Part shown: piece by piece, positions 1-64,000 of the stretch
Numbering within the stretch: the stretch's first letter is position 1
Layout of the letters: every line of letters begins with the position of its first letter
Source of the DNA: Microbispora bryophytorum
GTDB taxonomy: Bacteria > Actinomycetota > Actinomycetes > Streptosporangiales > Streptosporangiaceae
NCBI RefSeq assembly: GCF_006874465.1
Contig: NZ_VIRL01000008.1
Coordinates: 186,001 to 250,000 of the forward strand
Length of the DNA stretch: 64,000 nucleotides
Direction: 5' to 3'
The notes under the pieces: model-generated
Database searches by the model: none
What the model was told of the DNA's origin: nothing
The model's input: the letters and a program-made list of their open reading frames with translations, nothing else
Program-made: the position numbers and the translations under genes

Positions 1-490
1 GGCCGAGTCCCTGCGCCAGTCGCCGGGCCACGACCGGCAGCGCCGCGCGCAGGTGTTCGGCACGCAGGAGGAGGCGGGCCGTCCTGGCGCTGAGGTCGGC
101 CTCGCGGCGGCGTTCCTCCGCCTCGACGACCAACGTTCGCATCAGCGCGGCGGCGGCGCTGACCAGCAGCGCGACGACCAGGAAGATCACCAGCGGCACC
201 CATGTCCACGTGCTGAAGATGCTGACCACGTGGACGGGCGGGACCTGGAAGAAGTCGTAGAGCAGGGCGCTGGCCAGGGCGGTGATCACGCCGAGTCTCA
301 TGCCCCAGAGGAACGCGACCACGAGAACGCCGACCAGATAGACTGCGTGCAGGGCGTTGCGGGGCGCCACCTGCGCCAGTGCAAAGGCTATGAACGTCTC
401 GGCTGCTACGCATGCGGCGCCTGTCAGGATGCCCCACAGGAGGGGCGGGCGGCCCGCGCGTAGCAGCAACGACAGCAACCGCGCGCGCAC
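1..490 (-). CDS. Sensor histidine kinase with DUF4118 (KdpD-like) membrane domain, partial
   Basis: The gene runs off the left edge, so only the N-terminal 163 residues are visible. They form a hydrophobic region with about four membrane segments. The stretch VAFLWGMRLGVITALASALL followed by YDFFQVPP matches the DUF4118 membrane domain of KdpD-like sensor kinases. After the last segment comes a charged helix (VEAEERRREADL) that would lead into cytoplasmic signalling and kinase domains outside the window. The GTG at 490 is the first usable start after an in-frame stop; no strong ribosome site precedes it. It is divergent from the LuxR-type response regulator at 596, which could be its partner. 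The kinase assignment is inferred, since the catalytic domains are not in view. Confidence 0.8.
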   Translation of the reverse strand, partial: MRARLLSLLLRAGRPPLLWGILTGAACVAAETFIAFALAQVAPRNALHAVYLVGVLVVAFLWGMRLGVITALASALLYDFFQVPPVHVVSIFSTWTWVPLVIFLVVALLVSAAAALMRTLVVEAEERRREADLSARTARLLLRAEHLRAALPVVARRLAQGLG

Positions 491-595
491 AAGGCCACAC
501 TACTCTCACAGGACCGGTAGAGGTACGGGGGAAAGCCCAGGTCAACGCCGTCGCCCGCCGCGCCGGACCAGCATGCGACGAAGGCGGCAAGAGCG

Positions 596-1255
596 GTGAA
601 CGAGACTCCGACCCGAGTGGTGCTGGCGGACGACGACATCCTGCTGCGTGAGGGGCTGGCCAGCCTGCTGGAGCGCTCGGGGTTCGAGGTCGCCGGCCAG
701 GCGGGGAACGCGGCCGAACTGCTCGCCCTCGTGCGGGAACACCGTCCCGACCTGGCTGTCGTCGACATCCGGATGCCTCCCGGGCACGCGACGGAGGGCG
801 TCGAGGCGGCCAAGGTCATCCGCACGGAGCTCCCCGAGGTGGGCATCCTGCTGCTGTCGGCGCACGTCGAGGTCGATCAGGCGATGGAGCTGCTCGCCAC
901 CGGGCACCGGGTCGGCTACCTGCTCAAGAGCCGGGTGACCGCGGTGTCCGACTTCGTGGAGACGCTCGAACGCATCGTCCACGGCGGATCGGTCGTGGAC
1001 CCCAGCCTTGTGGCCGAGCTGTTCAGCACCCGCCGACGGCAGGATCCGCTGGAGCTGCTCACCCAGCGTGAGCGCGAGGTGCTCTCCCTCATGGCGGAGG
1101 GCCGCTCGAACGCCGGAATCGCGCACAAGCTCTGGATCACGGAGGGCACGGTCGAAAAGCACGTGCGCAGCATCATGTCGAGGCTGCGGCTGCCGGAGAC
1201 GGAGGACGACCATCGCCGCGTGCTCGCGGTGCTCGCGTTCCTCGACGCCCGCTGA
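596..1255 (+). CDS. NarL/LuxR-type two-component response regulator
   Basis: A 219-residue DNA-binding response regulator. The N-terminal receiver domain has the acidic pocket ADDD (residues 11-14), the phosphoacceptor Asp57 in VVDIRMP, Ser88 and Lys110. A LuxR-type helix-turn-helix occupies about residues 154-210 (LTQREREVLSLMAEGRSN then TVEKHVRSIM). The GTG start follows a purine-rich stretch (aaggcggcaagag). The gene is divergent from the DUF4118 sensor kinase to its left, which suggests, but does not prove, a kinase-regulator pair. Its last codons begin a 14-bp tandem repeat that carries further stop codons downstream. Confidence 0.93.
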   Translation: MNETPTRVVLADDDILLREGLASLLERSGFEVAGQAGNAAELLALVREHRPDLAVVDIRMPPGHATEGVEAAKVIRTELPEVGILLLSAHVEVDQAMELLATGHRVGYLLKSRVTAVSDFVETLERIVHGGSVVDPSLVAELFSTRRRQDPLELLTQREREVLSLMAEGRSNAGIAHKLWITEGTVEKHVRSIMSRLRLPETEDDHRRVLAVLAFLDAR

Positions 1256-1324
1256 AGGACGCCCGCTGAAGGACCCGCTGAGGGACGCCCGCAGAAGTAC
1301 ACCCGCTGAGGGACGCCTGTTGAG
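1244..1324. repeat. 14-bp tandem repeat spanning a stop codon
   Basis: Six degenerate copies of GACGCCCGCTGAAG begin inside the last three codons of the response regulator and continue past its stop. Because the unit contains TGA, several copies repeat the stop codon. The period (14) is not a multiple of three, as expected if the array grew on the untranslated side. Confidence 0.85.
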
Positions 1325-1353
1325 ACCGTTCCGATGTTGCCCGCGCGACCGGT

Positions 1354-1725
1354 TCAGGCGTCCGCGCCCCGCAGGATCTCGTCGATGGCCTGTTTCGACA
1401 GGCGCGGTTTCGGCAGGAAGGCGACGGCCGGGCTGGTCGCGATCAGCTCGGCGAAGTCCTGCTCGTCGTGCGTCGAGATCAGGATGATCGGCGGCGGTTC
1501 CCCACCGCCCTCGTCGTACAGTCGCCGGGCCAGGTCGAACCCGCTCTCCCCGCCCAGGTCGATGTCGACCAGCACGACGTCCGGCCGGAGCTCGCCGACC
1601 CGGCCGAGCGCTTCGGCGATCGTGGACGCGACGCCCACGACAGCGACGCCCTCCGCCTCCAGGAACAGGCGGGCGGCCTTTTTGAAGTGGTCGCTGTCGT
1701 CCGCGATCAGACACCGCAGGGGCAC
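1354..1725 (-). CDS. Receiver-only response regulator (CheY-like)
   Basis: A single receiver domain of 123 residues with no output domain. The phosphorylation site is complete: Asp9-Asp10 in IADDS, Asp54 in VLVDIDLGG, Ser84/Thr85 and Lys106 in LPKP. Such stand-alone receivers usually act through protein contacts or phosphorelay. I chose the GTG at 1725, just before the first strand (VPLRCLIADD). An open frame extends further upstream, but that part is compositionally non-coding and overlaps the next gene. It is convergent with the LuxR-type regulator at 596 and divergent from the hydrolase at 1913. Its kinase is not evident in the window apart from the partial one at the left edge. Confidence 0.88.
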   Translation of the reverse strand: MPLRCLIADDSDHFKKAARLFLEAEGVAVVGVASTIAEALGRVGELRPDVVLVDIDLGGESGFDLARRLYDEGGGEPPPIILISTHDEQDFAELIATSPAVAFLPKPRLSKQAIDEILRGADA

Positions 1726-1912
1726 GTCTTCAGAGTGACATCGGAGCGCACCCGCGTCATTGCAGCTAGCTGCTACACAGAGGTGCCGCGGGCACGCCCA
1801 TCGGATGGGGGCTGCCAGCGCAGACGGGGGCCTCCCGGAAGGGCCATCGTGGGAGGTGCCAGCGAGCGACCGCGCGACGGGGAGATCACCCGAGGCCGGG
1901 AAGGAGGCGGCG

Positions 1913-3031
1913 ATGCTGACCGACCGCCACGAGCCGTGGACCGGCCAGGTGTGGAACGGCCAGGCACGGAGTGGCGAGGCAGGGACCGGCCAGGCACGGA
2001 CCGGCCAGGCACGGGAGGCAGGCACCGGCCAGGCAGGGACAGGCGAGGCCACCGGCCGACGCTCGGCCGCCCCGATGCGGGCCGGGCGCGCCGCGGGCCC
2101 GGCCCGGGCCGTCGGCTCGTCCCGGATCGTCGTGGCCGACGACGGAGTGGAGCTGTACGTCACGGTGGACGGTCCCGCCGACGCTGAGACGACCCTGGTG
2201 TTCTGCCACGGGCTGTCCTCGTGCCTGGAGTGCTGGGAGAACCAGCGGACGTTCTTCGCCGGCCGGGCCCGTGTGGTGACGTACGACCAGCGTGGTCACA
2301 ACCGGTCGGGCCGGGGCTGCGCGGGATCGGCCACCGTCGCGCAGCTCGGCCGCGATCTCTGCCGGATCCTCGTCGAGGTCGTCCCGGCGGGACCGGTGAT
2401 CCTGGTGGGACATTCCATGGGCGGCATGGCGATCATGGCGTTGGCGCAGGCCCACCCGGAGCTGTTCGGCCGGCGCATCGCGGGTGTCGCGCTGCTGGCG
2501 ACCTCGGCGGGCGGGCTGGGCGGCGTGACGCTGGGCCTTCCCGCGTGCGGCGCGAGGCTGCTGCGGCCGCTGGTGCCCGCGCTGCTCAGGCTGCTCGGCG
2601 ACGACCCGGCCCGCTCCGGGCGACCTGCCGTGGACGAGCTCGTGCAGCTGCTGGTGCGGCGCTACTCCTACGCCTCGCAGGTGCCGTCGAGCGTGCGGGA
2701 GGCCGCGGTCCGGGTCATCTGCTCCGCCCCGGCGCAGGTGTTCCGGGACTACTACCCGGCCCTGATGACGTACGACGGGTTCGCCGCGCTCGCGGCGCTG
2801 CGGGAGATCCCCATCCTGGTCATGGTCGGCCGCGACGATCTCGTCACGCCGGTCGGGCACAGCGAGGCGATCGCGGGCGCCCTGTCCTCGGCCCGCCTCG
2901 TGGTGCTGCCGAAGACCGGCCACAACCTCATGCTCGAACGGCCTCTCGTCGTCAACACCGCACTCGGCCGTCTGTTGCGCGTGGTCACCCGGCCCGAACC
3001 GGCTCTTCGCGAACTGCCCACCGCCTGTTGA
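1913..3031 (+). CDS. Alpha/beta hydrolase with repetitive N-terminal extension
   Basis: A 372-residue alpha/beta-fold hydrolase. The catalytic triad is readable: Ser168 in GHSMGG, Asp308 in VGRDDLVTP and His337 in KTGHNLMLE, with an oxyanion-hole HG at 99-100 (FCHGLSS). The ATG at 1913 follows a clear GGAGG site. Residues of about 10-45 are a low-complexity Gly/Gln/Ala/Thr stretch built from a 15-bp DNA repeat (unit roughly TGQAR); the enzyme fold begins only near residue 70. The substrate is unknown: epoxide hydrolase, esterase and haloperoxidase-like enzymes share this layout. The DUF5999 gene follows after 18 bp and may be co-transcribed. Confidence 0.9.
   Translation: MLTDRHEPWTGQVWNGQARSGEAGTGQARTGQAREAGTGQAGTGEATGRRSAAPMRAGRAAGPARAVGSSRIVVADDGVELYVTVDGPADAETTLVFCHGLSSCLECWENQRTFFAGRARVVTYDQRGHNRSGRGCAGSATVAQLGRDLCRILVEVVPAGPVILVGHSMGGMAIMALAQAHPELFGRRIAGVALLATSAGGLGGVTLGLPACGARLLRPLVPALLRLLGDDPARSGRPAVDELVQLLVRRYSYASQVPSSVREAAVRVICSAPAQVFRDYYPALMTYDGFAALAALREIPILVMVGRDDLVTPVGHSEAIAGALSSARLVVLPKTGHNLMLERPLVVNTALGRLLRVVTRPEPALRELPTAC
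1940..2045. repeat. 15-bp in-frame tandem repeat in hydrolase N-terminus
   Basis: Imperfect copies of ACCGGCCAGGCACGG encode a TGQAR-like peptide repeat ahead of the alpha/beta hydrolase fold. The period is a multiple of three, so copy-number change would keep the reading frame. Confidence 0.85.
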
Positions 3032-3049
3032 AGGATCGAGGTGACACGC

Positions 3050-3244
3050 ATGTGCCCGCACACCCCGCCCTGTCCGTCCGCGTACGCCGCCGACCACGAC
3101 GCCGCCCGTCTCGTGGCCTTCCACCCCGAGCAGGGATGGGGGCTGCTCTGCAACGGTGTCGTGGTGTTCGAGGACACCGGCGAGCTGCTTCCCGACGGCC
3201 GGAGCCTTCTCCCGCACCGGGCCTGCTGTGCGCGGGCCGCGTGA
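3050..3244 (+). CDS. DUF5999 family small protein
   Basis: A 64-residue protein starting MCPHTPPCPSAYAADHDAAR and continuing with HPEQGWGLLCNGVVVFEDTG and ELLPDGR. This is the pattern of the actinomycete DUF5999 family, whose function is unknown. The conserved N-terminal Cys/His residues (C2, H4, C8) could bind metal, but that is only a suggestion. I chose ATG 3050 over GTG 3041 because family members begin at M-C and because gaggtga sits six bases upstream. In actinomycetes these proteins often lie beside RsbW-like ATPases, and here one follows directly. Confidence 0.85.
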   Translation: MCPHTPPCPSAYAADHDAARLVAFHPEQGWGLLCNGVVVFEDTGELLPDGRSLLPHRACCARAA

Positions 3245-3254
3245 CTCGACGGAC

Positions 3255-3761
3255 ATGGCCGCGCTCATCCCCCTGAGGCGGCGGCCGGACGGCGCCATGC
3301 CGGGAGAACGGCACTCGGCGTCCCCGGACGACGCCGCCGACACAGCCGACACAGCCGAAGACGGTGTGCCGGACGTGCGCCGCGCCTCCTGGGTCCTCCC
3401 CATCGCCCCGTCCTCCACGAGCCGGGCGCGCCGCCTCGTCCGCGCCACCCTGCGGGACTGGGCGGGCAGTGTGGACGGCGAGACGCCCGAGGTGGCCGAA
3501 CTGCTCGTCAGCGAGCTGATCGCCAACGTCCTGCGGCACGGGCGGGGGGAACCGGTCCTCACGCTCCTGCTGCAGGACGGTGTCCTGCGGTGCGAGGTCG
3601 AGGACGAGGCCCGCGTTCCAGTGCGGATCCGCGACACGTCACCGGACGAGGAGGAGAGCGGCCGGGGGCTGCTGATCGTCGAATCCCTGTCCCGCTCCTG
3701 GGGCGTATGCCCGACGAGCAGGGGGAAGGCCGTCTGGTTCGAGCTGGCGGTGCGGTGCTAG
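3255..3761 (+). CDS. RsbW-like ATP-binding (anti-sigma-type HATPase) protein
   Basis: A 168-residue protein with a single HATPase_c_2 domain of the RsbW/SpoIIAB type. The N-box is ELIANVLRHG. The later glycine-rich motif ESGRGLLIVESLSRSWGV forms the remainder of the nucleotide site, and the chain ends in a typical KAVWFELAV strand. There are no membrane segments or phosphoacceptor domain. Such proteins usually inhibit a sigma factor or phosphorylate an anti-anti-sigma factor; no partner is adjacent. The first 45 residues are unconserved and acidic. The start is uncertain: ATG 3255 or ATG 3297, neither with a strong ribosome site. It probably shares a transcript with the DUF5999 gene. Confidence 0.85.
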   Translation: MAALIPLRRRPDGAMPGERHSASPDDAADTADTAEDGVPDVRRASWVLPIAPSSTSRARRLVRATLRDWAGSVDGETPEVAELLVSELIANVLRHGRGEPVLTLLLQDGVLRCEVEDEARVPVRIRDTSPDEEESGRGLLIVESLSRSWGVCPTSRGKAVWFELAVRC

Positions 3762-3784
3762 TCCGTGCTGGTCCGGTGCCGGTT

Positions 3785-3952
3785 CTAGCCCCAGTGCGGC
3801 GGGCGTTCCTCCAGCAGGTGGGAGTCGTCGGAGCCGGAGCGCCACTCGCCCCATCCGAGGTCGGTGTCGTCGCTTGTCTGGTCAGGCAGCACCGGCAGCC
3901 CCTCGTCGAAGAGGTCCACCGGACGCATGTCATCCGGATGCTGCACACTCAC
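3785..3952 (-). CDS. Small acidic conserved protein (PVDLFDEG...LLEERPPHW)
   Basis: A 55-residue acidic protein whose core reads RPVDLFDEGLPVLPDQ, then DDTDLGWGEW and LLEERPPHWG at the end. I recognise the pattern from small conserved actinomycete proteins of unknown role. Its codon use and conserved ending make it more convincing than the longer antisense open frame that contains it. Starts GTG 3952 and GTG 3946 are both possible. It is divergent from the STAND ATPase at 4265. No function is known to me. Confidence 0.7.
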   Translation of the reverse strand: MSVQHPDDMRPVDLFDEGLPVLPDQTSDDTDLGWGEWRSGSDDSHLLEERPPHWG

Positions 3953-4264
3953 GCGCGCAATGCTACCGGCTACGCGCCCGGAGCCGCGAACACCCGGAAG
4001 CCACGAACACCGGGAAGCCACGAACGCCGGGAGGCCGCGAACGCCGGGAGGCCGCGAGCACGCTGCCGGGGAGCCGTGGAGTTCCGGAAAGCCGCGGAGC
4101 CGGGGCCACGGCCGTGCGACGGGTTGGGACTCCTTGCCCCGAGGGGAGATCACCCCGTCCCAACGCCGGGCAAACGTCACGCCCGTACCACCGGACAGCC
4201 AACCGCACGCAAAGGTACGATGCGGGAGCAGGGAGCACGCCGGACGAACCCCCCGTGAGGCGGC
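3953..4264. other. 312-bp divergent intergenic region
   Basis: This stretch separates the small acidic protein from the STAND ATPase. It holds the 17-bp tandem repeat array described separately and a less repetitive 190 bp before the ATPase, where its promoter must lie. I see no further gene in it. Confidence 0.6.
3983..4070. repeat. 17-bp intergenic tandem repeat
   Basis: Four close copies and one decayed copy of GCCGCGAACACCGGGAA lie head to tail. The period is not a multiple of three, consistent with its non-coding position. Confidence 0.85.
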
Positions 4265-6373
4265 ATGGCAACGCCAGCAGGATGGCGGCAAGAGGGCAAC
4301 CTGCCCGTGGAGCTGACCAGCTTCGTCGGGCGGACGCGCCTGCTCGCGTCGCTGCGACAGAGACTGCAGGAGCACCGGCTGATCACCGTGACGGGCATCG
4401 GCGGGGTCGGCAAGTCGCGCACCGCGCTGCGTCTCGCGCACCAGGTGCGACAGCGGTACAGGCACGGCGTCTGGTACGTCGAGCTGGCCCGGCTGCAGGA
4501 CCCCGGAATGCTCTATCACACGATCACGGCCGCGCTGGGCATCGCCGACCAGTCTCCGCGCGAAGGGGCGGACACCCTCGCCGAATGGCTGGCCGAACGG
4601 GAGCTCCTGCTCATCCTGGACACCTGCGAGCACCTGGTCGACGCGTGCGCCCATCTCACCCAGAAACTGCTCGACACGGCGCCGCACCTGCGCATCCTCG
4701 CGACGAGCCGGCGGTCGCTCAACGCGCCGGGCGAGTACACGGCCTCCGTGCCGCCGCTGACCCTGCCCGGCGACAACCCCTCGGACAACCCGTTCACCAA
4801 CGAGGCCGTCGAGCTGTTCGGCGCTCGGGCCTCCGCCGTCGTGCCCGACTTCGCGGTGGACGAGGACAACATCACGGCCGTCACCGAGCTGTGCCGCCGC
4901 CTCGACGGGATCCCGCTGGCCATCGAACTGGCCGCCGTGCGCCTGCGCACGCTGTCGGTCGAGCAGATCCTCGCGCTGCTCGCCGACCGGTTCAGCCTGC
5001 TCGCCGGAGCCAGCCGTACGGCGCTGCCGCGCCACCAGACGCTGCGGGCGGCGATCGGCTGGAGCCACGAGCTGTGCGAACCGGCCGAGCGGCTGCTCTG
5101 GGCGCGGCTGTCGGTGTTCGCCGGCGACTTCGAGCTGGAGGCGGCCCGGCACGTCTGCGCCGGCGACGCCCTGCCCTCCGACCGGATCCTCGACGTGATC
5201 GGCGGCCTGGTCGACAAGTCGGTCCTGCTGAGCTTCCCCACCCCGGCCGGTCAGCGCTACCGGCTGATCGACACGCTGCGGCAGTACGGCGGCGAGTGGC
5301 TGGACAAGCTCGGCGAGACGCAGGACCTGCGTCGCCGCCACCGCGACTACTACCTTCAGCTCGCCGAGCGCAGCGAACACTCGTGGTCGGGACCGCGCCA
5401 GGTCCACTGGTACACGCGGATGCGCCAGGAGCACGACAACATCCGCGTCGCCCTCGACTTCTGCCTGTCCACCCCCGGCGAGGAGCAGGTCGGACTCGAG
5501 CTGCTGTCGGCGCTGTGGTTTCTGTGGGTCGCCTGCGGTTTCGCCCGTGAGGGCGTGATCTATCTGGAGCGAGCGCTCAAGGCCATCTCCGCGCCCAGCA
5601 GGGAACGCTGCAAGGCCCTGTGGGTGCTGGCCTACATCCGCAGCGCCCAGGGCGACATGGCGGGCGCGCTCGCCGCGGCCGAGCAGTGCAGCACCGACGC
5701 GGTGCGCGTGGGCGACTCGGGCGCGGTGCTGCTCTCGACCAAGATGCAGGGCACCGCGGCCATGCTGCAGGGCGACGCGAAGAAGGCGACCGCGCTGCTC
5801 GGCGTCGCGATCGAGTTCCACCGCGGCGGCCGGGAGCTGAACCCGGGCCTGCTGCCGGCGATCGTCGAGCTGTCCATGGTGCTGCTCGCGCAGGGCGAGT
5901 TCGAGGAGGCGGAGACGCTGCTGGTCGACTGTCTTCAGGTCTGCCAGGAGCGCGGCGAGCTGTGGCTGCGGTCCTACGCCTGGTACGTCTCCTCCCTCGT
6001 CCACCGGGCGACCGGCAGGCGTGACGAGGCGCTGGTGGCGTGCAAGGAGGCGCTGCGCATCAAGCAGCACTTCCACGACGTGCTCGGGATCGTCCTGTGC
6101 GTGGACAACCTCGCGACCCTGAACCTCCAGGCCGGTGAGCCGGAACGGACGGCGACCCTCCTCGGGGCCGCCCAGTCCAACTGGCGGACCTTCGGGCTGC
6201 CCCAGTTCGGGTCGCCGTTCTTCACGACCGAGCACGAGCAGTGCGTCAAGGAGTGCAAGAAGCTGATCGGCGATGCCGTCTACGACGAGGCGTACACCGC
6301 CGGGACCCGGTTCAGCCTGGGCGACCTCGTCGAGTACGCGCTGGACGACCTCGACGACTTCCACCTGGACTGA
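4265..6373 (+). CDS. STAND (NB-ARC/TPR) ATPase lacking a DNA-binding domain
   Basis: A 702-residue signal-transduction ATPase. A short N-terminus (NLPVELTSFVGR) leads into an NB-ARC-type NTPase with Walker A GIGGVGKS (residues 44-51), Walker B LLLILDTCEH near residue 115 and a sensor arginine in ILATSRRSL. The winged-helix part (LPRHQTLRAAIGWSHELC) follows, and residues of about 400-650 are helical TPR-like repeats. Relatives carry an N-terminal SARP or C-terminal LuxR DNA-binding domain; this one has neither, so it probably acts through a partner protein. The ATG at 4265 has ggcgg upstream. It ends in an acidic tail (YALDDLDDFHLD). Confidence 0.88.
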   Translation: MATPAGWRQEGNLPVELTSFVGRTRLLASLRQRLQEHRLITVTGIGGVGKSRTALRLAHQVRQRYRHGVWYVELARLQDPGMLYHTITAALGIADQSPREGADTLAEWLAERELLLILDTCEHLVDACAHLTQKLLDTAPHLRILATSRRSLNAPGEYTASVPPLTLPGDNPSDNPFTNEAVELFGARASAVVPDFAVDEDNITAVTELCRRLDGIPLAIELAAVRLRTLSVEQILALLADRFSLLAGASRTALPRHQTLRAAIGWSHELCEPAERLLWARLSVFAGDFELEAARHVCAGDALPSDRILDVIGGLVDKSVLLSFPTPAGQRYRLIDTLRQYGGEWLDKLGETQDLRRRHRDYYLQLAERSEHSWSGPRQVHWYTRMRQEHDNIRVALDFCLSTPGEEQVGLELLSALWFLWVACGFAREGVIYLERALKAISAPSRERCKALWVLAYIRSAQGDMAGALAAAEQCSTDAVRVGDSGAVLLSTKMQGTAAMLQGDAKKATALLGVAIEFHRGGRELNPGLLPAIVELSMVLLAQGEFEEAETLLVDCLQVCQERGELWLRSYAWYVSSLVHRATGRRDEALVACKEALRIKQHFHDVLGIVLCVDNLATLNLQAGEPERTATLLGAAQSNWRTFGLPQFGSPFFTTEHEQCVKECKKLIGDAVYDEAYTAGTRFSLGDLVEYALDDLDDFHLD

Positions 6374-6467
6374 CCGGGTTGCCTTCTGGACCGGACCTCG
6401 GGCCGGACGGGCTCGACTGCCGGACGGGCTCGACCCGGGCCGGGCGGGCCACCGATGTCACCGGCGG

Positions 6468-7439
6468 TCACTGCCAGGCGCCGACATACCGGGAGCTGGT
6501 CAGCGAGTAGTCCACGCTGCCGCTGATCCAGTACTGCAGGCCGTGCACGTACGCGTCGACGGCGGGCGAGCCGAGCGCCTCCGTGGCCGGGGCGAGCGCC
6601 GCCATCGCGGCGACCGCCTCGTCACGCATCGCTCCGATCCGGTCCATCGCCTCCTGGATCGTGCAGCCGGTGTGCCCGACGAGCACGCTGACGAGGTTGT
6701 TGCGGATGTTCGCCTCACCTCGCTCCTTCGCGTACGAGATGAGGTCGTTGTCCCAGACGACCACGTCGTTGGCGTGCTCGGTCATCTCGTGCACCACCGG
6801 ATGGCGCCACTCGTCCATCGTGAGGCAGACCTCCGCCGCCACGTCGATCAGTGCGAACACGGTGAGCATCGCGCCGGTCCTGCGGCGCATGAAGATGTAG
6901 TCGTCGATCGTGGGAACGACATCGTCCTCGCGGTTGGCGGCCTCCCAGACCTGGGCGGACAGATAGTCCTTGGTGGTCACGCGCCACCGGTCGAGCTGGT
7001 CGGCGGTGCCGTGTTTCCTGATCCGCGTCTTGACGTCGAGGAGCGCACGGGCGAAGACGTTCTCGACCGGTTCGTCTCCTTCGTTGTCCTCGACCACGCT
7101 GTAGAGCTGGGGCAGCGCGCGGGCGATCTCGGCCGCCCGCCGGTCCGACTCGCAGTAGGCGTCGTCGAACGCGAACAGCCACACGCACCAGTCCGTGACG
7201 AGCTGGCACAGCTCCCGGGAAGCGTACGGGTAGGTCCGGGCACCGAGCCATCCATAGCGGGCGAGCCGAAAACGCTCGAGCTGGTCGCCGTCGGCGATCA
7301 TGCCGGAGGCGGTGAGCCAGGCCAGGGTGTCCCGGTTCACCTCGTCGACGTGCGGGTTCACCGCACTCGGGAAGGGGCAGGTGAGCGAGGGAAGGCGGAG
7401 GGGGCGCCCACTGAGGGAATCCGCTTTCGCAGTAGCCAT
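6468..7439 (-). CDS. Class I terpene synthase (sesquiterpene-type)
   Basis: A 323-residue terpene cyclase of the bacterial class I family, expected to ionise farnesyl or a related diphosphate in the cytoplasm. The acidic metal-binding motif is FAFDDAYCES (Asp92, Asp93, Glu97), and the second metal site is NDLISYAKE (Asn231, Ser235, Lys238-Glu239). The diphosphate-sensing Arg185-187 region (RRRTG) and the C-terminal Arg317-Tyr318 pair are present. It is half the length of geosmin synthase and lacks that enzyme's second domain. No prenyltransferase or P450 is adjacent, so the product cannot be named. An AT-rich patch at 7465-7510 lies upstream and probably contains the promoter. Confidence 0.93.
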   Translation of the reverse strand: MATAKADSLSGRPLRLPSLTCPFPSAVNPHVDEVNRDTLAWLTASGMIADGDQLERFRLARYGWLGARTYPYASRELCQLVTDWCVWLFAFDDAYCESDRRAAEIARALPQLYSVVEDNEGDEPVENVFARALLDVKTRIRKHGTADQLDRWRVTTKDYLSAQVWEAANREDDVVPTIDDYIFMRRRTGAMLTVFALIDVAAEVCLTMDEWRHPVVHEMTEHANDVVVWDNDLISYAKERGEANIRNNLVSVLVGHTGCTIQEAMDRIGAMRDEAVAAMAALAPATEALGSPAVDAYVHGLQYWISGSVDYSLTSSRYVGAWQ

Positions 7440-7513
7440 CAGACAAGCATGGTCCTACCAGATGATTGACGCTAGCCATATCATATTTCGGCTATATCGG
7501 CCCGAAATTCGGC

Positions 7514-7915
7514 TCAACCGGATGGACCCTCGATGAGGTCGACGATCTCCCCGTCCCCGAACATGCGCGCGGCGTCGACCGCCGACGGTGTCCCGGCGTA
7601 GCGATCCGCTCCCAGCTCCAGCAGCGCCCGTACGACCGCGGGCTCCTTCTTGAACACCGCACCGGCGAGCGGGGTCTGCCCGCGGTCGTTGGCGAGGTCG
7701 GGGTCCGCGCCCCGCTCGCCCAGGGCGCGCACCGTCGCGGCGTGCCCGTGGTAGGCCGCCAGCATCAGCAGGGTGTCGCCCTTCTGGTTGCGCAGGTTGA
7801 CGGGCACACCCGCGTCGACGTAGGCGCACAGCGCCTCGGTCCGCCCCGATCTCGCGAGATCGAAGAGCCTGGTGGCGAACTCCTCCAGCTCAGGGCCCGG
7901 TTCCATGTTCCCCAT
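7514..7915 (-). CDS. Ankyrin-repeat protein
   Basis: A 133-residue soluble protein made of about three ankyrin repeats: RNQKGDTLLMLAAYHGHAAT, NDRGQTPLAGAVFKK and a less regular third. Consensus features (the G-T/Q-T/P-L-A pattern and a G-A-D turn) are clear. Short ankyrin proteins of this size are common in actinomycetes and presumably mediate protein contacts; the partner is unknown. ATG 7915 and ATG 7906 are both possible starts; neither has a strong ribosome site. It is divergent from the PAC2 gene at 8032. Confidence 0.88.
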   Translation of the reverse strand: MGNMEPGPELEEFATRLFDLARSGRTEALCAYVDAGVPVNLRNQKGDTLLMLAAYHGHAATVRALGERGADPDLANDRGQTPLAGAVFKKEPAVVRALLELGADRYAGTPSAVDAARMFGDGEIVDLIEGPSG

Positions 7916-8031
7916 AGTCCAACGGTAAGGTCGCCGCTACCCCTCCGGAATCGGTCACGCAACAGGCACGGAATCGACCGGGGGTCCCGTAGGTTCAGTA
8001 GGTAAAGGCTTCGTGAGAAAGGCTGGGACAC

Positions 8032-8937
8032 GTGTCCGACCCCACGGATCTCTATCGGCTCGACGGGGACCTTCCCGAGCTGACCGATCCGGTGCTGCTC
8101 TACCACTTCGAGGGGTTCGTCGACGCCGGTGCCGCCGGGCGGCTGGCCCTGGGGCATCTCCTCGCCGAACTGGAGCACCGGGTCATCGCGACCTTCGACG
8201 TGGACCGGCTGCTCGACTACCGGTCCCGCCGCCCGGCGATGACCTTCGACACCGATCACTGGAGTGACTACGACACTCCTGAGCTGGCCGTCTACCTGAC
8301 CAAGGACGTCACGGGCACACCGTTCCTCATTCTGAACGGCCCGGAGCCGGACCGGGAGTGGGAGCTGTTCACCGAGGCCGTCGGCATGCTGGTGACCCGG
8401 CTCAAAATCGGCAGGCTGGTAACCGTCCACGGCATCCCGATGGGCGTCCCGCACACCCGGCCGCTCGGCCTGACGGCCCACGCCACCCGCTCCGACCTCG
8501 TCCACGGGCAGACCAGCCCCTTCGGCAAGGTCCGCGTGCCGGGCAGCCTCGCCGGGCTCATCGAGTTCCGGCTCGGGACGAAGGGTCACGACGCGCTCGG
8601 CCACGCCGTCCACGTGCCGCACTACCTCGCCCAGGCGGAGTATCCGCAGGCCGCGGTGACGGCGCTGGAGGCCGTCACGCGCGGCACCGGACTGGTCTTC
8701 CCCATGGACGCGCTCAGGGAGGCGGCCGACAAGACCAACACCGAGATCGAGGAGCAGATCGCGGCGTCCGAGGAGCTCGCCGGCGCCATCCGCGGCCTGG
8801 AGCAGCAGTACGACGCGTTCCAGTCGGGCGCCGAGCGGGAGAGCCTGCTGGCCGAGGACGCGCAGATGCCCACGGGTGAGGAGCTCGCCGCCCAGTTCGA
8901 GGCGTTTCTCGCCGAACGGGACGACCGCGACACCTGA
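8032..8937 (+). CDS. PAC2 family protein
   Basis: A 301-residue member of the PAC2 (proteasome assembly chaperone 2-like) family. The N-terminal LLYHFEGFVDAGAAGRLALG and the central VTVHGIPMGVPHTRP are the family hallmarks; the C-terminal third is a charged helical tail (EIEEQIAASEELAGAI). Actinomycetes carry proteasomes and often several PAC2 paralogues, but a role in assembly is not established for them. The GTG start is preceded by gaaaggctggg. No proteasome gene is nearby, so context adds nothing on function. Confidence 0.9.
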   Translation: MSDPTDLYRLDGDLPELTDPVLLYHFEGFVDAGAAGRLALGHLLAELEHRVIATFDVDRLLDYRSRRPAMTFDTDHWSDYDTPELAVYLTKDVTGTPFLILNGPEPDREWELFTEAVGMLVTRLKIGRLVTVHGIPMGVPHTRPLGLTAHATRSDLVHGQTSPFGKVRVPGSLAGLIEFRLGTKGHDALGHAVHVPHYLAQAEYPQAAVTALEAVTRGTGLVFPMDALREAADKTNTEIEEQIAASEELAGAIRGLEQQYDAFQSGAERESLLAEDAQMPTGEELAAQFEAFLAERDDRDT

Positions 8938-8988
8938 GCCGCCGCGAAGCCGCCGCCCCCGACCCGCCCGAAGGACGCCTCGCCTGTC

Positions 8989-10113
8989 ATGCCGCCCTCA
9001 GATCTCTCCGACATTCGCGTCGGATTGGCCGGTTTCGGTCCGGCCGGATCCTTCTTCCACGCGCCGCTGATCGCCGCCACGCCGGGACTGCGCCTCGCCG
9101 CCGTCGTCACCCGCGACCCCGCCAGGGCCGAGCGCGTCCGTGCCGAATACCCCGGCGCGGACGTCGTCCCGGCCGTGGACGACCTGTGGGACCGCTGCGA
9201 TCTCGTGGTGATCGCGACACCGAACCGCACCCATGTGCCCCTGGCGACCGAGGCGCTCAAGGCCGGGCTTCCCGTGGTCGTCGACAAGCCGCTGGCCGGC
9301 GCCGCCGCGCAGGCCCGCGACCTCGCAGGGCTCGCGCGCGACCGCGGGCTGATGCTGACGGTCTTCCAGAACCGGCGCTGGGACGGCGACTTCCTGACGC
9401 TGCGCCGGCTGCTGCCCGAGCTGGGCGAGGTCCACCGGTTCGAGTCGCGGTTCGAGCGGTGGAGGCCGGTGCCCAAGGGCGGCTGGCGCGAGTCGGGCGG
9501 CCCGGAGGAGATCGGCGGCACCCTCTACGACCTCGGCAGCCACCTGGTGGACCAGGCCCTGCGGTTGTTCGGCCCGGTCTTCCAGGTCTACGCGGAGACC
9601 GACGTCAGGCGGGCCGGGGTGCGCAACGACGACGACGCGTTCGTCGCGCTGACCCACCGGAGCGGGACCCGCTCGCACCTGTGGATGAGCGCGGTGGCCG
9701 CGAACCTCGGTCCGAGGTTCAAAGTGCTCGGCTCTCGCGCGTCGTACGTCAAGTGGGGGCTGGACCCGCAGGAGGAGCGCCTGCGGGCGGGCGGGCGCCC
9801 GGACGCCGCCGACTTCGGCCTCGGCAGGAGTTCCGGCCCGAGTTCCGGCACGGGTTCCGACACGGGCACCGGCTGGGGCACGGAGCCCTCCGACCGGTGG
9901 GGCACGCTCGGGGCCGAGGGCCAGGGCCGTCCGGTCCCGACGGAGCCGGGAGCGTACCAGCGGTTCTACGAGGGCGTCGTGGCCTGCCTGCGGGACGGCG
10001 CGCCACCCCCGGTCGAGCCGGACGACGCCGCCGAAGCCATCGCCGTCCTGGAGGCCGCCGCCCTCTCGGCGGCCCGCGGCCAGGTGATCACCCTCTCCGA
10101 TCGGGAGCAGTAG
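8989..10113 (+). CDS. Gfo/Idh/MocA family NAD(P)-dependent oxidoreductase
   Basis: A 374-residue dehydrogenase. The Rossmann motif GFGPAGSFFHAP (residues 15-26) and the family signature DKPLAG (Asp99-Lys100-Pro101, in place of the usual EKP) are present, followed by the alpha/beta C-terminal domain beginning near GGTLYDLGSHLVDQAL. The sugar-type substrate is unknown. Residues of about 278-305 form a Gly/Ser/Thr-rich insert (SSGPSSGTGSDTGTGWGT) that looks like another expanded repeat and is not part of the fold. ATG 8989 has a gaagga stretch upstream. It starts 51 bp after the PAC2 gene and may be co-transcribed with it. Confidence 0.9.
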   Translation: MPPSDLSDIRVGLAGFGPAGSFFHAPLIAATPGLRLAAVVTRDPARAERVRAEYPGADVVPAVDDLWDRCDLVVIATPNRTHVPLATEALKAGLPVVVDKPLAGAAAQARDLAGLARDRGLMLTVFQNRRWDGDFLTLRRLLPELGEVHRFESRFERWRPVPKGGWRESGGPEEIGGTLYDLGSHLVDQALRLFGPVFQVYAETDVRRAGVRNDDDAFVALTHRSGTRSHLWMSAVAANLGPRFKVLGSRASYVKWGLDPQEERLRAGGRPDAADFGLGRSSGPSSGTGSDTGTGWGTEPSDRWGTLGAEGQGRPVPTEPGAYQRFYEGVVACLRDGAPPPVEPDDAAEAIAVLEAAALSAARGQVITLSDREQ

Positions 10114-10120
10114 CGTCCGC

Positions 10121-10786
10121 TCACCGCGGGGCCCGCGCCGCGGCGGCGGGCGGGGCGGCGGCGTCCGGAGCGGAGGCGGGCGGGGCGGCGACGTCCGGGG
10201 CGGCGGCGAGTCTGCGGGCGACTTCGACAACTGTCTCGCGGCGGCGGGCCAAGGCGGCCTGGTCGGTCTCCTCGTCCAGCACGAGGCGGCACATCCGGGG
10301 CACCGCGAAGTTCCAGGAGATCAGTCCCATGATGGTGAACAGCAGATCCTGGGTGGCGCGGATCCGCGCGTCCCCGGGAAGGTCACCGACCGCGCCCGCG
10401 TCCACGAGTTGGCCGACCTTCTCGCGGAAACCGTCACGCCACTCCCGCTCGCTGTCGCCGGATTCGTCGCTCACCTCCAGCGCCTCCCACAGCAGCAGCC
10501 TGATCAGCTCCGGGTGTTCCCGGTACCAGTCGAACATCTGCCCGACCGACTCGGCCACCGCGTCGGGATCGATGGAGACGGAGACGCGGACCTCCTCCAG
10601 CTTCGCCCGCAGGACGGCGGCGAACAGCTTCTCCTTGCTCCCGTAATACAGATAGATGGCCTGTTTGTTGGCCCTGGCGGCCGTCGCGATGCGGTCCACC
10701 CTGGCCCCGGCCAGGCCGTGCTCCGCGAACTCGGCGGCGGCGGCGTCGAAGATCCGCCGTCTGGTGTCCTCCGCGTCGTAGGGCAT
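10121..10786 (-). CDS. TetR family transcriptional repressor
   Basis: A 221-residue regulator. The N-terminal helix-turn-helix spans about residues 8-52 (TRRRIFDAAAAEFAEHGL then RANKQAIYLYYGSKEKLF), followed by a helical ligand-binding domain. The last 25 residues are Ala/Pro-rich and probably disordered. It is divergent from the SDR gene at 10882, and two inverted boxes containing AACCA/TGGTT lie between them, so it very likely represses both itself and the SDR. The ligand is unknown. Confidence 0.92.
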   Translation of the reverse strand: MPYDAEDTRRRIFDAAAAEFAEHGLAGARVDRIATAARANKQAIYLYYGSKEKLFAAVLRAKLEEVRVSVSIDPDAVAESVGQMFDWYREHPELIRLLLWEALEVSDESGDSEREWRDGFREKVGQLVDAGAVGDLPGDARIRATQDLLFTIMGLISWNFAVPRMCRLVLDEETDQAALARRRETVVEVARRLAAAPDVAAPPASAPDAAAPPAAAARAPR

Positions 10787-10794
10787 GGATGAAT

Positions 10795-10811
10795 TAAACC
10801 ATCCAGTTGAC
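10795..10811. promoter_or_regulatory. Probable TetR operator, box A
   Basis: TAAACCATCCAGTTGAC lies nine bases upstream of the TetR start. On the opposite strand it nearly repeats box B (CAACTGGATGGTTT against CAACCAGATGGTTT). Confidence 0.65.
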
Positions 10812-10850
10812 TCCTCCCCGCCCAGGCGGCAGTATCGGATGAGTAATAAA

Positions 10851-10867
10851 ACAACCAGATGGTTTAT
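10851..10867. promoter_or_regulatory. Probable TetR operator, box B
   Basis: ACAACCAGATGGTTTAT contains the inverted repeat AACCA-GA-TGGTT at 10853-10864. It overlaps the leader of the SDR gene, whose start is at 10882, so binding there would block expression of the SDR. Confidence 0.7.
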
Positions 10868-10881
10868 TGAGAGGCCCTGTC

Positions 10882-11841
10882 ATGAGCACTGCCACACCCG
10901 TCCCCGTCCGGTCGCCGCTGCCGGGCACCCTGTCCGGCACGACCGCCCTCCTCATCGGCGGAAGCTCCGGCATCGGGCTGGCGGCGGGCGTCCTGCTGCG
11001 TTCGGTCGGCGCCCGCGTCGTGCTGGTCGGCCGCGACCCCGACCGGCTAAAGGCCGCCGTCTCCCGGGTGCGCGCAGTCTCCCCGCTGCACGATGTCTCC
11101 GGGCTGCGCGATGTCTCCGGGCTGCGCGATGTCCCCGAGCCGCGCGATATTTCCGAGCCGCGCGATATTTCCGAGCCGCGCGATATTTCCGAGCTGCACG
11201 ATGACTCCGGGCTGCACGATGACTCCGGGCTGCGCGGTGCGGGCCCGGCCGAGGATCCCGACGACGCCGTGCTGGGCGTTACCGGAGACGGCGGAGACGA
11301 GCAGACCCTCGCCGAGGCCTTCGACCGGGCGGGTCACGTCGACCACGTGTACGTCACCGCCGGCGGCATCAGCGGCGCCGGCCCCCTGACCGGGCTATCG
11401 GCCGAGGACATCCGCACGACCCTCGGCTCTGGCTCTCTTCAGACGGCCTTCACCGTCGCCCGCGCGGCGGCGGCCCGGCTTCCCGCGGGAGGCTCGCTCA
11501 CGTTCAGCTCGGGGATCCTCGTGGTCCGCCCCTACCCCGGAATGACCGTCCCGCTGTCGGCCGCCGGCGCCGTGGAGACCCTCACCAAGGCCCTCGCCGT
11601 GGAACTCGCCCCCGCGCGGGTGCGGGTGAACACCGTGCGCTACGGCCGGATCGACACCCCGCTCCTGCGCTCACTGCCGGGGCTGGACTCCGACGACGCG
11701 GTCGCCGCCGCCGGAACGTCCACGCCCCTCGGCCGCTTCGGCACCGCCGAGGAGGCCGCCGCCACGGCTGTCTTCCTCATGGCCAACAACTACGTCACCG
11801 GCCAGGTCATCACCGTCGACGGCGGCGAAACCCTCGCCTGA
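10882..11841 (+). CDS. SDR-fold protein, catalytic Tyr/Lys replaced, with repeat insert
   Basis: A 319-residue short-chain dehydrogenase-fold protein. The nucleotide motif GGSSGIG (26-32), the end of strand 2 (VLVGRD) and the C-terminal TVDGGETLA are typical. In the active-site region the usual YSASK is replaced by LSAAG (within PLSAAGAVETLTKALAVELA), so the catalytic Tyr and Lys are absent. Residues 69-116 are eight copies of a six-residue unit (LRDVSG/PRDISE) encoded by an 18-bp repeat. The ATG at 10882 has gagagg upstream. It is divergent from the TetR gene, its likely repressor. It may be a binding protein or an atypical reductase rather than a classical SDR. Confidence 0.85.
   Translation: MSTATPVPVRSPLPGTLSGTTALLIGGSSGIGLAAGVLLRSVGARVVLVGRDPDRLKAAVSRVRAVSPLHDVSGLRDVSGLRDVPEPRDISEPRDISEPRDISELHDDSGLHDDSGLRGAGPAEDPDDAVLGVTGDGGDEQTLAEAFDRAGHVDHVYVTAGGISGAGPLTGLSAEDIRTTLGSGSLQTAFTVARAAAARLPAGGSLTFSSGILVVRPYPGMTVPLSAAGAVETLTKALAVELAPARVRVNTVRYGRIDTPLLRSLPGLDSDDAVAAAGTSTPLGRFGTAEEAAATAVFLMANNYVTGQVITVDGGETLA
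11086..11229. repeat. 18-bp in-frame tandem repeat inside the SDR gene
   Basis: Eight copies of an 18-bp unit (for example CTGCGCGATGTCTCCGGG) encode LRDVSG and related hexapeptides. Three adjacent copies encoding PRDISE are almost identical, which points to recent expansion. Confidence 0.92.
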
Positions 11842-11866
11842 CCCCGCTTCCGGCGACGGCCGGAGG

Positions 11867-12664
11867 TCAGTCGCGCAGCCGGCCGCGCAGCGCCTCGGTG
11901 TCGGCGTCGGTCCAGCCCTGGGTCCGCAGCCAGCCGAGGGGGCCGCCGAACCGGTCGTCCAGCGTCGTCAGGAACTTGTCCATGTACTCGGGCCGCGGCA
12001 GGTGGCTGTCGACCGGCTTCGAGTCGAGATCGTCGCGGTAGGTGCGGCTGGCGCGCAGCCGGGCGAGGATGCCCTCCAGCCGTTCGCCGGTGGCGACGTA
12101 GTCTCCGATGATCGCCTCCCGGGTGGCGCCCGCGACGGCGAGCGCCAGGGCGCTGACCACTCCGGTGCGGTCCTTGCCCGCCGCACAGTGCACCACGGCC
12201 AGCCCGTCGTCACGGGCGAGCACCCGCAGGGCGGCCACCACCGAGTCGGGCCGGTCGCGCAGATATCCGTAGTAGTAGCCGGTCACGCGGAGTTCGGCCA
12301 GGGCCTCCTCCTCCCGCTCACCCTGCCACGGCAGGGTCCGGTCGTCGATGGTGTCGGCCTCGACGTCGGTGAGGTGCCCGCCCTCCGCGAACAGGCTGTG
12401 GTGGTGGATGCCGACCTCCGGCAGGAGGATCAGCGGACCCGGCCCCTCCAGGCGTACCTCGGTCTGCGACCGCAGGTCGACCACATGCCGCAGCTTGAGG
12501 TCGCCCACGAGCAGCGCCACGTCACCCTCGGTCAGGCCCTGCAGGTTGTCGGACCGCAGGATCCGGCCGGGCACCGTGGTCCCGCCGTCCGCGGTGGGCA
12601 GGCCGCCGAGGTCCCGTACGTTCGCCGCGCCTTGCAGGACGATCCAACGCTCGTGTGCATTCAT
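11867..12664 (-). CDS. Tyrosine-protein phosphatase (Y_phosphatase3 type)
   Basis: A 265-residue cytosolic phosphatase of the DSP/IphP-like family. The N-terminal NVRDLGGLPTADG and ILRSDNLQGLTEGD motifs and the P-loop VVHCAAGKDRTGVV (the CX5R signature) are all present. Relatives dephosphorylate phosphotyrosine, and some act on phosphoinositides; the substrate here is unknown. I chose ATG 12664 (MNAHERW), where family similarity begins, over upstream in-frame codons. A perfect 9-bp inverted repeat lies 38 bp upstream. Confidence 0.9.
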   Translation of the reverse strand: MNAHERWIVLQGAANVRDLGGLPTADGGTTVPGRILRSDNLQGLTEGDVALLVGDLKLRHVVDLRSQTEVRLEGPGPLILLPEVGIHHHSLFAEGGHLTDVEADTIDDRTLPWQGEREEEALAELRVTGYYYGYLRDRPDSVVAALRVLARDDGLAVVHCAAGKDRTGVVSALALAVAGATREAIIGDYVATGERLEGILARLRASRTYRDDLDSKPVDSHLPRPEYMDKFLTTLDDRFGGPLGWLRTQGWTDADTEALRGRLRD

Positions 12665-13107
12665 CAAGCCGAGCCTATCCGTCCCTCTATGACAGAAGAA
12701 TGAGTGCAGAGTGAAGATCTGCACTCGACGTCGCATTAATCCCGCTACCTGCCGCTATATCCCTTCCTCTGCGCACGCGGCGCGCGATGGGCGGAACCCC
12801 CTCCGGCACGATCGCATGCGGGCGGGCATCCGTCGGGCCCTCCAGGACGTGCCGCGACGTCGGACGGCGCGGAGAACCGGCCGGAGAAGGGGCCGGAGAA
12901 GGGCCGGAACGGCAAGGAACAGTCGGCATTCCACCACAAGGGGAGCGACTGTTACGCCTGACGGTCAAGTTCTTTCCCCAGTCTCCGCCAAACAGCCGTA
13001 ATGTATGGCGTCGCGGACGCTTCTCGATCAACGTCCTCGGCGGAGTGATCGGAAGCGGGGCCGCCACGGACACGCACCAGGCAGCCACACCCACATGGAG
13101 GACCCGG
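12665..13107. other. 443-bp divergent intergenic region
   Basis: This region lies between the phosphatase and the secreted SGNH hydrolase. It contains one perfect hairpin near the phosphatase end and the ribosome site (ggagg) of the hydrolase. I see no gene in the rest. Confidence 0.6.
12702..12726. promoter_or_regulatory. Perfect 9-bp inverted repeat upstream of phosphatase
   Basis: GAGTGCAGA and TCTGCACTC flank a 7-base loop. With no T-tract and a position 38-62 bp upstream of the phosphatase start, an operator or a 5' leader hairpin is more likely than a terminator. Confidence 0.5.
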
Positions 13108-14475
13108 ATGGCACGGCCGGCTCACCGGTTGACCATGGCCGCTCTCGCCGTCGCCGTCGGCGGCGCGACCGCGGCGCTTCCCACGGCACCGGTCCACGCG
13201 GAGTCCCCCGCGGCCGCGAGCGCCGCGGCCGGTCCGTCCTCCACCGCTTCATCCTCGGCCGCTTCGTCCTCCACCGCTTCGTCCTCCGCCGCCCGGGGGC
13301 GCGCGGCGGCCTCGAGCGCCCCCGGGCACCGCGCGGCCCCGCCGAAGTCCGGTGGCGCCTCGCCCGTACAGCAGCACCGCCTGGTCGGCGCGTGGACCAC
13401 CTCGACCGACCGGATCACGGCGGCTCTCGGCGGGCAGACCGTGCGGATGGTCGTGCGCGCCAGCGTCGGCGGCGCCGGCACGCGCCTGCGCCTGTCCAAC
13501 GTCTTCGGGACGGCGCCGGTGACGTTCTCGGACGTGTACGTGGGGGTCCAGGCGTACGGCGCCGAGATCCTCGCGGGGACCAACCGGCCGGTGACCTTCC
13601 GCAAGCGCACCTCCGTGCGGGTGCCGCCGGGCCAGGCCGTCTGGAGCGACCCGATCCCGGGCCGGATCGCCGGCGGCTCCGCCCTGGTCGTCAGCCTCCA
13701 CCTGCCCGGGACGGTCAGGGGCGTGACCGGACACGAACGCGCCTACAGCACCACCTACCTGTCCGACCCGGGGAACCACTCGGCGGAGGAGAGCGGCGAG
13801 GGCTTCACCTACACCAGCACGCAGTGGTACTTCCTCGACAGGATCGCGGTCGAGGCGAGCGGGGCCACGGTCGGCTCGATGGTCGCGTTCGGCGACTCGA
13901 TCACCGACGGCGCGGGCCAGGCCGTCGACGCCAACCGCCGCTGGACCGACTACCTGCGGCAGCGGCTGGCCCGCCAGTCGACGTCGCGGCGGATGGGGGT
14001 GCTCAACGCCGGCATCGCCGGAAACCGGCTGCTGCACTCCAACGTCGGCCCGAGCGGTCTCAGCCGGTTCTACCGCGACGTGCTGTCCCAGCCGGGGGTG
14101 CGCACCGTGGTGGTCTACGAGGGGATCAACGACATCGCCCGGGGCGACTACACCTCGATCAAGCCGCTCGCCTACGGATACAAGAAGTTGATCCGCGAGG
14201 CGCACGCCCGCAAGATCAAGGTGCTGGGCGCCACGCTCACCCCCTTCTACGGCTGGGGCACCTGGACTCCGGAGCGCGAGGAGATCAGGCAGCGGCTGAA
14301 CACGTGGATCCGCACGAGCGGGGTGTTCGACGGCGTCCTCGACTTCGACCGGGCCGTACGCGATCCCGAGTTCCCCGAGCAGCTGACCGTCTCCTACGAC
14401 TCTGGCGATCACCTGCACCTGAGCGACGCCGGACGGCTCGCGATCGCCGACGCGGTGAACACCCGCATGCTCTGA
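13108..14475 (+). CDS. Secreted SGNH/GDSL hydrolase
   Basis: A 455-residue exported esterase-type enzyme. Residues 1-32 form a signal peptide (MARPAHRLTMAALAVAVGGA, ending near VHAES), followed by a Ser/Ala-rich linker to about residue 80. An N-terminal beta domain precedes the SGNH domain. Block I is GDSITDG with Ser264, the Gly is in GIAGNR, Asn is in GIND, and block V is DHLHLSDAG with Asp434 and His437. The layout matches secreted actinomycete lipases/esterases; the natural substrate is not predictable. The ATG has a GGAGG site six bases upstream. Confidence 0.92.
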   Translation: MARPAHRLTMAALAVAVGGATAALPTAPVHAESPAAASAAAGPSSTASSSAASSSTASSSAARGRAAASSAPGHRAAPPKSGGASPVQQHRLVGAWTTSTDRITAALGGQTVRMVVRASVGGAGTRLRLSNVFGTAPVTFSDVYVGVQAYGAEILAGTNRPVTFRKRTSVRVPPGQAVWSDPIPGRIAGGSALVVSLHLPGTVRGVTGHERAYSTTYLSDPGNHSAEESGEGFTYTSTQWYFLDRIAVEASGATVGSMVAFGDSITDGAGQAVDANRRWTDYLRQRLARQSTSRRMGVLNAGIAGNRLLHSNVGPSGLSRFYRDVLSQPGVRTVVVYEGINDIARGDYTSIKPLAYGYKKLIREAHARKIKVLGATLTPFYGWGTWTPEREEIRQRLNTWIRTSGVFDGVLDFDRAVRDPEFPEQLTVSYDSGDHLHLSDAGRLAIADAVNTRML

Positions 14476-14510
14476 TCCCGGAACGGCCACCGGGTCGCTA
14501 CCGTGTGACC

Positions 14511-16067
14511 ATGGCCGCCCCCCTTGAGCCCGACGACCCGCGCACGCTCGGCGGGTTCCGTCTCGGCGGACGTCTCGGCGAGGGCGGCCAGGGCGTCGTC
14601 TACCTGGGCTACACGCCCGACGGCGCTCCGGTCGCGGTGAAGGTGCTCAAGACCGGGCTCGACCCCGCCGTCCGGGCACGGCTGACGCGTGAACTCGACG
14701 TCCTGCGCGGCGTCGCCCCCTTCTGCACCGCCAGGGTGATCACGGCGATGGTGGACGGGCGCGAGCCGTACGTCGTGAGCGAGTTCGTCGACGGCCCCTC
14801 GCTCCAGCAGCGGGTGACCGCGTCGGGTCCGCTGCGCGGAGGCGAGCTGGAACGGCTCGCGGTGGGGACGGCGACCGCGCTGGCGGCGATTCACGGCGCG
14901 GGCATCGTGCACCGCGACTTCAAGCCGGGCAACGTGCTGCTGGGGCCGGACGGTCCCCGGGTGGTCGATTTCGGCATCGCCCGCCAGGGCGAGAGCGAGA
15001 CGATGACCACGGGCCCGGTGGGCACCCCCGCCTACCTGGCGCCCGAGCAGATCGCGGGACATCCGGCCGGCCCCGCCTCCGACGTGTTCGCGTGGGGAGC
15101 GACGATCGTCTTCGCCGCCAGCGGCCGGGCGGCGTTCGGCGCCGGCAACGTCGCCGCCGTGCTCCACCGGATCATGACGACCTTCCCCGACCTGACGCCG
15201 GTGCCCCCGCCCCTGCGCACGCTGGTCGAACGCTGCCTCGCCAAGGATCCCGCCGCCCGCCCCGCCGCCCGCGACCTGCTGCTCGAACTGGTCGGCACCG
15301 CGCCGGGCCCGGTGCGTACGGACGCGACGGCGAGCGACGTCCCTCCCGACGGGCCCGCGCGGCCGCACGATCCGTATCCGTGGACGCCGGCCTCGCCGTC
15401 GGCGGGTCCCGCCAACCGGGGACACGGCACCGACCGGGAACACGGCACCGACGGGGCGCACGGGGGACACCGGGCGGCGGACACCGTTCCCGGTGCCCGC
15501 CGGAGCGGATCGCGCGCCCGGGTCCTGGCCGGGGCCGGCGCTGCCGTGGCGGCTCTCGGGATCACCGCCGCGCTGCTGGTCCCGCGCCTGGCCGCGATGT
15601 CCGGCGGCCCGTCCCCCACGCCCCTGGCGAGCGCTCCCGCCCAGAGCACGTACGCGACGGGCCCGACGCCGACCGCCCCCGCGACCACGGACGCCGAGCC
15701 CGGCGGCACGGGCGGGACGGATCCGGCGACCGCCTCCGCGCCCGCGGGCATTCCGCAGGCGTTCGAGGGGAAGTGGCGGGGGCACATCGCGCCCACCGTC
15801 GGCCTTCTCACGAGTGAGTACGACATAGAGATCGAGTTGAAGAGCGGCAAGCCGTCCGGCAGGTGGAAGGAGCCCGCGAACTCCTGCGAGGGCACGCTGC
15901 GGCTGACCGCGGCGTCCGGCTCGGCGCTCAGGTTCCGGCTGGAGGACGTGCCGCAGTGCGTCCCGGGCGACGTCGTGCTCACCCGCGAGGGCGACGCCCT
16001 CGCCTACCGGCACACCGACGATCTCGGCCTGTTCGCCTACGAGGGCACCCTCACCAGGGACTCCTGA
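14511..16067 (+). CDS. Membrane Ser/Thr protein kinase (PknB-like)
   Basis: A 518-residue Hanks-type kinase. The kinase domain fills residues of about 10-265: glycine loop GEGGQGVVY, the VAIK-type lysine in VAVKVLK, catalytic loop HRDFKPGN and DFG in VVDFGIA, then GTPAYLAPE. A Pro/His-rich juxtamembrane stretch leads to a single membrane segment near 338-360 (VLAGAGAAVAALGITAALLV). The outer part is Thr/Pro-rich, then a beta-rich domain (FEGKWRGHI to the end) with a probable disulphide (two Cys). There are no PASTA repeats, so the sensed signal is unknown. GTG 14505 is an alternative start. It begins 35 bp after the SGNH hydrolase. Confidence 0.93.
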   Translation: MAAPLEPDDPRTLGGFRLGGRLGEGGQGVVYLGYTPDGAPVAVKVLKTGLDPAVRARLTRELDVLRGVAPFCTARVITAMVDGREPYVVSEFVDGPSLQQRVTASGPLRGGELERLAVGTATALAAIHGAGIVHRDFKPGNVLLGPDGPRVVDFGIARQGESETMTTGPVGTPAYLAPEQIAGHPAGPASDVFAWGATIVFAASGRAAFGAGNVAAVLHRIMTTFPDLTPVPPPLRTLVERCLAKDPAARPAARDLLLELVGTAPGPVRTDATASDVPPDGPARPHDPYPWTPASPSAGPANRGHGTDREHGTDGAHGGHRAADTVPGARRSGSRARVLAGAGAAVAALGITAALLVPRLAAMSGGPSPTPLASAPAQSTYATGPTPTAPATTDAEPGGTGGTDPATASAPAGIPQAFEGKWRGHIAPTVGLLTSEYDIEIELKSGKPSGRWKEPANSCEGTLRLTAASGSALRFRLEDVPQCVPGDVVLTREGDALAYRHTDDLGLFAYEGTLTRDS

Positions 16068-16168
16068 TCCTCGGGCTCCGGCGGTGCGGGAGATCACGGC
16101 GAGTGATCCTCGGGGGCGGGCCCGCGACGTCACCGTGGGGCCGGAGGAAGGGCCGGGGGCCGGGACCG

Positions 16169-16193
16169 GTGTGAGCGCGGTTACGGCGGGTAG
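16169..16193 (+). promoter_or_regulatory. Possible SigB-type promoter upstream of hemerythrin
   Basis: GTGT, 15 bases, then GGGTAG resembles the stress-sigma consensus GTTT-N14-15-GGGTAT. It ends 32 bp upstream of the hemerythrin start. The match is partial. Confidence 0.3.
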
Positions 16194-16225
16194 TGCGAGC
16201 GCGTCAACGCACAGGAGAGGAACCC

Positions 16226-16798
16226 ATGGCTACCGACGTCATCAGCCTGATCAAGGAAGATCACCGCGACGTGGAGTCGTTGTTCGAGCGGCTCCAGAAG
16301 ATGCCGGAGAACCGGCCGGCCCTGCTCGCGGAGCTGGCGGCGAAGTTCATCGCCCACAGCGAGGGCGAGGAGGACGAGGTCTACCCCGTGCTCGCCAAGC
16401 GGCGGCCCGAGGAGAAGGGGGAGGTCCACCACGGCACGGAGGAGCACCACGAGGCCGAGGAGATGATCTCCCAGCTCCTGGGGACCGACCCGGAGAGTCC
16501 CGAGTTCGACACAGTGCTGCACGAGCTGATCGATGCGGTGACGCACCACGTCGAGGAGGAGGAGACCGACATCCTCCCGGTCCTGGAGAAGGCCGTCCCC
16601 TTCGAGGAGCGGGTGCAGCTCGGCAAGGCCTTCAGCAAGCGGAAGGCCGAGGTGCTCGCCGCCCCGATCAAGCCGCGCTCGCGGACGAAGGACGAGCTGT
16701 TGCACCAGGCCAGGGAGCTGGGCGTCGAGGGCGCGTCGGGAATGAGCAAGGACGAGCTGATCTCCGCCGTCAGGCAGAAGAAGCAGGCGCAGGGCTGA
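16226..16798 (+). CDS. Hemerythrin HHE-domain protein with Rho_N-like tail
   Basis: A 190-residue protein. Residues 1-145 form a hemerythrin-type four-helix bundle with the di-iron ligand pattern (IKEDHRDVESLF, FIAHSEGEEDEVYP, HHGTEEHHEAEE, THHVEEEETDILP). The tail, TKDELLHQARELGVEGASGM followed by SKDELISAVRQKK, resembles the short helix-extended-helix Rho N-terminal/SAP-like nucleic-acid-binding fold. Such fusions occur in actinomycetes and may link oxygen or NO sensing to DNA or RNA; that is inference. ATG 16226 has aggagagg upstream. Confidence 0.9.
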   Translation: MATDVISLIKEDHRDVESLFERLQKMPENRPALLAELAAKFIAHSEGEEDEVYPVLAKRRPEEKGEVHHGTEEHHEAEEMISQLLGTDPESPEFDTVLHELIDAVTHHVEEEETDILPVLEKAVPFEERVQLGKAFSKRKAEVLAAPIKPRSRTKDELLHQARELGVEGASGMSKDELISAVRQKKQAQG

Positions 16799-16838
16799 GC
16801 ACACGCGCGGAGCGGCCGGCCGTGGGCCCGGTGACCCG

Positions 16839-17966
16839 TCAGAGGCAGGCGTACAGCGCCGTGACCATGGGCTGCCACCTCGGGTCCGGGCCGGCCGCGC
16901 TGACGACCAGGCGGCTCGGCGTGTAGGCCAGGGCGACCCCCGCGTCCGGGTCGGCGAAGGCGAGCGCCCCACCCGAGCCGCTGTGCCCGAAGGCCCGCGG
17001 GTTCGGCGCGAACAACCGGATCTCGCAGGGCAGCATGTAGCCGAGCGCGAACCTCGTCTGCGCCCGCAGAACCTCGTCGCGTCCCTCGCTCCGGGGCGCG
17101 ACGGCCCGGCCGAGCACGTCAGGGCCCACGATCGCACCGGACACCAGCCTGCCGTACAGCGTGGCGAGGGCCCTGGCGGTGGCGTGCCCGTTGGAGGCGG
17201 GGATCTCGGCGGCCCGCCAGCGCGCGGTGTTGGGCAGACCGGGCGTGAGCTGCTCGGCCGGGTTGCAGAAGGCCATCATCGTGATCGAGCCGGGCTCGGA
17301 CATGGCGTTCATCAGTGATGACGGAGGGGCGTCCGGCCCGGCCTGGGGTGGGGCGAGGTACGCGGCGCGCCTCGCCTCGGCGGCGGGCAGCCCGATCCAC
17401 AGGTCGGGGACGCCCAGCTCGTCGCGGACCAGGTCGCGGAGCGGCCGTCCGCCCACCCGGCGCAGCACCTCGCCGACGAGCCAGCCGAAGGTCACCGCGT
17501 GATACCCGTGCCGCTCCCCCGGCGTCCACCACGGGCTCTCGGCGGCGAGCGCGGCCGTCATCGCGTCCCAGTCGAACAGGGAGCCCGGCGGCAGCTCCCG
17601 GCGGACGGCGGGCAGCCCCGACCGGTGCGCGAGCAGGTCGGCGATGGTGGTGGCGGTGGCGAACCCGGGCCAGTAACGGGCCACGGGGGCGTCCAGGTCG
17701 AGCAGCCCGCGCTGGACGTACAGGTGCGCGAGCGTCGCCAGCACCCCCTTGGACACCGAGAAGACGTTGACGACCGTGTCCCGCCCCCAGCGCCGTACGC
17801 CGTCCGGGTCGGCCGTGCCCTGCCAGAGGTCCACGACCATGCGCCCGCCCGCGTACACGGCGAGGGCCGCGCCGCCGCCTCCGCCGTCTGTCTCCCTGAA
17901 CGCGTCGGCGACGGGCGCGAAGGCCGGATCACACCGCACGACGTCCTCCCTCACTTGCTCAACCAT
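16839..17966 (-). CDS. Serine hydrolase, beta-lactamase/esterase family (class C fold)
   Basis: A 375-residue enzyme of the beta-lactamase-related esterase family (EstB-like). The nucleophile motif is SVSKG (SxxK), the Tyr motif is in RHGYHAVTFG, and the third motif region is FGHSGSGG. No signal peptide is present, so it is cytosolic, more like EstB-type esterases than secreted beta-lactamases. I chose ATG 17966 (MVEQVREDVV); it lies inside the 30-bp palindrome shared with the divergent MarR gene, and no ribosome site is visible, so the message may be nearly leaderless. Confidence 0.9.
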   Translation of the reverse strand: MVEQVREDVVRCDPAFAPVADAFRETDGGGGGAALAVYAGGRMVVDLWQGTADPDGVRRWGRDTVVNVFSVSKGVLATLAHLYVQRGLLDLDAPVARYWPGFATATTIADLLAHRSGLPAVRRELPPGSLFDWDAMTAALAAESPWWTPGERHGYHAVTFGWLVGEVLRRVGGRPLRDLVRDELGVPDLWIGLPAAEARRAAYLAPPQAGPDAPPSSLMNAMSEPGSITMMAFCNPAEQLTPGLPNTARWRAAEIPASNGHATARALATLYGRLVSGAIVGPDVLGRAVAPRSEGRDEVLRAQTRFALGYMLPCEIRLFAPNPRAFGHSGSGGALAFADPDAGVALAYTPSRLVVSAAGPDPRWQPMVTALYACL

Positions 17967-17987
17967 AGTTGCGAAACCATGGTTGAG
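17958..17987. promoter_or_regulatory. 30-bp palindromic operator of the MarR/hydrolase pair
   Basis: CTCAACCAT and ATGGTTGAG form perfect 9-bp arms around a 12-base centre. The site covers the start codon of the serine hydrolase and ends three bases before the likely MarR start, so bound regulator would block both genes. Confidence 0.75.
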
Positions 17988-17989
17988 TA

Positions 17990-18457
17990 TTGGAGCATCC
18001 GGAGGTGGTGTCAAGCGATCTGACCCTGCTGTTCACGGCCCTCGCCGCGGCCTGCGAGGCCGAGGTGCGCGCCCTGATGGCCGCCGCCGGGCACGATCAG
18101 GTGCGCAGCGTGCACGGCTACGTGTTCCAGCACCTGCTCACCGGCCCCGTACGGGTCTCCGACCTGGCAGGGCTGCTCGGCATGACCCCGCAGGGCGCCT
18201 CCAAGGTGGCGGCCGAGATGGAGCGCATCGGCTACGTGTCACGCCGGGCCGACCCCGGCGACCAGCGGGCACGAATGATCGAGCTGACGCCGCACGGCAG
18301 GGCCGCGGTCGAGGCGGGCCGCGCCGCCCGCAAGGCCGTGTCCGCCCGGATGCTCGGCCTCCTCGACGCACCGGAGGAGTTCCTGGCCTCCCTCAACCGG
18401 CTCGGCGAGGAGACCGGCGCGCTGCGCGAACTCCTCGCCCGCCGGCTGCGCCCCTGA
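17990..18457 (+). CDS. MarR family transcriptional regulator
   Basis: A winged-helix regulator of about 150 residues. The DNA-binding domain includes VRVSDLAGLLGMTPQGASKV (helix-turn-helix), then AEMERIGYVSRRADPGDQRA (wing) and MIELTPHGRAAVEAG, the standard MarR layout. The start is unsettled: TTG 17990, or GTG 18005/18008 with ggagg almost touching. It is divergent from the serine hydrolase and shares a palindromic operator with it. Its stop abuts the stop of the convergent HAD gene with no spacer. Confidence 0.87.
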   Translation: MEHPEVVSSDLTLLFTALAAACEAEVRALMAAAGHDQVRSVHGYVFQHLLTGPVRVSDLAGLLGMTPQGASKVAAEMERIGYVSRRADPGDQRARMIELTPHGRAAVEAGRAARKAVSARMLGLLDAPEEFLASLNRLGEETGALRELLARRLRP

Positions 18458-19111
18458 TCAGCCGAGTGCCGGAACCAGGCGGACGAGGTCGGCCAGGCCG
18501 TCGGCGACGAGGTCGGCACGTGCGGCGTCGGGGCGCTCGGCGTGCAGGTAGCCCCAGGGCCCCCGGCGCAGCAGGACCGTCCGCATCCCGGCGCGCGCGG
18601 CCGGCAGGACGTCGTTGTCGAGGCGGTCGCCGACGTAGAGGATCTCCCCCGGCTCATGGCCGCAGACCGCCGCGACCTTGGCGAAGAACGCGGGATCGGG
18701 CTTCTCCACTCCCCATCCCGCCGAGGTGTGGATCCCGTCCACCGGCAGGTCCATCGCGACCAGCGCGTCGTACGCCTGGGGCGGCTGGTTGCCCGCCACG
18801 ACCACGTCGTAACCGGCCTCCCGCAGGGCCGCGAGACTGGGCCGCACGTCCGGGTAGAGGTCGTCGGCGTCGAAGTTCTCGCGCAGCCCGCCGGCATCCT
18901 CGCGCCGCCACGCCTCGATCTCGGCGTCGAGGTCGATCCCCGGCCTGATCAGCTCGAACGCCTCCTGATGGCTCCGGTCGAGCGCGGCCATGCCGCCGAG
19001 CACCCCCATGAATGTCAGAGGCGGCACGCCCAGCCGGCCGGCCCACCGGGACCAGATCCGGGTCTCGTCGATGAGCGTCTCCCCCACGTCGAACACGAGC
19101 GCCCGGACCAT
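18458..19111 (-). CDS. HAD superfamily hydrolase
   Basis: A 217-residue HAD-fold protein. Motif I is VFDVGETLID, with the nucleophile Asp8; the second acidic residue usual at Asp+2 is Gly10, which is found in some HAD subgroups and may reduce phosphatase activity. Motif II is in VVVAGNQPP, the motif III Lys is in VEKPDPAFF and motif IV is VGDRLDNDV. The helical cap lies between motifs I and II. The substrate is unknown. It is convergent with the MarR gene (zero gap) and divergent from the gamma-glutamyltransferase-like gene. Confidence 0.88.
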   Translation of the reverse strand: MVRALVFDVGETLIDETRIWSRWAGRLGVPPLTFMGVLGGMAALDRSHQEAFELIRPGIDLDAEIEAWRREDAGGLRENFDADDLYPDVRPSLAALREAGYDVVVAGNQPPQAYDALVAMDLPVDGIHTSAGWGVEKPDPAFFAKVAAVCGHEPGEILYVGDRLDNDVLPAARAGMRTVLLRRGPWGYLHAERPDAARADLVADGLADLVRLVPALG

Positions 19112-19176
19112 GACCGCATCTCCCTTTCATCCTGTTTACGGCAGCCACTCTATGGTGTGCCGTAACATCGCCGAAC

Positions 19177-20706
19177 GTGAGCGAGACTCGGTATGCCCCG
19201 AACGGCATGGTGTGCACAGTCGATCATCTGGCCTCGGCGGCGGGCGTCGCCCTGCTCGACAAAGGCGGCAACGCGGTGGACGCGGCCATCGCCGCGAACG
19301 CGGTGCTGGCGGTCACCGCGCCGCACATGTGCGGTCTCGGCGGCGACCTGTTCGCCCTCGTCCACGACGGAACCGTGAGCGCGCTGAACGCCTCGGGACG
19401 GGCGGGCTCGGGCGCCGATCCCGGCCGGCTGCGGGCCGAGGGCCTCGACCGGATGCCCCACCTCTACGACATCCGCTCGGTCCCGGTGCCCGGCTGCGCC
19501 GACGGGTGGCTGGCGCTGCACGAGCGGTACGGCCGTCTGCCGCTCGCCGACCTGCTGGCCCCCGCGATCCGCCTCGCGGCGGAGGGCTTCCCCGCCTCGC
19601 CGCTGCTCGCCCCGGGCGGGGAGTTCATCGGCTCGCTACCCGGAGCCGGGGACTTCGCGACCGTCCGCCGGGCCGGGGACGTGATCCGCAGACCCGGTGT
19701 CGCCAGGGCTCTCACCGCGCTCGGCGAGGGCGGCCGGGCGGCGTTCTACCAGGGCGAGTTCGGCAAGGGCCTGCTGGAGCTGGGCGGCGGCGAGTACACC
19801 GAGGAGGACCTGGCCCGGCCGAACGCCGACTGGGTGGAGCCGCTGAGCGCCGAGGTGTTCGGGCACCGCGTCTGGACCGTTCCCCCGAACTCCCAGGGCT
19901 ACCTGCTCCTGCTGGCCCTGGAGATCCTCGCCGAGCTCGGACCGCCCGCCGACCCGGCCGACCCGCGCTGGGCCCACCTGCTGGTGGAGTCGGCCAGGGC
20001 GGCCGGGCACGACCGGCTCGACGTCCTCCACGAGGCCGCCGTCGCGCCGCTCGGCACCGCCGCCGCCCGCCGCGCGCTGATCGACCCCGAGCGGCGCTCC
20101 CCCCTGCCCGAGGCTCCCGCCGGGCCGGGCGACACGACGTACCTGTGCGTGGTCGACGGGGACGGCATGGGCGTCTCCCTCATCCAGTCGAACGCGTCGG
20201 GCTTCGGCAGCCTGCTCTTCGAGCCCAGCACCGGGATCAACCTGCACAACCGCGGCATCGGCTTCTCACTCACACCCGGCCACCCCGCGGAGTACGGCCC
20301 GGGCCGCCGTCCGCCCCACACGCTGTGCCCGGCGCTGGTCACCCGGCCGGACGGGACGCTGCGCACGGTCATCGGCACGATGGGCGGCGACGCGCAGCCG
20401 CAGATCCTGCTGCAACTGGTCACCCGTCTGCTCGCGCACGGCCAGACGCCCGGCGAGACGATCGCCGCGCCGCGCTGGGTGCTCGGCAGCGGCACCGGCT
20501 TCGACACCTGGCGGTCCGCCCCGGTCGTCGAGGTCGAGGAGGGCGCGCCGTGGGCGGACGGCCTGCGCGAGCGCGGGCACGCCGCCGAGACGGTGGAGTG
20601 GGGCTCCGGCTTCGGCCACGCCCACCTGATCGATCTGCTCCCGTCGGGCGTGCTCGCCGGGGCGGCCGACCCCCGCGCGCTGATCGGCGCCGCCCTCGGC
20701 CACTAA
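19177..20706 (+). CDS. Gamma-glutamyltransferase/acylase-like Ntn hydrolase, cytosolic
   Basis: A 509-residue enzyme of the gamma-glutamyltranspeptidase family. The large-subunit start MVCTVDHLASAAGVALLDKG and AAIAANAVLAVTAPHMCGLG are typical. The autoprocessing nucleophile is Thr320 in GDTTYLCVVD; the small subunit continues with IQSNASGFGS and TMGGDAQPQ. There is no signal peptide, unlike periplasmic or secreted GGTs, so it may be a cytosolic glutathione-analogue, amide or cephalosporin-type acylase. GTG 19177 has no visible ribosome site. Confidence 0.9.
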   Translation: MSETRYAPNGMVCTVDHLASAAGVALLDKGGNAVDAAIAANAVLAVTAPHMCGLGGDLFALVHDGTVSALNASGRAGSGADPGRLRAEGLDRMPHLYDIRSVPVPGCADGWLALHERYGRLPLADLLAPAIRLAAEGFPASPLLAPGGEFIGSLPGAGDFATVRRAGDVIRRPGVARALTALGEGGRAAFYQGEFGKGLLELGGGEYTEEDLARPNADWVEPLSAEVFGHRVWTVPPNSQGYLLLLALEILAELGPPADPADPRWAHLLVESARAAGHDRLDVLHEAAVAPLGTAAARRALIDPERRSPLPEAPAGPGDTTYLCVVDGDGMGVSLIQSNASGFGSLLFEPSTGINLHNRGIGFSLTPGHPAEYGPGRRPPHTLCPALVTRPDGTLRTVIGTMGGDAQPQILLQLVTRLLAHGQTPGETIAAPRWVLGSGTGFDTWRSAPVVEVEEGAPWADGLRERGHAAETVEWGSGFGHAHLIDLLPSGVLAGAADPRALIGAALGH

Positions 20707-20721
20707 CCCCCACCCCCTCCG

Positions 20722-20960
20722 CGTGATCTTGGAATAGGTTGCAGAAAGGTGCCGCGACCTGCGCCGATACATGTCGTGATCTTGCAGGAAAAGACCGGCC
20801 GCCACACATGACCAGGCATGATGCGAGTCGTGATCTTGCAATTGCAAGATCACGACTCGCATCATGCCAGGGAGGCGCGGTGGGACGCGCATAGGTGCAT
20901 GATCACGGAGCAATGAATAGCAGCTCAGAGGGCATGACTGCGACAAACTACAAGATCACG
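20722..20960. mobile_element. MITE/REP-like element with terminal inverted repeats
   Basis: The gap between two convergent genes is bounded by CGTGATCTTG (20722-20731) and its inverse CAAGATCACG (20951-20960). Further copies of CGTGATCTTGCA lie at 20775-20786 and 20829-20840, and the inverse at 20843-20854. There is no coding capacity. The right end includes the stop codon of hrpA. The structure suggests a small non-autonomous element or a REP-type repeat; target duplications were not found. Confidence 0.6.
20815..20868. repeat. Perfect 54-bp palindrome
   Basis: Two 27-bp arms, starting GGCATGATGCGAGTCGTGAT, meet at CAATTG with no spacer and no mismatch. It lies between convergent genes and could act as a bidirectional terminator once transcribed, or be the core of the surrounding element. 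Confidence 0.95.
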
Positions 20961-23900
20961 AGGGGTGGGGGGTGGGGAGGTTGTGGAGGGCTTTGCGGAT
21001 GCGCTTTTCGGAGACCGGGGTGGGCGTGCCGAGCTGCTGGGCGAAGAAGCTCACCCGCAACTCCTCGATCATCCACCGGATGTCCCGTACGGCAGGGGCG
21101 TCCCGCTCGTCGGGCTTCAGCCGGTCGAGCAGGTCACGGTACTCGTCCTCGACGTCGTGCACGCGGTGCATCCACTCGCGGTCGCGGAGGGGGTCGTCCG
21201 GGAGCTTGTCGAGCCGGCGCTCGACCGCCCGCAGGTAACGGTGCATGTCCGGCAGCCGGTCGTAGCCCGTCTCGGTGACGAACCCGTCGTGCACCAGCCC
21301 GTCGAGCTGGTCGGCGATGTCGGCCCTGAGATCGGCCACGCCGCCGCCCAGCGCGCCGAGCCGGCTCTGCGCGGCGTGCCAGGCCGCCAGGACGCGCTCC
21401 ACCCGCGAGACGACCTCCTCGGTCGTCTCGAACAGCGAGGCGCGCACATGGTCGCGCAGCCGCTCGAACCCGGCCTCGTCCCAGACGGGCCCGCCCGCCG
21501 CCGCCATCAGTGTGTCGGCGGCGCACGCCGTGCAGTCGTCGAACAGGGCGGCGGCCCCGCCGTGCGGGCTGCGGCTGAGCGCTAGCTTCTGCGCGGTCGT
21601 CAGGGTCCGCAGGATGGCCTTGGCGGGGTTGACCACGTTGAGCAGCAGCAGCCTCCTGGTGCCCGCCCACATGGCCCTGTCGCGCTCGCGCTCGGTCTCG
21701 AACATCCGGACCGCGACGCTCGCGCCCTCGTCCACCAGGGCCGGGTAGGCCCGCATCCTGCCCTGCTCGAACACCTTCGGCAGCGTGCCGATCGTCCAGC
21801 CGTGCAGGCCGTCGCGTTCGAGGTCGTCGGCGGCCTTCGACAGCGTGGCGCGCAGCTTCGGCGCGAGCCGCCGCTTGAGCGCCTCCAGGTCCTTGTCCTC
21901 GTCCACCGTGCGCTTGCGGTCGTCGATCACCCGGTAGGTGATCCGCAGGTGCGCGGGGAGCTGGTCGAGGGCCCACGCGTCGCGCGGCACCTCCACCCCG
22001 GTCAGCGCTCGCAGCTCACGCTCCAGCGCCTCCAGGATCGGCTCACCGCCGGGCCGTACGCGTTCCAGCACGGCCTTGGCGTAGTTGGGGGCGGGCACGA
22101 AGTTGCGGCGCAGGTTCTTCGGCAGCGACCGGATGAGCGCGGTGACGAGGTCCTCGCGCAGGCCGGGGATCTGCCAGTCGAAGCCGGTCGGGTCGACCTG
22201 GTTGAGCACGCCGAGCGGGATGTGGACGGTCACGCCGTCGGCCTCGCCGGTCTCCACCGCGCCGGGCTCGAAGCGGTAGGTCAGCCGCATCCGCTGGCCG
22301 TTCTGGCGCCAGGCGTCGGGGTAGTCCCCGGCGCTGACCCCGGCGCTGTCGTTGACCAGCATCTCCGGCGAGAACGTCAGCAGGTCGGGCGTCTCCCGCG
22401 ACGCCTTCTTCCACCAGCTGTCGAAGTGCCTGCCCGAGACCACGTCGGCCGGGATCCGCTGCTCGTAGAAGTCGACCAGCGTCTCGTCGTCCACGAGGAT
22501 GTCACGGCGGCGGGCCTTCTCCTCCAACTGCTCGACCTCGCCGAGCAGCTTGCGGTTCTCGTGGAAGAACTTGTGGTGGGTGCGCCAGTCGCCGTCGACC
22601 AGCGCGTGCCTGATGAACAGCTCCCGGCTCAGCTCGGGGTCGATGCGGCCGTAGTTGACCTTCCGCTCGGTCACGATCGGCACGCCGTACAGCGTGACCT
22701 TCTCCAGCGCGACGACGGCGGCCTGGTCTTTCTCCCAGTGCGGCTCGCTGTAGGTGCGCTTGACCACGTGCTGCGCGAGGGGCTCGATCCAGCCGGGCTC
22801 GATCTTGGCGTTGACCCGGGCCCAGAGCCGGGAGGTCTCCACCAGCTCGGCCGACATCACCCACTGCGGCTGCGCCTTGGCCAGGGCCGAGCCGGGGAAG
22901 ATCGCGAAGCGGGCGTTGCGGGCGCCGATGTACTCCGTGATCGGCCTGCGGCCGTCCTGCCTGCGCTTCTCGACGACGTCCTTGACCCCGATGTGCGACA
23001 GCAGTCCGGCCAGCAGCGACTGGTGGATCCGCTGGGGGTCGGCGGGCACGCTGTTGGGCACGATGCCCAGCGTCTTGGCCACCTGGCGGAGCTGGCTGTC
23101 GATGTCCTGCCACTCGCGCACCCGCAGGTAGTTGAGGTATTCGGCCTTGCACAGCCGCCGGAACGCACTCGACGACAGCTCCTTCTGCCTGTCGCGGAGG
23201 TGGTTCCAGAGGTTGAGGTAGGTCAGGAAGTCCGATTCCTTGTCGGCGAAGCGGCGGTGCTTCTCGTCGGCCGCCTGCTGCTTGTCGGCCGGCCGCTCGC
23301 GCGGGTCCTGGATCGACAGCGCGGCCGCGATGATCATCACCTCGCGGGCGCAGCCGTTCTTGTCCGCCTCCAGCACCATCCGGGCCAGGCGGGGGTCGAC
23401 CGGAAGCTGGGCCAGCTTGCGCCCGAACGGCGTGAGCTGCGTTCCCTTCCCCGCCTCCCGGCCCGCGGCCTTGTCCGCGAGGGCGCCGAGCTCAAGCAGC
23501 AGATTGACCCCGTCCCTGACCTGACGGCTGTCCGGCGGCTCCACGAACGGGAACGCCGCGATGTCCCCCAGGCCCAGCGAGGTCATCTGCAGGATGACAC
23601 TCGCCAGGTTCGTACGGAGGATCTCGGGGTCGGTGAACTCCGGCCGGGAGAGGAAGTCCTCCTCGGAGTAGAGCCGGATGCACACGCCGTCCGACGTACG
23701 GCCGCAGCGGCCCTTGCGCTGGTTGGCCGACGCCTGGGAGATCGGCTCGATCGGCAGCCGCTGGACCTTCAGCCGGTGGCTGTAGCGGGAGACCCGCGCC
23801 GTGCCCGGATCGACCACGTACTTGATGCCGGGAACGGTCAGCGAGGTCTCGGCGACGTTGGTGGCCAGCACGATCCGCCGGCCCCGGTGGGACTGGAAGA

Positions 23901-24879
23901 CCCGGTGCTGCTCGGCGGCCGACAGCCGCGCGTACAGCGGGAGGACCTCCTCGGGGCGGCCCTTGAGCGCGTCGGCGGTGTCGCGGATCTCCCGCTCGCC
24001 GCTGAGGAAGACCAGGATGTCGCCCGGCCCCTGCGCGCACAGCTCGTCCACGGCGTCGACGATGGCCTGGGTCTGGTCGTCGTCCTCGTCGACCGGGCGG
24101 TAGCGCACCTCCACGGGATAGGTGCGTCCGGACACCTCGACCACGGGCGCCGGCTCTCCGCCCGGTCGGGCGAAGTGCCGGGCGAACCGCTCGGGGTCGA
24201 TGGTCGCGGAGGTGATGACCACCTTGAGATCGGGCCGTTTGGGGAGCAGCTGCTTGAGATAGCCGAGGATGAAGTCGATGTTGAGGCTGCGCTCGTGCGC
24301 CTCGTCGATGATCAGCGTGTCGTACTGCAGCAGCAGCGGGTCGGTCTGCATCTCGGCGAGCAGGATGCCGTCGGTCATCAGTTTGACCAGCGTCCCGTCG
24401 CTGGAGTGGTCGGTGAAGCGGACCTTGTAGCCGACCGCCTCCCCCAGCTCGATCGACAGCTCCTCGGCGATGCGCTCGGCGACCGTGCGGGCGGCGATGC
24501 GGCGCGGCTGGGTGTGGCCGACGAGCCCGTGGACCCCCCGGCCGAGCTCCAGGCAGATCTTGGGGATCTGGGTGGTCTTCCCCGAGCCGGTCTCACCGGC
24601 CACGATCACGACCTGATGGTCCCTGATCGCTGTGAGCAGGTCGTCCTTGTGCCGGCTGACCGGCAGCTCGGGAGGGTAGCTGAGGACGGGGAGGGCCGCG
24701 CGGCGCGCGGCCACGCGGCGTTCCGCGGCCTCCACGTCCCCCGCGATCTCCTGGACGACGGACTGGCGGGCGGCGCGGTCGCGGACCCGGCGCATGCCGT
24801 CGAGACGGCGGCGCAGCCTGCGCTGGTCGCGCAGCATCAGGTCGGGGAGGCGGGCCTGGAGATCGGCGAGCGTGTTCAT
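20956..24879 (-). CDS. hrpA: ATP-dependent RNA helicase HrpA
   Basis: A 1307-residue DEAH-box helicase of the usual HrpA length. Motif I is GETGSGKTTQIPK, motif II is DEAH in IIDEAHERS, motif III is SAT and motif VI is QRKGRCGR. The HA2/OB region and the long C-terminal DUF3418 domain follow. HrpA remodels ribonucleoproteins and rescues stalled ribosomes in other bacteria. The ATG at 24879 (MNTLADLQARLPD) is preferred over an upstream in-frame TTG. The stop codon lies inside the right end of the intergenic repeat element. A long open frame on the opposite strand is an artefact of GC-rich codon use. Confidence 0.96.
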   Translation of the reverse strand: MNTLADLQARLPDLMLRDQRRLRRRLDGMRRVRDRAARQSVVQEIAGDVEAAERRVAARRAALPVLSYPPELPVSRHKDDLLTAIRDHQVVIVAGETGSGKTTQIPKICLELGRGVHGLVGHTQPRRIAARTVAERIAEELSIELGEAVGYKVRFTDHSSDGTLVKLMTDGILLAEMQTDPLLLQYDTLIIDEAHERSLNIDFILGYLKQLLPKRPDLKVVITSATIDPERFARHFARPGGEPAPVVEVSGRTYPVEVRYRPVDEDDDQTQAIVDAVDELCAQGPGDILVFLSGEREIRDTADALKGRPEEVLPLYARLSAAEQHRVFQSHRGRRIVLATNVAETSLTVPGIKYVVDPGTARVSRYSHRLKVQRLPIEPISQASANQRKGRCGRTSDGVCIRLYSEEDFLSRPEFTDPEILRTNLASVILQMTSLGLGDIAAFPFVEPPDSRQVRDGVNLLLELGALADKAAGREAGKGTQLTPFGRKLAQLPVDPRLARMVLEADKNGCAREVMIIAAALSIQDPRERPADKQQAADEKHRRFADKESDFLTYLNLWNHLRDRQKELSSSAFRRLCKAEYLNYLRVREWQDIDSQLRQVAKTLGIVPNSVPADPQRIHQSLLAGLLSHIGVKDVVEKRRQDGRRPITEYIGARNARFAIFPGSALAKAQPQWVMSAELVETSRLWARVNAKIEPGWIEPLAQHVVKRTYSEPHWEKDQAAVVALEKVTLYGVPIVTERKVNYGRIDPELSRELFIRHALVDGDWRTHHKFFHENRKLLGEVEQLEEKARRRDILVDDETLVDFYEQRIPADVVSGRHFDSWWKKASRETPDLLTFSPEMLVNDSAGVSAGDYPDAWRQNGQRMRLTYRFEPGAVETGEADGVTVHIPLGVLNQVDPTGFDWQIPGLREDLVTALIRSLPKNLRRNFVPAPNYAKAVLERVRPGGEPILEALERELRALTGVEVPRDAWALDQLPAHLRITYRVIDDRKRTVDEDKDLEALKRRLAPKLRATLSKAADDLERDGLHGWTIGTLPKVFEQGRMRAYPALVDEGASVAVRMFETERERDRAMWAGTRRLLLLNVVNPAKAILRTLTTAQKLALSRSPHGGAAALFDDCTACAADTLMAAAGGPVWDEAGFERLRDHVRASLFETTEEVVSRVERVLAAWHAAQSRLGALGGGVADLRADIADQLDGLVHDGFVTETGYDRLPDMHRYLRAVERRLDKLPDDPLRDREWMHRVHDVEDEYRDLLDRLKPDERDAPAVRDIRWMIEELRVSFFAQQLGTPTPVSEKRIRKALHNLPTPHPS

Positions 24880-24951
24880 TCCATGCTCAAGGATAGGCAA
24901 CACCCCCCACCGATCTGCCAGCCGTTTTCCGGCGGCCCTTTCCGGGCGGTG

Positions 24952-25455
24952 TCAGCGGCGTCGCGACGGCTGATACTTGTACCCCACATTGCGCACGGTC
25001 ACGATCCGGCCCGCGTGCCGGCCCAGCTTGCGGCGCAGCCGCAGGACGTGCACGTCGACCGTGCGGCCGCCCTCGTCGTCGTACCGGTCCCAGACGGCGG
25101 CCATGAGCTGGCGGCGGTTGTAGACCCGGCCGGGGGCGGAGCTGAGGTAGTCGAGCAGCTCGAACTCGCGGAAGGTCAGCTCGATCTCCTCGCCGTCGGC
25201 CCGGGCCACCCGTGCGGCCCGGTCCAGGACCAGCTCGTCCTCGCCGGGGGCCGCCCGCCTCTGCACCGCGGCGGGCGGCGGCTCCGGCGCGTCCGCCGCG
25301 ACCCCGGCGGGCACCAGGTAGCCCACGATCATCAGCACGGCGCCGGTCTCCGGCACCGGCATCACGCCGAGCACTGACCCCTGCCCGAGGTCGGGGGGCT
25401 CATGGCCCTGCTCGCGCCTGCGCTCCACAAAGTCGATCACGTTCTGACGGGACAT
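24952..25455 (-). CDS. OmpR-type winged-helix regulator without receiver domain
   Basis: A 167-residue protein. Residues of about 1-65 form an unassigned N-terminal domain (MSRQNVIDFVERRREQGH onward). A Pro/Ala linker leads to a C-terminal winged helix (LTFREFELLDYLSSAPGRVY, then TVDVHVLRLRRKLGR) typical of OmpR/PhoB output domains. No receiver is present, so it is not controlled by phosphorylation in the usual way. ATG 25455 follows AGGAGAGGG. A 23-residue leader peptide of the RRHIDLLRV type ends 47 bp upstream on the same strand, suggesting translation- or cysteine-linked control. Confidence 0.88.
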   Translation of the reverse strand: MSRQNVIDFVERRREQGHEPPDLGQGSVLGVMPVPETGAVLMIVGYLVPAGVAADAPEPPPAAVQRRAAPGEDELVLDRAARVARADGEEIELTFREFELLDYLSSAPGRVYNRRQLMAAVWDRYDDEGGRTVDVHVLRLRRKLGRHAGRIVTVRNVGYKYQPSRRR

Positions 25456-25502
25456 GCCCTCTCCTTGCCTCGTGGCGTACCGGACGGCGGTGACCGCGGT
25501 CG

Positions 25503-25574
25503 TCAACAGGCGGCGGCACAGACGCGCAGCAGGTCGATGTGCCGGCGCTGGGTCAACCTCCCCGAGGAACTCAT
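25503..25574 (-). CDS. Regulatory leader peptide (RRHIDLLRVxAAxC type)
   Basis: A 23-codon frame encodes a peptide whose end reads LTQRRHIDLLRVCAAAC. This matches the short leader peptides found upstream of many actinomycete sulfur and cysteine genes, where ribosome progress at Cys codons is thought to control the downstream message. Two Cys codons occur near the end, one just before the stop. The stop lies 47 bp upstream of the winged-helix regulator on the same strand. The ribosome site is weak, and an internal TTG is an alternative start. The assignment rests on the conserved peptide pattern, not on experiment. Confidence 0.75.
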   Translation of the reverse strand: MSSSGRLTQRRHIDLLRVCAAAC

Positions 25575-25634
25575 GAGGTCATCATGGCAGCGCAATTCCC
25601 CGCTGTCCAGGTAGGAATAAGGGACTTCTATCGC

Positions 25635-26372
<738 letters not shown>

Positions 26373-26461
26373 GACTTTCCTCCTGGTCCGACTGGACGGC
26401 TACCCCACCGCCCCCGCCGCATGCGCGGTCGCGAGTATCGCACGGTGTCGAGGCACGGCCG

Positions 26462-26486
26462 GGTTACGGAAGGACAGGCCGGGTAC
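26462..26486 (+). promoter_or_regulatory. Possible SigB-type promoter for the small membrane protein
   Basis: GGTT, 15 bases, then GGGTAC fits the stress-sigma pattern and ends 38 bp upstream of the ATG at 26525. Confidence 0.4.
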
Positions 26487-26524
26487 GCCCGAAATCGGGG
26501 CAAATCACCACAAGGGGGACACGT

Positions 26525-26815
26525 ATGATCAGCACACTCCACAAGATGGGACTGCGCTCCAACGTGATGTACAGCGCCGCAGTGGCGTCGATCGGCATGT
26601 CGATCGTCTCGTGGATCATCTCGAACAAGTACGAGGCGGCCGGCATCGAACGCGCCGACCGCTGGGCGCTGTTCGTCGGCGAGTGGGCGCCGACGTTCTT
26701 CGCGACGGGAATCGCCCTGCGCATGGAGGAGATGGCCGAGGAGAAGGGGCGAGAGACCCCCGAGTGGCAGGAGCAGAGCAGCGACATCCGCCGCCCCACC
26801 CGTGCCGGCGTGTAG
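26525..26815 (+). CDS. Small membrane protein of unknown function
   Basis: A 96-residue protein with one clear membrane segment (VMYSAAVASIGMSIVSWIIS, about residues 14-33), a possible second (FVGEWAPTFFATGIAL) and a charged C-terminal tail (MEEMAEEKGRETPEWQEQ). I do not recognise a family. The ATG has AAGGGGG upstream. A SigB-like promoter pattern precedes it and a strong hairpin follows the stop, so it appears to be a single-gene transcript, perhaps stress-induced. Confidence 0.75.
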   Translation: MISTLHKMGLRSNVMYSAAVASIGMSIVSWIISNKYEAAGIERADRWALFVGEWAPTFFATGIALRMEEMAEEKGRETPEWQEQSSDIRRPTRAGV

Positions 26816-26840
26816 CGGGCCGGGCAGGGGCTGCAACGAT

Positions 26841-26871
26841 CGGCCCGGGGAACCGCCGGTTCCCCGGGCCG
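26841..26871 (+). terminator. Hairpin terminator after the small membrane gene
   Basis: A 14-bp perfect GC-rich stem with a 3-base loop (GCC) starts 26 bp after the stop at 26815. There is no T-tract, which is common in actinomycetes. Confidence 0.75.
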
Positions 26872-26885
26872 CTCCGTGACCTCCT

Positions 26886-26946
26886 GGCCCGGCCGCCGCT
26901 CGGTCAGACCCGGCCGCCGCTCGGTCGGGCCCGGCCGCCGCTCCGT
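26886..26946. repeat. Intergenic tandem repeat, about 20 bp, three copies
   Basis: Three copies of CCCGGCCGCCGCTCGGTC with short spacers lie directly upstream of the P-loop kinase gene, between the terminator and its GTG start. Confidence 0.8.
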
Positions 26947-26960
26947 TAGGCTCGGCGGGC

Positions 26961-27503
26961 GTGACCCCGGATCCCGCCGCCGTCGCGCGCTGGCTGCGCA
27001 CCCGGCCCGCCCGCGCGGCCGGCATCCGCGTCCTGGCCGTCGAGGGACGCTCGGGTGCGGGCAAGTCGACGCTGGCCGCCGCCGTGGCCGCGGAGATCAC
27101 CGCGCCGGTCGTCCGCATGGACGACCTGTACGACGGCTGGGACGGCCTGCAGGCCGGGGTGGACGCCCTGCTGGCGTGGGTGCTGCGTCCCCTGGGCCGC
27201 GGGGACCGGGCACGGTGGCGGCGCTACGACTGGACGCGTGGCCGGTACGCCGAATGGCACGAGATCGCCGGGGCGGACGCCGTCGTGGTCGAGGGCGTGG
27301 GCTGTGGCGCCCGCGAGGCGGAGCCGTACCTCAGCGGGCTGGTGTGGCTGGAGGCCGGCGAGGAGGTCCGTCGCGCGCGGGCGCTCGCGCGCGACGGCGA
27401 GCTGTACGCGCCCCACTGGCGGCGCTGGGCCGAGCAGGAGGAGCGGTACTACGCCCGCCATGACGTGCGCTCCCGGGCCGGCCTCGTCATCGTCACCGGC
27501 TGA
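26961..27503 (+). CDS. P-loop nucleoside-kinase-like protein
   Basis: A 180-residue NTPase. Walker A is EGRSGAGKST (residues 30-39), followed by the substrate-side motif VRMDDLYDGWDGL, a pattern seen in uridine-kinase-like proteins of actinomycetes. The Walker-B-like strand is AVVVEGVGCGAR. A lid arginine cluster (VRRARALARDGE) is present. The phosphate acceptor is unknown. The GTG start lies next to a tandem repeat, and no good ribosome site is visible. It is convergent with the cupin gene. Confidence 0.85.
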   Translation: MTPDPAAVARWLRTRPARAAGIRVLAVEGRSGAGKSTLAAAVAAEITAPVVRMDDLYDGWDGLQAGVDALLAWVLRPLGRGDRARWRRYDWTRGRYAEWHEIAGADAVVVEGVGCGAREAEPYLSGLVWLEAGEEVRRARALARDGELYAPHWRRWAEQEERYYARHDVRSRAGLVIVTG

Positions 27504-27625
27504 CCTCGCCGGGACATGTCGGTCGGAACGCATCAGTCGATACGCGTCAGGCGGGACGCGTCAGCAGGTCGGCGGGCCGGCGGACCGGCGTACGCGCGGC
27601 GGGACGGAGCGCTCCGGGCCGCCGC

Positions 27626-28024
27626 TCAGCCCAGGCCGGCGCGGTATTCCTCGTCGGTCACCGGCGCGTGCCAGTGCGTCTTGCCGCTCGCCGTGACGGC
27701 GATGTGCACCAGCGTGTCGTCGGCGACGGCGCCGTGCCAGTGCTTCTCGCCGGGCTGCACGTGGACCCAGTCGCCCGGCCCGATCAGCGTGCCCCGGGTC
27801 TCGCCCCAGCGGGTCACCACCCCGCGCCCCGACAGCACGTGCAGCGCCTGCTCCCCGTCGTGGGTGTGCCAGCCCGAGCGGGCCTGCGGGTCGTAGGAGA
27901 AACGGTGGGCGCGCAGGCCGTCCGGCTCCACCTCCGCCAGTGCCTCCGCCTCCCACACGCCGTCGCTGAACCTGTCCGGTCCCGGCTTGGTGGCCTTGAT
28001 CTCGCCTTCGCGTACGAACCTCAT
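27626..28024 (-). CDS. Cupin-domain protein
   Basis: A 132-residue single-domain cupin. Metal-ligand motifs are readable: WHTHDGEQALHVLSG (the first cupin motif, with His, His and Glu) and PGDWVHVQPGEKHWHGAV (the second, with His). It could be a small enzyme or a sugar/metal-binding protein; nothing in context says which. ATG 28024 has AAAGGAG at good spacing; GTG 28027 is an alternative. It is divergent from hsp20 across a 301-bp gap. Confidence 0.88.
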   Translation of the reverse strand: MRFVREGEIKATKPGPDRFSDGVWEAEALAEVEPDGLRAHRFSYDPQARSGWHTHDGEQALHVLSGRGVVTRWGETRGTLIGPGDWVHVQPGEKHWHGAVADDTLVHIAVTASGKTHWHAPVTDEEYRAGLG

Positions 28025-28325
28025 CACGCGCTCCTTTCACCGCGGGCCGGTCGCGTCATGCCGCACCGCCCGCACCCGTCCACGATCCCCGCCGGGGAAG
28101 CACGCCATCGCACGCCCGGCCCGCCTGGCCACTCCTCGAACCCGTCGCCCGCGCGGCGCCGCTGACGAACGCGTGCGCCCATCGCCGGTCCCTCCATCGT
28201 CGCGGTGAGCAGACATGATCACTATTCTGCATCACAGGCCGGACAACAGCCCAATCGTGGCGATTTGTCCGATTCCTGTCGGGTATTTCTTCCCTGATGA
28301 GTCTTGCTGGACGGAGGTGACAGGC
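28025..28325. other. 301-bp divergent intergenic region (cupin/hsp20)
   Basis: It contains the ribosome sites of both flanking genes and the SigB-like promoter of hsp20. I see no CIRCE-type or HAIR-type operator and no gene. Confidence 0.55.
28262..28286 (+). promoter_or_regulatory. Probable SigB-type promoter of hsp20
   Basis: GATTT, then 14 bases, then GGGTAT matches the general stress-sigma consensus (GTTT-N14-GGGTAT). It ends 39 bp upstream of the ATG at 28326, a fitting distance for a stress chaperone. Confidence 0.55.
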
Positions 28326-28763
28326 ATGAGCCTTCCGATGCGACGGGAGTCCAGAGGCCTCGTTCCCGACCTTTTCGACCTGCTGGAGGCGCCGATGGCC
28401 GCGCTCCGGCCGATGGCCGGGCAGCAGATGCGGCTTGAGGACTACGTGAAGGACGGCCGGTACGTGCTGCGCGCCGAACTGCCCGGAATCGACCCGGACA
28501 AGGACGTGGACATCAGCGTGTCGAACGGCGTGCTGACCATCCACGCCGAGCGGCGCCACGAGGAGCGGCAGGCGCACCGCACCGAGTTCCGGTACGGAGC
28601 CTTCACCCGGTCGGTCGTGCTGCCGCCGAACGCGGACGAGAACGACGTGAAGGCGACCTATGCCAAGGGACTCCTCGAAGTGAGCGTGCGCCTCGCCGAG
28701 GAGCAGGAGGAGCGCAGGCGAATCCCGATCGAGAAGCCGGAAGGCGGGCAGCAGCAGAGCTGA
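28326..28763 (+). CDS. Small heat-shock protein, Hsp20 family
   Basis: A 145-residue alpha-crystallin-type chaperone. The N-terminus is short (MSLPMRRESRGLVPDLFDLL). The alpha-crystallin domain runs from about residue 38 (MRLEDYVKDGRYVLRAELPG) to the conserved YAKGLLEVSV near residue 121. The C-terminal tail carries the RRIPIEK element, a variant of the I-x-I anchor used in oligomer assembly. It prevents aggregation of unfolded proteins without ATP. A GGAGG site precedes ATG 28326, and a SigB-like promoter lies upstream. Confidence 0.94.
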   Translation: MSLPMRRESRGLVPDLFDLLEAPMAALRPMAGQQMRLEDYVKDGRYVLRAELPGIDPDKDVDISVSNGVLTIHAERRHEERQAHRTEFRYGAFTRSVVLPPNADENDVKATYAKGLLEVSVRLAEEQEERRRIPIEKPEGGQQQS

Positions 28764-28778
28764 AGCGCCCGCCTGCGC

Positions 28779-28809
28779 CGGGCCCGTCCACACCGCGCGG
28801 ACGGGCCCG
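28779..28809. terminator. Bidirectional hairpin between hsp20 and usp
   Basis: CGGGCCCGTCC and GGACGGGCCCG form perfect 11-bp arms around nine bases, 16 bp after the hsp20 stop and before the stop of the convergent universal stress gene. Confidence 0.75.
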
Positions 28810-28893
28810 AGCTCGCTCGGCACAGAGCCAGCCAGACAGCCACAGGCCCGCCCGCACAGGACAGGGGGCAGACCGCACAGCAACAGGGCCGCT

Positions 28894-29769
28894 TCAGGGC
28901 GCCGACGGGGACCGCACGACGGCGACCGGGCATTCGGCGTGGTGCAGCACTCCCCGGCTGACCGAACCGAGCATCGCCGAGCCCACCGCGCCCCTGCCGT
29001 GGGAGCCGACCACGAGCAGGCCGGACGCGCGTGACGCCTGGACGAGCGCGTCGACCGGATGCCCGTAGGCGATCTCCGAACGCACCGGCACCTCGGGATA
29101 CCGCCGCCACGGGTCCGACAGCTTCTCCCGCGTCACACGCTGACGGGCCTCGCGCACCTCCTCCACGTCGTAGGTGATCTCGGGCGCGAGCGGATGGGCG
29201 GGCAGGTGCCAGGCGTGCACGGCCCGCAGCGCGTCGCCGTGCGCCCTGGCCTGCTCGAATGCGTACGCCAGGGCGGGCTCGCATTCGGACGAGTCGTCCA
29301 CGCCCACGACGATCTCCCCCCTCTCGCCCGTCCAGCCGGGCCGTACGACGACGACCGGGCAGCGGGCCTGCCCCGCGACGTGGGTGCTGACCGATCCGAT
29401 GACGAGGCCGGCGAAACCGCCGAATCCCCTGCTGCCGAGCACGATCTCGACGGCCTCCTTGGCCTTGTCACGCAGGACGCGGGAGGGAATGCCCTCGATG
29501 ATCTCCGTACTGATCTCCACGTCCGGCTGCCGCTCGCGGGCCACCGCCTCCGCGGCGGACAGCGCCCGCTCGGCGTGCGCGGTGAGCGGGTCGCCCCCCG
29601 AGACGGGAAACTTCGGGATGCCGTACGCCCAGTGGTCCACGACGGAGACGAAGCGCAGCCGGCAGCCGCGGCGGGCGGCGTCGTCCGCGGCCCACCGCAC
29701 CGCGGCCGTGGCGGCGGGCGAGCCGTCGGTCCCGACGACGACGGGGCCGGCGACGATGGGGCCGGGCAT
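28894..29769 (-). CDS. Tandem universal stress protein (UspA family)
   Basis: A 291-residue protein with two Usp domains (about 8-148 and 155-288). Each starts with a VVVGTDGS or IVVGVDDS strand. The second ends in VVGSHGRGAVGSAMLGSVSR, a complete ATP-binding pattern; the first has VLGSRGFGGFAGLVIGSVST. Actinomycete tandem Usp proteins are linked to dormancy and hypoxia responses. ATG 29769 follows AAAGGAG. It is convergent with hsp20 and divergent from the DUF1876 gene, giving a small stress-gene cluster. Confidence 0.94.
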   Translation of the reverse strand: MPGPIVAGPVVVGTDGSPAATAAVRWAADDAARRGCRLRFVSVVDHWAYGIPKFPVSGGDPLTAHAERALSAAEAVARERQPDVEISTEIIEGIPSRVLRDKAKEAVEIVLGSRGFGGFAGLVIGSVSTHVAGQARCPVVVVRPGWTGERGEIVVGVDDSSECEPALAYAFEQARAHGDALRAVHAWHLPAHPLAPEITYDVEEVREARQRVTREKLSDPWRRYPEVPVRSEIAYGHPVDALVQASRASGLLVVGSHGRGAVGSAMLGSVSRGVLHHAECPVAVVRSPSAP

Positions 29770-29945
29770 GGGCGCTCCTTTCTCCTCACTCGCCTTTCCG
29801 ATCTGGACCCTCCATCTCCATGTCATCACCGGCGGCCGCGGCCCTCCAGAGTCGTAGGTCCTCGCCCGGGGCCAGAGCGGGAGCCGGGGCCGGTGCCGGG
29901 CCCGCGCGGTCGAGAGGGATGCTGGAGTCCTGGAGGTGGTCCGAC

Positions 29946-30215
29946 ATGGAATCGAAGCGCTGGACCGTCGAGATCTTCGTGAACGAGGACGACAACGACG
30001 ACGTCACCACCGCGACCGCCGTGCTCTATACGCCCGGGGGACAACGCCACGAGAGCGTCGGCCGAGCCCGCCGCAACCCGTCCGACCGGCCCGTGCCCGA
30101 GATCGGCGACGAACTGGCGGCCGGACGGGCCCTCGCCGACCTGGGGGCCAAACTCATCGGGGACGGCGCGGAGGACGTGGCCCAGTTCGCGGGTCCGACC
30201 TACGAGTCGTACTGA
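29946..30215 (+). CDS. DUF1876 family protein
   Basis: An 89-residue protein beginning MESKRWTVEIFVNEDDNDDV, with the later block RNPSDRPVPEIGDELAAGRA. This is the actinobacterial DUF1876 family, which adopts a dsRBD-like alpha/beta fold and often neighbours universal stress proteins, as here. The function is unknown. A GGAGGTGG ribosome site precedes the ATG. Confidence 0.88.
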   Translation: MESKRWTVEIFVNEDDNDDVTTATAVLYTPGGQRHESVGRARRNPSDRPVPEIGDELAAGRALADLGAKLIGDGAEDVAQFAGPTYESY

Positions 30216-30313
30216 GACCCCGGCCCGTTCAATGGCCGCGATGGCCGCGATGCCGGCGGCAGCGTGGGCGCGCCGAAGGCCGGAGCGCCGGAGCCGGGCC
30301 CGGCCGCGCAGCC

Positions 30314-30439
30314 GGGCCCGACAACCGAGCCGGGCCTGACAAGCAAGCAGAGCCTGACAACCAAGCAGAGCCTGACAACCAAGCCGGGCCTGACAACCAA
30401 GCAGAGCCTGACAACCGGGCCGTGCCTGACAACCGGGCC
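30314..30439. repeat. 18-bp tandem repeat, seven copies
   Basis: Seven head-to-tail copies of a unit like GGGCCTGACAACCAAGCA run directly into the terminator hairpin. Copies differ by a few bases; there are no spacers, so this is not a CRISPR. Confidence 0.93.
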
Positions 30440-30476
30440 GGATCCCCGGGGGCTCGCCCGAGCCCCCGGGGATCCG
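30439..30476. terminator. Long bidirectional hairpin
   Basis: Two perfect 18-bp arms (beginning CGGATCCCCGGGGGCTCG) surround a 2-base loop. It sits between convergent genes and should stop transcription from both sides. Confidence 0.85.
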
Positions 30477-30500
30477 CGCATCACAGCCTCGGCTCACCGG

Positions 30501-30601
30501 CGTACTCGTCCCACCGGTGTCGTCATTCCGTAGGCGCACTCATTCCACGGGCGCGCTCATTCCACGGGCGCGCTCATTCCACCGGTGTCCTCACTCCATG
30601 G
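30501..30601. repeat. 17-bp tandem repeat reaching into a stop codon
   Basis: About six copies of GCGCTCATTCCACGGGC end within the last codons of the subtilisin-like protease, whose stop is at 30591. The period is not a multiple of three. Confidence 0.85.
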
Positions 30602-32822
30602 GGTCGGCCGGGTCATCGCCGAGGAGCCCCGCGGCCCGCATCTCCTCCGCCAGCCAGGCCATGGCGGCCTGCTCTACTCCGCTCGGGCCGGTCGCGGCCA
30701 TCGGCGTGCCGTTCGCGGCCCGGGGGCCCGCCGGGACGTCACCCGCCGCGCCGCCGGGCGTCCGGCCCCCGGAGGCGGGCGTCCGGCCCCTGCCGGGCCC
30801 GTTGGCGTACGGCTGGGCCGCGGCCGTACCGCCTCGCTTGCCCCGTGTCCCCGCGCCGCCGGGCGCTGCGCGCTGGTCGGCCGGCGGGACGCCGCCCCCG
30901 GTCGCCGTGGCGCGCCCGCGCGGGCCGCCGGTGACGAGACCGCCGGGCACCGGCCCGTTGGCCGTCGCGCCCGCGCTGCAGGCCGCCTGCGTGGCCATGC
31001 CGGGGTGCGGCGGCATTCCGGACTGCGCCCCGGGGTCCGCCTGGCCGCCCTGGCCCGTGTGCCCGGAGTCGCCGCCCTGCCCCCAGTCCGCGCATGCGAG
31101 CAGTCCCGCGCCGGTCATCTCGGCGGTGAGCTGCCCGAGCAGCGTGTCGGCCTCGACCGGCTCGGGCGTGATCTGCGCGAGGGCGGGCGCGAGAGCGCGC
31201 AGCGCGTTCGGCATCCCCGCGCCGGTGCGGTGGAGGTCGCCGAGGTTCAGCGGGACGCAACTCGATCTGATGATGTGGAAGAGGTGATCGACCCGCCGCG
31301 CGTCCCGTCCGCTGAAGGGGCCCTGGAAGTCGCCGTGGTGGGCGAGCACCAGGGCCGCGAGGCCGGCGACGTGCGGCGCGGCCATGGATGTGCCGTCCAG
31401 AACGGCGTACCCGTCCGAAGGGACGGCCGACAGGACGGCCACGCCCGGGGCGCACACGTCGATCTCGGGGCCGTGGCAGGTGAAGCGCGGCGAGAAGTAG
31501 CCGTCGCCGGTCATCGGCCCGCGGATCTCGGTCTCGTGGGTGGTGCCGGGCGGGAACGCGTCGGCCTTGCCGACGGCCGCGACGGTCAGCACGCCGGGCA
31601 GGATTCCGGGGAAGCCGACCGGCCCCCCGTCGTTGCCGGCGGCCACCACGCACGCCACCCCCGCCTCGCGCGCCTGCTCGATCTTCGCGGCGACGAGCGA
31701 AGATTGGTGCCTGCTCGCCAGGCTCAGATTGACGACGTCGATCTGCTGCTCGATGCAGTAATCGAGCGCCTGGATGAGATCGCTGAACCGCCCGTCCGGG
31801 AAGATCTTGCAGGCGTGCACCTCGGCCTCGACCGCGAAGCCGACGACGCCGCGGCCGTCGTCGGCGCCCGAGACGACGGCCGCGCAGTGGGAGCCGTGGT
31901 AGGCGGCGTCGATCGACCAGCCGTCCGGCGCGCCGTCGACGAGGTCGACGCCGGCGCGGACGCGGTCACGCAGGTCGGGGTGCCGCACGTCGGCCCCGGA
32001 GTCGATGATGGCGATCTTGACCCCCGCGCCGCGCAGCGTGGGCGGCAGGCGGTCGAGGTTCATCGCCTGCTGGCCCCACCCGAAGACCTGCTTGCCGGGG
32101 AAACCGGCGAAGGTCTCCGACAGGCGCATCGGCTCAAGCAGGTTGTCCCGGGTCGTGGACAGGGCGGGACGGTCGACGTGCACGCTCCAGTAGCCGGAGC
32201 GCGGCCGGACCGTCACCCCGGTGATCGACTCCGGGGTCTCCCCCACCATCGTGACCACTGCGCGGCCGTCGGTCCCGGTGGACGCCTGGGCGGGCCAGCC
32301 GTGCCCGGTCACCAGGACGCTCGCGCCGGGCAGCGGCGTGCCGTCCGCGTCCCTGATCAGGAAGGCGAACGTGCTCTCCACGCCCGGCGGCACCACCGCC
32401 GGTGCGGGCCGCCGCCTGCGTGGCGGCTGCGGCACGTCGCTGTAGGTGAGCAGCCGATCGCGCTCGAAGTAGAGCTGCGGATACTGCCGCCGCAGTGCCT
32501 CGACGTGCTCGACGGTCATCTCCGCCACGACCACAGCGGGAAACCCGGGTGCCTGAGCCCCCGGGTTCCCCGCCGCATCCCGCAGGCGGCGCAGCACGCG
32601 CACCTCGGGGTCGTCCTCCAGCAGCCTGCGCACCGTGTCGCCGTCGAGAGCCGGCACGGCCGCTCCCGGCGTCGCCGGATGCGGCTGGGGCAGTGCGGCC
32701 ACCATGTAGCGCCGCGGCCGGGACTCCACCGGCTGCGGCGCCTGGCGGGACGCCTGCCGCCCCCGCGGGGACGCCGGGCGCGGCTCCTCGCTTCCGTCCT
32801 TGGGCTTGTCGTTATTGGTCAC
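30591..32822 (-). CDS. S8 (subtilisin-like) serine peptidase, no signal peptide
   Basis: A 743-residue peptidase. Residues 1-40 are polar. An inhibitor/propeptide-like region spans about 40-125 (FPAVVVAEMTVEHVEALRRQ). An Ig-like carboxypeptidase-regulatory domain follows at about 145-225 (DGTPLPGASVLVTGHGW). The S8 domain has Asp274 (IAIIDSGAD), His309 (YHGSHCA), Asn in AAGNDGG and Ser479 (GTSMAAPHVAG). A Gly/Pro/Ala-rich tail of about 150 residues ends in a short acidic helix. No signal peptide is present, so it acts inside the cell or is exported unusually. GTG 32822 has GGAG upstream. It is third in a probable operon with the small helical and Gln-rich genes. Confidence 0.9.
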   Translation of the reverse strand: MTNNDKPKDGSEEPRPASPRGRQASRQAPQPVESRPRRYMVAALPQPHPATPGAAVPALDGDTVRRLLEDDPEVRVLRRLRDAAGNPGAQAPGFPAVVVAEMTVEHVEALRRQYPQLYFERDRLLTYSDVPQPPRRRRPAPAVVPPGVESTFAFLIRDADGTPLPGASVLVTGHGWPAQASTGTDGRAVVTMVGETPESITGVTVRPRSGYWSVHVDRPALSTTRDNLLEPMRLSETFAGFPGKQVFGWGQQAMNLDRLPPTLRGAGVKIAIIDSGADVRHPDLRDRVRAGVDLVDGAPDGWSIDAAYHGSHCAAVVSGADDGRGVVGFAVEAEVHACKIFPDGRFSDLIQALDYCIEQQIDVVNLSLASRHQSSLVAAKIEQAREAGVACVVAAGNDGGPVGFPGILPGVLTVAAVGKADAFPPGTTHETEIRGPMTGDGYFSPRFTCHGPEIDVCAPGVAVLSAVPSDGYAVLDGTSMAAPHVAGLAALVLAHHGDFQGPFSGRDARRVDHLFHIIRSSCVPLNLGDLHRTGAGMPNALRALAPALAQITPEPVEADTLLGQLTAEMTGAGLLACADWGQGGDSGHTGQGGQADPGAQSGMPPHPGMATQAACSAGATANGPVPGGLVTGGPRGRATATGGGVPPADQRAAPGGAGTRGKRGGTAAAQPYANGPGRGRTPASGGRTPGGAAGDVPAGPRAANGTPMAATGPSGVEQAAMAWLAEEMRAAGLLGDDPADPME

Positions 32823-32978
32823 AACGTCTCCGACTCTCCCCAACTCAGGCTGGTGTGGCCCGCCGCGCCGCGTACGGCGCGGCGGGCAGTTCAGGCTCTG
32901 TCATCACATTTCGCCGGTCTCGGGACGGCGGGGGCCCGGACCGGCCGCCGACAGGTCCAGGCCCCCGAGGTGATCACG

Positions 32979-33272
32979 TCACAGCAGTGGAACCGTGGGC
33001 CGTCCGGGGGCGACGGCGCCGAGCGCGAACTGGATCTGCGCCAGGCACGTGTCGTACCGCCCGGCCCGGTACAGCTGTACCGCCTGCACCAGCAGCGGGA
33101 TGATGCCCGCGACCTGGGGCGCCTGCGGGAGTGACGCCTGCAGCCAGCCGTACAGCCGCTGGAGCGTCACGGCGCAGTGCGCCTGCAGCGGCGCGACCGG
33201 CGACGGATGCCCCGTCACGACTCCCACGGCCGGGGGCGTCACCGGACTCATCCCCGGACCCATCGACTCCAC
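32979..33272 (-). CDS. Small helical protein of unknown function
   Basis: A 97-residue protein with a Pro/Val-rich first third and a helical remainder (VTLQRLYGWLQASLPQ, then GIIPLLVQAVQLYRAGRYDT and CLAQIQFALGAV) that resembles a TPR-like hairpin. I recognise no family. GTG 33272 has GGAGG six bases upstream, a strong start. It lies 13 bp after the Gln-rich gene and 156 bp before the protease on the same strand, so all three are probably co-transcribed. A scaffold or adaptor role is a guess from its fold. Confidence 0.78.
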   Translation of the reverse strand: MESMGPGMSPVTPPAVGVVTGHPSPVAPLQAHCAVTLQRLYGWLQASLPQAPQVAGIIPLLVQAVQLYRAGRYDTCLAQIQFALGAVAPGRPTVPLL

Positions 33273-33285
33273 GGTGTTCCTCCGA

Positions 33286-33972
33286 TCAGAACGCGGCACC
33301 GGCCGGCACCGGGACCTGCTGAGCGGCCTGCTGGTGCAGCTGGCCGTACGGCTGGCCGTAACCCTGGCCGTAGCCCTGGCCGTAGCCCTGGCCGCCGTAG
33401 ACCTGCGACAGCGGCTGCATGGTCATCGGGACCTGCTGCCCGTACGCCCCCTGGGCGGACAGGGCGCCGAGCTGAAGGGCCTGCTGGCCGGGGTGCTGCG
33501 CGTACGCCTGGGCGGCGTACGGCTGGCCGTAAACCTGCGGGATCTGCTGGGCCTGGGCCTGGATGGCCTGCAGGGCCTGCAGAATCTGGGGCGGAAGCAC
33601 CTGCTGCTGAACCTGCTGCTGGATCTGCTCGCGGACCTGGTGCTGGTAGAGCACACCCTCCAGCATCTGGCGGGCCGCGGGAGCGCCATAACGCACGCTG
33701 TACCGCGCGACCTTGGTCCAGAAGGTCACCGGGCTCACCAGGTGCTCCTGCGGGAGGACCTGCTCCTCCTGCTGGAGCATCGCCAGCGGCGACAGCTGCT
33801 GCTGCATCCCGGGAACCTGCTGATGGAGCTGGTGCATCGCCGGGATCTGCTGGCCGAGCTGCTGCATCGCCGGGATCTGCTGACCGAGCTGCTGCAGGGG
33901 CGAGATCTGGTGCTGAGCGCCGTACCCCAGCGTGGTCGCCATCGACGTGGGGTTCATAGCCGTGAACGTCAT
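33286..33972 (-). CDS. Gln/Tyr/Gly-rich prion-like low-complexity protein
   Basis: A 228-residue protein with strongly biased composition. The N-terminal third repeats QQLGQQIPAM. A short ordered core (PVTFWTKVARYSVRYGAPAA, then RQMLEGVLYQHQ) is followed by Gln-rich helix (REQIQQQVQQQVLPP). The C-terminal part alternates Gly, Tyr and Gln (VYGGQGYGQGYGQGYGQPYG), much like prion-like domains of eukaryotic RNA-binding proteins. There is no signal peptide and no Cys. ATG 33972 has AAGGAG at good spacing. I know no family. Self-assembly or condensate formation is an inference from composition. First gene of the trio with the helical protein and protease. Confidence 0.82.
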   Translation of the reverse strand: MTFTAMNPTSMATTLGYGAQHQISPLQQLGQQIPAMQQLGQQIPAMHQLHQQVPGMQQQLSPLAMLQQEEQVLPQEHLVSPVTFWTKVARYSVRYGAPAARQMLEGVLYQHQVREQIQQQVQQQVLPPQILQALQAIQAQAQQIPQVYGQPYAAQAYAQHPGQQALQLGALSAQGAYGQQVPMTMQPLSQVYGGQGYGQGYGQGYGQPYGQLHQQAAQQVPVPAGAAF

Positions 33973-34120
33973 ATTCACTCCTTCGGAGCCAGTAGGTCCG
34001 GCCCATCGCCGATGTGATTACATCGCGTTACAGATCCGTCGCACAACGTTATAGGCGTAATGAGTAGATAAGGGCGACTTGGCACTCCGGCGCCGACGTC
34101 CGCCGACATCTCTTCTTGCC

Positions 34121-34138
34121 TTGACAAAATTGTTTGTC
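34121..34138 (+). promoter_or_regulatory. Likely promoter -35 and operator of the ArsR-type gene
   Basis: TTGACA overlaps the inverted repeat GACAAA-ATTG-TTTGTC, 19 bp upstream of the ArsR-type start. A repressor bound here would cover the promoter. Confidence 0.55.
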
Positions 34139-34156
34139 GGAGGCCATCCTTGAGGC

Positions 34157-34759
34157 ATGAAGGACGTGGCGGTGATCGAGGACCCGGCGGCGGCGGAGGC
34201 CTCCCTGGATCCCATGCGGGCGCGGTTGCTCGCCGAGCTGACGGAGCCCAACTCGGCGACCATGCTGGCGGCCAAGGTGGGGCTGCCGAGGCAGAAGGTC
34301 AACTACCATCTCAAGACCCTGGAGCGGCACGGCCTCGTGGAGCTGGTCGAGGAGCGCCGCAAGGGCAACGTCAACGAGCGGGTCATGCGGGCGACGGCGG
34401 CGTCGTTCGTGATCTCCCCCGCCGCGCTGGCGTCGGTCGCACCCGATCCGTCACGCGCGCCCGACCGGCTGTCGGCGCGGTGGCTGCTGGCGCTCGCCGC
34501 CCAGCTCGTACGCGACGTGGGCACGCTGATCGTCGGAGCGTCCCAGGCACGCAGGAAGCTCGCGACGTTCGCCATCGACGGCCGGGTGCGCTTCGCCACG
34601 GCCGCCGACCGGGCCGCGTTCGCCGAGGAGTTGTCGGCCGCCGTGGCCGCGCTCGTGAGTAAATACCACGACGATTCGGCCGAAGGCGGGCGCGATCACC
34701 GCCTAGTCGTCGCCGTCCATCCCGCCGTCCCCCGGACGGCCGACACCGAGGAGCGCTGA
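34157..34759 (+). CDS. ArsR-type winged-helix regulator
   Basis: A 200-residue regulator with an N-terminal winged helix (DPMRARLLAELTEPNSATML, then VGLPRQKVNYHLKTLERHGL and VELVEERRKGN) and a C-terminal helical region of about 100 residues. ArsR-type repressors of this length are regularly paired with AHSA1/SRPBCC genes in actinomycetes, and here the next gene starts three bases after the stop. An inverted repeat over its promoter suggests self-repression. There is no cysteine metal site, so it is unlikely to sense metals. Confidence 0.9.
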   Translation: MKDVAVIEDPAAAEASLDPMRARLLAELTEPNSATMLAAKVGLPRQKVNYHLKTLERHGLVELVEERRKGNVNERVMRATAASFVISPAALASVAPDPSRAPDRLSARWLLALAAQLVRDVGTLIVGASQARRKLATFAIDGRVRFATAADRAAFAEELSAAVAALVSKYHDDSAEGGRDHRLVVAVHPAVPRTADTEER

Positions 34760-34762
34760 GGC

Positions 34763-35518
34763 GTGCCCCACGAGTTCGAACTGCGCAAGGAAGTCGAGCT
34801 GGACGCGACCCCCGAGCAGGTATGGGAGGCGATCGCCACCGGCCCGGGGGTGGACTCCTGGTTCATGGGACGCACCGAGATCGAGCCCGCCGAGGGCGGC
34901 CGCGGCCGGTTCACCATGTTCGGCAACAGCGAGGGCACCACCGTGACCGGGTACGAGCCCGGCAAACGGTTCGCGTTCCGCGGCGACGGCAACCCCGACG
35001 GCACGTTCATGGCGATGGAGTACCTCATCGAGGGACGCGACCATGGCAGCACCGTCCTGCGCCTGGTCCAGCACGGCTTCCTCGGCGACGACTGGGAGAC
35101 CGAGTTCGAGGCGATGGGCGTCGGCTGGGACATGTACCTGCACAAGCTCGTGCAGTACCTCACGTACTTCCGCGGGCGCCCGGCCACGGTCGTGTCCGCC
35201 GTACGCCCCCAGGCGGCCGAGAGCGCGCCGGCCTGGGCGGCGATCAAGGCCGCGCTGGGCCTGCCGGACACGGTCCGGCTGGGCGACCCCGTACGGCTCG
35301 CCGTGGACGGGCTGCCGCCCGAGGAAGGGGTGGTCGACTACACCGGATTCCCGGCCTTCCTCGGCCTGCGGACCGCCGACGGGCTCTACCGGTTCATCCA
35401 CTCCGGTCCGAAGCGGGGGAACGTGGTGGTCCTCGGGCACCACGTCTTCGCCGAGGACGCCGACCAGGAGCACGTCGAGGCCGCCTGGCGGTCCTGGCTC
35501 TCCCGGCTGTTCCCCTGA
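34763..35518 (+). CDS. SRPBCC (AHSA1-like) domain protein
   Basis: A 251-residue protein with an Aha1/START-type fold: ELRKEVELDATPEQVWEAIA opens the domain, followed by WFMGRTEIEPAEGG and the hydrophobic-cavity strands. After about residue 145 a second, less regular SRPBCC-like part follows (VVDYTGFPAFLGLRTADGLY). Such proteins bind hydrophobic ligands; the ligand is unknown. The GTG start lies three bases after the ArsR-type stop, so the two are translationally linked and probably self-regulated. Confidence 0.87.
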   Translation: MPHEFELRKEVELDATPEQVWEAIATGPGVDSWFMGRTEIEPAEGGRGRFTMFGNSEGTTVTGYEPGKRFAFRGDGNPDGTFMAMEYLIEGRDHGSTVLRLVQHGFLGDDWETEFEAMGVGWDMYLHKLVQYLTYFRGRPATVVSAVRPQAAESAPAWAAIKAALGLPDTVRLGDPVRLAVDGLPPEEGVVDYTGFPAFLGLRTADGLYRFIHSGPKRGNVVVLGHHVFAEDADQEHVEAAWRSWLSRLFP

Positions 35519-35564
35519 CCCTCCAGAACGCACCTCCGGACTCCTGACCACGAAGGACACGACG

Positions 35565-36014
35565 ATGACGAACACCCCTGACCTCGAATACACGATCACC
35601 CGCGTCCTGGACGCCTCCCGCGAGGCCGTCTTCGCGGCGTGGACCGAGCCGGAGCGCTTCAGTGAGTGGTTCGGCCCGCACGGCTTCACCACTCCGGTCT
35701 CGCTGATCACCATGGACCTGCGGCCCGGCGGCGCGTGGAGCGCGTGCCTCGTGTCGCCGGAGGGCGCCAAGGCCCCCCTCGGGGGCGTCTACCGGGAGAT
35801 CTCGGCGCCCGAGCGCCTGGTGTTCACCACCGGCGACCCGGACAACCAGGAGGGCGCCGTGGCCTCGGTCGCGACCGTCACGCTCACCGACCTCGGGGAC
35901 CGTACGGAGATGAGCTTCACGCAGGAGGGCTACAACACCGACCCGGCGCACGCCGAGGCCGCGAAGGCGGGCTGGCTCCAGTTCTTCGACCGGCTCGCCG
36001 AGCATCTCGCCTGA
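35565..36014 (+). CDS. SRPBCC (AHSA1-like) domain protein, single domain
   Basis: A 149-residue AHSA1 protein: ITRVLDASREAVFAAWTEPE opens the fold, with WFGPHGFTTPVSLITMDLRP and the C-terminal helix AGWLQFFDRLAEHL, typical of the family. It lies 46 bp downstream of the larger SRPBCC gene and is probably in the same ArsR-controlled transcript. ATG 35565 has aaggac upstream. The ligand is unknown. Confidence 0.9.
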   Translation: MTNTPDLEYTITRVLDASREAVFAAWTEPERFSEWFGPHGFTTPVSLITMDLRPGGAWSACLVSPEGAKAPLGGVYREISAPERLVFTTGDPDNQEGAVASVATVTLTDLGDRTEMSFTQEGYNTDPAHAEAAKAGWLQFFDRLAEHLA

Positions 36015-36024
36015 AATCACTCCC

Positions 36025-36061
36025 GGCCGTACGCCACCCCCCGGGGACGTGGCGTACGGCC
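36025..36061. terminator. Bidirectional hairpin terminator
   Basis: GGCCGTACGCCAC and GTGGCGTACGGCC form perfect 13-bp arms around 11 bases, between the convergent SRPBCC and flavoprotein genes. Confidence 0.85.
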
Positions 36062-36102
36062 CCATGGCCGCAGCGGCGGCCGCGCCGAGAGGACCGCCGT
36101 GC

Positions 36103-37479
36103 TCAGCCCTGGCGGGGAACCACGTGGCCGAAGCGGAACAGGTTCGCCGGGTCGTAGACCTCGCGCAGCTTCGCCAGCCGCCGCAGTGTCTCCTCCGGCC
36201 AGGCCCGGGAGATCTGCTCGGGGGCCAGAGCGCCGCCCTGGAAGTTGATCAGCGCGCCGCCGGTCGACCAGGGCGCGAGGGCCTCGATCACGGCCCGCAC
36301 GGCCGCGGGGACGGCCGTGTCCATCAGCTCGGGCACCGGCGCGCCGATGGCGAGCAGCGTGAAGGCGGCCTCGCGCCCGCCCACGGCGTTGGGCTCCCGG
36401 GGCTGACGGGCGAGCGCGCCGCCGAGCTGACGGAGCTCGACCACGGCCAGCGGAATCTGCGCGGCCGGGCCGGCGACCGCGAGCAGCGCCTCCACGGTCT
36501 CCGCCGTCAGCTCGCGCAGCAGCGCGCCCCGCTCCGCGACCGGCATGGGCTGGGTCGGGTCCTGGTGGATGGAGTCGATCGCCGCGTACGGCAGGGGCTC
36601 GACGGCGTCGAGCACCGGCTCGGCCACGGCCCGCATAGGGGCCAGCAGCGCCTCGGCCTCCTGCCCGTCCCCCACGTGGGCGACTCGCAGGTGGACGACG
36701 AACCTGCCGCTGAGCTGCGGCGGCAGCTCGGGCAGCGGGGGCAGGCGCAGCAGCGCGACCGAGGTGGTGGTGGTCTCCGGCAGCGTGCCGGCCCAGCCGC
36801 GGTAGGCGTGCAGGACCCGCCCGGCGTCCTCGGCCGCGTAGAACAGGCCGCCGCCGTACAGGCCGGTGAGCGGCAGCAGGTCCAGGGTGATCGAGGTGAC
36901 GACGCCGAACCCGGCCTTGCCGCCGCGCAGCGCCCAGAACAGGTCGGGCTCGCGGACCGCGTCGGCGGTGCGCACCACGCCGTCCCCGGTGACGACGGTG
37001 AGCTCCCGCACGTGGTCGGCCGCGAACCCGAAGGTCCGGGCGATCGGCCCGATGCCGCCGCCGAGCGTGAAGCCGGCCACGCCCACGCCGGTCGCCGAGC
37101 CGCACAGCGGGGCCAGGCCGTACGGCACCGCGGCGGCGATGACCTCGCCCCACGTGCAGCCGGCCGCGATCGTGGCGGTGCGGGCGGAGGGGTCCACCAC
37201 GACCTCCCGCATCGCGCGGGTGCTGATCAGGACCGCGCCGTCGGCCGCCTGCACGGCGCCGTGGCCGGTCGACTGCACGGCCACGGGCAGCCCGTGCGCG
37301 GCGGCGAGCCGTACGGCCGCGGCGACGTCGCCGGCGTCCCGCGCCGCGACGATCACGGCTGGCCGGTGGCGCACGGCGAGGTTGAACCCGGCGGCCTCCT
37401 CCTCGAACCCGTCCTGTCCCGGAACCAGGACCCGGCCGGTGACCTGTCCCCGCAGCGCGTCTTGGATGGTGCTGTGCAT
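36103..37479 (-). CDS. FAD-linked oxidase, berberine-bridge-enzyme type
   Basis: A 458-residue flavoprotein with the PCMH FAD-binding domain and a C-terminal BBE segment (LREVYDPANLFRFGHVV). The His for covalent FAD attachment is in VQSTGHGA. The second covalent site, usually Cys in a CxxVGxxG motif, reads SATGVGVAGF, so only single linkage is expected. Relatives oxidise sugars and diverse secondary metabolites. No signal peptide is evident. ATG 37479 has gaagga upstream. It is divergent from the GNAT-SARP operon. Confidence 0.9.
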   Translation of the reverse strand: MHSTIQDALRGQVTGRVLVPGQDGFEEEAAGFNLAVRHRPAVIVAARDAGDVAAAVRLAAAHGLPVAVQSTGHGAVQAADGAVLISTRAMREVVVDPSARTATIAAGCTWGEVIAAAVPYGLAPLCGSATGVGVAGFTLGGGIGPIARTFGFAADHVRELTVVTGDGVVRTADAVREPDLFWALRGGKAGFGVVTSITLDLLPLTGLYGGGLFYAAEDAGRVLHAYRGWAGTLPETTTTSVALLRLPPLPELPPQLSGRFVVHLRVAHVGDGQEAEALLAPMRAVAEPVLDAVEPLPYAAIDSIHQDPTQPMPVAERGALLRELTAETVEALLAVAGPAAQIPLAVVELRQLGGALARQPREPNAVGGREAAFTLLAIGAPVPELMDTAVPAAVRAVIEALAPWSTGGALINFQGGALAPEQISRAWPEETLRRLAKLREVYDPANLFRFGHVVPRQG

Positions 37480-37636
37480 GTCCGTCCTTCGGATGTCGTT
37501 TGCTGTGACGGTGACAGTTGTCGCAGCCGGGGCTTGGTGTTCTCTTGCGCCTGCCGGGCCGGGGTGCGGCGGACGTTCCCACGGGATCCTAGGGACGCGC
37601 TAGGAATGTCCAAGACGGCCCCCGCACGCTGGGGCG

Positions 37637-38227
37637 ATGTCGTCGCCGTCGAACAAGCGCCGGACGCGGTACGCCGCGTCGCCGGGAACGTCGCCCGGAA
37701 CGTCACCGGGTACGTCGCCCGGAACGTCGCCCGGAACGTCACCGGGAACACTGCTGCTGCGCGAGGTGCCGGCGCACACGGGCGCGCCGGGAGCCGGCAT
37801 CATCGGCCCGGCGCTGGAACGCGTCCTGCGCGAGGCGCCGGCCGCGCGGTGCCGCCTCTACGTGCTGACCGACCTCGGCCGGCCGGCCGCCGCCGCCCCG
37901 CTCGCCGCCGCGCTGCTGGAGACCGGGATGCCCCGGCACGTCCCGGAGTGGGCGCTGCTGCACGCGCTCGCCGTGGCCGCACCGCACCGCGGCGGCGGGC
38001 TGGACCGCCGCCTGCTCGACGACCTGCTGATGGAGTTGCGCGCGGACGGCGTCCGGGCCGTGTGGTTCCTCCCCGGCCCGGGGGACGACGACCTGCGCGC
38101 CCTACTGGAGAGCGCCGGTTTCAGGTCCGCGACGAACCACGGTCTCTCTCGCGAGAACGAGCAGACAGATGGGTATGATGAGCCCGAAATCTGGCGGTGG
38201 GCCCCCGGGCTCTTTCGGGAGTTGTGA
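37637..38227 (+). CDS. GNAT-fold acetyltransferase-like protein with SPGT repeats
   Basis: A 196-residue protein. Residues 15-38 are six exact SPGT units encoded by a 12-bp repeat. The remainder resembles a GNAT domain, with WALLHALAVAAPHRGGGLDR as the acetyl-CoA pyrophosphate loop (variant R-G-G-G-L) and WFLPGPGDDDLRALLESAGF as the C-terminal part. The substrate is unknown. The stop overlaps the start of the SARP gene (ATGA), so the two are translationally coupled. ATG 37637 has only a weak ribosome site. Confidence 0.8.
   Translation: MSSPSNKRRTRYAASPGTSPGTSPGTSPGTSPGTSPGTLLLREVPAHTGAPGAGIIGPALERVLREAPAARCRLYVLTDLGRPAAAAPLAAALLETGMPRHVPEWALLHALAVAAPHRGGGLDRRLLDDLLMELRADGVRAVWFLPGPGDDDLRALLESAGFRSATNHGLSRENEQTDGYDEPEIWRWAPGLFREL
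37679..37750. repeat. 12-bp in-frame tandem repeat (SPGT) in the GNAT gene
   Basis: Six copies of TCGCCCGGAACG with minor third-base changes encode SPGT each time. The protein repeat is exact while the DNA differs mainly at silent positions. Confidence 0.93.
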
Positions 38228-41200
38228 TGCGCACGAGCATCGACGGAGCGCGATCACCGGTGCCGCGCCCGGGTCTGGACGGCCACCAGGGCCCCGCTCT
38301 GGACTTCCGCCTCCTCGGCACGCTAGAGGTCGCCGACGGCACGGGGACGATCCTCGATCTCGGGCCCCGCAAGCAGCGGGCCGTGCTCGCGCTGCTGTTA
38401 CTGAACGCGCCCCATGTCGTGCCCCTCGACCAGCTCATCGACCGGCTGTGGCGGGACGAGCCGCCCTCCAGCGCCACGGGAACGCTCCAGGCGTACATCT
38501 CCCATCTGCGCAGGACGCTCGAACCCCTGCGCAGCCCGCGCTCCCCCGCCCGGGTCCTGCGTACGCGCGAGCCCGGCTACCTGCTGGACATCAAGCCTGA
38601 ACAGGTCGACGCCGAGCGGTTCGGCCGGGCGGCCGAGGCCGGGCACGCCGCGCTGGCCGCGGGCCGGGCCGAAGAGGCCGAGCGGATCCTCGGCCCGGCG
38701 CTGGCGCTGTGGCGGGGCGAGCCGCTGGCCGACCTGGCCGACGAGCCGTTCGCCCGGTCCACCGTCGCCCGCCTGGGCGAGACCCGCCTGCACGCGCTGA
38801 CCGTACGCGCCGAGGCGTGGCTCGCGCTCGGACGGGCGGCCGAGGTGGCGGTCGAGGTCGAGCGGCTGCTCGAACAGGACCCCTACCGCGAGGGTCTGTG
38901 GGCGCTGCTCATGCGGGCCCTCTACCGGGAGCGCAGGCAGGCCGAGGCGCTGTCCGCCTACCAGCGTTGCCGCGCGCTGCTCGGCGACGAACTGGGCCTC
39001 GACCCGAGTCCCGAACTGCGGCGGCTGGAGCAGGCCATCCTCGTCCAGGACGAGTCCCTGGCGGGGGTGTGGGCCCCCGCGGTCGCCGTGCCGCCGGAGC
39101 CCGCCCGATACGCGCGGGCTGGCACTGGCGCGGGCGTGCGGGGCGGCGCAGCGGGCGACCATACCGGGGACGGGAACGCCGGAGCCGAGAACACCCGGCA
39201 CAAGAACACCGGGCACGAGAACACCGGGCACAAGAACACCGGGCACAAGAACACCGGGCACAAGAACACCGAGCGCGAGAACACCGGGCACGCCGCCGTG
39301 CCGGGACTGGTGGGGCGGGAGCCGCACCTGCGCCGGATCGCCGAGCGGCTCGACGACCTGCGCCGGGGCGCGGGTGGCGTGTTCCTGGTGAGCGGGGAGT
39401 CCGGCATCGGCAAGACCCGCCTGGCGGAGGCCGCCGCGAGCATGGCGGCCGAGCGCGGGGCCGCGGTCGCCTGGAGCAGGTGCGTCGAGGGCAGCGGAGC
39501 CCCAGCGTTCTGGCCCTGGATCCAGGCGCTCAACGCCCTCGGCGCGGCCCACCCGCCGGGAGCGCAGACTCCGGGAACACAGACTCCGGGAACACAGACT
39601 CCGGAAACACAGACTCCGGAATCACAGGCTCCGGGAACGGCCCGGACTTCCGCGACGGACAGGGTTCCGGCGACCGGCCGGGTTGCGGGAGCCGGCGAGG
39701 CCCGCAAGACCGGGAAGGCCGGGCAGACGGCGGAGTCTGGGGAGACGGGCGGCGATCTCGCCAGGCTCGCCCACCGTCTCTCGGACGGCGACCGAGATGG
39801 CGACCGAGATGGCGACCGAACGGACACGGCCGACCCCGACACCGCCCGGTTCCTGCTGCACGACGGCGTGGCCCGGGCGCTCACGCGGCGGGCCTCCGCC
39901 GCCCCGGTGCTGGTCGTGGTGGAGGACCTCCACTGGGCCGACGCCGCCTCGCTGAAGCTGCTCACCTTCCTCGGCGCCGATTTGCACCGCGTCCCGCTCC
40001 TGGTCCTGGTCACCGTACGGCCCGAACCGGCGGTGGACCGGCAGGCGCTGACCGAGGCGCTCGGCGAGCTGACGCGCCAGCGCGGCACCGAACGGATGAC
40101 CGTCGCCCCGCTCACCCACGAGCAGATCGCCGACTACCTGCGCGAGGCCGGATGGGCCGGCCCCGGGTCGGCGCTCGCCTCCGCGCTGCACGACAGGACC
40201 GGCGGCAACCCGTTCTTCCTGGGTGAACTGCTGCGCCTGCTGACCAGCACCCATCCCGACGGCCGGGTGGGCGCGGCGGACGTGCTCGCCCTGACGGTGC
40301 CCGACGGCGTGCGCGACGTGATCAACCAGCGGGTGTCGCGGCTGCCGGAGGACTCCCAGACCCTGCTGCGGGCGGCCGCCGTGATCGGCAGGGACGTGGA
40401 CGCCGACGTGCTGGAGACCGCGACCGGGGTCGGCGGCGCCCGGGTGATGATGCTGCTCGAACCGGCCGTCGCGACCGGGCTGCTGGTCGAGGTGGACGGC
40501 GGCTGGGACTACCGCTTCTCCCACGCGCTGGTGCAGGAGGCGCTGTACTCCGGGCTCAGCCGCCGGCAGCGGGCCCAGCTCCACGGCCGGGTGGGCGAGG
40601 CCATCGAGACCCTGCGGTGGGGTGAGGCCGCGTCGCGGCTGCCCGCGCTGGCCCACCACTTCGGGCTGGCCGCCCGGGTCGGCCACGCGGACAAGGCCGT
40701 CTCGTACGCCGTGGAGGCGGCCGGGCAGGCGACGGCCCGGCTCGCCTACGACGAGGCCGTCCTCTACTGGGAGCAGGCCCTCGACGCCTGCGCCGCCGGG
40801 CCCGGGGCCACCCGCTGCGCCCTGCTGATCGGCCTGGGCAAGGCCCGGCGGGTGACCGGCGACGTGGAGGGGGCGCGCGGCGCGCTGGACGAGGCCGTGA
40901 CGCTCGCGACCGGCATCGGCGACGACGCCGCCGTCATCGAGGCGGCCACCGTCTTCGGCGGCGTCACCCTGTGGAACTGGCGCTCGTACGGCGTGGTCGA
41001 CCAGCGCATGGTGACCGTGCTGGAGGACCAGCTCTCCCGGCTTGGCCCGGACGCCGTGCGCACCCGCGCGGAGCTGCTCGGCACGCTCGGCGTCGAGCTG
41101 TACTACGGCGACCGGCGCGAGGAGGGCCGCCGCCACGCGCTGGAGGCCGTGGAACTGGCCCGGCGCACCGGCGACCCCCCGCTGCTGGCCCGTACGCTGA

Positions 41201-42078
41201 ACAACTTCGTCATCGCGGCCTGGACGCCCGAGCACGAGGAGGAGCGTTACCGCGCGGCCGAGGAGATGCTGGGCCTGCCCGGTCTGCCCAGGGTCACCGA
41301 GATCGTCGCCCGCCTGCACCGCATGCCCAAGTTCCTGAAGGCGGGCATGCTCGCCGACTACGACGCGGAGCTGGCCCGCTGCCTGCGGCTCACCGCGGAG
41401 GTGCGGATGCCGGAGATCGAGACGCAGGTCGCGTACGCCGCGGCCGGTCGGGCGATGCTGGCCGGCGACTGGGAGGAGATGGACCGGCAGGCGGTCATCG
41501 GCACCGGCAGCTACCGCCGCACCAGTCTGTGGGGGACGGACATCCTCAAGCTGATCTACGCGTTCTTCGCCGACTGGTGCCGGGGACGGCCCAGCCCACT
41601 GCTGACGGAGCTGGTCGAGGCCGCTGCCGACGATTCCAACATGATCGCGCGGCCCACGGCCGTCCTCGCCGCGCTGGGGACGGGCGACCACGAGCTGGCC
41701 CATCGCCTGATCGACCGCTGGGGCGCGGTGCGGCCACGCGACTGGACGTGGCAGTTCGTCGCCTGGCAGTGGGCCCTGGTCGCCGCGGAGCTCGGCCGGC
41801 CCGACCCGCACGACCTGCTCGACGAGCTGCGGCCGATCGCCGGCGAGCTCATGACCATGGGCACGGGCTGCCTGTCGTGGGGAACGCTTCACGACGTGGT
41901 CGCCCGGCTCCTGCGCCGGGCCGGCGACGTTCCGGCCGCCCTGGCGCACGCGGAGGCCGGGCGCGATGCCCACCGGCGGCTCGGCCTGCCTCATCTCGTG
42001 AGCGGCAGCGAGGCGCTCCTGCGCGAGATCCGTGCCGCCGCGAGGGACGCCGGCCGCATCGGCGAAGCGCCGGCCTGA
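38227..42078 (+). CDS. SARP-type regulator: winged helix, BTAD, STAND ATPase and TPRs
   Basis: A 1283-residue large SARP. Residues of about 20-110 form an OmpR-like DNA-binding domain (FRLLGTLEVADG, LQAYISHLRRTLEP), and the BTAD domain follows to about 275. A repeat-filled linker (residues 321-355, KNTGH units) leads to the ATPase with Walker A SGESGIGKT (389-397) and Walker B LVVVEDLHWAD. Two further repeat inserts (QTPGT near 447-471, DGDR near 520) interrupt the ATPase region. The C-terminal 600 residues are TPR-like. Large SARPs usually activate secondary metabolism; no target cluster is adjacent. The start overlaps the GNAT stop. Confidence 0.92.
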   Translation: MRTSIDGARSPVPRPGLDGHQGPALDFRLLGTLEVADGTGTILDLGPRKQRAVLALLLLNAPHVVPLDQLIDRLWRDEPPSSATGTLQAYISHLRRTLEPLRSPRSPARVLRTREPGYLLDIKPEQVDAERFGRAAEAGHAALAAGRAEEAERILGPALALWRGEPLADLADEPFARSTVARLGETRLHALTVRAEAWLALGRAAEVAVEVERLLEQDPYREGLWALLMRALYRERRQAEALSAYQRCRALLGDELGLDPSPELRRLEQAILVQDESLAGVWAPAVAVPPEPARYARAGTGAGVRGGAAGDHTGDGNAGAENTRHKNTGHENTGHKNTGHKNTGHKNTERENTGHAAVPGLVGREPHLRRIAERLDDLRRGAGGVFLVSGESGIGKTRLAEAAASMAAERGAAVAWSRCVEGSGAPAFWPWIQALNALGAAHPPGAQTPGTQTPGTQTPETQTPESQAPGTARTSATDRVPATGRVAGAGEARKTGKAGQTAESGETGGDLARLAHRLSDGDRDGDRDGDRTDTADPDTARFLLHDGVARALTRRASAAPVLVVVEDLHWADAASLKLLTFLGADLHRVPLLVLVTVRPEPAVDRQALTEALGELTRQRGTERMTVAPLTHEQIADYLREAGWAGPGSALASALHDRTGGNPFFLGELLRLLTSTHPDGRVGAADVLALTVPDGVRDVINQRVSRLPEDSQTLLRAAAVIGRDVDADVLETATGVGGARVMMLLEPAVATGLLVEVDGGWDYRFSHALVQEALYSGLSRRQRAQLHGRVGEAIETLRWGEAASRLPALAHHFGLAARVGHADKAVSYAVEAAGQATARLAYDEAVLYWEQALDACAAGPGATRCALLIGLGKARRVTGDVEGARGALDEAVTLATGIGDDAAVIEAATVFGGVTLWNWRSYGVVDQRMVTVLEDQLSRLGPDAVRTRAELLGTLGVELYYGDRREEGRRHALEAVELARRTGDPPLLARTLNNFVIAAWTPEHEEERYRAAEEMLGLPGLPRVTEIVARLHRMPKFLKAGMLADYDAELARCLRLTAEVRMPEIETQVAYAAAGRAMLAGDWEEMDRQAVIGTGSYRRTSLWGTDILKLIYAFFADWCRGRPSPLLTELVEAAADDSNMIARPTAVLAALGTGDHELAHRLIDRWGAVRPRDWTWQFVAWQWALVAAELGRPDPHDLLDELRPIAGELMTMGTGCLSWGTLHDVVARLLRRAGDVPAALAHAEAGRDAHRRLGLPHLVSGSEALLREIRAAARDAGRIGEAPA
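39187..39291. repeat. 15-bp in-frame tandem repeat (KNTGH) in the SARP gene
   Basis: Seven copies of AAGAACACCGGGCAC or close variants encode KNTGH/ENTGH between the BTAD and ATPase domains. Confidence 0.94.
39564..39638. repeat. 15-bp in-frame tandem repeat (QTPGT) in the SARP gene
   Basis: Five copies of CAGACTCCGGGAACA or close variants encode QTPGT/QTPET inside the ATPase region. A third short array, three copies of a 12-bp unit encoding DGDR, lies at 39784-39819. Confidence 0.92.
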
Positions 42079-42191
42079 CGCCGGGGCGCGTTCCGAGCTC
42101 TGGACGCGGGACAGTGCGGGGCGTTCGCAACTGCGCCGGTCCTGCTCTTGTCGAGATGCTGCGGCGGATTTTCCGCGGCATCGTGGGTGCC

Positions 42192-43343
42192 ATGAGCCAG
42201 CGACAGGCCGCCCCCGGACACGAGCACGAGCACGGCCACGGGCACGGCCACGGGCATGGGCATGGCCACGGGCACGGACACGGCCACGAGCACGGGCGCG
42301 GGCGCGGGCGCGGGCGCGGCGTGACGACCCTCCGCGCACGGGTGGCGCATCTGCTGCGCCCGCACTCGCACGAACCCGCCGACAAGGTCGACCCGGCGAT
42401 GGAGTCGTCCGCATGGGGGATGCGCGCGATGTGGGTGTCGCTGGCCGGTCTCGGCGCGACCACGCTGGTCCAGGCGGCGGTGGTGGCCCTGTCGGGATCG
42501 GTGGCGCTGTTGGGCGACACCCTGCACAACGCGGCCGACGCGCTGACCGCCGTACCGCTCGGGATCGCGTTCCTGCTGGGCCGCCGCCCGCCCACCCGTC
42601 GCTACACCTACGGCTACGGACGGGCCGAGGACCTGGCGGGCGTGGTCATCGTCGCGGCGATCGCCGCCTCCTCGATCGCCGCGACGTACGCGGCGATCGG
42701 GCGGCTCCTGGAGCCCCGGGAGGTCTCCCACCTGGGGGCAGTCGCGGCGGCGGCCATCGTGGGCTTCGCCGGGAACGAGCTGGTCGCCCGCCACCGCATC
42801 CGCGTCGGGCGCGAGATCGGCTCGGCGGCCCTCGTCGCCGACGGGCTGCACGCCCGCACCGACGGCTTCACCTCACTGGCCGTGCTGGCCGGAGCCGGAG
42901 GGTCGGCCCTGGGCTGGACCTGGGCCGATCCCGCCGTCGGCCTGCTCATCACGGTCGCGATCCTGATGGTGCTGCGGCAGGCGGCGCGGGAGGTGTACCG
43001 GCGGCTGATGGACGCCGTCGACCCCGCTCTCGTGGACCGCGCCGAGGCGACCCTGCGGGGCACCCCCGGCGTGCTCGGCCTGGGTCAGGTGCGGCTGCGC
43101 TGGATCGGCCACCGGCTCAGGGCCGAGTGCGAGGTCGTCGTCGACCCGGCCGCCACGGTGGTGGAGGCCCATCGCGTCGCGGCCGAGGCCGAGCACAACC
43201 TGATCCACGCCATCCCCCGGCTGACGGCCGCCATCGTGCACGCCGATCCGCTTTCCCACGACGGCGTGGACCACCACGCCGTCCTCGACGGCCACCGGCA
43301 CGACCAACCCCCGGCCGACATCGTCCGGCATCGCGCCGGCTGA
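42192..43343 (+). CDS. CDF-family cation efflux transporter with His-rich N-terminus
   Basis: A 383-residue cation diffusion facilitator, probably exporting zinc or a related divalent metal by proton antiport. The first 45 residues are an alternating His/Gly tract (HEHGHGHGHGHG), then Arg/Gly. Six membrane segments follow. The transport-site motifs are LHNAADALTAVPLG in segment II and LHARTDGFTSL in segment V. The cytosolic C-terminal domain and a final His-rich tail (DHHAVLDGHRHDQ) complete it. ATG 42156 is an alternative start 12 codons upstream. Confidence 0.92.
   Translation: MSQRQAAPGHEHEHGHGHGHGHGHGHGHGHGHEHGRGRGRGRGVTTLRARVAHLLRPHSHEPADKVDPAMESSAWGMRAMWVSLAGLGATTLVQAAVVALSGSVALLGDTLHNAADALTAVPLGIAFLLGRRPPTRRYTYGYGRAEDLAGVVIVAAIAASSIAATYAAIGRLLEPREVSHLGAVAAAAIVGFAGNELVARHRIRVGREIGSAALVADGLHARTDGFTSLAVLAGAGGSALGWTWADPAVGLLITVAILMVLRQAAREVYRRLMDAVDPALVDRAEATLRGTPGVLGLGQVRLRWIGHRLRAECEVVVDPAATVVEAHRVAAEAEHNLIHAIPRLTAAIVHADPLSHDGVDHHAVLDGHRHDQPPADIVRHRAG
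42219..42320. repeat. Short-period repeat encoding the His/Gly tract
   Basis: A run of GGGCAC/GGCCAC/GGGCAT units (period 6) encodes alternating Gly-His, then GGGCGC units encode Gly-Arg. It forms the metal-binding N-terminus of the CDF transporter. Confidence 0.9.
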
Positions 43344-43391
43344 CCGGAGCACGAGACGCCCGGCGTCCGGAGGCCCTTTTCCTGACCGGGG

Positions 43392-44162
43392 TCAGAACCA
43401 GCCGCAGTGCCGGGCCATCGCGGCGAGGCCGTCGCGCAGCGCCTGCTCCACCCGGCCTGGGTGATCGCCGTACCCGACGCGGAAGCGGTTGTAGACGTCG
43501 TGGCTGGAGGTGAGGAAGCCACCCCTCTTGTCGGCCTCAAGGATCACGTCCATCGAGTGCGGTCCGGCGATGAAGGTCAGCTCCAGCTCGCTGAAGTGGC
43601 GGCGCCATTCCGGTCCGGCGTGATACTCGATCTCCTGGTAGAACGGCATGGTCGAGCCCCGAAGGGTGCCGCGCTCCAGGTCGGCCCGCTTGAAGTGGAA
43701 GCCCATGTGGACGAGCGCTCCGAGCAGGTGGTCCTGCGCGGGCAGCGGGTTGACGTGCAGCGGGTCGAGGTCGCCCTTGTCGAGCGCGCCCGCGAGCGCC
43801 AGCTCGGTGGCCACGCCGAGCCGCATGCCGGGCAGCGGGCGCCCGCCGACCGCGCTGACCGGCGTCTCCCACGGCACCGGGATCGCGAACGGCAGCGCGC
43901 GGGCCTCCCCCGCCCGCAGGTCGAACGGCCCGGACACCGGCGCCCGCAGGAAGCTGTAGGTCGCGTGGTGTTCCTGGTCGCCGTGCTCGACCTCCACGAC
44001 GGCGGTGAAGTCGACGGTGATCCCGTCCACCTTGTGGTCGGACGACCCGCCCCTGAAGCGGACCTCGCCGTGCAGGGTCTCCCCCGGGCTCACGTGCGGG
44101 TCGCGCAGCACCGTGTCGACCTCGACGCCGGCCCCGAGCGCGGCCATCAGCTTGCGGAACAC
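43392..44162 (-). CDS. spo0M: Sporulation-control protein Spo0M family
   Basis: A 256-residue member of the Spo0M family, an arrestin-like beta-sandwich protein. Typical segments are GAGVEVDTVLRDPHVSPGET, LHGEVRFRGGSSDHKVDGIT and FAIPVPWETPVSAVGGRPLP. In Bacillus, Spo0M affects entry into sporulation; actinomycete members are widespread but their role is not settled. GTG 44162 has gggag upstream. It is convergent with the CDF gene. An adjacent upstream gene on the same strand encodes an unrelated membrane protein. Confidence 0.9.
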   Translation of the reverse strand: MFRKLMAALGAGVEVDTVLRDPHVSPGETLHGEVRFRGGSSDHKVDGITVDFTAVVEVEHGDQEHHATYSFLRAPVSGPFDLRAGEARALPFAIPVPWETPVSAVGGRPLPGMRLGVATELALAGALDKGDLDPLHVNPLPAQDHLLGALVHMGFHFKRADLERGTLRGSTMPFYQEIEYHAGPEWRRHFSELELTFIAGPHSMDVILEADKRGGFLTSSHDVYNRFRVGYGDHPGRVEQALRDGLAAMARHCGWF

Positions 44163-44236
44163 CGGTCACTCCCTCGGTCGCGGATCGTTCACCGCTGCCA
44201 ACGACCCGTCCCCGCCGCCCGGTTCCCCGTACGCCG

Positions 44237-45121
44237 TCACGAGGCGAGCAGGTCGAGGAGGAAGCCGACGACGAACAGGACGAAGGCGAGCCGGCGCAGG
44301 AGGTGGAAGGGCCGGGTCCGGTCGACGCCGAAGGCGAGGAGCCGCAGCACGCCCCGATGCGTCCGCCACTTCGCCGCCGACAGCAAAGGGACCGGACGAG
44401 CGACCGCGACCAGGAGCGCGGCGGCCGCCAGGACGCCCAGCCAAACCTTCCGGGAGTCGGGCATAGTGTCCCAATCCGGCACGGCTAAGGCGAGCATGGC
44501 GGCCCCGGCGACCACCAATGAGCCGGTCTTGAGCAGGTCGTTCCACGTTTCCGCCCTCTCGGCCCTGGCTATGAGAACACGCTCGCGTTCGGGCAGAGAC
44601 CGGCCGAGGAAGTCGTCGATCCGGCCGCGCGCGTGGTCGCGCTGCTCCATGCAGGGTTCCCGGTGGTTCCGCCGGCACCGGTGCGCCGCGGGAAGCTCGG
44701 CGGCCACCTCGGTCCAGAAGGCCACCAGCCTCGCGTGGTCGACTCCCGGCGGCGCATGATCCGGAGGATTCTCGTGGATCCCCGTTATCGGTTTCACCCC
44801 AGGCACGCCCGAGGGCACCGTGTAGAAGAAGGAGTCATACAGGGCTTCCCGTACCTCGGCGAGGTGCTGGACCCTCGCCGCAGCCCTCCCCCTGTCCTTC
44901 GCCCGCTCGTACCGGTCCTCCGCCCGGTCGATCGCCGCCCGCAGCTTCGCCGTGTCGACCAGGTCGAGGACGACCGCGCATCCAGCGAGGAACTGCAGCC
45001 CCTTCCCCGCCCGTCCCCAGAAGAGCATCGAATGCCCCAGCAAACTCAGCCCGGAGGTGGACTGCCCGTCCAGCCACACGGACACCACGTCGAGAAACCC
45101 GGCATCCCCCAAAGCCGCCAC
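44237..45121 (-). CDS. Membrane protein of unknown function
   Basis: A 294-residue protein with a hydrophobic N-terminal region (LLGHSMLFWGRAGKGLQFLA), a soluble coiled-coil-like middle (DRAEDRYERAKDRGRAAARV) and three C-terminal membrane segments (SLVVAGAAMLALAVPDW, VWLGVLAAAALLVAVARPVP and LAFVLFVVGFLLDLLAS). I recognise no family. GTG 45121 follows a good GGAGGGAG site; longer upstream reading frames are not supported. It is divergent from the DGPF/ECF42 pair. Confidence 0.75.
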   Translation of the reverse strand: MAALGDAGFLDVVSVWLDGQSTSGLSLLGHSMLFWGRAGKGLQFLAGCAVVLDLVDTAKLRAAIDRAEDRYERAKDRGRAAARVQHLAEVREALYDSFFYTVPSGVPGVKPITGIHENPPDHAPPGVDHARLVAFWTEVAAELPAAHRCRRNHREPCMEQRDHARGRIDDFLGRSLPERERVLIARAERAETWNDLLKTGSLVVAGAAMLALAVPDWDTMPDSRKVWLGVLAAAALLVAVARPVPLLSAAKWRTHRGVLRLLAFGVDRTRPFHLLRRLAFVLFVVGFLLDLLAS

Positions 45122-45255
45122 CGCTCTCCCTCCAACGATCGGCAGGAACAGATCATGGTGGAGAACGCCACACGCGCGAAATCCTTGGGAGCGTCCATCA
45201 TGGCCGTCCCCGTTCGTCGTAGGGACATGATGGGATTCCGGTGCGAGGAGGACGC

Positions 45256-45579
45256 ATGAAGTACGTGCTGCTGATCTGCGGCGACGAGTCGGCGGCGGAG
45301 CACGCCGACGACGGGTGCGGCGGGTGGTCGGAGAAGATGGCGGAGCGCGGCGTGCTCCGGGGAGGCGCCGGGCTGCGCCCGCCGGGCGACGCCACGACGC
45401 TGCGGGTGCGCGAGGGCGAGGTGCTGCTGTCGGACGGGCCGTTCGCCGAGACCAAGGAGCAACTCGGCGGGTTCTGCCTGATCGAGTGCGCCGACCTGGA
45501 CGAGGCCATCGAGATCGCCGCCGCCCATCCCGCCGCGGCGTACGGCACGATCGAGATCCGGCCGCTCCTCGACCTGTGA
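45256..45579 (+). CDS. DGPF (YCII-related) protein, partner of ECF42 sigma factor
   Basis: A 107-residue YCII-like protein with the DGPF signature in LLSDGPFAETKEQLGGF. These proteins are encoded next to ECF42-type sigma factors, but how they act together is unclear. MKYVLLICGD is the family start, and GAGGAGG precedes it. The stop overlaps the sigma-factor start by GTGA, so translation is coupled. A paralogous pair lies at 49237. Confidence 0.92.
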   Translation: MKYVLLICGDESAAEHADDGCGGWSEKMAERGVLRGGAGLRPPGDATTLRVREGEVLLSDGPFAETKEQLGGFCLIECADLDEAIEIAAAHPAAAYGTIEIRPLLDL

Positions 45580-46811
45580 CGCCGCCGGTCGAGGCCGCCG
45601 TCGACCGGGCCTTCCGGGAGGAGTGGGGGCAGGTCGTGGCCACCCTCATCCGCTGGACCGGCGACTGGGACCTGGCCGAGGAGTGCGCACAGGACGCCTT
45701 CGCCCAGGCCCTCCGGACCTGGCGGCGCGACGGCGTGCCGCGCCGGCCCGGCGCGTGGCTGACCACCGCCGCGCGCAACCGGGCCGTGGACCTGCTGCGC
45801 CGCGAAGCGACCGGCGCCGCCAAACTCCGGGAGGTGGCGGGCGTGCTCAGGACGGATGACGACGACGCCGGCGACGAGCCGGACGTGCCGGACGACCGGT
45901 TGCGGCTGATCTTCACCTGTTGCCATCCGGCGCTCGCGCTGGAGGCCAGGGTGGCGCTGACCCTGCGCACCCTCGCCGGGCTCGGCACGACCGAGATCGC
46001 GCGGGCGTTCCTGGTCGGCGAGCAGGCGATGGCCAAGCGGCTGGCCCGGGCCAAGCAGAAGATCAGGCACGCGGGCATCCCCTATCGGGTGCCGCCCGCC
46101 CACCTGCTGCCCGAGCGCCTTCCGGCGGTGCTCGCCGTGCTGTATCTGCTGTTCAACGAGGGCTACTCGGCGACGGCCGGCGCCGACCTCGTACGGCACG
46201 ACCTCGCGGCCGAAGCGATCCGCCTGGCCCGGGTGCTGGTGCGGCTGATGCCGGACGAGCCCGAGGCGGCGGGCCTGCTCGCGCTGATGCTGCTGCACCA
46301 CGCACGCCGCGCCGCCCGCCTCGACGAGGCCGGCGACCTGGTGGTGCTGGAGGACCAGGACCGCGGCCGGTGGGACGCCGGCCTGATCGCCGACGGCGTG
46401 GCCCTGCTGGACGGCACGCTGCGGCGGGGGCGGCCCGGCCCCTACCAGGTGCAGGCCGCCATCGCCGCCTGCCACGCCACCGCGGCCCGCCCGGAGGACA
46501 CCGACTGGGCGCAGATCGCCGTGCTGTACGCGCGGCTCGCGCGGCTGGTCCCCTCGCCGGTCGTGGAGCTGAACCGCGCGGTGGCGGTCGGCATGGCACA
46601 CGGCCCCGCCGCGGGCCTGGCGCTGGTCGACGCCCTGCGGGAGACGGGCGCCCTGGCCGGCTATCACCTGCTGCCCGCCGCCCGCGCCGACCTGCTGCGC
46701 CGCCTGGGCCGTACGGCCGAGGCCGCCGGCGCCTACCGGGAGGCGGCCGGGCTGGCCGCCACCGACGCCGAGCGCCGCTACCTCGCCCGCCGCCTCGCCG
46801 CCCTCGGCTGA
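45576..46811 (+). CDS. ECF42-type RNA polymerase sigma factor with TPR-like C-terminus
   Basis: A 411-residue ECF sigma factor. Region 2 is near WTGDWDLAEECAQDAFAQAL, region 4 includes LRTLAGLGTTEIARAFLVGE and AMAKRLARAKQKIR. A long C-terminal extension (DUF6596/TPR-like, LLFNEGYSATAG onward) is the mark of the ECF42 group, which has no classical anti-sigma factor. The C-terminal part is needed for activity in characterised members. Its start overlaps the DGPF gene by GTGA. It is full-length, unlike the paralogue at 49632, and may regulate downstream genes such as the MPI-fold gene at 46949. Confidence 0.93.
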   Translation: MTPPVEAAVDRAFREEWGQVVATLIRWTGDWDLAEECAQDAFAQALRTWRRDGVPRRPGAWLTTAARNRAVDLLRREATGAAKLREVAGVLRTDDDDAGDEPDVPDDRLRLIFTCCHPALALEARVALTLRTLAGLGTTEIARAFLVGEQAMAKRLARAKQKIRHAGIPYRVPPAHLLPERLPAVLAVLYLLFNEGYSATAGADLVRHDLAAEAIRLARVLVRLMPDEPEAAGLLALMLLHHARRAARLDEAGDLVVLEDQDRGRWDAGLIADGVALLDGTLRRGRPGPYQVQAAIAACHATAARPEDTDWAQIAVLYARLARLVPSPVVELNRAVAVGMAHGPAAGLALVDALRETGALAGYHLLPAARADLLRRLGRTAEAAGAYREAAGLAATDAERRYLARRLAALG

Positions 46812-46948
46812 CACTTCGCCGCCCTCGCCCGCCGCCTCGCCGCCTCGCCCGCCGCTTCGCCGTCATCTCGGCTGACACGGTCCATCCGGGCCGCGCCCGT
46901 TCGTCGGGTGGGCGTACGGACGGACACGACCGGAAGGGCGACGAACGA

Positions 46949-47581
46949 ATGGACACCGATATCCGGCAGCAGATCGCGGCGGAACGCCGCGATCTGGCGG
47001 ACCTGCTGAGCGAGCTGCCGCCGCACGCGTGGGACGCGCCCTCGCTGTGCGCGGGGTGGCGGGTGCGGGAGGTGGTGGCCCACATGACGATGCCCTACCG
47101 GCACTCTGGGCCGCGTGTGCTGGCCGGTCTCGTCAGGGCCCGGGGCAACTTCGACCGGCTGGCCGACCGGCTCGCCCGCCGGGACGCGGCGGCGCTCGGC
47201 CCGCGAGAGCTGACCGCGTGCCTGCGGGACAACGCCGAGCACCCCTGGCGCCCTCCGGGCGGCGGCTACGCGGGGGCGCTGTCGCACGACGTGATCCACG
47301 GCATGGACATCACCGTGGCGCTCGGGATCGACCGGAGGGTTCCCGGCGACCGGATGCGCGTCCTGCTCGGCAACGCGCTGTCCCCACGCAGCCGCAGGTA
47401 TTTCGGCGTCGACCTGGACGGTGTCGAACTGCGCGCCGACGACGTCGACTGGTCGCTCGGCACGGGCACCCCGTTGTCCGGCGCCGCGCAGGATCTGGTG
47501 CTGGTCCTGTGCGGCCGCCGGCTGCCGGAGGGACGGCTGCGCGGTGAGCCCGCCGCCCGCTTCACCCATTTCATCCACTGA
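46949..47581 (+). CDS. Maleylpyruvate isomerase (DinB-fold) family protein
   Basis: A 210-residue protein of the mycothiol-dependent maleylpyruvate isomerase/DinB-like family: RRDLADLLSELPPHAWDAPS, CAGWRVREVVAHMTMPYRHS and SHDVIHGMDITVALG carry the three-His metal-site pattern (His in AHM and two in the SHDVIHG helix). Actinomycete members use mycothiol or have unknown thiol-linked roles. ATG 46949 has gaagggcg upstream. It lies 137 bp after the ECF42 gene, separated by low-complexity DNA (repeated CGCCGCC). Confidence 0.86.
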   Translation: MDTDIRQQIAAERRDLADLLSELPPHAWDAPSLCAGWRVREVVAHMTMPYRHSGPRVLAGLVRARGNFDRLADRLARRDAAALGPRELTACLRDNAEHPWRPPGGGYAGALSHDVIHGMDITVALGIDRRVPGDRMRVLLGNALSPRSRRYFGVDLDGVELRADDVDWSLGTGTPLSGAAQDLVLVLCGRRLPEGRLRGEPAARFTHFIH

Positions 47582-47612
47582 ACGCGCTACTTCAGCCGTT
47601 GATCGCGCCGAT

Positions 47613-47675
47613 GGAGAGGTCTGTGTGCTTTCGAGCATCAAGAGCGTTAACGTGCTCGGGATCACAGACCTCTCC
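47613..47675 (+). promoter_or_regulatory. Nested stem-loop between MPI-fold and GH10 genes
   Basis: GGAGAGGTCTGTG (47613-47625) pairs perfectly with CACAGACCTCTCC (47663-47675). Inside, CGAGCA pairs with TGCTCG. It starts 31 bp after the MPI-fold stop and ends 63 bp before the GH10 start, so it may be a terminator for the first gene or a structured leader of the second. It matches no riboswitch class I know. Confidence 0.6.
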
Positions 47676-47738
47676 GGCGGGGGCGAGGAGGCTCCCGGAG
47701 GGGACTTGTCCGCTTTGAGCATCCCTGGAGGCCGCTCG

Positions 47739-49037
47739 ATGTCGTCCCACCCTGCTTCCAGCTCCGCGGTCGTCGACCCCGACCCGCTGATCAGGAAGCA
47801 CCGCACCGCCGGCGCCACGCTCACCGTCACCGCGAACGGCACGCCCCTCGCCGACCGGGAGGTGGTCGTCGCGCAGCGCCGGCACAAGTTCCTGTTCGGC
47901 TGCATCGGGTTCGACTTCATTCCGCTGGCCAACGGCGAGACCGCGACGGACGACGGCGAGCGGCGGTCGCTCGGCGAGTCCCCGGCGTCCGGGTCCCAGC
48001 AGGTCGCCGACCTGTGGTTCGACCTGTTCAACTTCGCCACGCTGCCCTTCTACTGGGGGCATTTCGAGCCGGTCCGGGGTCGCCCGGACACCGAGCGGCT
48101 GCTCACCACGGCGCGATGGTTCGCCGACCGGGGCATCCCGGTCAAGGGGCACCCGCTCACCTGGCACACCGAGACCGCCGGCTGGCTGATGGACCTGTCG
48201 AACGCCGAGATCGCCAAGGCCCAGGTGGACCGCATCCGGCGCGACATGACCGACTTCTCCGGCGTGATCGACATGTGGGACGTCATCAACGAGGCCGTGA
48301 TCATGCCGATCTTCGACAAGTACGACAACGGCATCACCCGGATCTGCCGCGAGATCGGCCGGATCCCGATGGTCCGGATGGTCTTCGACGCGGCCCGCGA
48401 GGCCAACCCCCACGCCACGCTGCTGCTCAACGACTTCGACATGTCCGCGGCGTACGAGTGCCTGATCGAGGGTGTGCTGGAGGCGGGCATAAAGATCGAC
48501 GTGCTCGGCCTGCAGAGCCACATGCACCAGGGTTACTGGGGCGAGGAGAAGACGCTCGCCACGATCGACCGCTTCGCGCGCTACGGCCTGCCCATCCACT
48601 TCACCGAGACGACGATCGTCTCCGGCCACATCATGCCGGAGGAGATCGTCGACCTGAACGACTACCAGATCCCCGAGTGGCCGACCACTCCCGAGGGGGA
48701 GGCCCGCCAGGCCGACGAGATCGTGCGCCACTACAAGACCCTGCTGTCCCACCCCGCCGTCGAGGCCATGACGTACTGGGGTCTGTCGGACGGCGGCTGG
48801 CTCGGCGCGCCGGGCGGCTTCGTTCGTGCCGACGGCACCCCCAAGCCGTCGTACGACGCGCTGCGCTCGCTCGTCAAGGGCGAGTGGTGGCTGCCTCCGA
48901 CGACGATGGTCACCGACGCGGACGGCCGCGTCCGGTTCGACGGCTTCCTCGGCGAGTACGAGATCACGGCCGGCGGCCGGTCCGTCACGTTCACTCTGGA
49001 CGAGCCCGGAGACGCCGAGGTGGCCGTGTCCCTCTGA
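47739..49037 (+). CDS. GH10 family glycoside hydrolase, non-secreted
   Basis: A 432-residue GH10 (xylanase-type) enzyme. An N-terminal beta region (ATLTVTANGTPLADREVVVA) precedes the barrel. Markers are FYWGHFEPVRGRPD, KGHPLTWH, the acid/base Glu in MWDVINEAV, LLLNDFD, LGLQSHMHQGYW and the nucleophile Glu in IHFTETTIVSG. A short Ig-like tail follows (DADGRVRFDGFLGEYEI). There is no signal peptide or carbohydrate-binding module, so it probably acts on imported oligosaccharides. ATG 47739 has a GGAGG site. An in-frame open stretch continues upstream through the stem-loop but is unlikely to be translated. Confidence 0.9.
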   Translation: MSSHPASSSAVVDPDPLIRKHRTAGATLTVTANGTPLADREVVVAQRRHKFLFGCIGFDFIPLANGETATDDGERRSLGESPASGSQQVADLWFDLFNFATLPFYWGHFEPVRGRPDTERLLTTARWFADRGIPVKGHPLTWHTETAGWLMDLSNAEIAKAQVDRIRRDMTDFSGVIDMWDVINEAVIMPIFDKYDNGITRICREIGRIPMVRMVFDAAREANPHATLLLNDFDMSAAYECLIEGVLEAGIKIDVLGLQSHMHQGYWGEEKTLATIDRFARYGLPIHFTETTIVSGHIMPEEIVDLNDYQIPEWPTTPEGEARQADEIVRHYKTLLSHPAVEAMTYWGLSDGGWLGAPGGFVRADGTPKPSYDALRSLVKGEWWLPPTTMVTDADGRVRFDGFLGEYEITAGGRSVTFTLDEPGDAEVAVSL

Positions 49038-49084
49038 GCCGCCTCTCCCGGTGAGCCGCCTGTCCCCGAAAACCGCCTGTCCCT

Positions 49085-49118
49085 GAGAGCCGGCTCCCCC
49101 CCCGGAAAACCGGCTCTC
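49085..49118 (+). terminator. Hairpin terminator after GH10
   Basis: GAGAGCCGG and CCGGCTCTC form perfect 9-bp arms 47 bp after the GH10 stop. The preceding bases hold a degenerate GAGCCGCCTGTCCC repeat. Confidence 0.65.
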
Positions 49119-49236
49119 CTGAAGCGGCCGGAAGAAATTTCCGCGATATCTCCGGCAGGATGTCGAGAATCGGGGAGCCGGCTTCTACCCAGGGGTCAGC
49201 GCGCCCACGAGGGGCGGGCGGCAGGAGGAGCGAGAC

Positions 49237-49635
49237 ATGAAGTACATGCTGCTGATGCAGTTCGGCTCGGAGAGCGGCATCGCCCCCATGGACACCTGGT
49301 CGCCGGAGGACGTCAAGGCGCACATCGAGTTCATGCACGACGTGAACCGCGGGCTCGTCGAGGCCGGCGAGCTCGTGGACGCCCAGGGGCTGGCGATGCC
49401 CGGCCAGGCGCGGATCGTGCGGGCCGGTGAGGGCGGCGTTCCCGTCGTCACCGACGGCCCGTTCCCCGAGACGAAGGAGTTCCTGATCGGTTACTGGATC
49501 ATCGACTGCGAGGGCCCCGAGCGCGCGTACGAGCTGGCGGGCCACATCTCGGCGGCGCCCGGTTTGAACGGCGAGCCGCTCAAGATGCCCATCGAGGTGC
49601 GTCAGGTGATGGCGGCTCCGTCCCAGGAACTGTGA
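49237..49635 (+). CDS. DGPF (YCII-related) protein, second copy
   Basis: A 132-residue YCII-like protein with the DGPF motif in VVTDGPFPETKEFLIGYWII. It is longer than the paralogue at 45256 and starts MKYMLLMQFGSE. An AGGAGGAG site precedes it. Its stop overlaps the start of the following ECF42 gene by GTGA, as in the first pair. Confidence 0.92.
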   Translation: MKYMLLMQFGSESGIAPMDTWSPEDVKAHIEFMHDVNRGLVEAGELVDAQGLAMPGQARIVRAGEGGVPVVTDGPFPETKEFLIGYWIIDCEGPERAYELAGHISAAPGLNGEPLKMPIEVRQVMAAPSQEL

Positions 49636-50926
49636 CCGCGGCCCACCCGCACGTCGACGACCTGCTGCGCCCGCTGGCGCCGCAGGTCGTCGGTGTGCTC
49701 ACCCGTAGGTTCGGCGACTTCGACGCCGCCGAGGACGCGGTCCAGGAGGCGCTGCTCGACGCCCTCGCCCAGTGGCCCGCCGAGGGTGTGCCGGACAACC
49801 CCAAGGGCTGGCTGGTCCAGGTCGCGTACCGGCGGATGATCGAGCAGGTGCGGAGCGAGCAGGCGCGCCGCCGCCGCGAGGAGCTGGTCGCCGCGAGGGA
49901 TCCCGCAGGCCACCGGACCTCCCCGGCCGCCGACCTGGCGTTCGAGGCGGACGGGGACGACACGCTCGTCATGCTGTTCCTGAGCTGTCACCCCGCACTG
50001 ACGCCGGCGTCCGCCATCGCCCTGACCCTGCGGGCCGTCGGCGGGCTGACCACGGCCGAGATCGGCAGGGCCTTCATGGTGCCGGAGGCGACGATGGCCC
50101 AGCGGATCAGCCGGGCGAAGCAGCGCATCAGGGCGTCGGGGGCGCCGTTCGGCATGCCGGAGCCGGACGAGCGCTCCGCGCGGCTCGCCTCCGTGCTGCA
50201 CGTGCTCTACCTCATCTTCAACGAGGGGTACACGGCCGGCGGCGGCCCCGGCCTGCACCGCGTCGAGCTGTCCCGCGAGGCGATCCGGCTGGCCAGGACG
50301 CTGCACGGCCTGCTGCGAGGTTCCCCGCACGGTGATGCGAGGCCGCCGGACTGCTCGCGCTGATGCTGCTGACCGACGCCCGGCGGCCCGCCAGGACGGG
50401 TCCGGGCGGCGTCCCCGTCCCGCTGGCGGAGCAGGACCGCCGCCTGTGGGACCGCGAGGCGATCGCCGAGGGCGGCGCGCTGCTCACGGCCGCCCTACTC
50501 CGGGGCGCCGCCGGGCCGTACCAGATCCAGGCGGCGATCGCCGCGGTGCACGACGAGGCGGCGACCGCCGAGGAGACCGACTGGCCGCAGATCCTCGCGT
50601 TGTACGGCCTGCTGGAGCGCATGTCGCCCAACCCGATGGTCTCCCTCAACCGCGCCGTCGCCGCCGCGATGGTGCACGGTCCCGCCACCGGGCTGGCCCT
50701 GCTCGAACCGCTGGCCGCCGGTTCGCTGGCGGGCCACCACCGCCTGCACACGACGCGCGCGCACCTGCTGGAGATGGCCGGCGACCTCTCGGCGGCGGTC
50801 GAGGACTACCGCGCGGCGGCGAGCCTCACGGCCAGCCTGCCCGAGCGCGGCTACCTGACCGCCCGCGCCGCCCGTCTCGGCGCCTCGGTGACGACGCTCT
50901 TGACGTCGGATGACGCCCCGCTCTAA
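49632..50926 (+). pseudogene. ECF42-type sigma factor broken by a one-base frameshift
   Basis: The first frame (49632-50363) encodes regions 2 and 4 (FGDFDAAEDAVQEALLDAL, LRAVGGLTTAEIGRAFMVPE) and part of the C-terminal extension (YLIFNEGYTAGG), then stops. The expected continuation (EAAGLLALMLLTDARRPART) is read from 50339 in the next frame and runs to 50926. Comparison with the intact paralogue at 45576 places the loss of one base near 50337-50338 (GATGC-GAGG). The DNA-binding half is intact while the TPR-like half is detached. It may be a pseudogene, a recent mutation or a sequencing error. Confidence 0.85.
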
Positions 50927-51038
50927 GTTGCTGCCGAAACCGACAATTTTCACAATTTTCCCGAAAACAATCGGGCTGGCCGACTGCCCCAGACCGGGCG
51001 CGGCACGGCCCGTCGCCGCCACATGATTCGGAGTCCAC

Positions 51039-52079
51039 GTGAAGGTCCTCTACATCGGCGGCACCGGAACGATCAGCTCGGCCTGCGTGGCCGAGTCGGT
51101 GCGCCGGGGCCTTGACGTCCACGTGCTCAACCGGGGCCACACCGCTCGGCGCCGTCCCCTGCCCGAGGGGGTCACGACGCTCACCGCGGATGTGCGGGAC
51201 CGCGACGCGCTCCGCCAGGCCCTGGCCGGGAGGGCGTACGACTGCGTCGTCGACTTCCTCGGCTACACGGCCGAGGACGCGGCGGCGGCGGTGGACCTGC
51301 TGGACGGCCACACCGCCCAGTACGTCTACATCAGCAGCGCCTCCATCTACCACAAGCCGGTGCGGCGAGCGCCCTTCACGGAGTCGACCGCCCGGCGCAA
51401 CCCCTACCTCGCGTACGCCCGAGACAAGATCGCGGCCGAGGACGTCCTGCGCCGCGCCTACGAGGAGCGCGACTTCCCCGTCACGATCGTGCGCCCCTCG
51501 CACACCTACGACGACGCGCACCCGCCGCTGCCCGGCGACTGGACGATGTGGGACCGGGTCGTACGCGGCGACGAGATCGTGGTGCCCGGCGACGGCACCA
51601 GCCTGTGGACCCTGACGCACGCGGACGACTTCGCCGTCGGCCTCGTCGGCCTGCTAGGCGCCTGGCAGGCGCTCGGCGAGGACTTCCACATCACCTCCGA
51701 CGAGGCGCTGAGCTGGAACGAGATCTACGAGGTCATCGGGCGGACGGCCGCGACACCGGCCCGGCTCCTCCACCTTCCCGCCGAGTTCCTGCCGCTCGTC
51801 GCGCCGGACTGGTTCTGGTCCGACCTGATCGTCGGCGACCTCCAGCACACCGCGTTGTTCGACACCACGAAGATCAGGCGCTTCGTCCCGTCGTTCCGGC
51901 CGGTCGTCACCTGGCCGGAAGGGGCCAGGCGGCTGCACGCCTGGCGGTCGGCCCACAAGGAGGAGACCCGGCCCGACGCCGCGACCGACGCGGTGCTGGC
52001 CCGGCTCGCCGAAGGGCACCGGGCCGCCTCGGCGGCCGTGGCGCGCCTGGCACCGGACAAAGGTGACGAGCAAGGGTGA
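51039..52079 (+). CDS. NAD-dependent epimerase/dehydratase (extended SDR)
   Basis: A 346-residue extended SDR. The Rossmann motif is YIGGTGTISS (residues 5-14), the catalytic pair is Tyr and Lys in YARDK, and the Ser is in YISSASIYHK. The C-terminal substrate domain includes WTLTHADDFAVGLVGLLG. It resembles nucleotide-sugar epimerases and plant CSP41-like proteins; the substrate is unknown. The GTG start has no strong ribosome site, and the 112 bp upstream are unusually AT-rich (cacaattttcccgaaaac). A tandem repeat follows the gene. Confidence 0.88.
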   Translation: MKVLYIGGTGTISSACVAESVRRGLDVHVLNRGHTARRRPLPEGVTTLTADVRDRDALRQALAGRAYDCVVDFLGYTAEDAAAAVDLLDGHTAQYVYISSASIYHKPVRRAPFTESTARRNPYLAYARDKIAAEDVLRRAYEERDFPVTIVRPSHTYDDAHPPLPGDWTMWDRVVRGDEIVVPGDGTSLWTLTHADDFAVGLVGLLGAWQALGEDFHITSDEALSWNEIYEVIGRTAATPARLLHLPAEFLPLVAPDWFWSDLIVGDLQHTALFDTTKIRRFVPSFRPVVTWPEGARRLHAWRSAHKEETRPDAATDAVLARLAEGHRAASAAVARLAPDKGDEQG

Positions 52080-52158
52080 CGGGTCCAGGTGACCGGCAGG
52101 GGTGACCAGTGCAGGTGACCCGTGCAGGTGACTCGTGCAGGTGACCGGCGAAAGTGAC
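52076..52158. repeat. 13-bp tandem repeat between epimerase and aldo/keto reductase
   Basis: About five to six copies of CAGGTGACCCGTG with variation lie between the epimerase stop and the aldo/keto reductase ribosome site. The period is not a multiple of three. Confidence 0.85.
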
Positions 52159-52183
52159 GGTTCGTGACGGAAGGACACCCCCG

Positions 52184-53167
52184 ATGCCCCTCGATTCGCG
52201 CGACGACCTGACGGTCCCGGACCCGGCGCTGCGCCGGCCGTTCGGGCGCACCGGCCTGGCGGTGACGCCGATCTGCGTCGGCACCAGTCCCCTGGCGAGC
52301 ATGCCGGGCCTGTACGGGTACGAGGTCGGCGAGCAGCGAGCGCGGGCCACGGTGGAGGCCGTGTTCGACGGGCCGTTCAACTTCCTGGACACCTCGAACA
52401 ACTACGGCGGCGGCAGCGCCGAACGACGCATCGGCGCCGTGGTCCGCGACCGCGGCGGCGTGCCCGCCGGGTTCGTCCTGGCCACCAAGGTCGACGCGGA
52501 CCCCGACACCGGCGACTTCTCCGGCGAACGCGTGCGCCGTTCGGCCGAGGAGAGCCTGGAACGGCTCGGCGTCGCCAACGTGCCACTGCTGTATCTGCAC
52601 GACCCCGAGTTCCACATCACGTTCGAGGAGGCCATGAGCCCCGGCGGGGCGGTGGAGGCGCTGGTCGCGCTGCGGGAGGCCGGCGTCGCCGACCATATCG
52701 GCATCGCGGGCGGCCCGGTCGGCCTGTTGCGCAGGTATGTCGCCACCGGCGTCTTCGACGCCGTGATCAGCCACAACCGCTGGACGCTGGTGAACCGCGA
52801 GGCCGACCCGCTGCTCGACGAGGCCCGCGAGCGCGGCGTCGCCTTCGTCAACGGCGCGCCGTACGGTGGCGGGATGCTGGTCAAGGGGCCCGACGCCCAG
52901 CCCCGCTACGCCTATCGGGACACCGGCGAGTCCGTCCGGAACGCGGTCCGCGCCATGCGACGGGTCTGCGACGCGCACGGCGTGCCCCTCGCCGCCGCCG
53001 CGCTGCAGTTCTCGCTGCGCGATCCCCGGGTGACGTCCACCATCGTCGGCGTCTCGGAACCCGAACGACTCGAGGAGACGCTGAACCTCGCCGCCACCCC
53101 GATCCCGCCGGCTCTGTGGGACGAGCTCGACCGGCACCTGCCCTCTCCCGCCGCCTGGCTGGACTGA
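52184..53167 (+). CDS. Aldo/keto reductase
   Basis: A 327-residue NADPH-dependent aldo/keto reductase. The catalytic tetrad is visible: Asp and Tyr in FLDTSNNYGGG, Lys in VLATKVD and His in LYLHDPEF. It resembles bacterial L-fucose/D-threo-aldose dehydrogenase-type members (GEQRARATVEAVFDGPFNF). The physiological substrate is not clear. ATG 52184 has ggaagga upstream. It may share a transcript with the epimerase gene. Confidence 0.92.
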   Translation: MPLDSRDDLTVPDPALRRPFGRTGLAVTPICVGTSPLASMPGLYGYEVGEQRARATVEAVFDGPFNFLDTSNNYGGGSAERRIGAVVRDRGGVPAGFVLATKVDADPDTGDFSGERVRRSAEESLERLGVANVPLLYLHDPEFHITFEEAMSPGGAVEALVALREAGVADHIGIAGGPVGLLRRYVATGVFDAVISHNRWTLVNREADPLLDEARERGVAFVNGAPYGGGMLVKGPDAQPRYAYRDTGESVRNAVRAMRRVCDAHGVPLAAAALQFSLRDPRVTSTIVGVSEPERLEETLNLAATPIPPALWDELDRHLPSPAAWLD

Positions 53168-53323
53168 TCGCCGGCCCGGCCTCCCGGTCGCCGTCCCCGT
53201 GACGGGCCGCGCACCCGGCCCCGCCCCCGCCCCCGCCCCGACGCCGATGCCGACGCCGACGCGAGCCGTCGCAGCCGGACGGCGGGCGCGGGCGGCGAGC
53301 ACGGACGCGGCCGAGGGGTGCGC

Positions 53324-53971
53324 TCACAGGAGACCGGCGTCGCGCACCTTCATCGCCACCTGGACGCGGTTGTCGGTGCCGAGCTTGGCGAAGATCCTGG
53401 TGACGTTCGCCTTCACGGTGGCGACGCTCATGTAGAGACGCTCGGCGATCTCGGCGTTCGACCTGCCCTGCGCCACCTCGACCGCGACCTCGAGCTCGCG
53501 CTCGGTGAGCCTGTCCAGCTCCTCCCGCACCCGCGGGAGGGCCGGTCCGGACCCGCCGGTCGCCGCGGCGATCACCTGCCGGGCGACGCTCGGCGACAGC
53601 ACGGGCTCGCCCTTTGCCACGGCACGGACCGCCTCGATCATCCGCGGCGGCGGGGTGTCCTTCAGCAGGAAACCGTCGGCGCCGAGTCGCAGGGCCCGCA
53701 GCACCATGTCGTCGGCGTCGAACGTGGTGAGCACGAGGATCCGCGGCGGGCCGGGCCGCTCCCGCAACAGGTCGGTGGTGGTCAGCCCGTCCTGGCCGGG
53801 CATCCGGATGTCCAGCAGCACCACATCGGGACACAGGTCGCGGATCACCTCCATGGCGCGCAGCCCGTCCTCGGCCTCGCCGACGATGTCGAAGTCGGGT
53901 TCGCCGCCGAGGATGAGACGCAGCCCGGTCCGCACCATGGCGTCGTCATCCACTATCACCAGCCGGGTCAC
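53324..53971 (-). CDS. NarL/LuxR-type response regulator
   Basis: A 215-residue regulator. The receiver domain has Asp-Asp-Asp in VIVDDDAMVR, the phosphoacceptor Asp in VVLLDIRMPG, Thr in VLTTFD and Lys in FLLKDTPP. The C-terminal LuxR helix-turn-helix is LTERELEVAVEVAQGRSNAE, then TVKANVTRIFAKLGT. GTG 53971 lies within the end of the upstream sensor kinase gene (26-base overlap), so the pair is translationally coupled. It probably controls the divergent ABC exporter. Confidence 0.94.
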   Translation of the reverse strand: MTRLVIVDDDAMVRTGLRLILGGEPDFDIVGEAEDGLRAMEVIRDLCPDVVLLDIRMPGQDGLTTTDLLRERPGPPRILVLTTFDADDMVLRALRLGADGFLLKDTPPPRMIEAVRAVAKGEPVLSPSVARQVIAAATGGSGPALPRVREELDRLTERELEVAVEVAQGRSNAEIAERLYMSVATVKANVTRIFAKLGTDNRVQVAMKVRDAGLL

Positions 53972-55124
53972 GATCCGCAGCCTCCCATGGCAATCGGACA
54001 TCAAGGATGAATCGCCCGTCCTGGATCGTATGACTCAGGGTGCCGCCGGCCATCCTCGTTCGCTCCGCCAGACCCACCAGGCCCAGCCTGCCGCCCGGAC
54101 CGGGGACCGAGCCGGAGCGCGTGGGGTTCGTCACCCGGATCCGCAGGTCCTCCCCCGGTCGTCCGCCGAGTTCGGCGGTGACGCTGGCGCCCGGCGCGTG
54201 CTTGCGCGCGTTGGTCAGTGCCTCCTGCACGATCCGGTAGGCGTGCCGGCCCGTCTGCGCGGGCAGCGACTCCCGGCCGTCGATGCTGTCGTCCACCTCG
54301 ACCCGCTGGCCGGCGGCGCGGACCTCGCCGAACAACGCGTCCAGATGGGCCAGGTCGGGCTGCGGCGCCTCCACGGCGCCGTCGTCGCGGAGCGTGCGCA
54401 GCACCGTGCGCAACTCGTTGAGCGATTGGTGCGCGTTCTCCTGGATGGCGAGCGCGGCCTCACGCGTCTGCTCCGGGCCGAGGTCGGTCCGGTAGGCCAG
54501 GCCGCCGGCCAGCATCGCCAGCAGGGAGATCCGGTGTGCGAGCACGTCGTGCATCTCCTGAGCGATCTTGACGCGCTCCGCCAGCCGCGCCTGGTCGATC
54601 CGCTGACGCTGCTCACGCTCGGCGGCCCGCGCCCGCTCGCGCAGGGACAGCTCCAGGTCGCGGCGCCCGCGCAGGTAGAGGCCGAACACGGTCAGGCCGC
54701 CGAGAATCGTCAGCCCCGACACCGAGGAGACGAACGTGGCCTGGTCTACGCCGCCCAAAGACCCGCCGACCAGCAGGAACACCACGGACGCGACCGCGAC
54801 CGGGACCGTCCGGCTCCATCGGCGATGGGTCACCAGGGACACGTACGCGACCTGCGCGGGGCCGGTCGCCGTGGCCGAGAACGTGGTCAGCAGGGCGGTC
54901 GCCAGGGCGATCTGCCACGGCCACCGGCGCCGCCACCGCATCAGGACCAGCCCGATCAGACCGAGCGCCCAGTCGATCAGCGCCTGCGGGAGGCGGTCGC
55001 CGTCGTGCATGACGAGCCAGGCCAGCACCATGCCGTGGAAGAGCATCGGCACCACGGCGCACAGGTAACGCAGCGCGACCCCCTGCCTGTCCAGGGGTGG
55101 CTGGTAGTCCGGTCGGCCGTGCAC
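53946..55124 (-). CDS. Two-component sensor histidine kinase (HisKA_3 type)
   Basis: A 392-residue membrane kinase. Five to six N-terminal membrane segments include YLCAVVPMLFHGMVLAWLVM and PVAVASVVFLLVGGSLG. A coiled linker leads to the phosphoacceptor His in AQEMHDVLAHRISLLAML (HisKA_3). The ATPase has the N-box IVQEALTNARKHAPGA and the G-box LGLVGLAERTRMAGG. This DesK/NarX-type layout is usual for regulators of adjacent ABC exporters. It overlaps its response regulator and is divergent from the ABC genes. GTG 55124 is chosen where the hydrophobic region begins. Confidence 0.93.
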   Translation of the reverse strand: MHGRPDYQPPLDRQGVALRYLCAVVPMLFHGMVLAWLVMHDGDRLPQALIDWALGLIGLVLMRWRRRWPWQIALATALLTTFSATATGPAQVAYVSLVTHRRWSRTVPVAVASVVFLLVGGSLGGVDQATFVSSVSGLTILGGLTVFGLYLRGRRDLELSLRERARAAEREQRQRIDQARLAERVKIAQEMHDVLAHRISLLAMLAGGLAYRTDLGPEQTREAALAIQENAHQSLNELRTVLRTLRDDGAVEAPQPDLAHLDALFGEVRAAGQRVEVDDSIDGRESLPAQTGRHAYRIVQEALTNARKHAPGASVTAELGGRPGEDLRIRVTNPTRSGSVPGPGGRLGLVGLAERTRMAGGTLSHTIQDGRFILDVRLPWEAADRDPAGDSG

Positions 55125-55287
55125 AGCCCCACAGCTTAAGGACCCCACCGAACTGGTCGTAGCGACCTGGGTCGACCTGTGGACAACCGTGGGTATCGCC
55201 CGCGGGCGAAAGGCCGGGCCCGGCGTCGAGACGCGCCGGACCCCGGTCCGATGCGGCGGCGTCCGCATTCGCGGTGGACTGGGCGGC

Positions 55288-56079
55288 GTGATCGAGTTCA
55301 ACCATGTCAGCAAGATCTATGGAAAGGCGAAGGCGCTCGACGACGTGACCTTCACCGTCGCAGCCGGGAGCGTCACCGGCTTCCTCGGGCCCAACGGCGC
55401 CGGAAAGTCGACGGCTCTGCGCATCCTGGTGGGGCTGTCGCGCCCCTCCTCCGGTTCGGCGACCGTCCTCGGCCTGCCGTACGCCGGGATGGCCTGCCCC
55501 GGCCTGCGGGTCGGCACCCTGCTCGACGCCGGGGCCCGGCATCCGGGCCGCACCGGCAGAGAGGTCCTCACGCTCGGCGCGATAACGCTCGGACTGCCGC
55601 GGACCCGGGTCGGCGAGGTGCTCGACCTGGTGGGGCTGACCGAGCGGGAGAGCCGGCGGACGGTCGGCGGCTACTCCCTCGGGATGCGCCAGCGGCTCGG
55701 CATCGCACACGCCCTGCTCGGCACTCCCGCGGTTCTCATCCTGGACGAGCCCGCCAACGGTCTCGATCCCCAGGGCATCCACTGGATGCGCCGCCTGCTG
55801 CGCGACCTCGCCGACTCCGGATGCGCCGTGCTGCTCAGCTCGCACCTGCTGCACGAGGTGGAACAGGTGGCGGACCACATCGTGATGATCGGCAGGGGAC
55901 GCGTGCTCGCCCAGGGCACGACCGGCGAGCTCGGCCGGGGCCGCGGCCTCGAAGAGACCTTCCTCGAACTCACCGCGCACGCGGACCGGGGCCCGGGCTC
56001 CACCGCGTCCCCGGGCTCCACCGCGTCCCAGGAAATCGGCGCGTCCCCGGAAACCGGCACCGGCCGGGGCGGCGCATGA
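55288..56079 (+). CDS. ABC transporter ATP-binding protein (exporter type)
   Basis: A 263-residue ABC ATPase. Walker A is GPNGAGKST (34-42), the signature is YSLGMRQRL and Walker B is VLILDEPANGLDP, followed by the His switch in LLSSHLLHEVE. The final 30 residues (STASPGSTASQEIG) are a repeat-derived tail outside the fold. GTG 55288 is the start because IEFNHVSKIYGKAKAL opens the domain. The stop overlaps the permease start by ATGA. It is divergent from the two-component genes, a layout often seen with antibiotic or lipid exporters. Confidence 0.92.
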   Translation: MIEFNHVSKIYGKAKALDDVTFTVAAGSVTGFLGPNGAGKSTALRILVGLSRPSSGSATVLGLPYAGMACPGLRVGTLLDAGARHPGRTGREVLTLGAITLGLPRTRVGEVLDLVGLTERESRRTVGGYSLGMRQRLGIAHALLGTPAVLILDEPANGLDPQGIHWMRRLLRDLADSGCAVLLSSHLLHEVEQVADHIVMIGRGRVLAQGTTGELGRGRGLEETFLELTAHADRGPGSTASPGSTASQEIGASPETGTGRGGA

Positions 56080-56882
56080 CCCGCGCCGGCGACCGCCCGA
56101 CCGACATCACGGCACCGAGCCCCGTCACGAAGGACGACAAGATGAACGCCGACCGGCCGATCCCGTTCCGCAGGCTGCTTGCGGTCGAATCCCGCAAGCT
56201 CGTCGACACCCGCAGCGGCATGATCATCGCCTTGGTCATGGTCGGGCTGGTGGCCGCGTCCGTCGTCGCGCGCGGCGCCGTCGCCGGGCCGAAGCTGCAG
56301 ACCCTGGTGGGCACGGCGGGGATCGCCCTCGGCACCCTGCTCCCGGTGCTCGGCATCCTCACCGTAACCGGCGAGTGGGCGCATCGCACGGCGCTGACCA
56401 CCTTCGTGCTCGAACCGCGCCGCCATCGCGTCGTCGCCGCCAAATGCCTGCCGCCCCTGCTCGCGGCGGTGGCGCTCTCCCTGTTCGCCATGCTGGTCGC
56501 GGTGCCGGCCACGGCCGTCGTGTCCGGAGTGCAGAACGTGCCCGCCGTCTGGGAGGTCCAGCCTCTCGCGCTGCTCGGCTGGACCGGGGGGAACGTCCTC
56601 GTGGCCGCGGCGGGCCTCGCCCTCGGCGCGCTGCTTCTCAACGCGCCCGCGGCGATCGTGATCAACTTCTCGACTCCGGTCCTGTGGGCCGTCGTCGGCA
56701 GACTCGACTCCGCCGGCGCGACCCTCGCCGAGTGGCTCGACCTCGGCACCACCGCCGCTCCGCTGACAAGCGGCGACATGACCTGGAGCGAGGGAGCCAG
56801 GCTGGCCACGTCGGTCGCCTTCTGGATCGCCATCCCCATGGCCGCCGGCCTGGTCCGCGTGCTCCGCAAGGAGGTGACCTGA
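56076..56882 (+). CDS. ABC transporter permease
   Basis: A 268-residue membrane protein with six predicted segments, among them MIIALVMVGLVAASVVARGA, GTAGIALGTLLPVLGILTVT and AALSLFAMLVAVPATAVV-like stretches. This is an ABC-2-type permease; the conserved TGEWAHRTALTTFVLEPRRH is typical of actinomycete exporters. It pairs with the ATPase by an ATGA overlap. ATG 56142 (MNADRPIPF), with aaggac upstream, is a plausible alternative start. The substrate is unknown. Confidence 0.9.
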   Translation: MTRAGDRPTDITAPSPVTKDDKMNADRPIPFRRLLAVESRKLVDTRSGMIIALVMVGLVAASVVARGAVAGPKLQTLVGTAGIALGTLLPVLGILTVTGEWAHRTALTTFVLEPRRHRVVAAKCLPPLLAAVALSLFAMLVAVPATAVVSGVQNVPAVWEVQPLALLGWTGGNVLVAAAGLALGALLLNAPAAIVINFSTPVLWAVVGRLDSAGATLAEWLDLGTTAAPLTSGDMTWSEGARLATSVAFWIAIPMAAGLVRVLRKEVT

Positions 56883-56904
56883 CCGGCCGCGGTTCCTGCG
56901 GGTG

Positions 56905-57516
56905 TCAGCCGAGCCGGCGCAGGATGTGCTCCCGGGCGGCGGCGTCGCCGGGGCCGCCCCGCTCCGCGAGACGTTCCGCGACGTACCGGCGGTGGGCCTC
57001 GTCCACGTTCCCGCCGTACTTGAACTTGCCGGCGACCTTCTGCACGGCCAGCCGGAGGCCGCGGATGCCCGGCAGGCGCCGGTGATGCTCGGCGGGGTCG
57101 GCGAGACCGCGGTCCAGGCGGGCGAGCTGCGCACGCAGGATGCCGAGCTTCCCGTCGGGGTCGTCGACGATCTCCGCGTGACAGACCAGCTGGACGGCCG
57201 CGTAGTACGTCGTGGGGACGCCGAGCCGGGGATCCTCGCCGGCGCCGGGCAGCGCCTTCCACGCCCCCTCGACGTACGCCCAGTCACCGGCCACGGCCAT
57301 GACCACGGCGGGGTTCTCCTCGATCGCCGACCAGACGGGGTTCGGCCGGGCGAGGTGCAGCAGGATCGTGGACGCGTCGGCGAGGAGGAACTGCGTCGGC
57401 ACGACCACCGGCACGTCGCGGTCGCGTCCGGACGCGATGAGGTGACCGAACTCGTTCGCTCGGACGAAGGCCAGCGCCTCCTCGTCCGGGGAGGCGTCCC
57501 AGGGATGGATCAGCAC
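56905..57516 (-). CDS. FMN-binding PaiB-type protein
   Basis: A 203-residue flavin-binding split-barrel protein of the PaiB family. LIHPWDASPDEEALAFVRAN, FGHLIASG, PTQFLLA, LHLARPNPVW and YVEGAWKALPG are family blocks. In Bacillus PaiB affects protease and sporulation genes; many others are simply flavin-binding proteins. GTG 57516 has gaagag upstream. It is convergent with the ABC operon and may be co-transcribed with the methyltransferase upstream. Confidence 0.9.
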   Translation of the reverse strand: MLIHPWDASPDEEALAFVRANEFGHLIASGRDRDVPVVVPTQFLLADASTILLHLARPNPVWSAIEENPAVVMAVAGDWAYVEGAWKALPGAGEDPRLGVPTTYYAAVQLVCHAEIVDDPDGKLGILRAQLARLDRGLADPAEHHRRLPGIRGLRLAVQKVAGKFKYGGNVDEAHRRYVAERLAERGGPGDAAAREHILRRLG

Positions 57517-57586
57517 CTCTTCACTCTACGCACCCGCCCCGGTGATCCACCGCGCCCGAGCGGCCGCCCGGACCCGTCGCCGAAGG

Positions 57587-58315
57587 TCACATTCGGCGGA
57601 GGAGCAGGGTGACGAAACCGAGGGCACCCCGATAGCCGTCGAGCCACATGTCGCGATGCTCCCTCATCACGGCGAGGGCCTGCTCGCCGTCGGGGCCGGG
57701 GTTGTCCGCGGCCCAGCGCGCAAGCGTGCCGGTCCACGACCACTCGTACTCGTCCCATTCCGCCAGGTCGCTCACGTGGGCGTAGACGGTCAGCCAGCCC
57801 TTGGACTCGGCGGCCTCCACCGTGCCCGCCAGGTCCGGATATTCGCCGATCGCTTCGGCGACCTCGGGAGTGGGAGGGCGTTCCCAGTACGCCTCCCCCA
57901 GGAGTGCGAGGCCGCCGGGCCGTACGAACCGGGCAAGCGCCTCCATCGTCTCCGTCAGCCCGCCGAAGGCGTGCGTAGCGCCCACGCACAACCCCAGGTC
58001 GTACGGCTGGGGGGCCGTGAAGGCGTCGGCCGGCGACGTGTGCAGCGTCAGCCGGTCGGCCACTCCCCGCCTCGTGGCCGCCTCGTTCGCGGACGCCACC
58101 GCGTGCGGCGAGATGTCGACGCCGTCGGCGCGGGCGGACGGGACGAGTTCGAGCGCCCGGAGCGACCACTCGCCCTCGCCGCATCCCAGGTCGAGGATGC
58201 GCGCTCCCTCCGGCAGCGCGGCGCGGCGCAGCAGCCGGTCGAGGTTGGCGTCCGAGATCGGCGCGGCGATCGGGTGATCACGATGGGCGATGGCACTGAG
58301 CAGTTGTCGATCCAC
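57587..58315 (-). CDS. SAM-dependent methyltransferase (class I)
   Basis: A 242-residue Rossmann-type methyltransferase. Motif I is ILDLGCGEGEWSL, the second strand ends ADGVDISPHAV, and later motifs include LGLCVGATHAFGG and RFVRPGGLALLGE. The chain continues with a Trp-rich segment (WDEYEWSWTGTLARWAADNP) seen in a small-molecule methyltransferase subgroup. The substrate is unknown. GTG 58315 is preferred because homologous sequence begins with VDRQLL. Confidence 0.9.
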   Translation of the reverse strand: MDRQLLSAIAHRDHPIAAPISDANLDRLLRRAALPEGARILDLGCGEGEWSLRALELVPSARADGVDISPHAVASANEAATRRGVADRLTLHTSPADAFTAPQPYDLGLCVGATHAFGGLTETMEALARFVRPGGLALLGEAYWERPPTPEVAEAIGEYPDLAGTVEAAESKGWLTVYAHVSDLAEWDEYEWSWTGTLARWAADNPGPDGEQALAVMREHRDMWLDGYRGALGFVTLLLRRM

Positions 58316-58421
58316 CGCGCCATCCTGCCCGCATGAGCGAAGCGACCGCATCCGCTTATCGCGGGTGCCGGTCCCGCCGAAGTGACCGGCCGGAGGCGGA
58401 TCGGCCGCGGCGGGCGGCGGT

Positions 58422-59645
58422 TCAGCCGGTCCAGGAGCTGTTGAGGAAGGACATCACCATCGGCACCATGAGCGGCCCGATCACCGCGGCATAGAGGATG
58501 ATCACCGACCGGTGGCGGGCACCCGCCCGGCCGACGAGCACGAACAGCGGCCACCACAGCAACGCCGACCTGGGGATCGACATGTAGAACGTGGAGGTCA
58601 CCAGCGCGCCCAGCTGCAACCCGACGTAGACGAACTCGGCCCAGCGGCGGGTGACGAGCAGCCAGACGAGCAGGAGCACCCCGACGATCGCCGCCGCTAT
58701 CTCGAGCCGGAACATCGGCCCGAACCCTTCGTCACCGCCGGTCGAGTCCCACGTCGCGCGGAACGCCTCCCAGGGCCAGACCGGTTTCCGTCCCCATCCG
58801 GTCTGCTGCGCGCTGTTCCAGGCCAGCCAGTCACCCGTACGGGAGTACTGATAGGCGGCGTACGCGAAGAGCGGCGCGAACGGCAGCACCAGCCAGGCTC
58901 CCCGCCGCCAGCCCGCCCAGCCGTCCCTCCGGATGCGGCTCACCACGAACTCGACGATCAGCGCGACGGCCAGGAACAGGCCAGTGATCCGTACGCAGGA
59001 CGCCCCGGCGGCCAGGGCACAGGCCAGCGGCCAGGTGCGGTGGCGGGCCGCCAGCCAGGCGGGCAGCGCGAAGGCGAGGAACAGCGCCTCGGAGTAGCCG
59101 GCGAACAGGAAGACGGCGGGCGGGCACAGCAGCAGCGCCACGACGGCCCAGCGGCCCGCACCGACGGGCCCTTCGAGGTCGGCGAGCCGGGCCAGCGCCA
59201 CCACGGCCACCGCGCCGGCCACGAACGAGATGATCAGGCCGGCCAGGATCCAGTCGCCGACCACCAGATGCACCAGGCGCATCGCCAGCGGCATGCCGGG
59301 GAAGATGGCCGGCAGCCCGGGGTCGGGCTCCAGCTTCGGATCGCCGTCGTATCCGAACTCCGCGATCTTCCGGAACAGGCCGACGTCCCAGTGTTTCCAC
59401 CGCTCCAGCAGCGGGGCGTGGCTCTGACCGGAGACGATCAGGACTCCGTAGAGCGCCGCGAGGAGTATGCCCGCCCTGGTGCCCACCCATATCAGTAGCG
59501 CGTCCCGGACGGTGGCGCTGCGCCGCAGCGGTTCGGCGGCGGTCTCCCCGGCGGGGAGACCCTCGTGCCCGGCGGCCTCCGCGTCCGGCCCGGTTCGCTC
59601 CCCGCGCTCGGGGTCGTGCTCAGCTTCCTCGACGAAAGCCGTCAC
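58422..59645 (-). CDS. PIG-V-like mannosyltransferase, integral membrane
   Basis: A 407-residue membrane glycosyltransferase. A polar N-terminus (about 45 residues) precedes roughly ten membrane segments. The first outer loop has WKHWDVGLFRKIAEFGYDG, the WDxxxF/Y-type motif of PIG-V/PMT-related enzymes, followed by PAIFPGMPLAMR and FLFAGYSEALFLAFALPAWL. It is expected to transfer mannose from a lipid-linked donor outside the membrane. GTG 59645 has GAGGAG upstream. No cell-envelope operon surrounds it. Confidence 0.88.
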   Translation of the reverse strand: MTAFVEEAEHDPERGERTGPDAEAAGHEGLPAGETAAEPLRRSATVRDALLIWVGTRAGILLAALYGVLIVSGQSHAPLLERWKHWDVGLFRKIAEFGYDGDPKLEPDPGLPAIFPGMPLAMRLVHLVVGDWILAGLIISFVAGAVAVVALARLADLEGPVGAGRWAVVALLLCPPAVFLFAGYSEALFLAFALPAWLAARHRTWPLACALAAGASCVRITGLFLAVALIVEFVVSRIRRDGWAGWRRGAWLVLPFAPLFAYAAYQYSRTGDWLAWNSAQQTGWGRKPVWPWEAFRATWDSTGGDEGFGPMFRLEIAAAIVGVLLLVWLLVTRRWAEFVYVGLQLGALVTSTFYMSIPRSALLWWPLFVLVGRAGARHRSVIILYAAVIGPLMVPMVMSFLNSSWTG

Positions 59646-60198
59646 GTGCCGTCTCCTCTCGCGCCTGCCGGCCCTCGCCGCGCGCGGCGTCCTACCGCTT
59701 CAGAGCACGACGTCTTTCCGCCTCGAAGCGAGAGCCCGTCCCCCGGACCGCTGCTGCTCCCTGGGCCGTACGCGGCGAGCGGCGGCCGCGCCTGTGATCG
59801 CCAATGGTGTCAATCGCCCGGAGTGTGCACCAGAGGGACTCCGGCGTCGCCCGCGCGGGCCACCGATGACCTCGGGTTTTCTCCGTGACGGGCCGGGACG
59901 GCCGGCGCCTCGGCTGAAAGTTGCAGCGGCCGGAGGACCGGGCGCCCGGTGAACTGGGAGATCCGGGGACTCATGCCGTGTGGACAACCACCGGCAGGAA
60001 CACCTTGATCCGTACGCAGAGAAGTCGGGACAATCTCCCCGGTATTCACATCGAATCGCATTCATCCCTTTCACCGCCGCCCGTACGGCGACGCGTGGCA
60101 TGCCGGCGTTCCCTACCACCGCGACCCACAAGGCAGCGGAGGACGGCGGCGACCGCAGGGTCGGCCAACCCGACGACCCGCCGACAGAAAGGATCGTG
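59646..60198. other. 553-bp divergent intergenic region
   Basis: This is the longest gene-free stretch, between the mannosyltransferase and pntA. It contains a 14-bp perfect palindrome (ACCGGGCGCCCGGT at 59937-59950) and a candidate SigA-type promoter for pntA. I find no convincing reading frame or known riboswitch. Its length leaves room for a regulatory RNA. Confidence 0.55.
60005..60034 (+). promoter_or_regulatory. Candidate SigA-type promoter of pntAB
   Basis: TTGATC, 18 bases, then GACAAT is a fair match to the housekeeping consensus, 165 bp upstream of the pntA start. Confidence 0.35.
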
Positions 60199-61761
60199 AT
60201 GAGTCATTCACCGCAACGCCTGGGCGTGGTCGCCGAATCGGCGCCGGGCGAGACACGCGTGGCGGCCACCCCGGCCACCGTCCCGCAGTTGGTCTCGCTC
60301 GGCTACGAGGTCATCGTCGAATCGGGCGCCGGCAGCCGGGCGGGCTTCACCGACGACGCGTACGCCAGGACCGGGGCGCGGATCGCCGGCCGCGAGGAGA
60401 CGTGGGACACCGACGTCGTGCTCAAGGTGAACGCGCCGTCGGCGGACGAGATCGCGGCGCTGCGCGAGGGAGCGACGCTCGTCTCCCTGATCGGCCCGGC
60501 GGCCAATGCCGACCTGGTGGACGCGCTCGCGCGACGGCCGATCACCGCGCTCGCGATGGACGCCGTGCCGCGCGTGTCCCGTGCGCAGTCGCTCGACGTG
60601 CTGAGCTCGATGGCGAACATCGCCGGTTATCGCGCCGTCATCGAGGCGGCGCACGCGTTCGGGCGGCTGTTCACCGGTCAGGTGACCGCGGCGGGGAAGG
60701 TCCCCCCGGCCAAGGTCCTGGTGGCGGGCGCGGGCGTGGCGGGGCTGGCGGCCATCGCCACGGCGAGCAGCCTGGGCGCGGTCGTACGGGCGACCGACCC
60801 CCGCCCCGAGGTCGCCGAGCAGGTGCGCTCGCTGGGCGCGGAGTTCCTCGACGTCGGGGTCGCCCAGGTGGCGAGCACGGACGGGTACGCCCGGGAGACC
60901 TCGCGGGACTACGACCGCCGCGCCGCCGAGATGTACGCCGAGCAGGCCGCCGACGTGGACATCGTCATCACCACCGCCCTGATCCCCGGACGTCCCGCCC
61001 CCCGGCTGCTCACGGCCGGGCACGTGGCGCGCATGCGCCCGGGCAGCGTCGTCGTCGACATGGCCGCCGCGCAGGGCGGGAACGTCGAGGGCACCCGGCC
61101 CGGAGAGGCGGTCGTGACCGGGAACGGCGTGACCATCATCGGCTACACCGACCTCGCGGGGCGGCTGCCGGCGCAGGCCTCGCAGCTCTACGGCACCAAC
61201 GTCGTCAACCTGATGAAGCTGCTCACCCCCGGCGAGGACGGCCGGCTCGTGCTGGACTTCGACGACATCGTGCAGCGCGCGATGACCGTCGTCCGCGACG
61301 GCGAGAAGACCTGGCCGCCGCCGCCCGTGCCGGTGAGCGCGGCCCCCGCCCCCGCCCCCTCCGCTCCGGTGCGGGGAACGGCGGCGGCGCCCGCCGCGAG
61401 CCCGCCGACCCCGTCGCCGGGACGGCGACGCCATCTGGTCACCGCCGCCGTCGCCGCCGCGCTGTTCCTCCTGACCGCCTTCTCGCCGAACGCGCTGATC
61501 GAGCACGTCACCGTCTTCGTCCTGTCGATCGTCATCGGCTACTACGTCATCGGCAACGTCCACCACGCGCTGCACACGCCGCTGATGTCGATCACCAACG
61601 CCATCTCCGGGATCATCGTGGTCGGCGCGCTGCTCCAGATCGGCCAGGGCGGCACGGTCGTCGCCGTCCTGTCGTTCGTCGCCATCCTGCTGGCGAGCAT
61701 CAACATCGTCGGCGGCTTCGCCGTGACCCGGCGCATGCTCGGCATGTTCACGAGGAGCTGA
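60199..61761 (+). CDS. pntA: NAD(P) transhydrogenase alpha subunit
   Basis: A 520-residue PntA with both the NAD(H)-binding domain and the C-terminal membrane part in one chain. [20 protein letters not shown] opens the protein; [20 protein letters not shown] is the dinucleotide fold; [15 protein letters not shown] is also typical. A Pro/Ala linker (about 375-415) leads to four membrane segments. With PntB it forms a proton-pumping enzyme that couples the proton gradient to NADPH formation. ATG 60199 has aaagga upstream, and pntB follows two bases after its stop. Confidence 0.95.
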
Positions 61762-61763
61762 CC

Positions 61764-63170
61764 GTGACCCTCGCCACGGCCGCACAGGCCGCCTACATCG
61801 TCGCCGCCCTGCTGTTCATCCTCAGCCTCGCCGGCCTGTCCAAGCACGAGACCGCCCGCTCCGGCGTCACGCTGGGCATCTCCGGCATGGTCATCGCGCT
61901 CGCCGCGACGGTCGTCCTCGCCGCGGACGGCGGCGAGACCCTCGCGGTGGTCCTGCTCCTGGCCGCGATGGCGATCGGCTCCGCCGTCGGGCTCTGGCGG
62001 GCCCGGATCGTCGAGATGACCGCCATGCCGGAGCTCATCGCCATCCTGCACAGCTTCGTCGGCCTCGCCGCCGTCATGGTCGGCTGGAACGGCTTCCTGG
62101 AGGTCGAGAACGGCGGCGGGGCGCAGGAGGCCGTTTCCGGCTCGCTGCTGGGCGTCCACCACGCCGAGGTGTCCATCGGCGTGTTCATCGGGGCGCTCAC
62201 GTTCACCGGGTCGGTCGTCGCGTTCCTCAAGCTGTCGGCCCGGATCGACTCCCGCCCGATGATGCTGCCGGGCAAGAATCACCTGAACCTGGGCGCGCTC
62301 GCGGCGTTCGCGGTCCTGACCGTGCTCTTCGTGATCTTCCCGAACCTCGGGCTGCTCATCGCGCTGACCGCCGTGGCGCTGCTGCTCGGCTGGCACCTGG
62401 TCGCATCCATCGGCGGCGGGGACATGCCCGTCGTCGTCTCGATGCTGAACAGCTACTCGGGGTGGGCCGCCGCGGCGTCCGGCTTCCTGCTCGACAACAA
62501 CCTGCTGATCGTCACCGGCGCCCTCGTGGGCTCGTCCGGCGCCTACCTGTCGTACGTGATGTGCCAGGCGATGAACCGGTCGTTCGTCTCCGTGATCGCC
62601 GGGGGTTTCGGCATCGAGGCGGGCCCCGCCGGAGACCACGACTACGGCGAGCACAGGGAGATCACCGCCGCCGAGACCGCCGGCCTGCTCAAGGAGGCCA
62701 AATCCGTCGTCATCACCCCCGGGTACGGCATGGCGGTCGCGCAGGCGCAGTATCCGGTCGCCGAACTCACCCGCAAACTGCGGGAACGCGGCGTCGAGGT
62801 GCGCTTCGGCATCCACCCGGTCGCCGGCCGCCTGCCCGGTCACATGAACGTCCTGCTCGCCGAGGCCAAGGTGCCGTACGACATCGTCCTCGAAATGGAC
62901 GAGATCAACGACGATTTCGCCACCACGTCGGTCGTCCTCGTGATCGGCGCCAACGACACCGTCAATCCCGGGGCCGTCGAGGACCCGGACAGCCCCATCG
63001 CCGGGATGCCCGTCCTGCGCGTGTGGGAGGCGGAGAACGTGGTCGTCTTCAAACGGTCGATGGCCACGGGGTACGCCGGGGTGCAGAATCCCCTGTTCTT
63101 CCGGCACAACAGCGCGATGCTCTTCGGCGACGCCAGGCAACGCGTCGAGGAGATCGTCTCCGCGCTCTGA
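61764..63170 (+). CDS. pntB: NAD(P) transhydrogenase beta subunit
   Basis: A 468-residue PntB. About eight to nine membrane segments ([18 protein letters not shown] onward) contain the proton-channel His/Asn region. The soluble NADP(H)-binding domain begins near [20 protein letters not shown], with [20 protein letters not shown] and [18 protein letters not shown] 61764 has gaggag upstream, and the gene lies two bases after pntA. The chain ends [15 protein letters not shown], as usual for the family. Confidence 0.95.
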
Positions 63171-63198
63171 CCGTGTGATCGACGCCTCCCGGCCGCGG

Positions 63199-63492
63199 TC
63201 ACCCCTGCTCGATCTTCGTCAGTCCGAAACCGAGCTGGCAGTAGAGCTCCAGCTGGTCGAAGTATTCGCGGTGCGTGACGATCCTGCCGTTCGTCACGAA
63301 GGTCGAGCAGGTGGCGCGCAGAGTGATGTGGCGTCCCGTTCCCTCTATCTCCCGCCCGTCCGGCAACGGGAAAGGACCTTTATGGGTGCCGGTGTAGGTC
63401 CACTCCGTCACGGCGGGGTTGTCGCAGTCGCCGAGCTCGAACCAGGCCGTCGCGCGGAAGTGACGTACACGGCTCCCGCGCCTGCGGGCCAC
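63199..63492 (-). pseudogene. SnoaL-fold (NTF2-like) protein, N-terminus missing
   Basis: Up to 97 residues match the second half of a SnoaL-like ester-cyclase domain (TEWTYTGTHKGPFPLPDGRE, then RHITLRATCSTFVTNGRIV and HREYFDQLELYCQLG). Full-length members have about 50-60 more residues, including the first helices, and that part is absent: upstream of about 63492 lies the promoter of the divergent ArsR gene. GTG 63492 could start a shortened product. It is most simply a decayed remnant, though a functional mini-protein cannot be excluded. Confidence 0.6.
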
Positions 63493-63502
63493 GATCCAAT
63501 GC

Positions 63503-63530
63503 ACAAGAGCTGTTGCACAATGGCTCTTGT
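63503..63530. promoter_or_regulatory. Inverted-repeat operator of the right-end ArsR gene
   Basis: ACAAGAGC and GCTCTTGT form perfect 8-bp arms around TGTTGCACAATG. The site ends 16 bp upstream of the ArsR start and overlaps the promoter area (TATTAG just downstream), so self-repression is likely. Confidence 0.65.
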
Positions 63531-63546
63531 CTATTAGGGTGGGCGG

Positions 63547-64000
63547 GTGACTGATCGTCCGACGCGTGACGTACGCGACTCGAAGGTGCTCGCCGCGATG
63601 TCCCACCCGCTGCGCCGGCGGCTGCTCGACATCCTGCGGGTGGACGGGCCCTCGACGGCGTCGGTGCTCGCCGGCAGGACCGGGCAGGCCGTCGGCAACA
63701 TCAGCCATCACCTCAAGGTCCTCGCCGCGAGCGAACTCGTCGAGGAGGTGCCGGAGCTCGCGCGTGACCGCCGGGAGCGCTGGTGGCGCAGGTCGCCGGA
63801 CGTCCTCAGCTGGTCGGCGTCGGACTTCCCCGACGATCCCGTTGCCGCGGCGGCGGAATCGCTCGTCCTCGACCGGCAGACCGCGCTCGTACGGCAGTGG
63901 TTCGCCGAGCGTGACGGCTACCCGGAGCCGTGGCGGCGAGCGGCGTTCACCACCGACCACTGGGCGAGGCTGTCGGTCGCCGAGCTCGCCGAGCTGGAAG
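63547..64000 (+). CDS. ArsR family regulator, partial
   Basis: The gene runs off the right edge after 151 codons. The N-terminal winged helix reads VLAAMSHPLRRRLLDILRVD, then VGNISHHLKVLAASELVEEV, the standard ArsR recognition region, followed by RDRRERWWRRSP in the wing. The later part (WRRAAFTTDHWARLSVAELA) resembles the C-terminal region of actinomycete ArsR/helix-turn-helix-20 regulators that control transporters. GTG 63547 follows gggcggg. Divergent from the truncated SnoaL gene, with a clear inverted repeat between them. Confidence 0.9.
   Translation, partial: MTDRPTRDVRDSKVLAAMSHPLRRRLLDILRVDGPSTASVLAGRTGQAVGNISHHLKVLAASELVEEVPELARDRRERWWRRSPDVLSWSASDFPDDPVAAAAESLVLDRQTALVRQWFAERDGYPEPWRRAAFTTDHWARLSVAELAELE

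Follow-up and report, generated by a model that had tools for sequence, protein, structure and literature searches.

The present analysis of a window of 64,000 nucleotides from Microbispora bryophytorum points to an apparently undescribed module, in which a repetitive, mostly charge-poor protein (gene 1) is encoded upstream of a pro-subtilase (gene 3). We propose, tentatively and at somewhat less than an even chance, that this is a cytoplasmic module in which a self-assembling scaffold captures an inhibitor-gated subtilase or pseudosubtilase. Judged from sequence, the module occurs mainly in Actinobacteria and Proteobacteria, where gene 1 and the downstream pro-subtilase are its constant parts, and gene 2 and a further gene, gene 2b, its variable ones.

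Organization and distribution of the locus

In the window the module comprises three genes on the minus strand, to which all coordinates below refer: gene 1 (33286..33972) encodes a low-complexity protein of 228 aa rich in Gln, Tyr, Gly and Ala; gene 2 (32979..33272, GTG start) a small protein of 97 aa with three predicted helices, proposed here as an adaptor; and gene 3 (30591..32822, GTG start) a pro-subtilase without an evident signal peptide. The coordinates bear out the first-pass annotation, which had described three same-strand genes spaced by 13 and 156 bp, and a Shine-Dalgarno-like AAGGAG, GGAGG or GGAG stands a few bases 5' of every start; no promoter, terminator or Rfam family was found within the module region. 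The trio is conserved in 15/15 Microbispora genomes, and gene 1 was located in each of the 14 genus loci fetched as well as in the window. Its Gln-rich frame, the conservation of which had been named as a check, is the one conserved, staying open in all 14 genus relatives. Among 13 gene 1 copies compared in all pairs, substitutions by codon position number 1213/862/2028. Gene 2 was found in 28 of 29 genomes with a clear peptidase match and in no genome without the peptidase in a family sample (n=200), and in 12 of 13 peptidase genomes in a class sample (n=394). However, it is absent from 53 of 86 untruncated, non-duplicate peptidase loci, among them every Oxalobacteraceae locus seen and the two Streptomyces plasmids. 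The trio thus holds together in the genus and in the family sample, but by the refuting condition set in the first-pass annotation it is not the unit at large, which is gene 1 plus the peptidase. On each of the two plasmids a Q-rich gene 1 lies upstream of the peptidase gene.

In the genus of Massilia solisilvae, gene 1 and the peptidase occur in the identical 30 of 62 genomes and neither occurs alone, and 16 of 80 genomes of the Bradyrhizobium genus are positive when weaker matches are counted. From these 46 positive genomes 16 loci were fetched, one of which (L172) repeats L089, and gene 1 was found by inspection in all 16, in several inside over-long ORFs. The peptidase occurs without a recognisable gene 1 in L120, L129 and L131, which share one tree branch, where the program warns of long branches meeting. 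In phages, 14 records match the peptidase, and among the ten listed the coverage extends over the catalytic core only. The patchy spread in Massilia and Bradyrhizobium would suit a conflict or cell-death device, whereby infection or damage would free the protease and the cell would be killed or arrested, either by the protease itself or by gene 1 fragments, as with a protease-activated effector. Such a device is also suggested by a protease with a dedicated inhibitor-like domain and by two PADLOC matches of gene 3, at E 3.9e-19 to the "subtilase" model and at E 1.2e-6 to the IetS model, which has no stated cut-off, though general S8 similarity may explain both. However, the presence in every Microbispora genome, the same housekeeping neighbours in two inspected Massilia-type loci (which we take to be earP-like and gltX-like), dead active sites in some lineages and an NCBIfam IetS score of 9.1 of 900 bits all argue against it, and we regard it as decidedly unlikely. 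On that same score gene 3 falls below the cut-off for IetS of the anti-phage system IetAS, in which IetS neighbours the AAA ATPase IetA.

Composition and repeats of gene 1

The window copy of gene 1 holds 58 Q (25%), 1 K, 4 R, 5 E and 0 D in its 228 residues. The QQLGQQIPAM repeats and GYGQ-rich tail of the first-pass annotation can both be read in the translated sequence. The former span residues 27-56 (33805..33894) as two tandem units at residues 27 and 37 and, after them, a degenerate copy, QLHQQVPGM; their copy number varies between strains, the tandem being unique to the window strain among aligned copies, the rest of which carry a single or a degenerate unit. The tail (residues 196-212; 33337..33387) contains GYGQ three times from residue 196. 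Between them lies the most conserved part, an amphipathic core (SPVTFWTKVARYSVRYGAPAARQMLEG; approximately residues 80-107; 33652..33735), which is doubled in locus L039 and by eye resembles the repeats of Bradyrhizobium loci. The glutamine content and the few charges go part of the way towards the earlier description of the protein as prion-like; however, a rule of thumb for prion-likeness is 30 Q/N in 80 residues, and the window copy falls just under it with 27, while 10 of 28 relatives reach 30-41. Eukaryotic prion-like or FET-type low-complexity domains are likewise Q/G/Y-rich and nearly uncharged, but gene 1 is bacterial and has embedded helical units, and homology is not claimed. No hydrophobic N-terminal stretch was seen by eye, and no classical transmembrane segment (KD19 of at least 1.6) occurs in any of 28 gene 1 copies tested or in the window copy (maximum 1.58), which speaks against a classical transmembrane pore as the role of gene 1.

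Among 469 ORFs, each 100 aa or longer, from 39 loci and the window, an overlapping frame being taken instead of gene 1 in the window and some loci, the 25 with the lowest charge consist entirely of gene 1 and gene 2 copies; the median is 21.9% KRDE, and the first ORF of any other kind stands at 8.0%. However, a charge-poor upstream ORF was also found in 3 of 20 control S8 loci having an upstream ORF (L135, L151 and L155), so low charge alone is not specific. The highest Q fraction gives a cleaner separation of module loci from controls than charge does: it is at most 0.113 in upstream ORFs of controls and exceeds this value in 62 of 84 module-family rows, which include five duplicates and in which the top-Q ORF is not always gene 1 (for example L114). 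Low charge together with Q-linkers is also what a simple flexible linker might show.

Outside the family, gene 1 is kept in kind (repetitive, usually charge-poor, Q/G-rich) and not in sequence. The Q fraction is as low as 0.08 in the Burkholderia and Rhodopseudomonas copies, the latter with 16% charged residues. In Massilia and others, units with the conserved borders APQG...LLPFSADP are present in about 3-6 copies; Bradyrhizobium-type loci have FWxVLKKIGQ units in 5-6 copies, and locus L041 has LLPLLEKLFSLF-type units in five. Regular tandem units bordered in this way are closer in appearance to a polyprotein than to a scaffold. In the main rival to our proposal, gene 1 would carry one to several peptide units, and the subtilase would cut these out where the linkers border them, setting free amphipathic or glycine-zipper peptides to act on membranes, whether those of competitors or the cell's own. 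The fast turnover of gene 1 units and the weak, below-cut-off similarity of L081 to glycine-zipper (Pfam E 0.0023) and microcin V (E 0.048) models also favor this possibility. However, several lineages that retain gene 1 have lost catalytic residues, many units carry no charge, the window copy holds one core unit only, no copy tested has a KD19 window of at least 1.6, and inspection of the recurrent neighbours by eye revealed neither a transporter nor an immunity gene, a weak point given many wrong-frame clusters; a polyprotein is judged rather unlikely.

Where gene 2 is missing, gene 1 has a C-terminal His in 36 of 47 loci; where gene 2 is present, in none of 33. This His and the peptidase tail motif below were counted after they had been spotted and across related loci, so that the Fisher values are not independent tests. 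Near the module, 29 actinobacterial loci include a USP gene in 15 and an Hsp20 gene in 12; apart from module genes and genus-specific flanks, no recurrent fourth partner was recognised among the neighbour clusters, a weak result as wrong-frame ORFs were included. The stress-gene neighbours in the genus, together with the glutamine-rich composition and the retained prodomain of gene 3, are compatible with a quality-control subtilase for which gene 1 merely serves as substrate buffer or storage protein, with no ordered assembly. We consider this highly improbable, as it leaves unexplained both the uncharged repeat design and the distribution of the C-terminal His.

The protease, its prodomain and gene 2b

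By domain and triad, gene 3 is a member of peptidase family S8, as first annotated. Its predicted order is an I9-type prodomain, an Ig-like domain, the S8 domain and a tail. The inhibitor-like and Ig-like regions read earlier from the sequence were recovered in the structural model as, respectively, a prodomain (residues 38-122; 32460..32714) with a predicted beta-alpha-beta-beta-alpha-beta order and an Ig-like or carboxypeptidase-regulatory-like beta domain (residues 150-230; 32136..32378), the latter with sub-threshold Big_1 and CarboxypepD_reg matches. In the S8 catalytic domain (residues 250-551; 31173..32078; Pfam S8 E 6.8e-37), the triad D275/H310/S480 and N398 are intact. The Pfam I9 model itself gave no match to gene 3; in the model an I9-type propeptide precedes the protease, and the gene 3 model aligns with unprocessed pro-subtilisin E (3whi) over 523 columns at an rmsd of 6-7 A, against about 309 columns for mature subtilisins. 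As no hydrophobic N-terminal stretch was seen by eye, in agreement with the first reading, gene 3 seems to stay in the cytoplasm, together with its own inhibitor domain. Many loci also have gene 2b, a prodomain copy standing by itself between gene 1 and the protease gene. It shares homology with the prodomain inside gene 3 (hhalign 98.2%, E 6e-14), and most copies end, by eye, near the expected prodomain cut point.

Catalytic residues are missing in 6 distinct relatives (7 of 101 rows; L104 and L176, with gaps at triad positions, were not scored as dead). These losses fall in about three or four lineages, all of which retain the module, on a tree that omits L026, L027, L029, L030, L032, L033, L036, duplicates where present and over-gapped rows. 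"Controlled assembly and cleavage", as suggested in the first-pass annotation, therefore does not apply everywhere, and cleavage cannot be the whole function.

Gene 2 and the peptidase tail

Gene 2 has predicted helices at residues 26-47, 52-69 and 73-87 (pLDDT 86-92 over residues 31-80). It had been called TPR-like, a description that is not borne out: no Pfam family matched up to E 5, and a Foldseek search of the PDB returned nothing at E<=0.001. As regards MIT-domain adaptors, VPS4 MIT chains came up at E ~0.1. The tail of gene 3 has a first predicted helix at residues 556-572 (31110..31160), overlapping one LxxLxxEMxxAGL motif (563-575), and a C-terminal helix at residues 716-731 (30633..30680), overlapping a second (722-734). 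Among the 33 untruncated loci that have gene 2, 32 show the C-terminal motif, the single miss (L085, FAWLAREMGAAGL) deviating solely at its first letter. None of the 53 loci without gene 2 shows it, and in these the tail is often low-complexity and aromatic. These counts omit eight contig-truncated loci (L033, L036, L073, L102, L104, L125, L127 and L176) and, like those for the His and the controls, the duplicates L077, L078, L079, L084, L124 and L172. In the tree the association is found in separate actinobacterial and proteobacterial branches. Since gene 2 tracks this motif, it may be a docking adaptor for the second motif helix.

Relation to known systems

The first-pass annotation knew of no system of this make-up, and none was found in the family libraries or in the literature searched, which likewise yielded no description of a gene 1-protease partnership. 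Of the window proteins scanned against Pfam, NCBIfam and PADLOC, those of genes 1 and 2 match no curated family. Nine relatives were also scanned (Pfam and NCBIfam; six copies of gene 1, single copies of gene 2 and gene 2b, and the odd small protein of L120), and the scanned copies of genes 1, 2 and 2b gave no match above a curated cut-off save an implausible RHH_4 in L133. The T7SS mycosin family (TIGR03921) was rejected for gene 3 at 101.7 bits against a cut-off of 278.75. QhpE is a subtilisin-like serine protease that acts as a maturase; it is likewise an S8 enzyme, with a sub-threshold NCBIfam match to gene 3 (57.8 of 165 bits), but the window gene 1 has no NCBIfam match.

Other parallels are the intracellular subtilisins, S8 proteases without signal peptides that are controlled inside the cell, in Bacillus by the inhibitor IPI, described as an Ig-fold protein (PMC6220982, PMC3901451). 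The module protease shares with them the S8 domain, the lack of an evident signal peptide and, putatively, intracellular restraint, but it has an I9-type prodomain and an Ig-like domain within the protease itself, and a repeat-protein neighbour. The malaria SUB1 propeptide-like inhibitor is a stand-alone inhibitor resembling a subtilisin propeptide (PMC6993865). Like it and POIA1, gene 2b is a free prodomain copy and putative inhibitor, but it is bacterial and its gene sits between those for gene 1 and the protease. CspC and CspA of clostridial germination are pseudoproteases that retain the subtilase fold (PMC6636752), much as the fold seems to outlast the catalytic residues in some module lineages; however, gene 3 lies far under the CspC family cut-off (16.6 of 675 bits).

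A model for the module

Taken together, these observations allow us to infer how assembly of gene 1, docking, gating, a trigger and cleavage might be connected. Gene 1 would act as a multivalent scaffold, its amphipathic or glycine-zipper segments serving as stickers within nearly uncharged Q/G/A/Y-rich linkers, and would form condensates or fibres. The I9-type prodomain of gene 3 would keep the protease silent, with gene 2b adding a second such domain in many loci, and gene 3 would reach the scaffold via its tail: in loci with gene 2 the three-helix adaptor may grip the C-terminal LxxLxxxMxxAGL helix, while in those without it the tail, often low-complexity and aromatic, may partition directly. 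A stress signal could then free the prodomain, upon which the scaffold would be dissolved or remodelled by the protease. In lineages with a dead active site, the subtilase fold may merely bind or cap the scaffold. This scaffold model is in part supported by the co-occurrence in 30/62 Massilia genomes, the pairing of gene 2 with the peptidase, the 25 least charged ORFs, the lack of KD19 windows of at least 1.6, the gene 2b-prodomain homology, the pro-subtilisin E alignment, the tail-motif association and the USP and Hsp20 neighbours. However, gene 1 copies that are not Q-rich, the regular units, the charge-poor controls and the lack of a fold match for gene 2 speak against it. A broader reading, which we find doubtful, is that of bacterial protein bodies forming a widespread class, whereby a rapidly re-invented charge-poor repeat scaffold would, across phyla, hold a dedicated captive subtilase that has repeatedly been made a pseudoprotease, binding being ancestral and cutting optional.

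Whatever the mechanism, genes 1, 2 and 2b represent three protein families without a fitting curated model among the copies scanned, and gene 3 a subtilase subfamily with repeated conversion to pseudoenzymes. If the scaffold model is true, a hitherto unrecognised system would be common to bacteria as diverse as Microbispora, Massilia and Bradyrhizobium: a prion-like protein with a private protease, inhibitor and adaptor, which would provide a genetically compact model of cellular control over protein self-assembly.

Results

The module consists of three minus-strand genes, namely gene 1 (33286-33972, 228 aa), encoding a Gln-rich, charge-poor repeat protein, gene 2 (32979-33272, 97 aa) and gene 3 (30591-32822, about 743 aa), encoding an S8 pro-subtilase. 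The ORF coordinates bear out the same-strand trio with gaps of 13 bp (genes 1-2) and 156 bp (genes 2-3) described in the first-pass annotation, and a Shine-Dalgarno-like sequence lies ahead of every start codon. Gene 1 comprises 58 Gln, 22 Gly and 13 Tyr, with just 10 charged residues. Because long ORFs overlap it on both strands, its frame was checked: it stays open in 14/14 genus relatives, and substitutions over all pairs of 13 copies number 1213/862/2028 at codon positions 1/2/3. Judged by these patterns, the gene 1 frame is real, and the Gln-rich frame is conserved across the genus. Gene 2, annotated as small and helical, is indeed predicted to form three helices after an N-terminus of low confidence. 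Likewise, the inhibitor-like and Ig-like regions previously ascribed to the S8 peptidase correspond in the structure model of gene 3 to an I9-type prodomain (residues 38-122, mixed confidence) and an Ig- or carboxypeptidase-regulatory-like beta domain (150-230). The S8 domain comes next (250-551), and behind it one helix (556-572) is connected to the last one (716-731) by an extended linker modelled with very low confidence; between ~150 and 550 the model has high confidence. Foldseek aligned 523 columns of this model with unprocessed pro-subtilisin E and about 309 with mature subtilisins (rmsd 6-7 Å, the output not stating the aligned range), which implies that the former alignment takes in the prodomain.

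Co-occurrence of the three genes, as first proposed, is upheld within the genus Microbispora, where gene 2 is found in 15/15 genomes, counting that of the window, and is adjoined by genes 1 and 3 in all 15 (a contig end cuts gene 3 in loci L033 and L036). Among 200 family genomes, 28 have gene 2 and 29 the N-terminal region of the peptidase (E < 1e-20), all 28 being shared and the odd one out (G653) being a partial match; seven more peptidase matches (E > 1e-7) are short and mostly inside the Ig-like region. Class-wide (394 genomes), 12 genomes have gene 2 and 13 the peptidase, with all 12 in common, and two extra peptidase matches are weak and partial.

A species-genome collection was then scanned with the peptidase core, and the best 80 loci among the matches listed were used, the last 22 (L135-L156, 28-39% identity) serving as controls. 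The others include Oxalobacteraceae (Massilia, Duganella, others), Bradyrhizobium, Burkholderia lata, Cupriavidus, Geodermatophilus, Actinoplanes, roseobacters, one cyanobacterium and one thermoactinomycete. Almost always, a repeat protein of like character but different sequence lies upstream of the peptidase on the same strand. In Massilia and many others it is built of glycine-zipper units (APQG(F/W)FGNLLGQ...GGxFGNxxLGxxIGGxAGQLGxLLPFSADP). The Bradyrhizobium protein carries FWxVLKKIGQ units, that of Thermomonospora YPLLHQLVSNAIQQAL units, and in Streptomyces the sequence is plain and Q/G/F-rich. An automatic test, which asked whether any upstream ORF contains 70 consecutive residues with no more than 6% charged, was passed by 80/94 non-duplicate family loci and by 3/20 control loci. 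In at least two of the passing family loci (L099, L125) the test settled on a different ORF, gene 1 being nonetheless present, whole or in part. Gene 1 was seen by eye in six of the 14 non-passing family loci (L071, L107, L111, L115, L133, L157), five end at a contig edge (L070, L073, L102, L116, L127), and it is absent from three (L120, L129, L131), which come together in one branch of the tree where the program warns of long branches. In the control loci the Gln content of upstream ORFs never exceeds 11.3%, a level surpassed in 62/84 family rows (duplicates included). Among 469 ORFs picked in 39 loci and the window, the 25 with the lowest share of charged residues are without exception gene 1 or gene 2; the ORF selection had passed over the window copy of gene 1 and those of some loci. 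Within the Massilia solisilvae genus (62 genomes), peptidase and gene 1 occur in an identical set of 30. Two loci of Massilia type (L086, L105) were inspected, and in both the module sits between the same two neighbours, which we take to be earP-like and gltX-like genes. The module is thus patchy in the genus, yet kept in place at least there. Separately, Actinoplanes couchii (L130, 3798-4193) has a Met/His-rich low-complexity protein at the gene 1 position, and in a Chromatiales bin (L120, 3290-3727) a small protein adjoins an outlying family peptidase; it resembles a peptide precursor in that its N-terminus is acidic and leader-like, it has an LGG, and its C-terminus is strongly cationic and contains Cys.

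Directly before the peptidase, many loci carry an extra small gene, 2b, which profile comparison matches to the prodomain of the peptidase itself (hhalign probability 98.2%, E 6e-14). By eye, most copies stop near the prodomain's inferred cut site, and in Noviherbaspirillum aerium (L110, 3927-6281) gene 2b and peptidase form a single continuous ORF; the 156-bp gap of the window holds no gene 2b. The motif LxxLxxxMxxAGL lies near the peptidase end in 32/33 untruncated loci with gene 2, the exception differing by one letter, and in 0/53 without, figures inflated by kinship of the loci and obtained after the motif had been noticed. Besides Actinobacteria, this pairing occurs in a branch, apart from them on the tree, of Bradyrhizobium-genus loci with L132. 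As a fixed unit, the trio does not stand, the peptidase lacking gene 2 in 53 untruncated loci versus 33 with it. Peptidase tails are often charge-poor (<12% in 52/92 rows with tails of at least 25 residues), and in Oxalobacteraceae the last residue is mostly Trp. Gene 1 ends in His in 36/47 loci without gene 2 and 0/33 with it.

Around the module, 28215-30215 holds genes that we take, by resemblance, to encode Hsp20 (+), a universal stress protein (USP, -) and a DUF1876-type protein (+); in 29 actinobacterial loci these lie close by in 12, 15 and 14, respectively, and USP and DUF1876 also do so in Planotetraspora. A short tandem DNA repeat around gcctgacaaccaagcaga (30320-30440) separates the DUF1876-type gene from the gene 3 end. 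At 34157-35518, an ArsR-like regulator and an SRPBCC-like protein (found in 9/29 and 10/29 of those loci) diverge from the module start across about 185 bp. A regulator, presumably SARP/BTAD-like, lies upstream of gene 1 in L111, L115, L117, L119, L133 (about 1800-2770) and L121 (1005-1844), which are Bradyrhizobium-type and Geodermatophilus loci on two separate branches.

Discussion

The catalytic residues of the window gene 3 are all intact; in 7/101 rows (6 distinct), the catalytic His and/or Ser is replaced together with the oxyanion Asn. These pseudoproteases belong to Thermomonospora (L069, the same locus as L124), genome G284 (L075), two Streptomyces plasmids (L157, L158) with a genome grouping with them (L076), and a Caulobacteraceae bin (L127). 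The tree, in which L075 and L127 are long branches, requires four changes of catalytic state, and for three of these well-supported branches leave no alternative; with regain of catalysis taken as unlikely, this implies three to four losses. Gene 1 is retained in every such locus but L127, where the contig ends upstream. Since gene 1 is kept beside a catalytically dead gene 3, gene 3 must, on this comparative evidence, serve for more than cleavage. The gene 3 enzyme is a member of a known family, and no curated family fits the scanned copies of genes 1, 2 and 2b. The first reading, that no system of such make-up is described, agrees with our survey of openly accessible papers, in which no description of the module was found. 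Conflict systems containing trypsin and subtilisin have been reported (PMC7159879), but their make-up differs from that of the module; for the system as a whole, no matching described kind was found. The main rival proposal, that gene 1 is a polyprotein of membrane-active peptides, draws on the conserved borders of its units. The pseudoproteases, a gene 1 that is charge-poor and devoid of classical hydrophobic helices, and the single-core copies of most Microbispora favor a scaffold. The most economical account proposes that gene 1 may serve as a scaffold and gene 3 as a captive subtilase, gated by its prodomain and possibly recruited to the scaffold via its tail and an adaptor.
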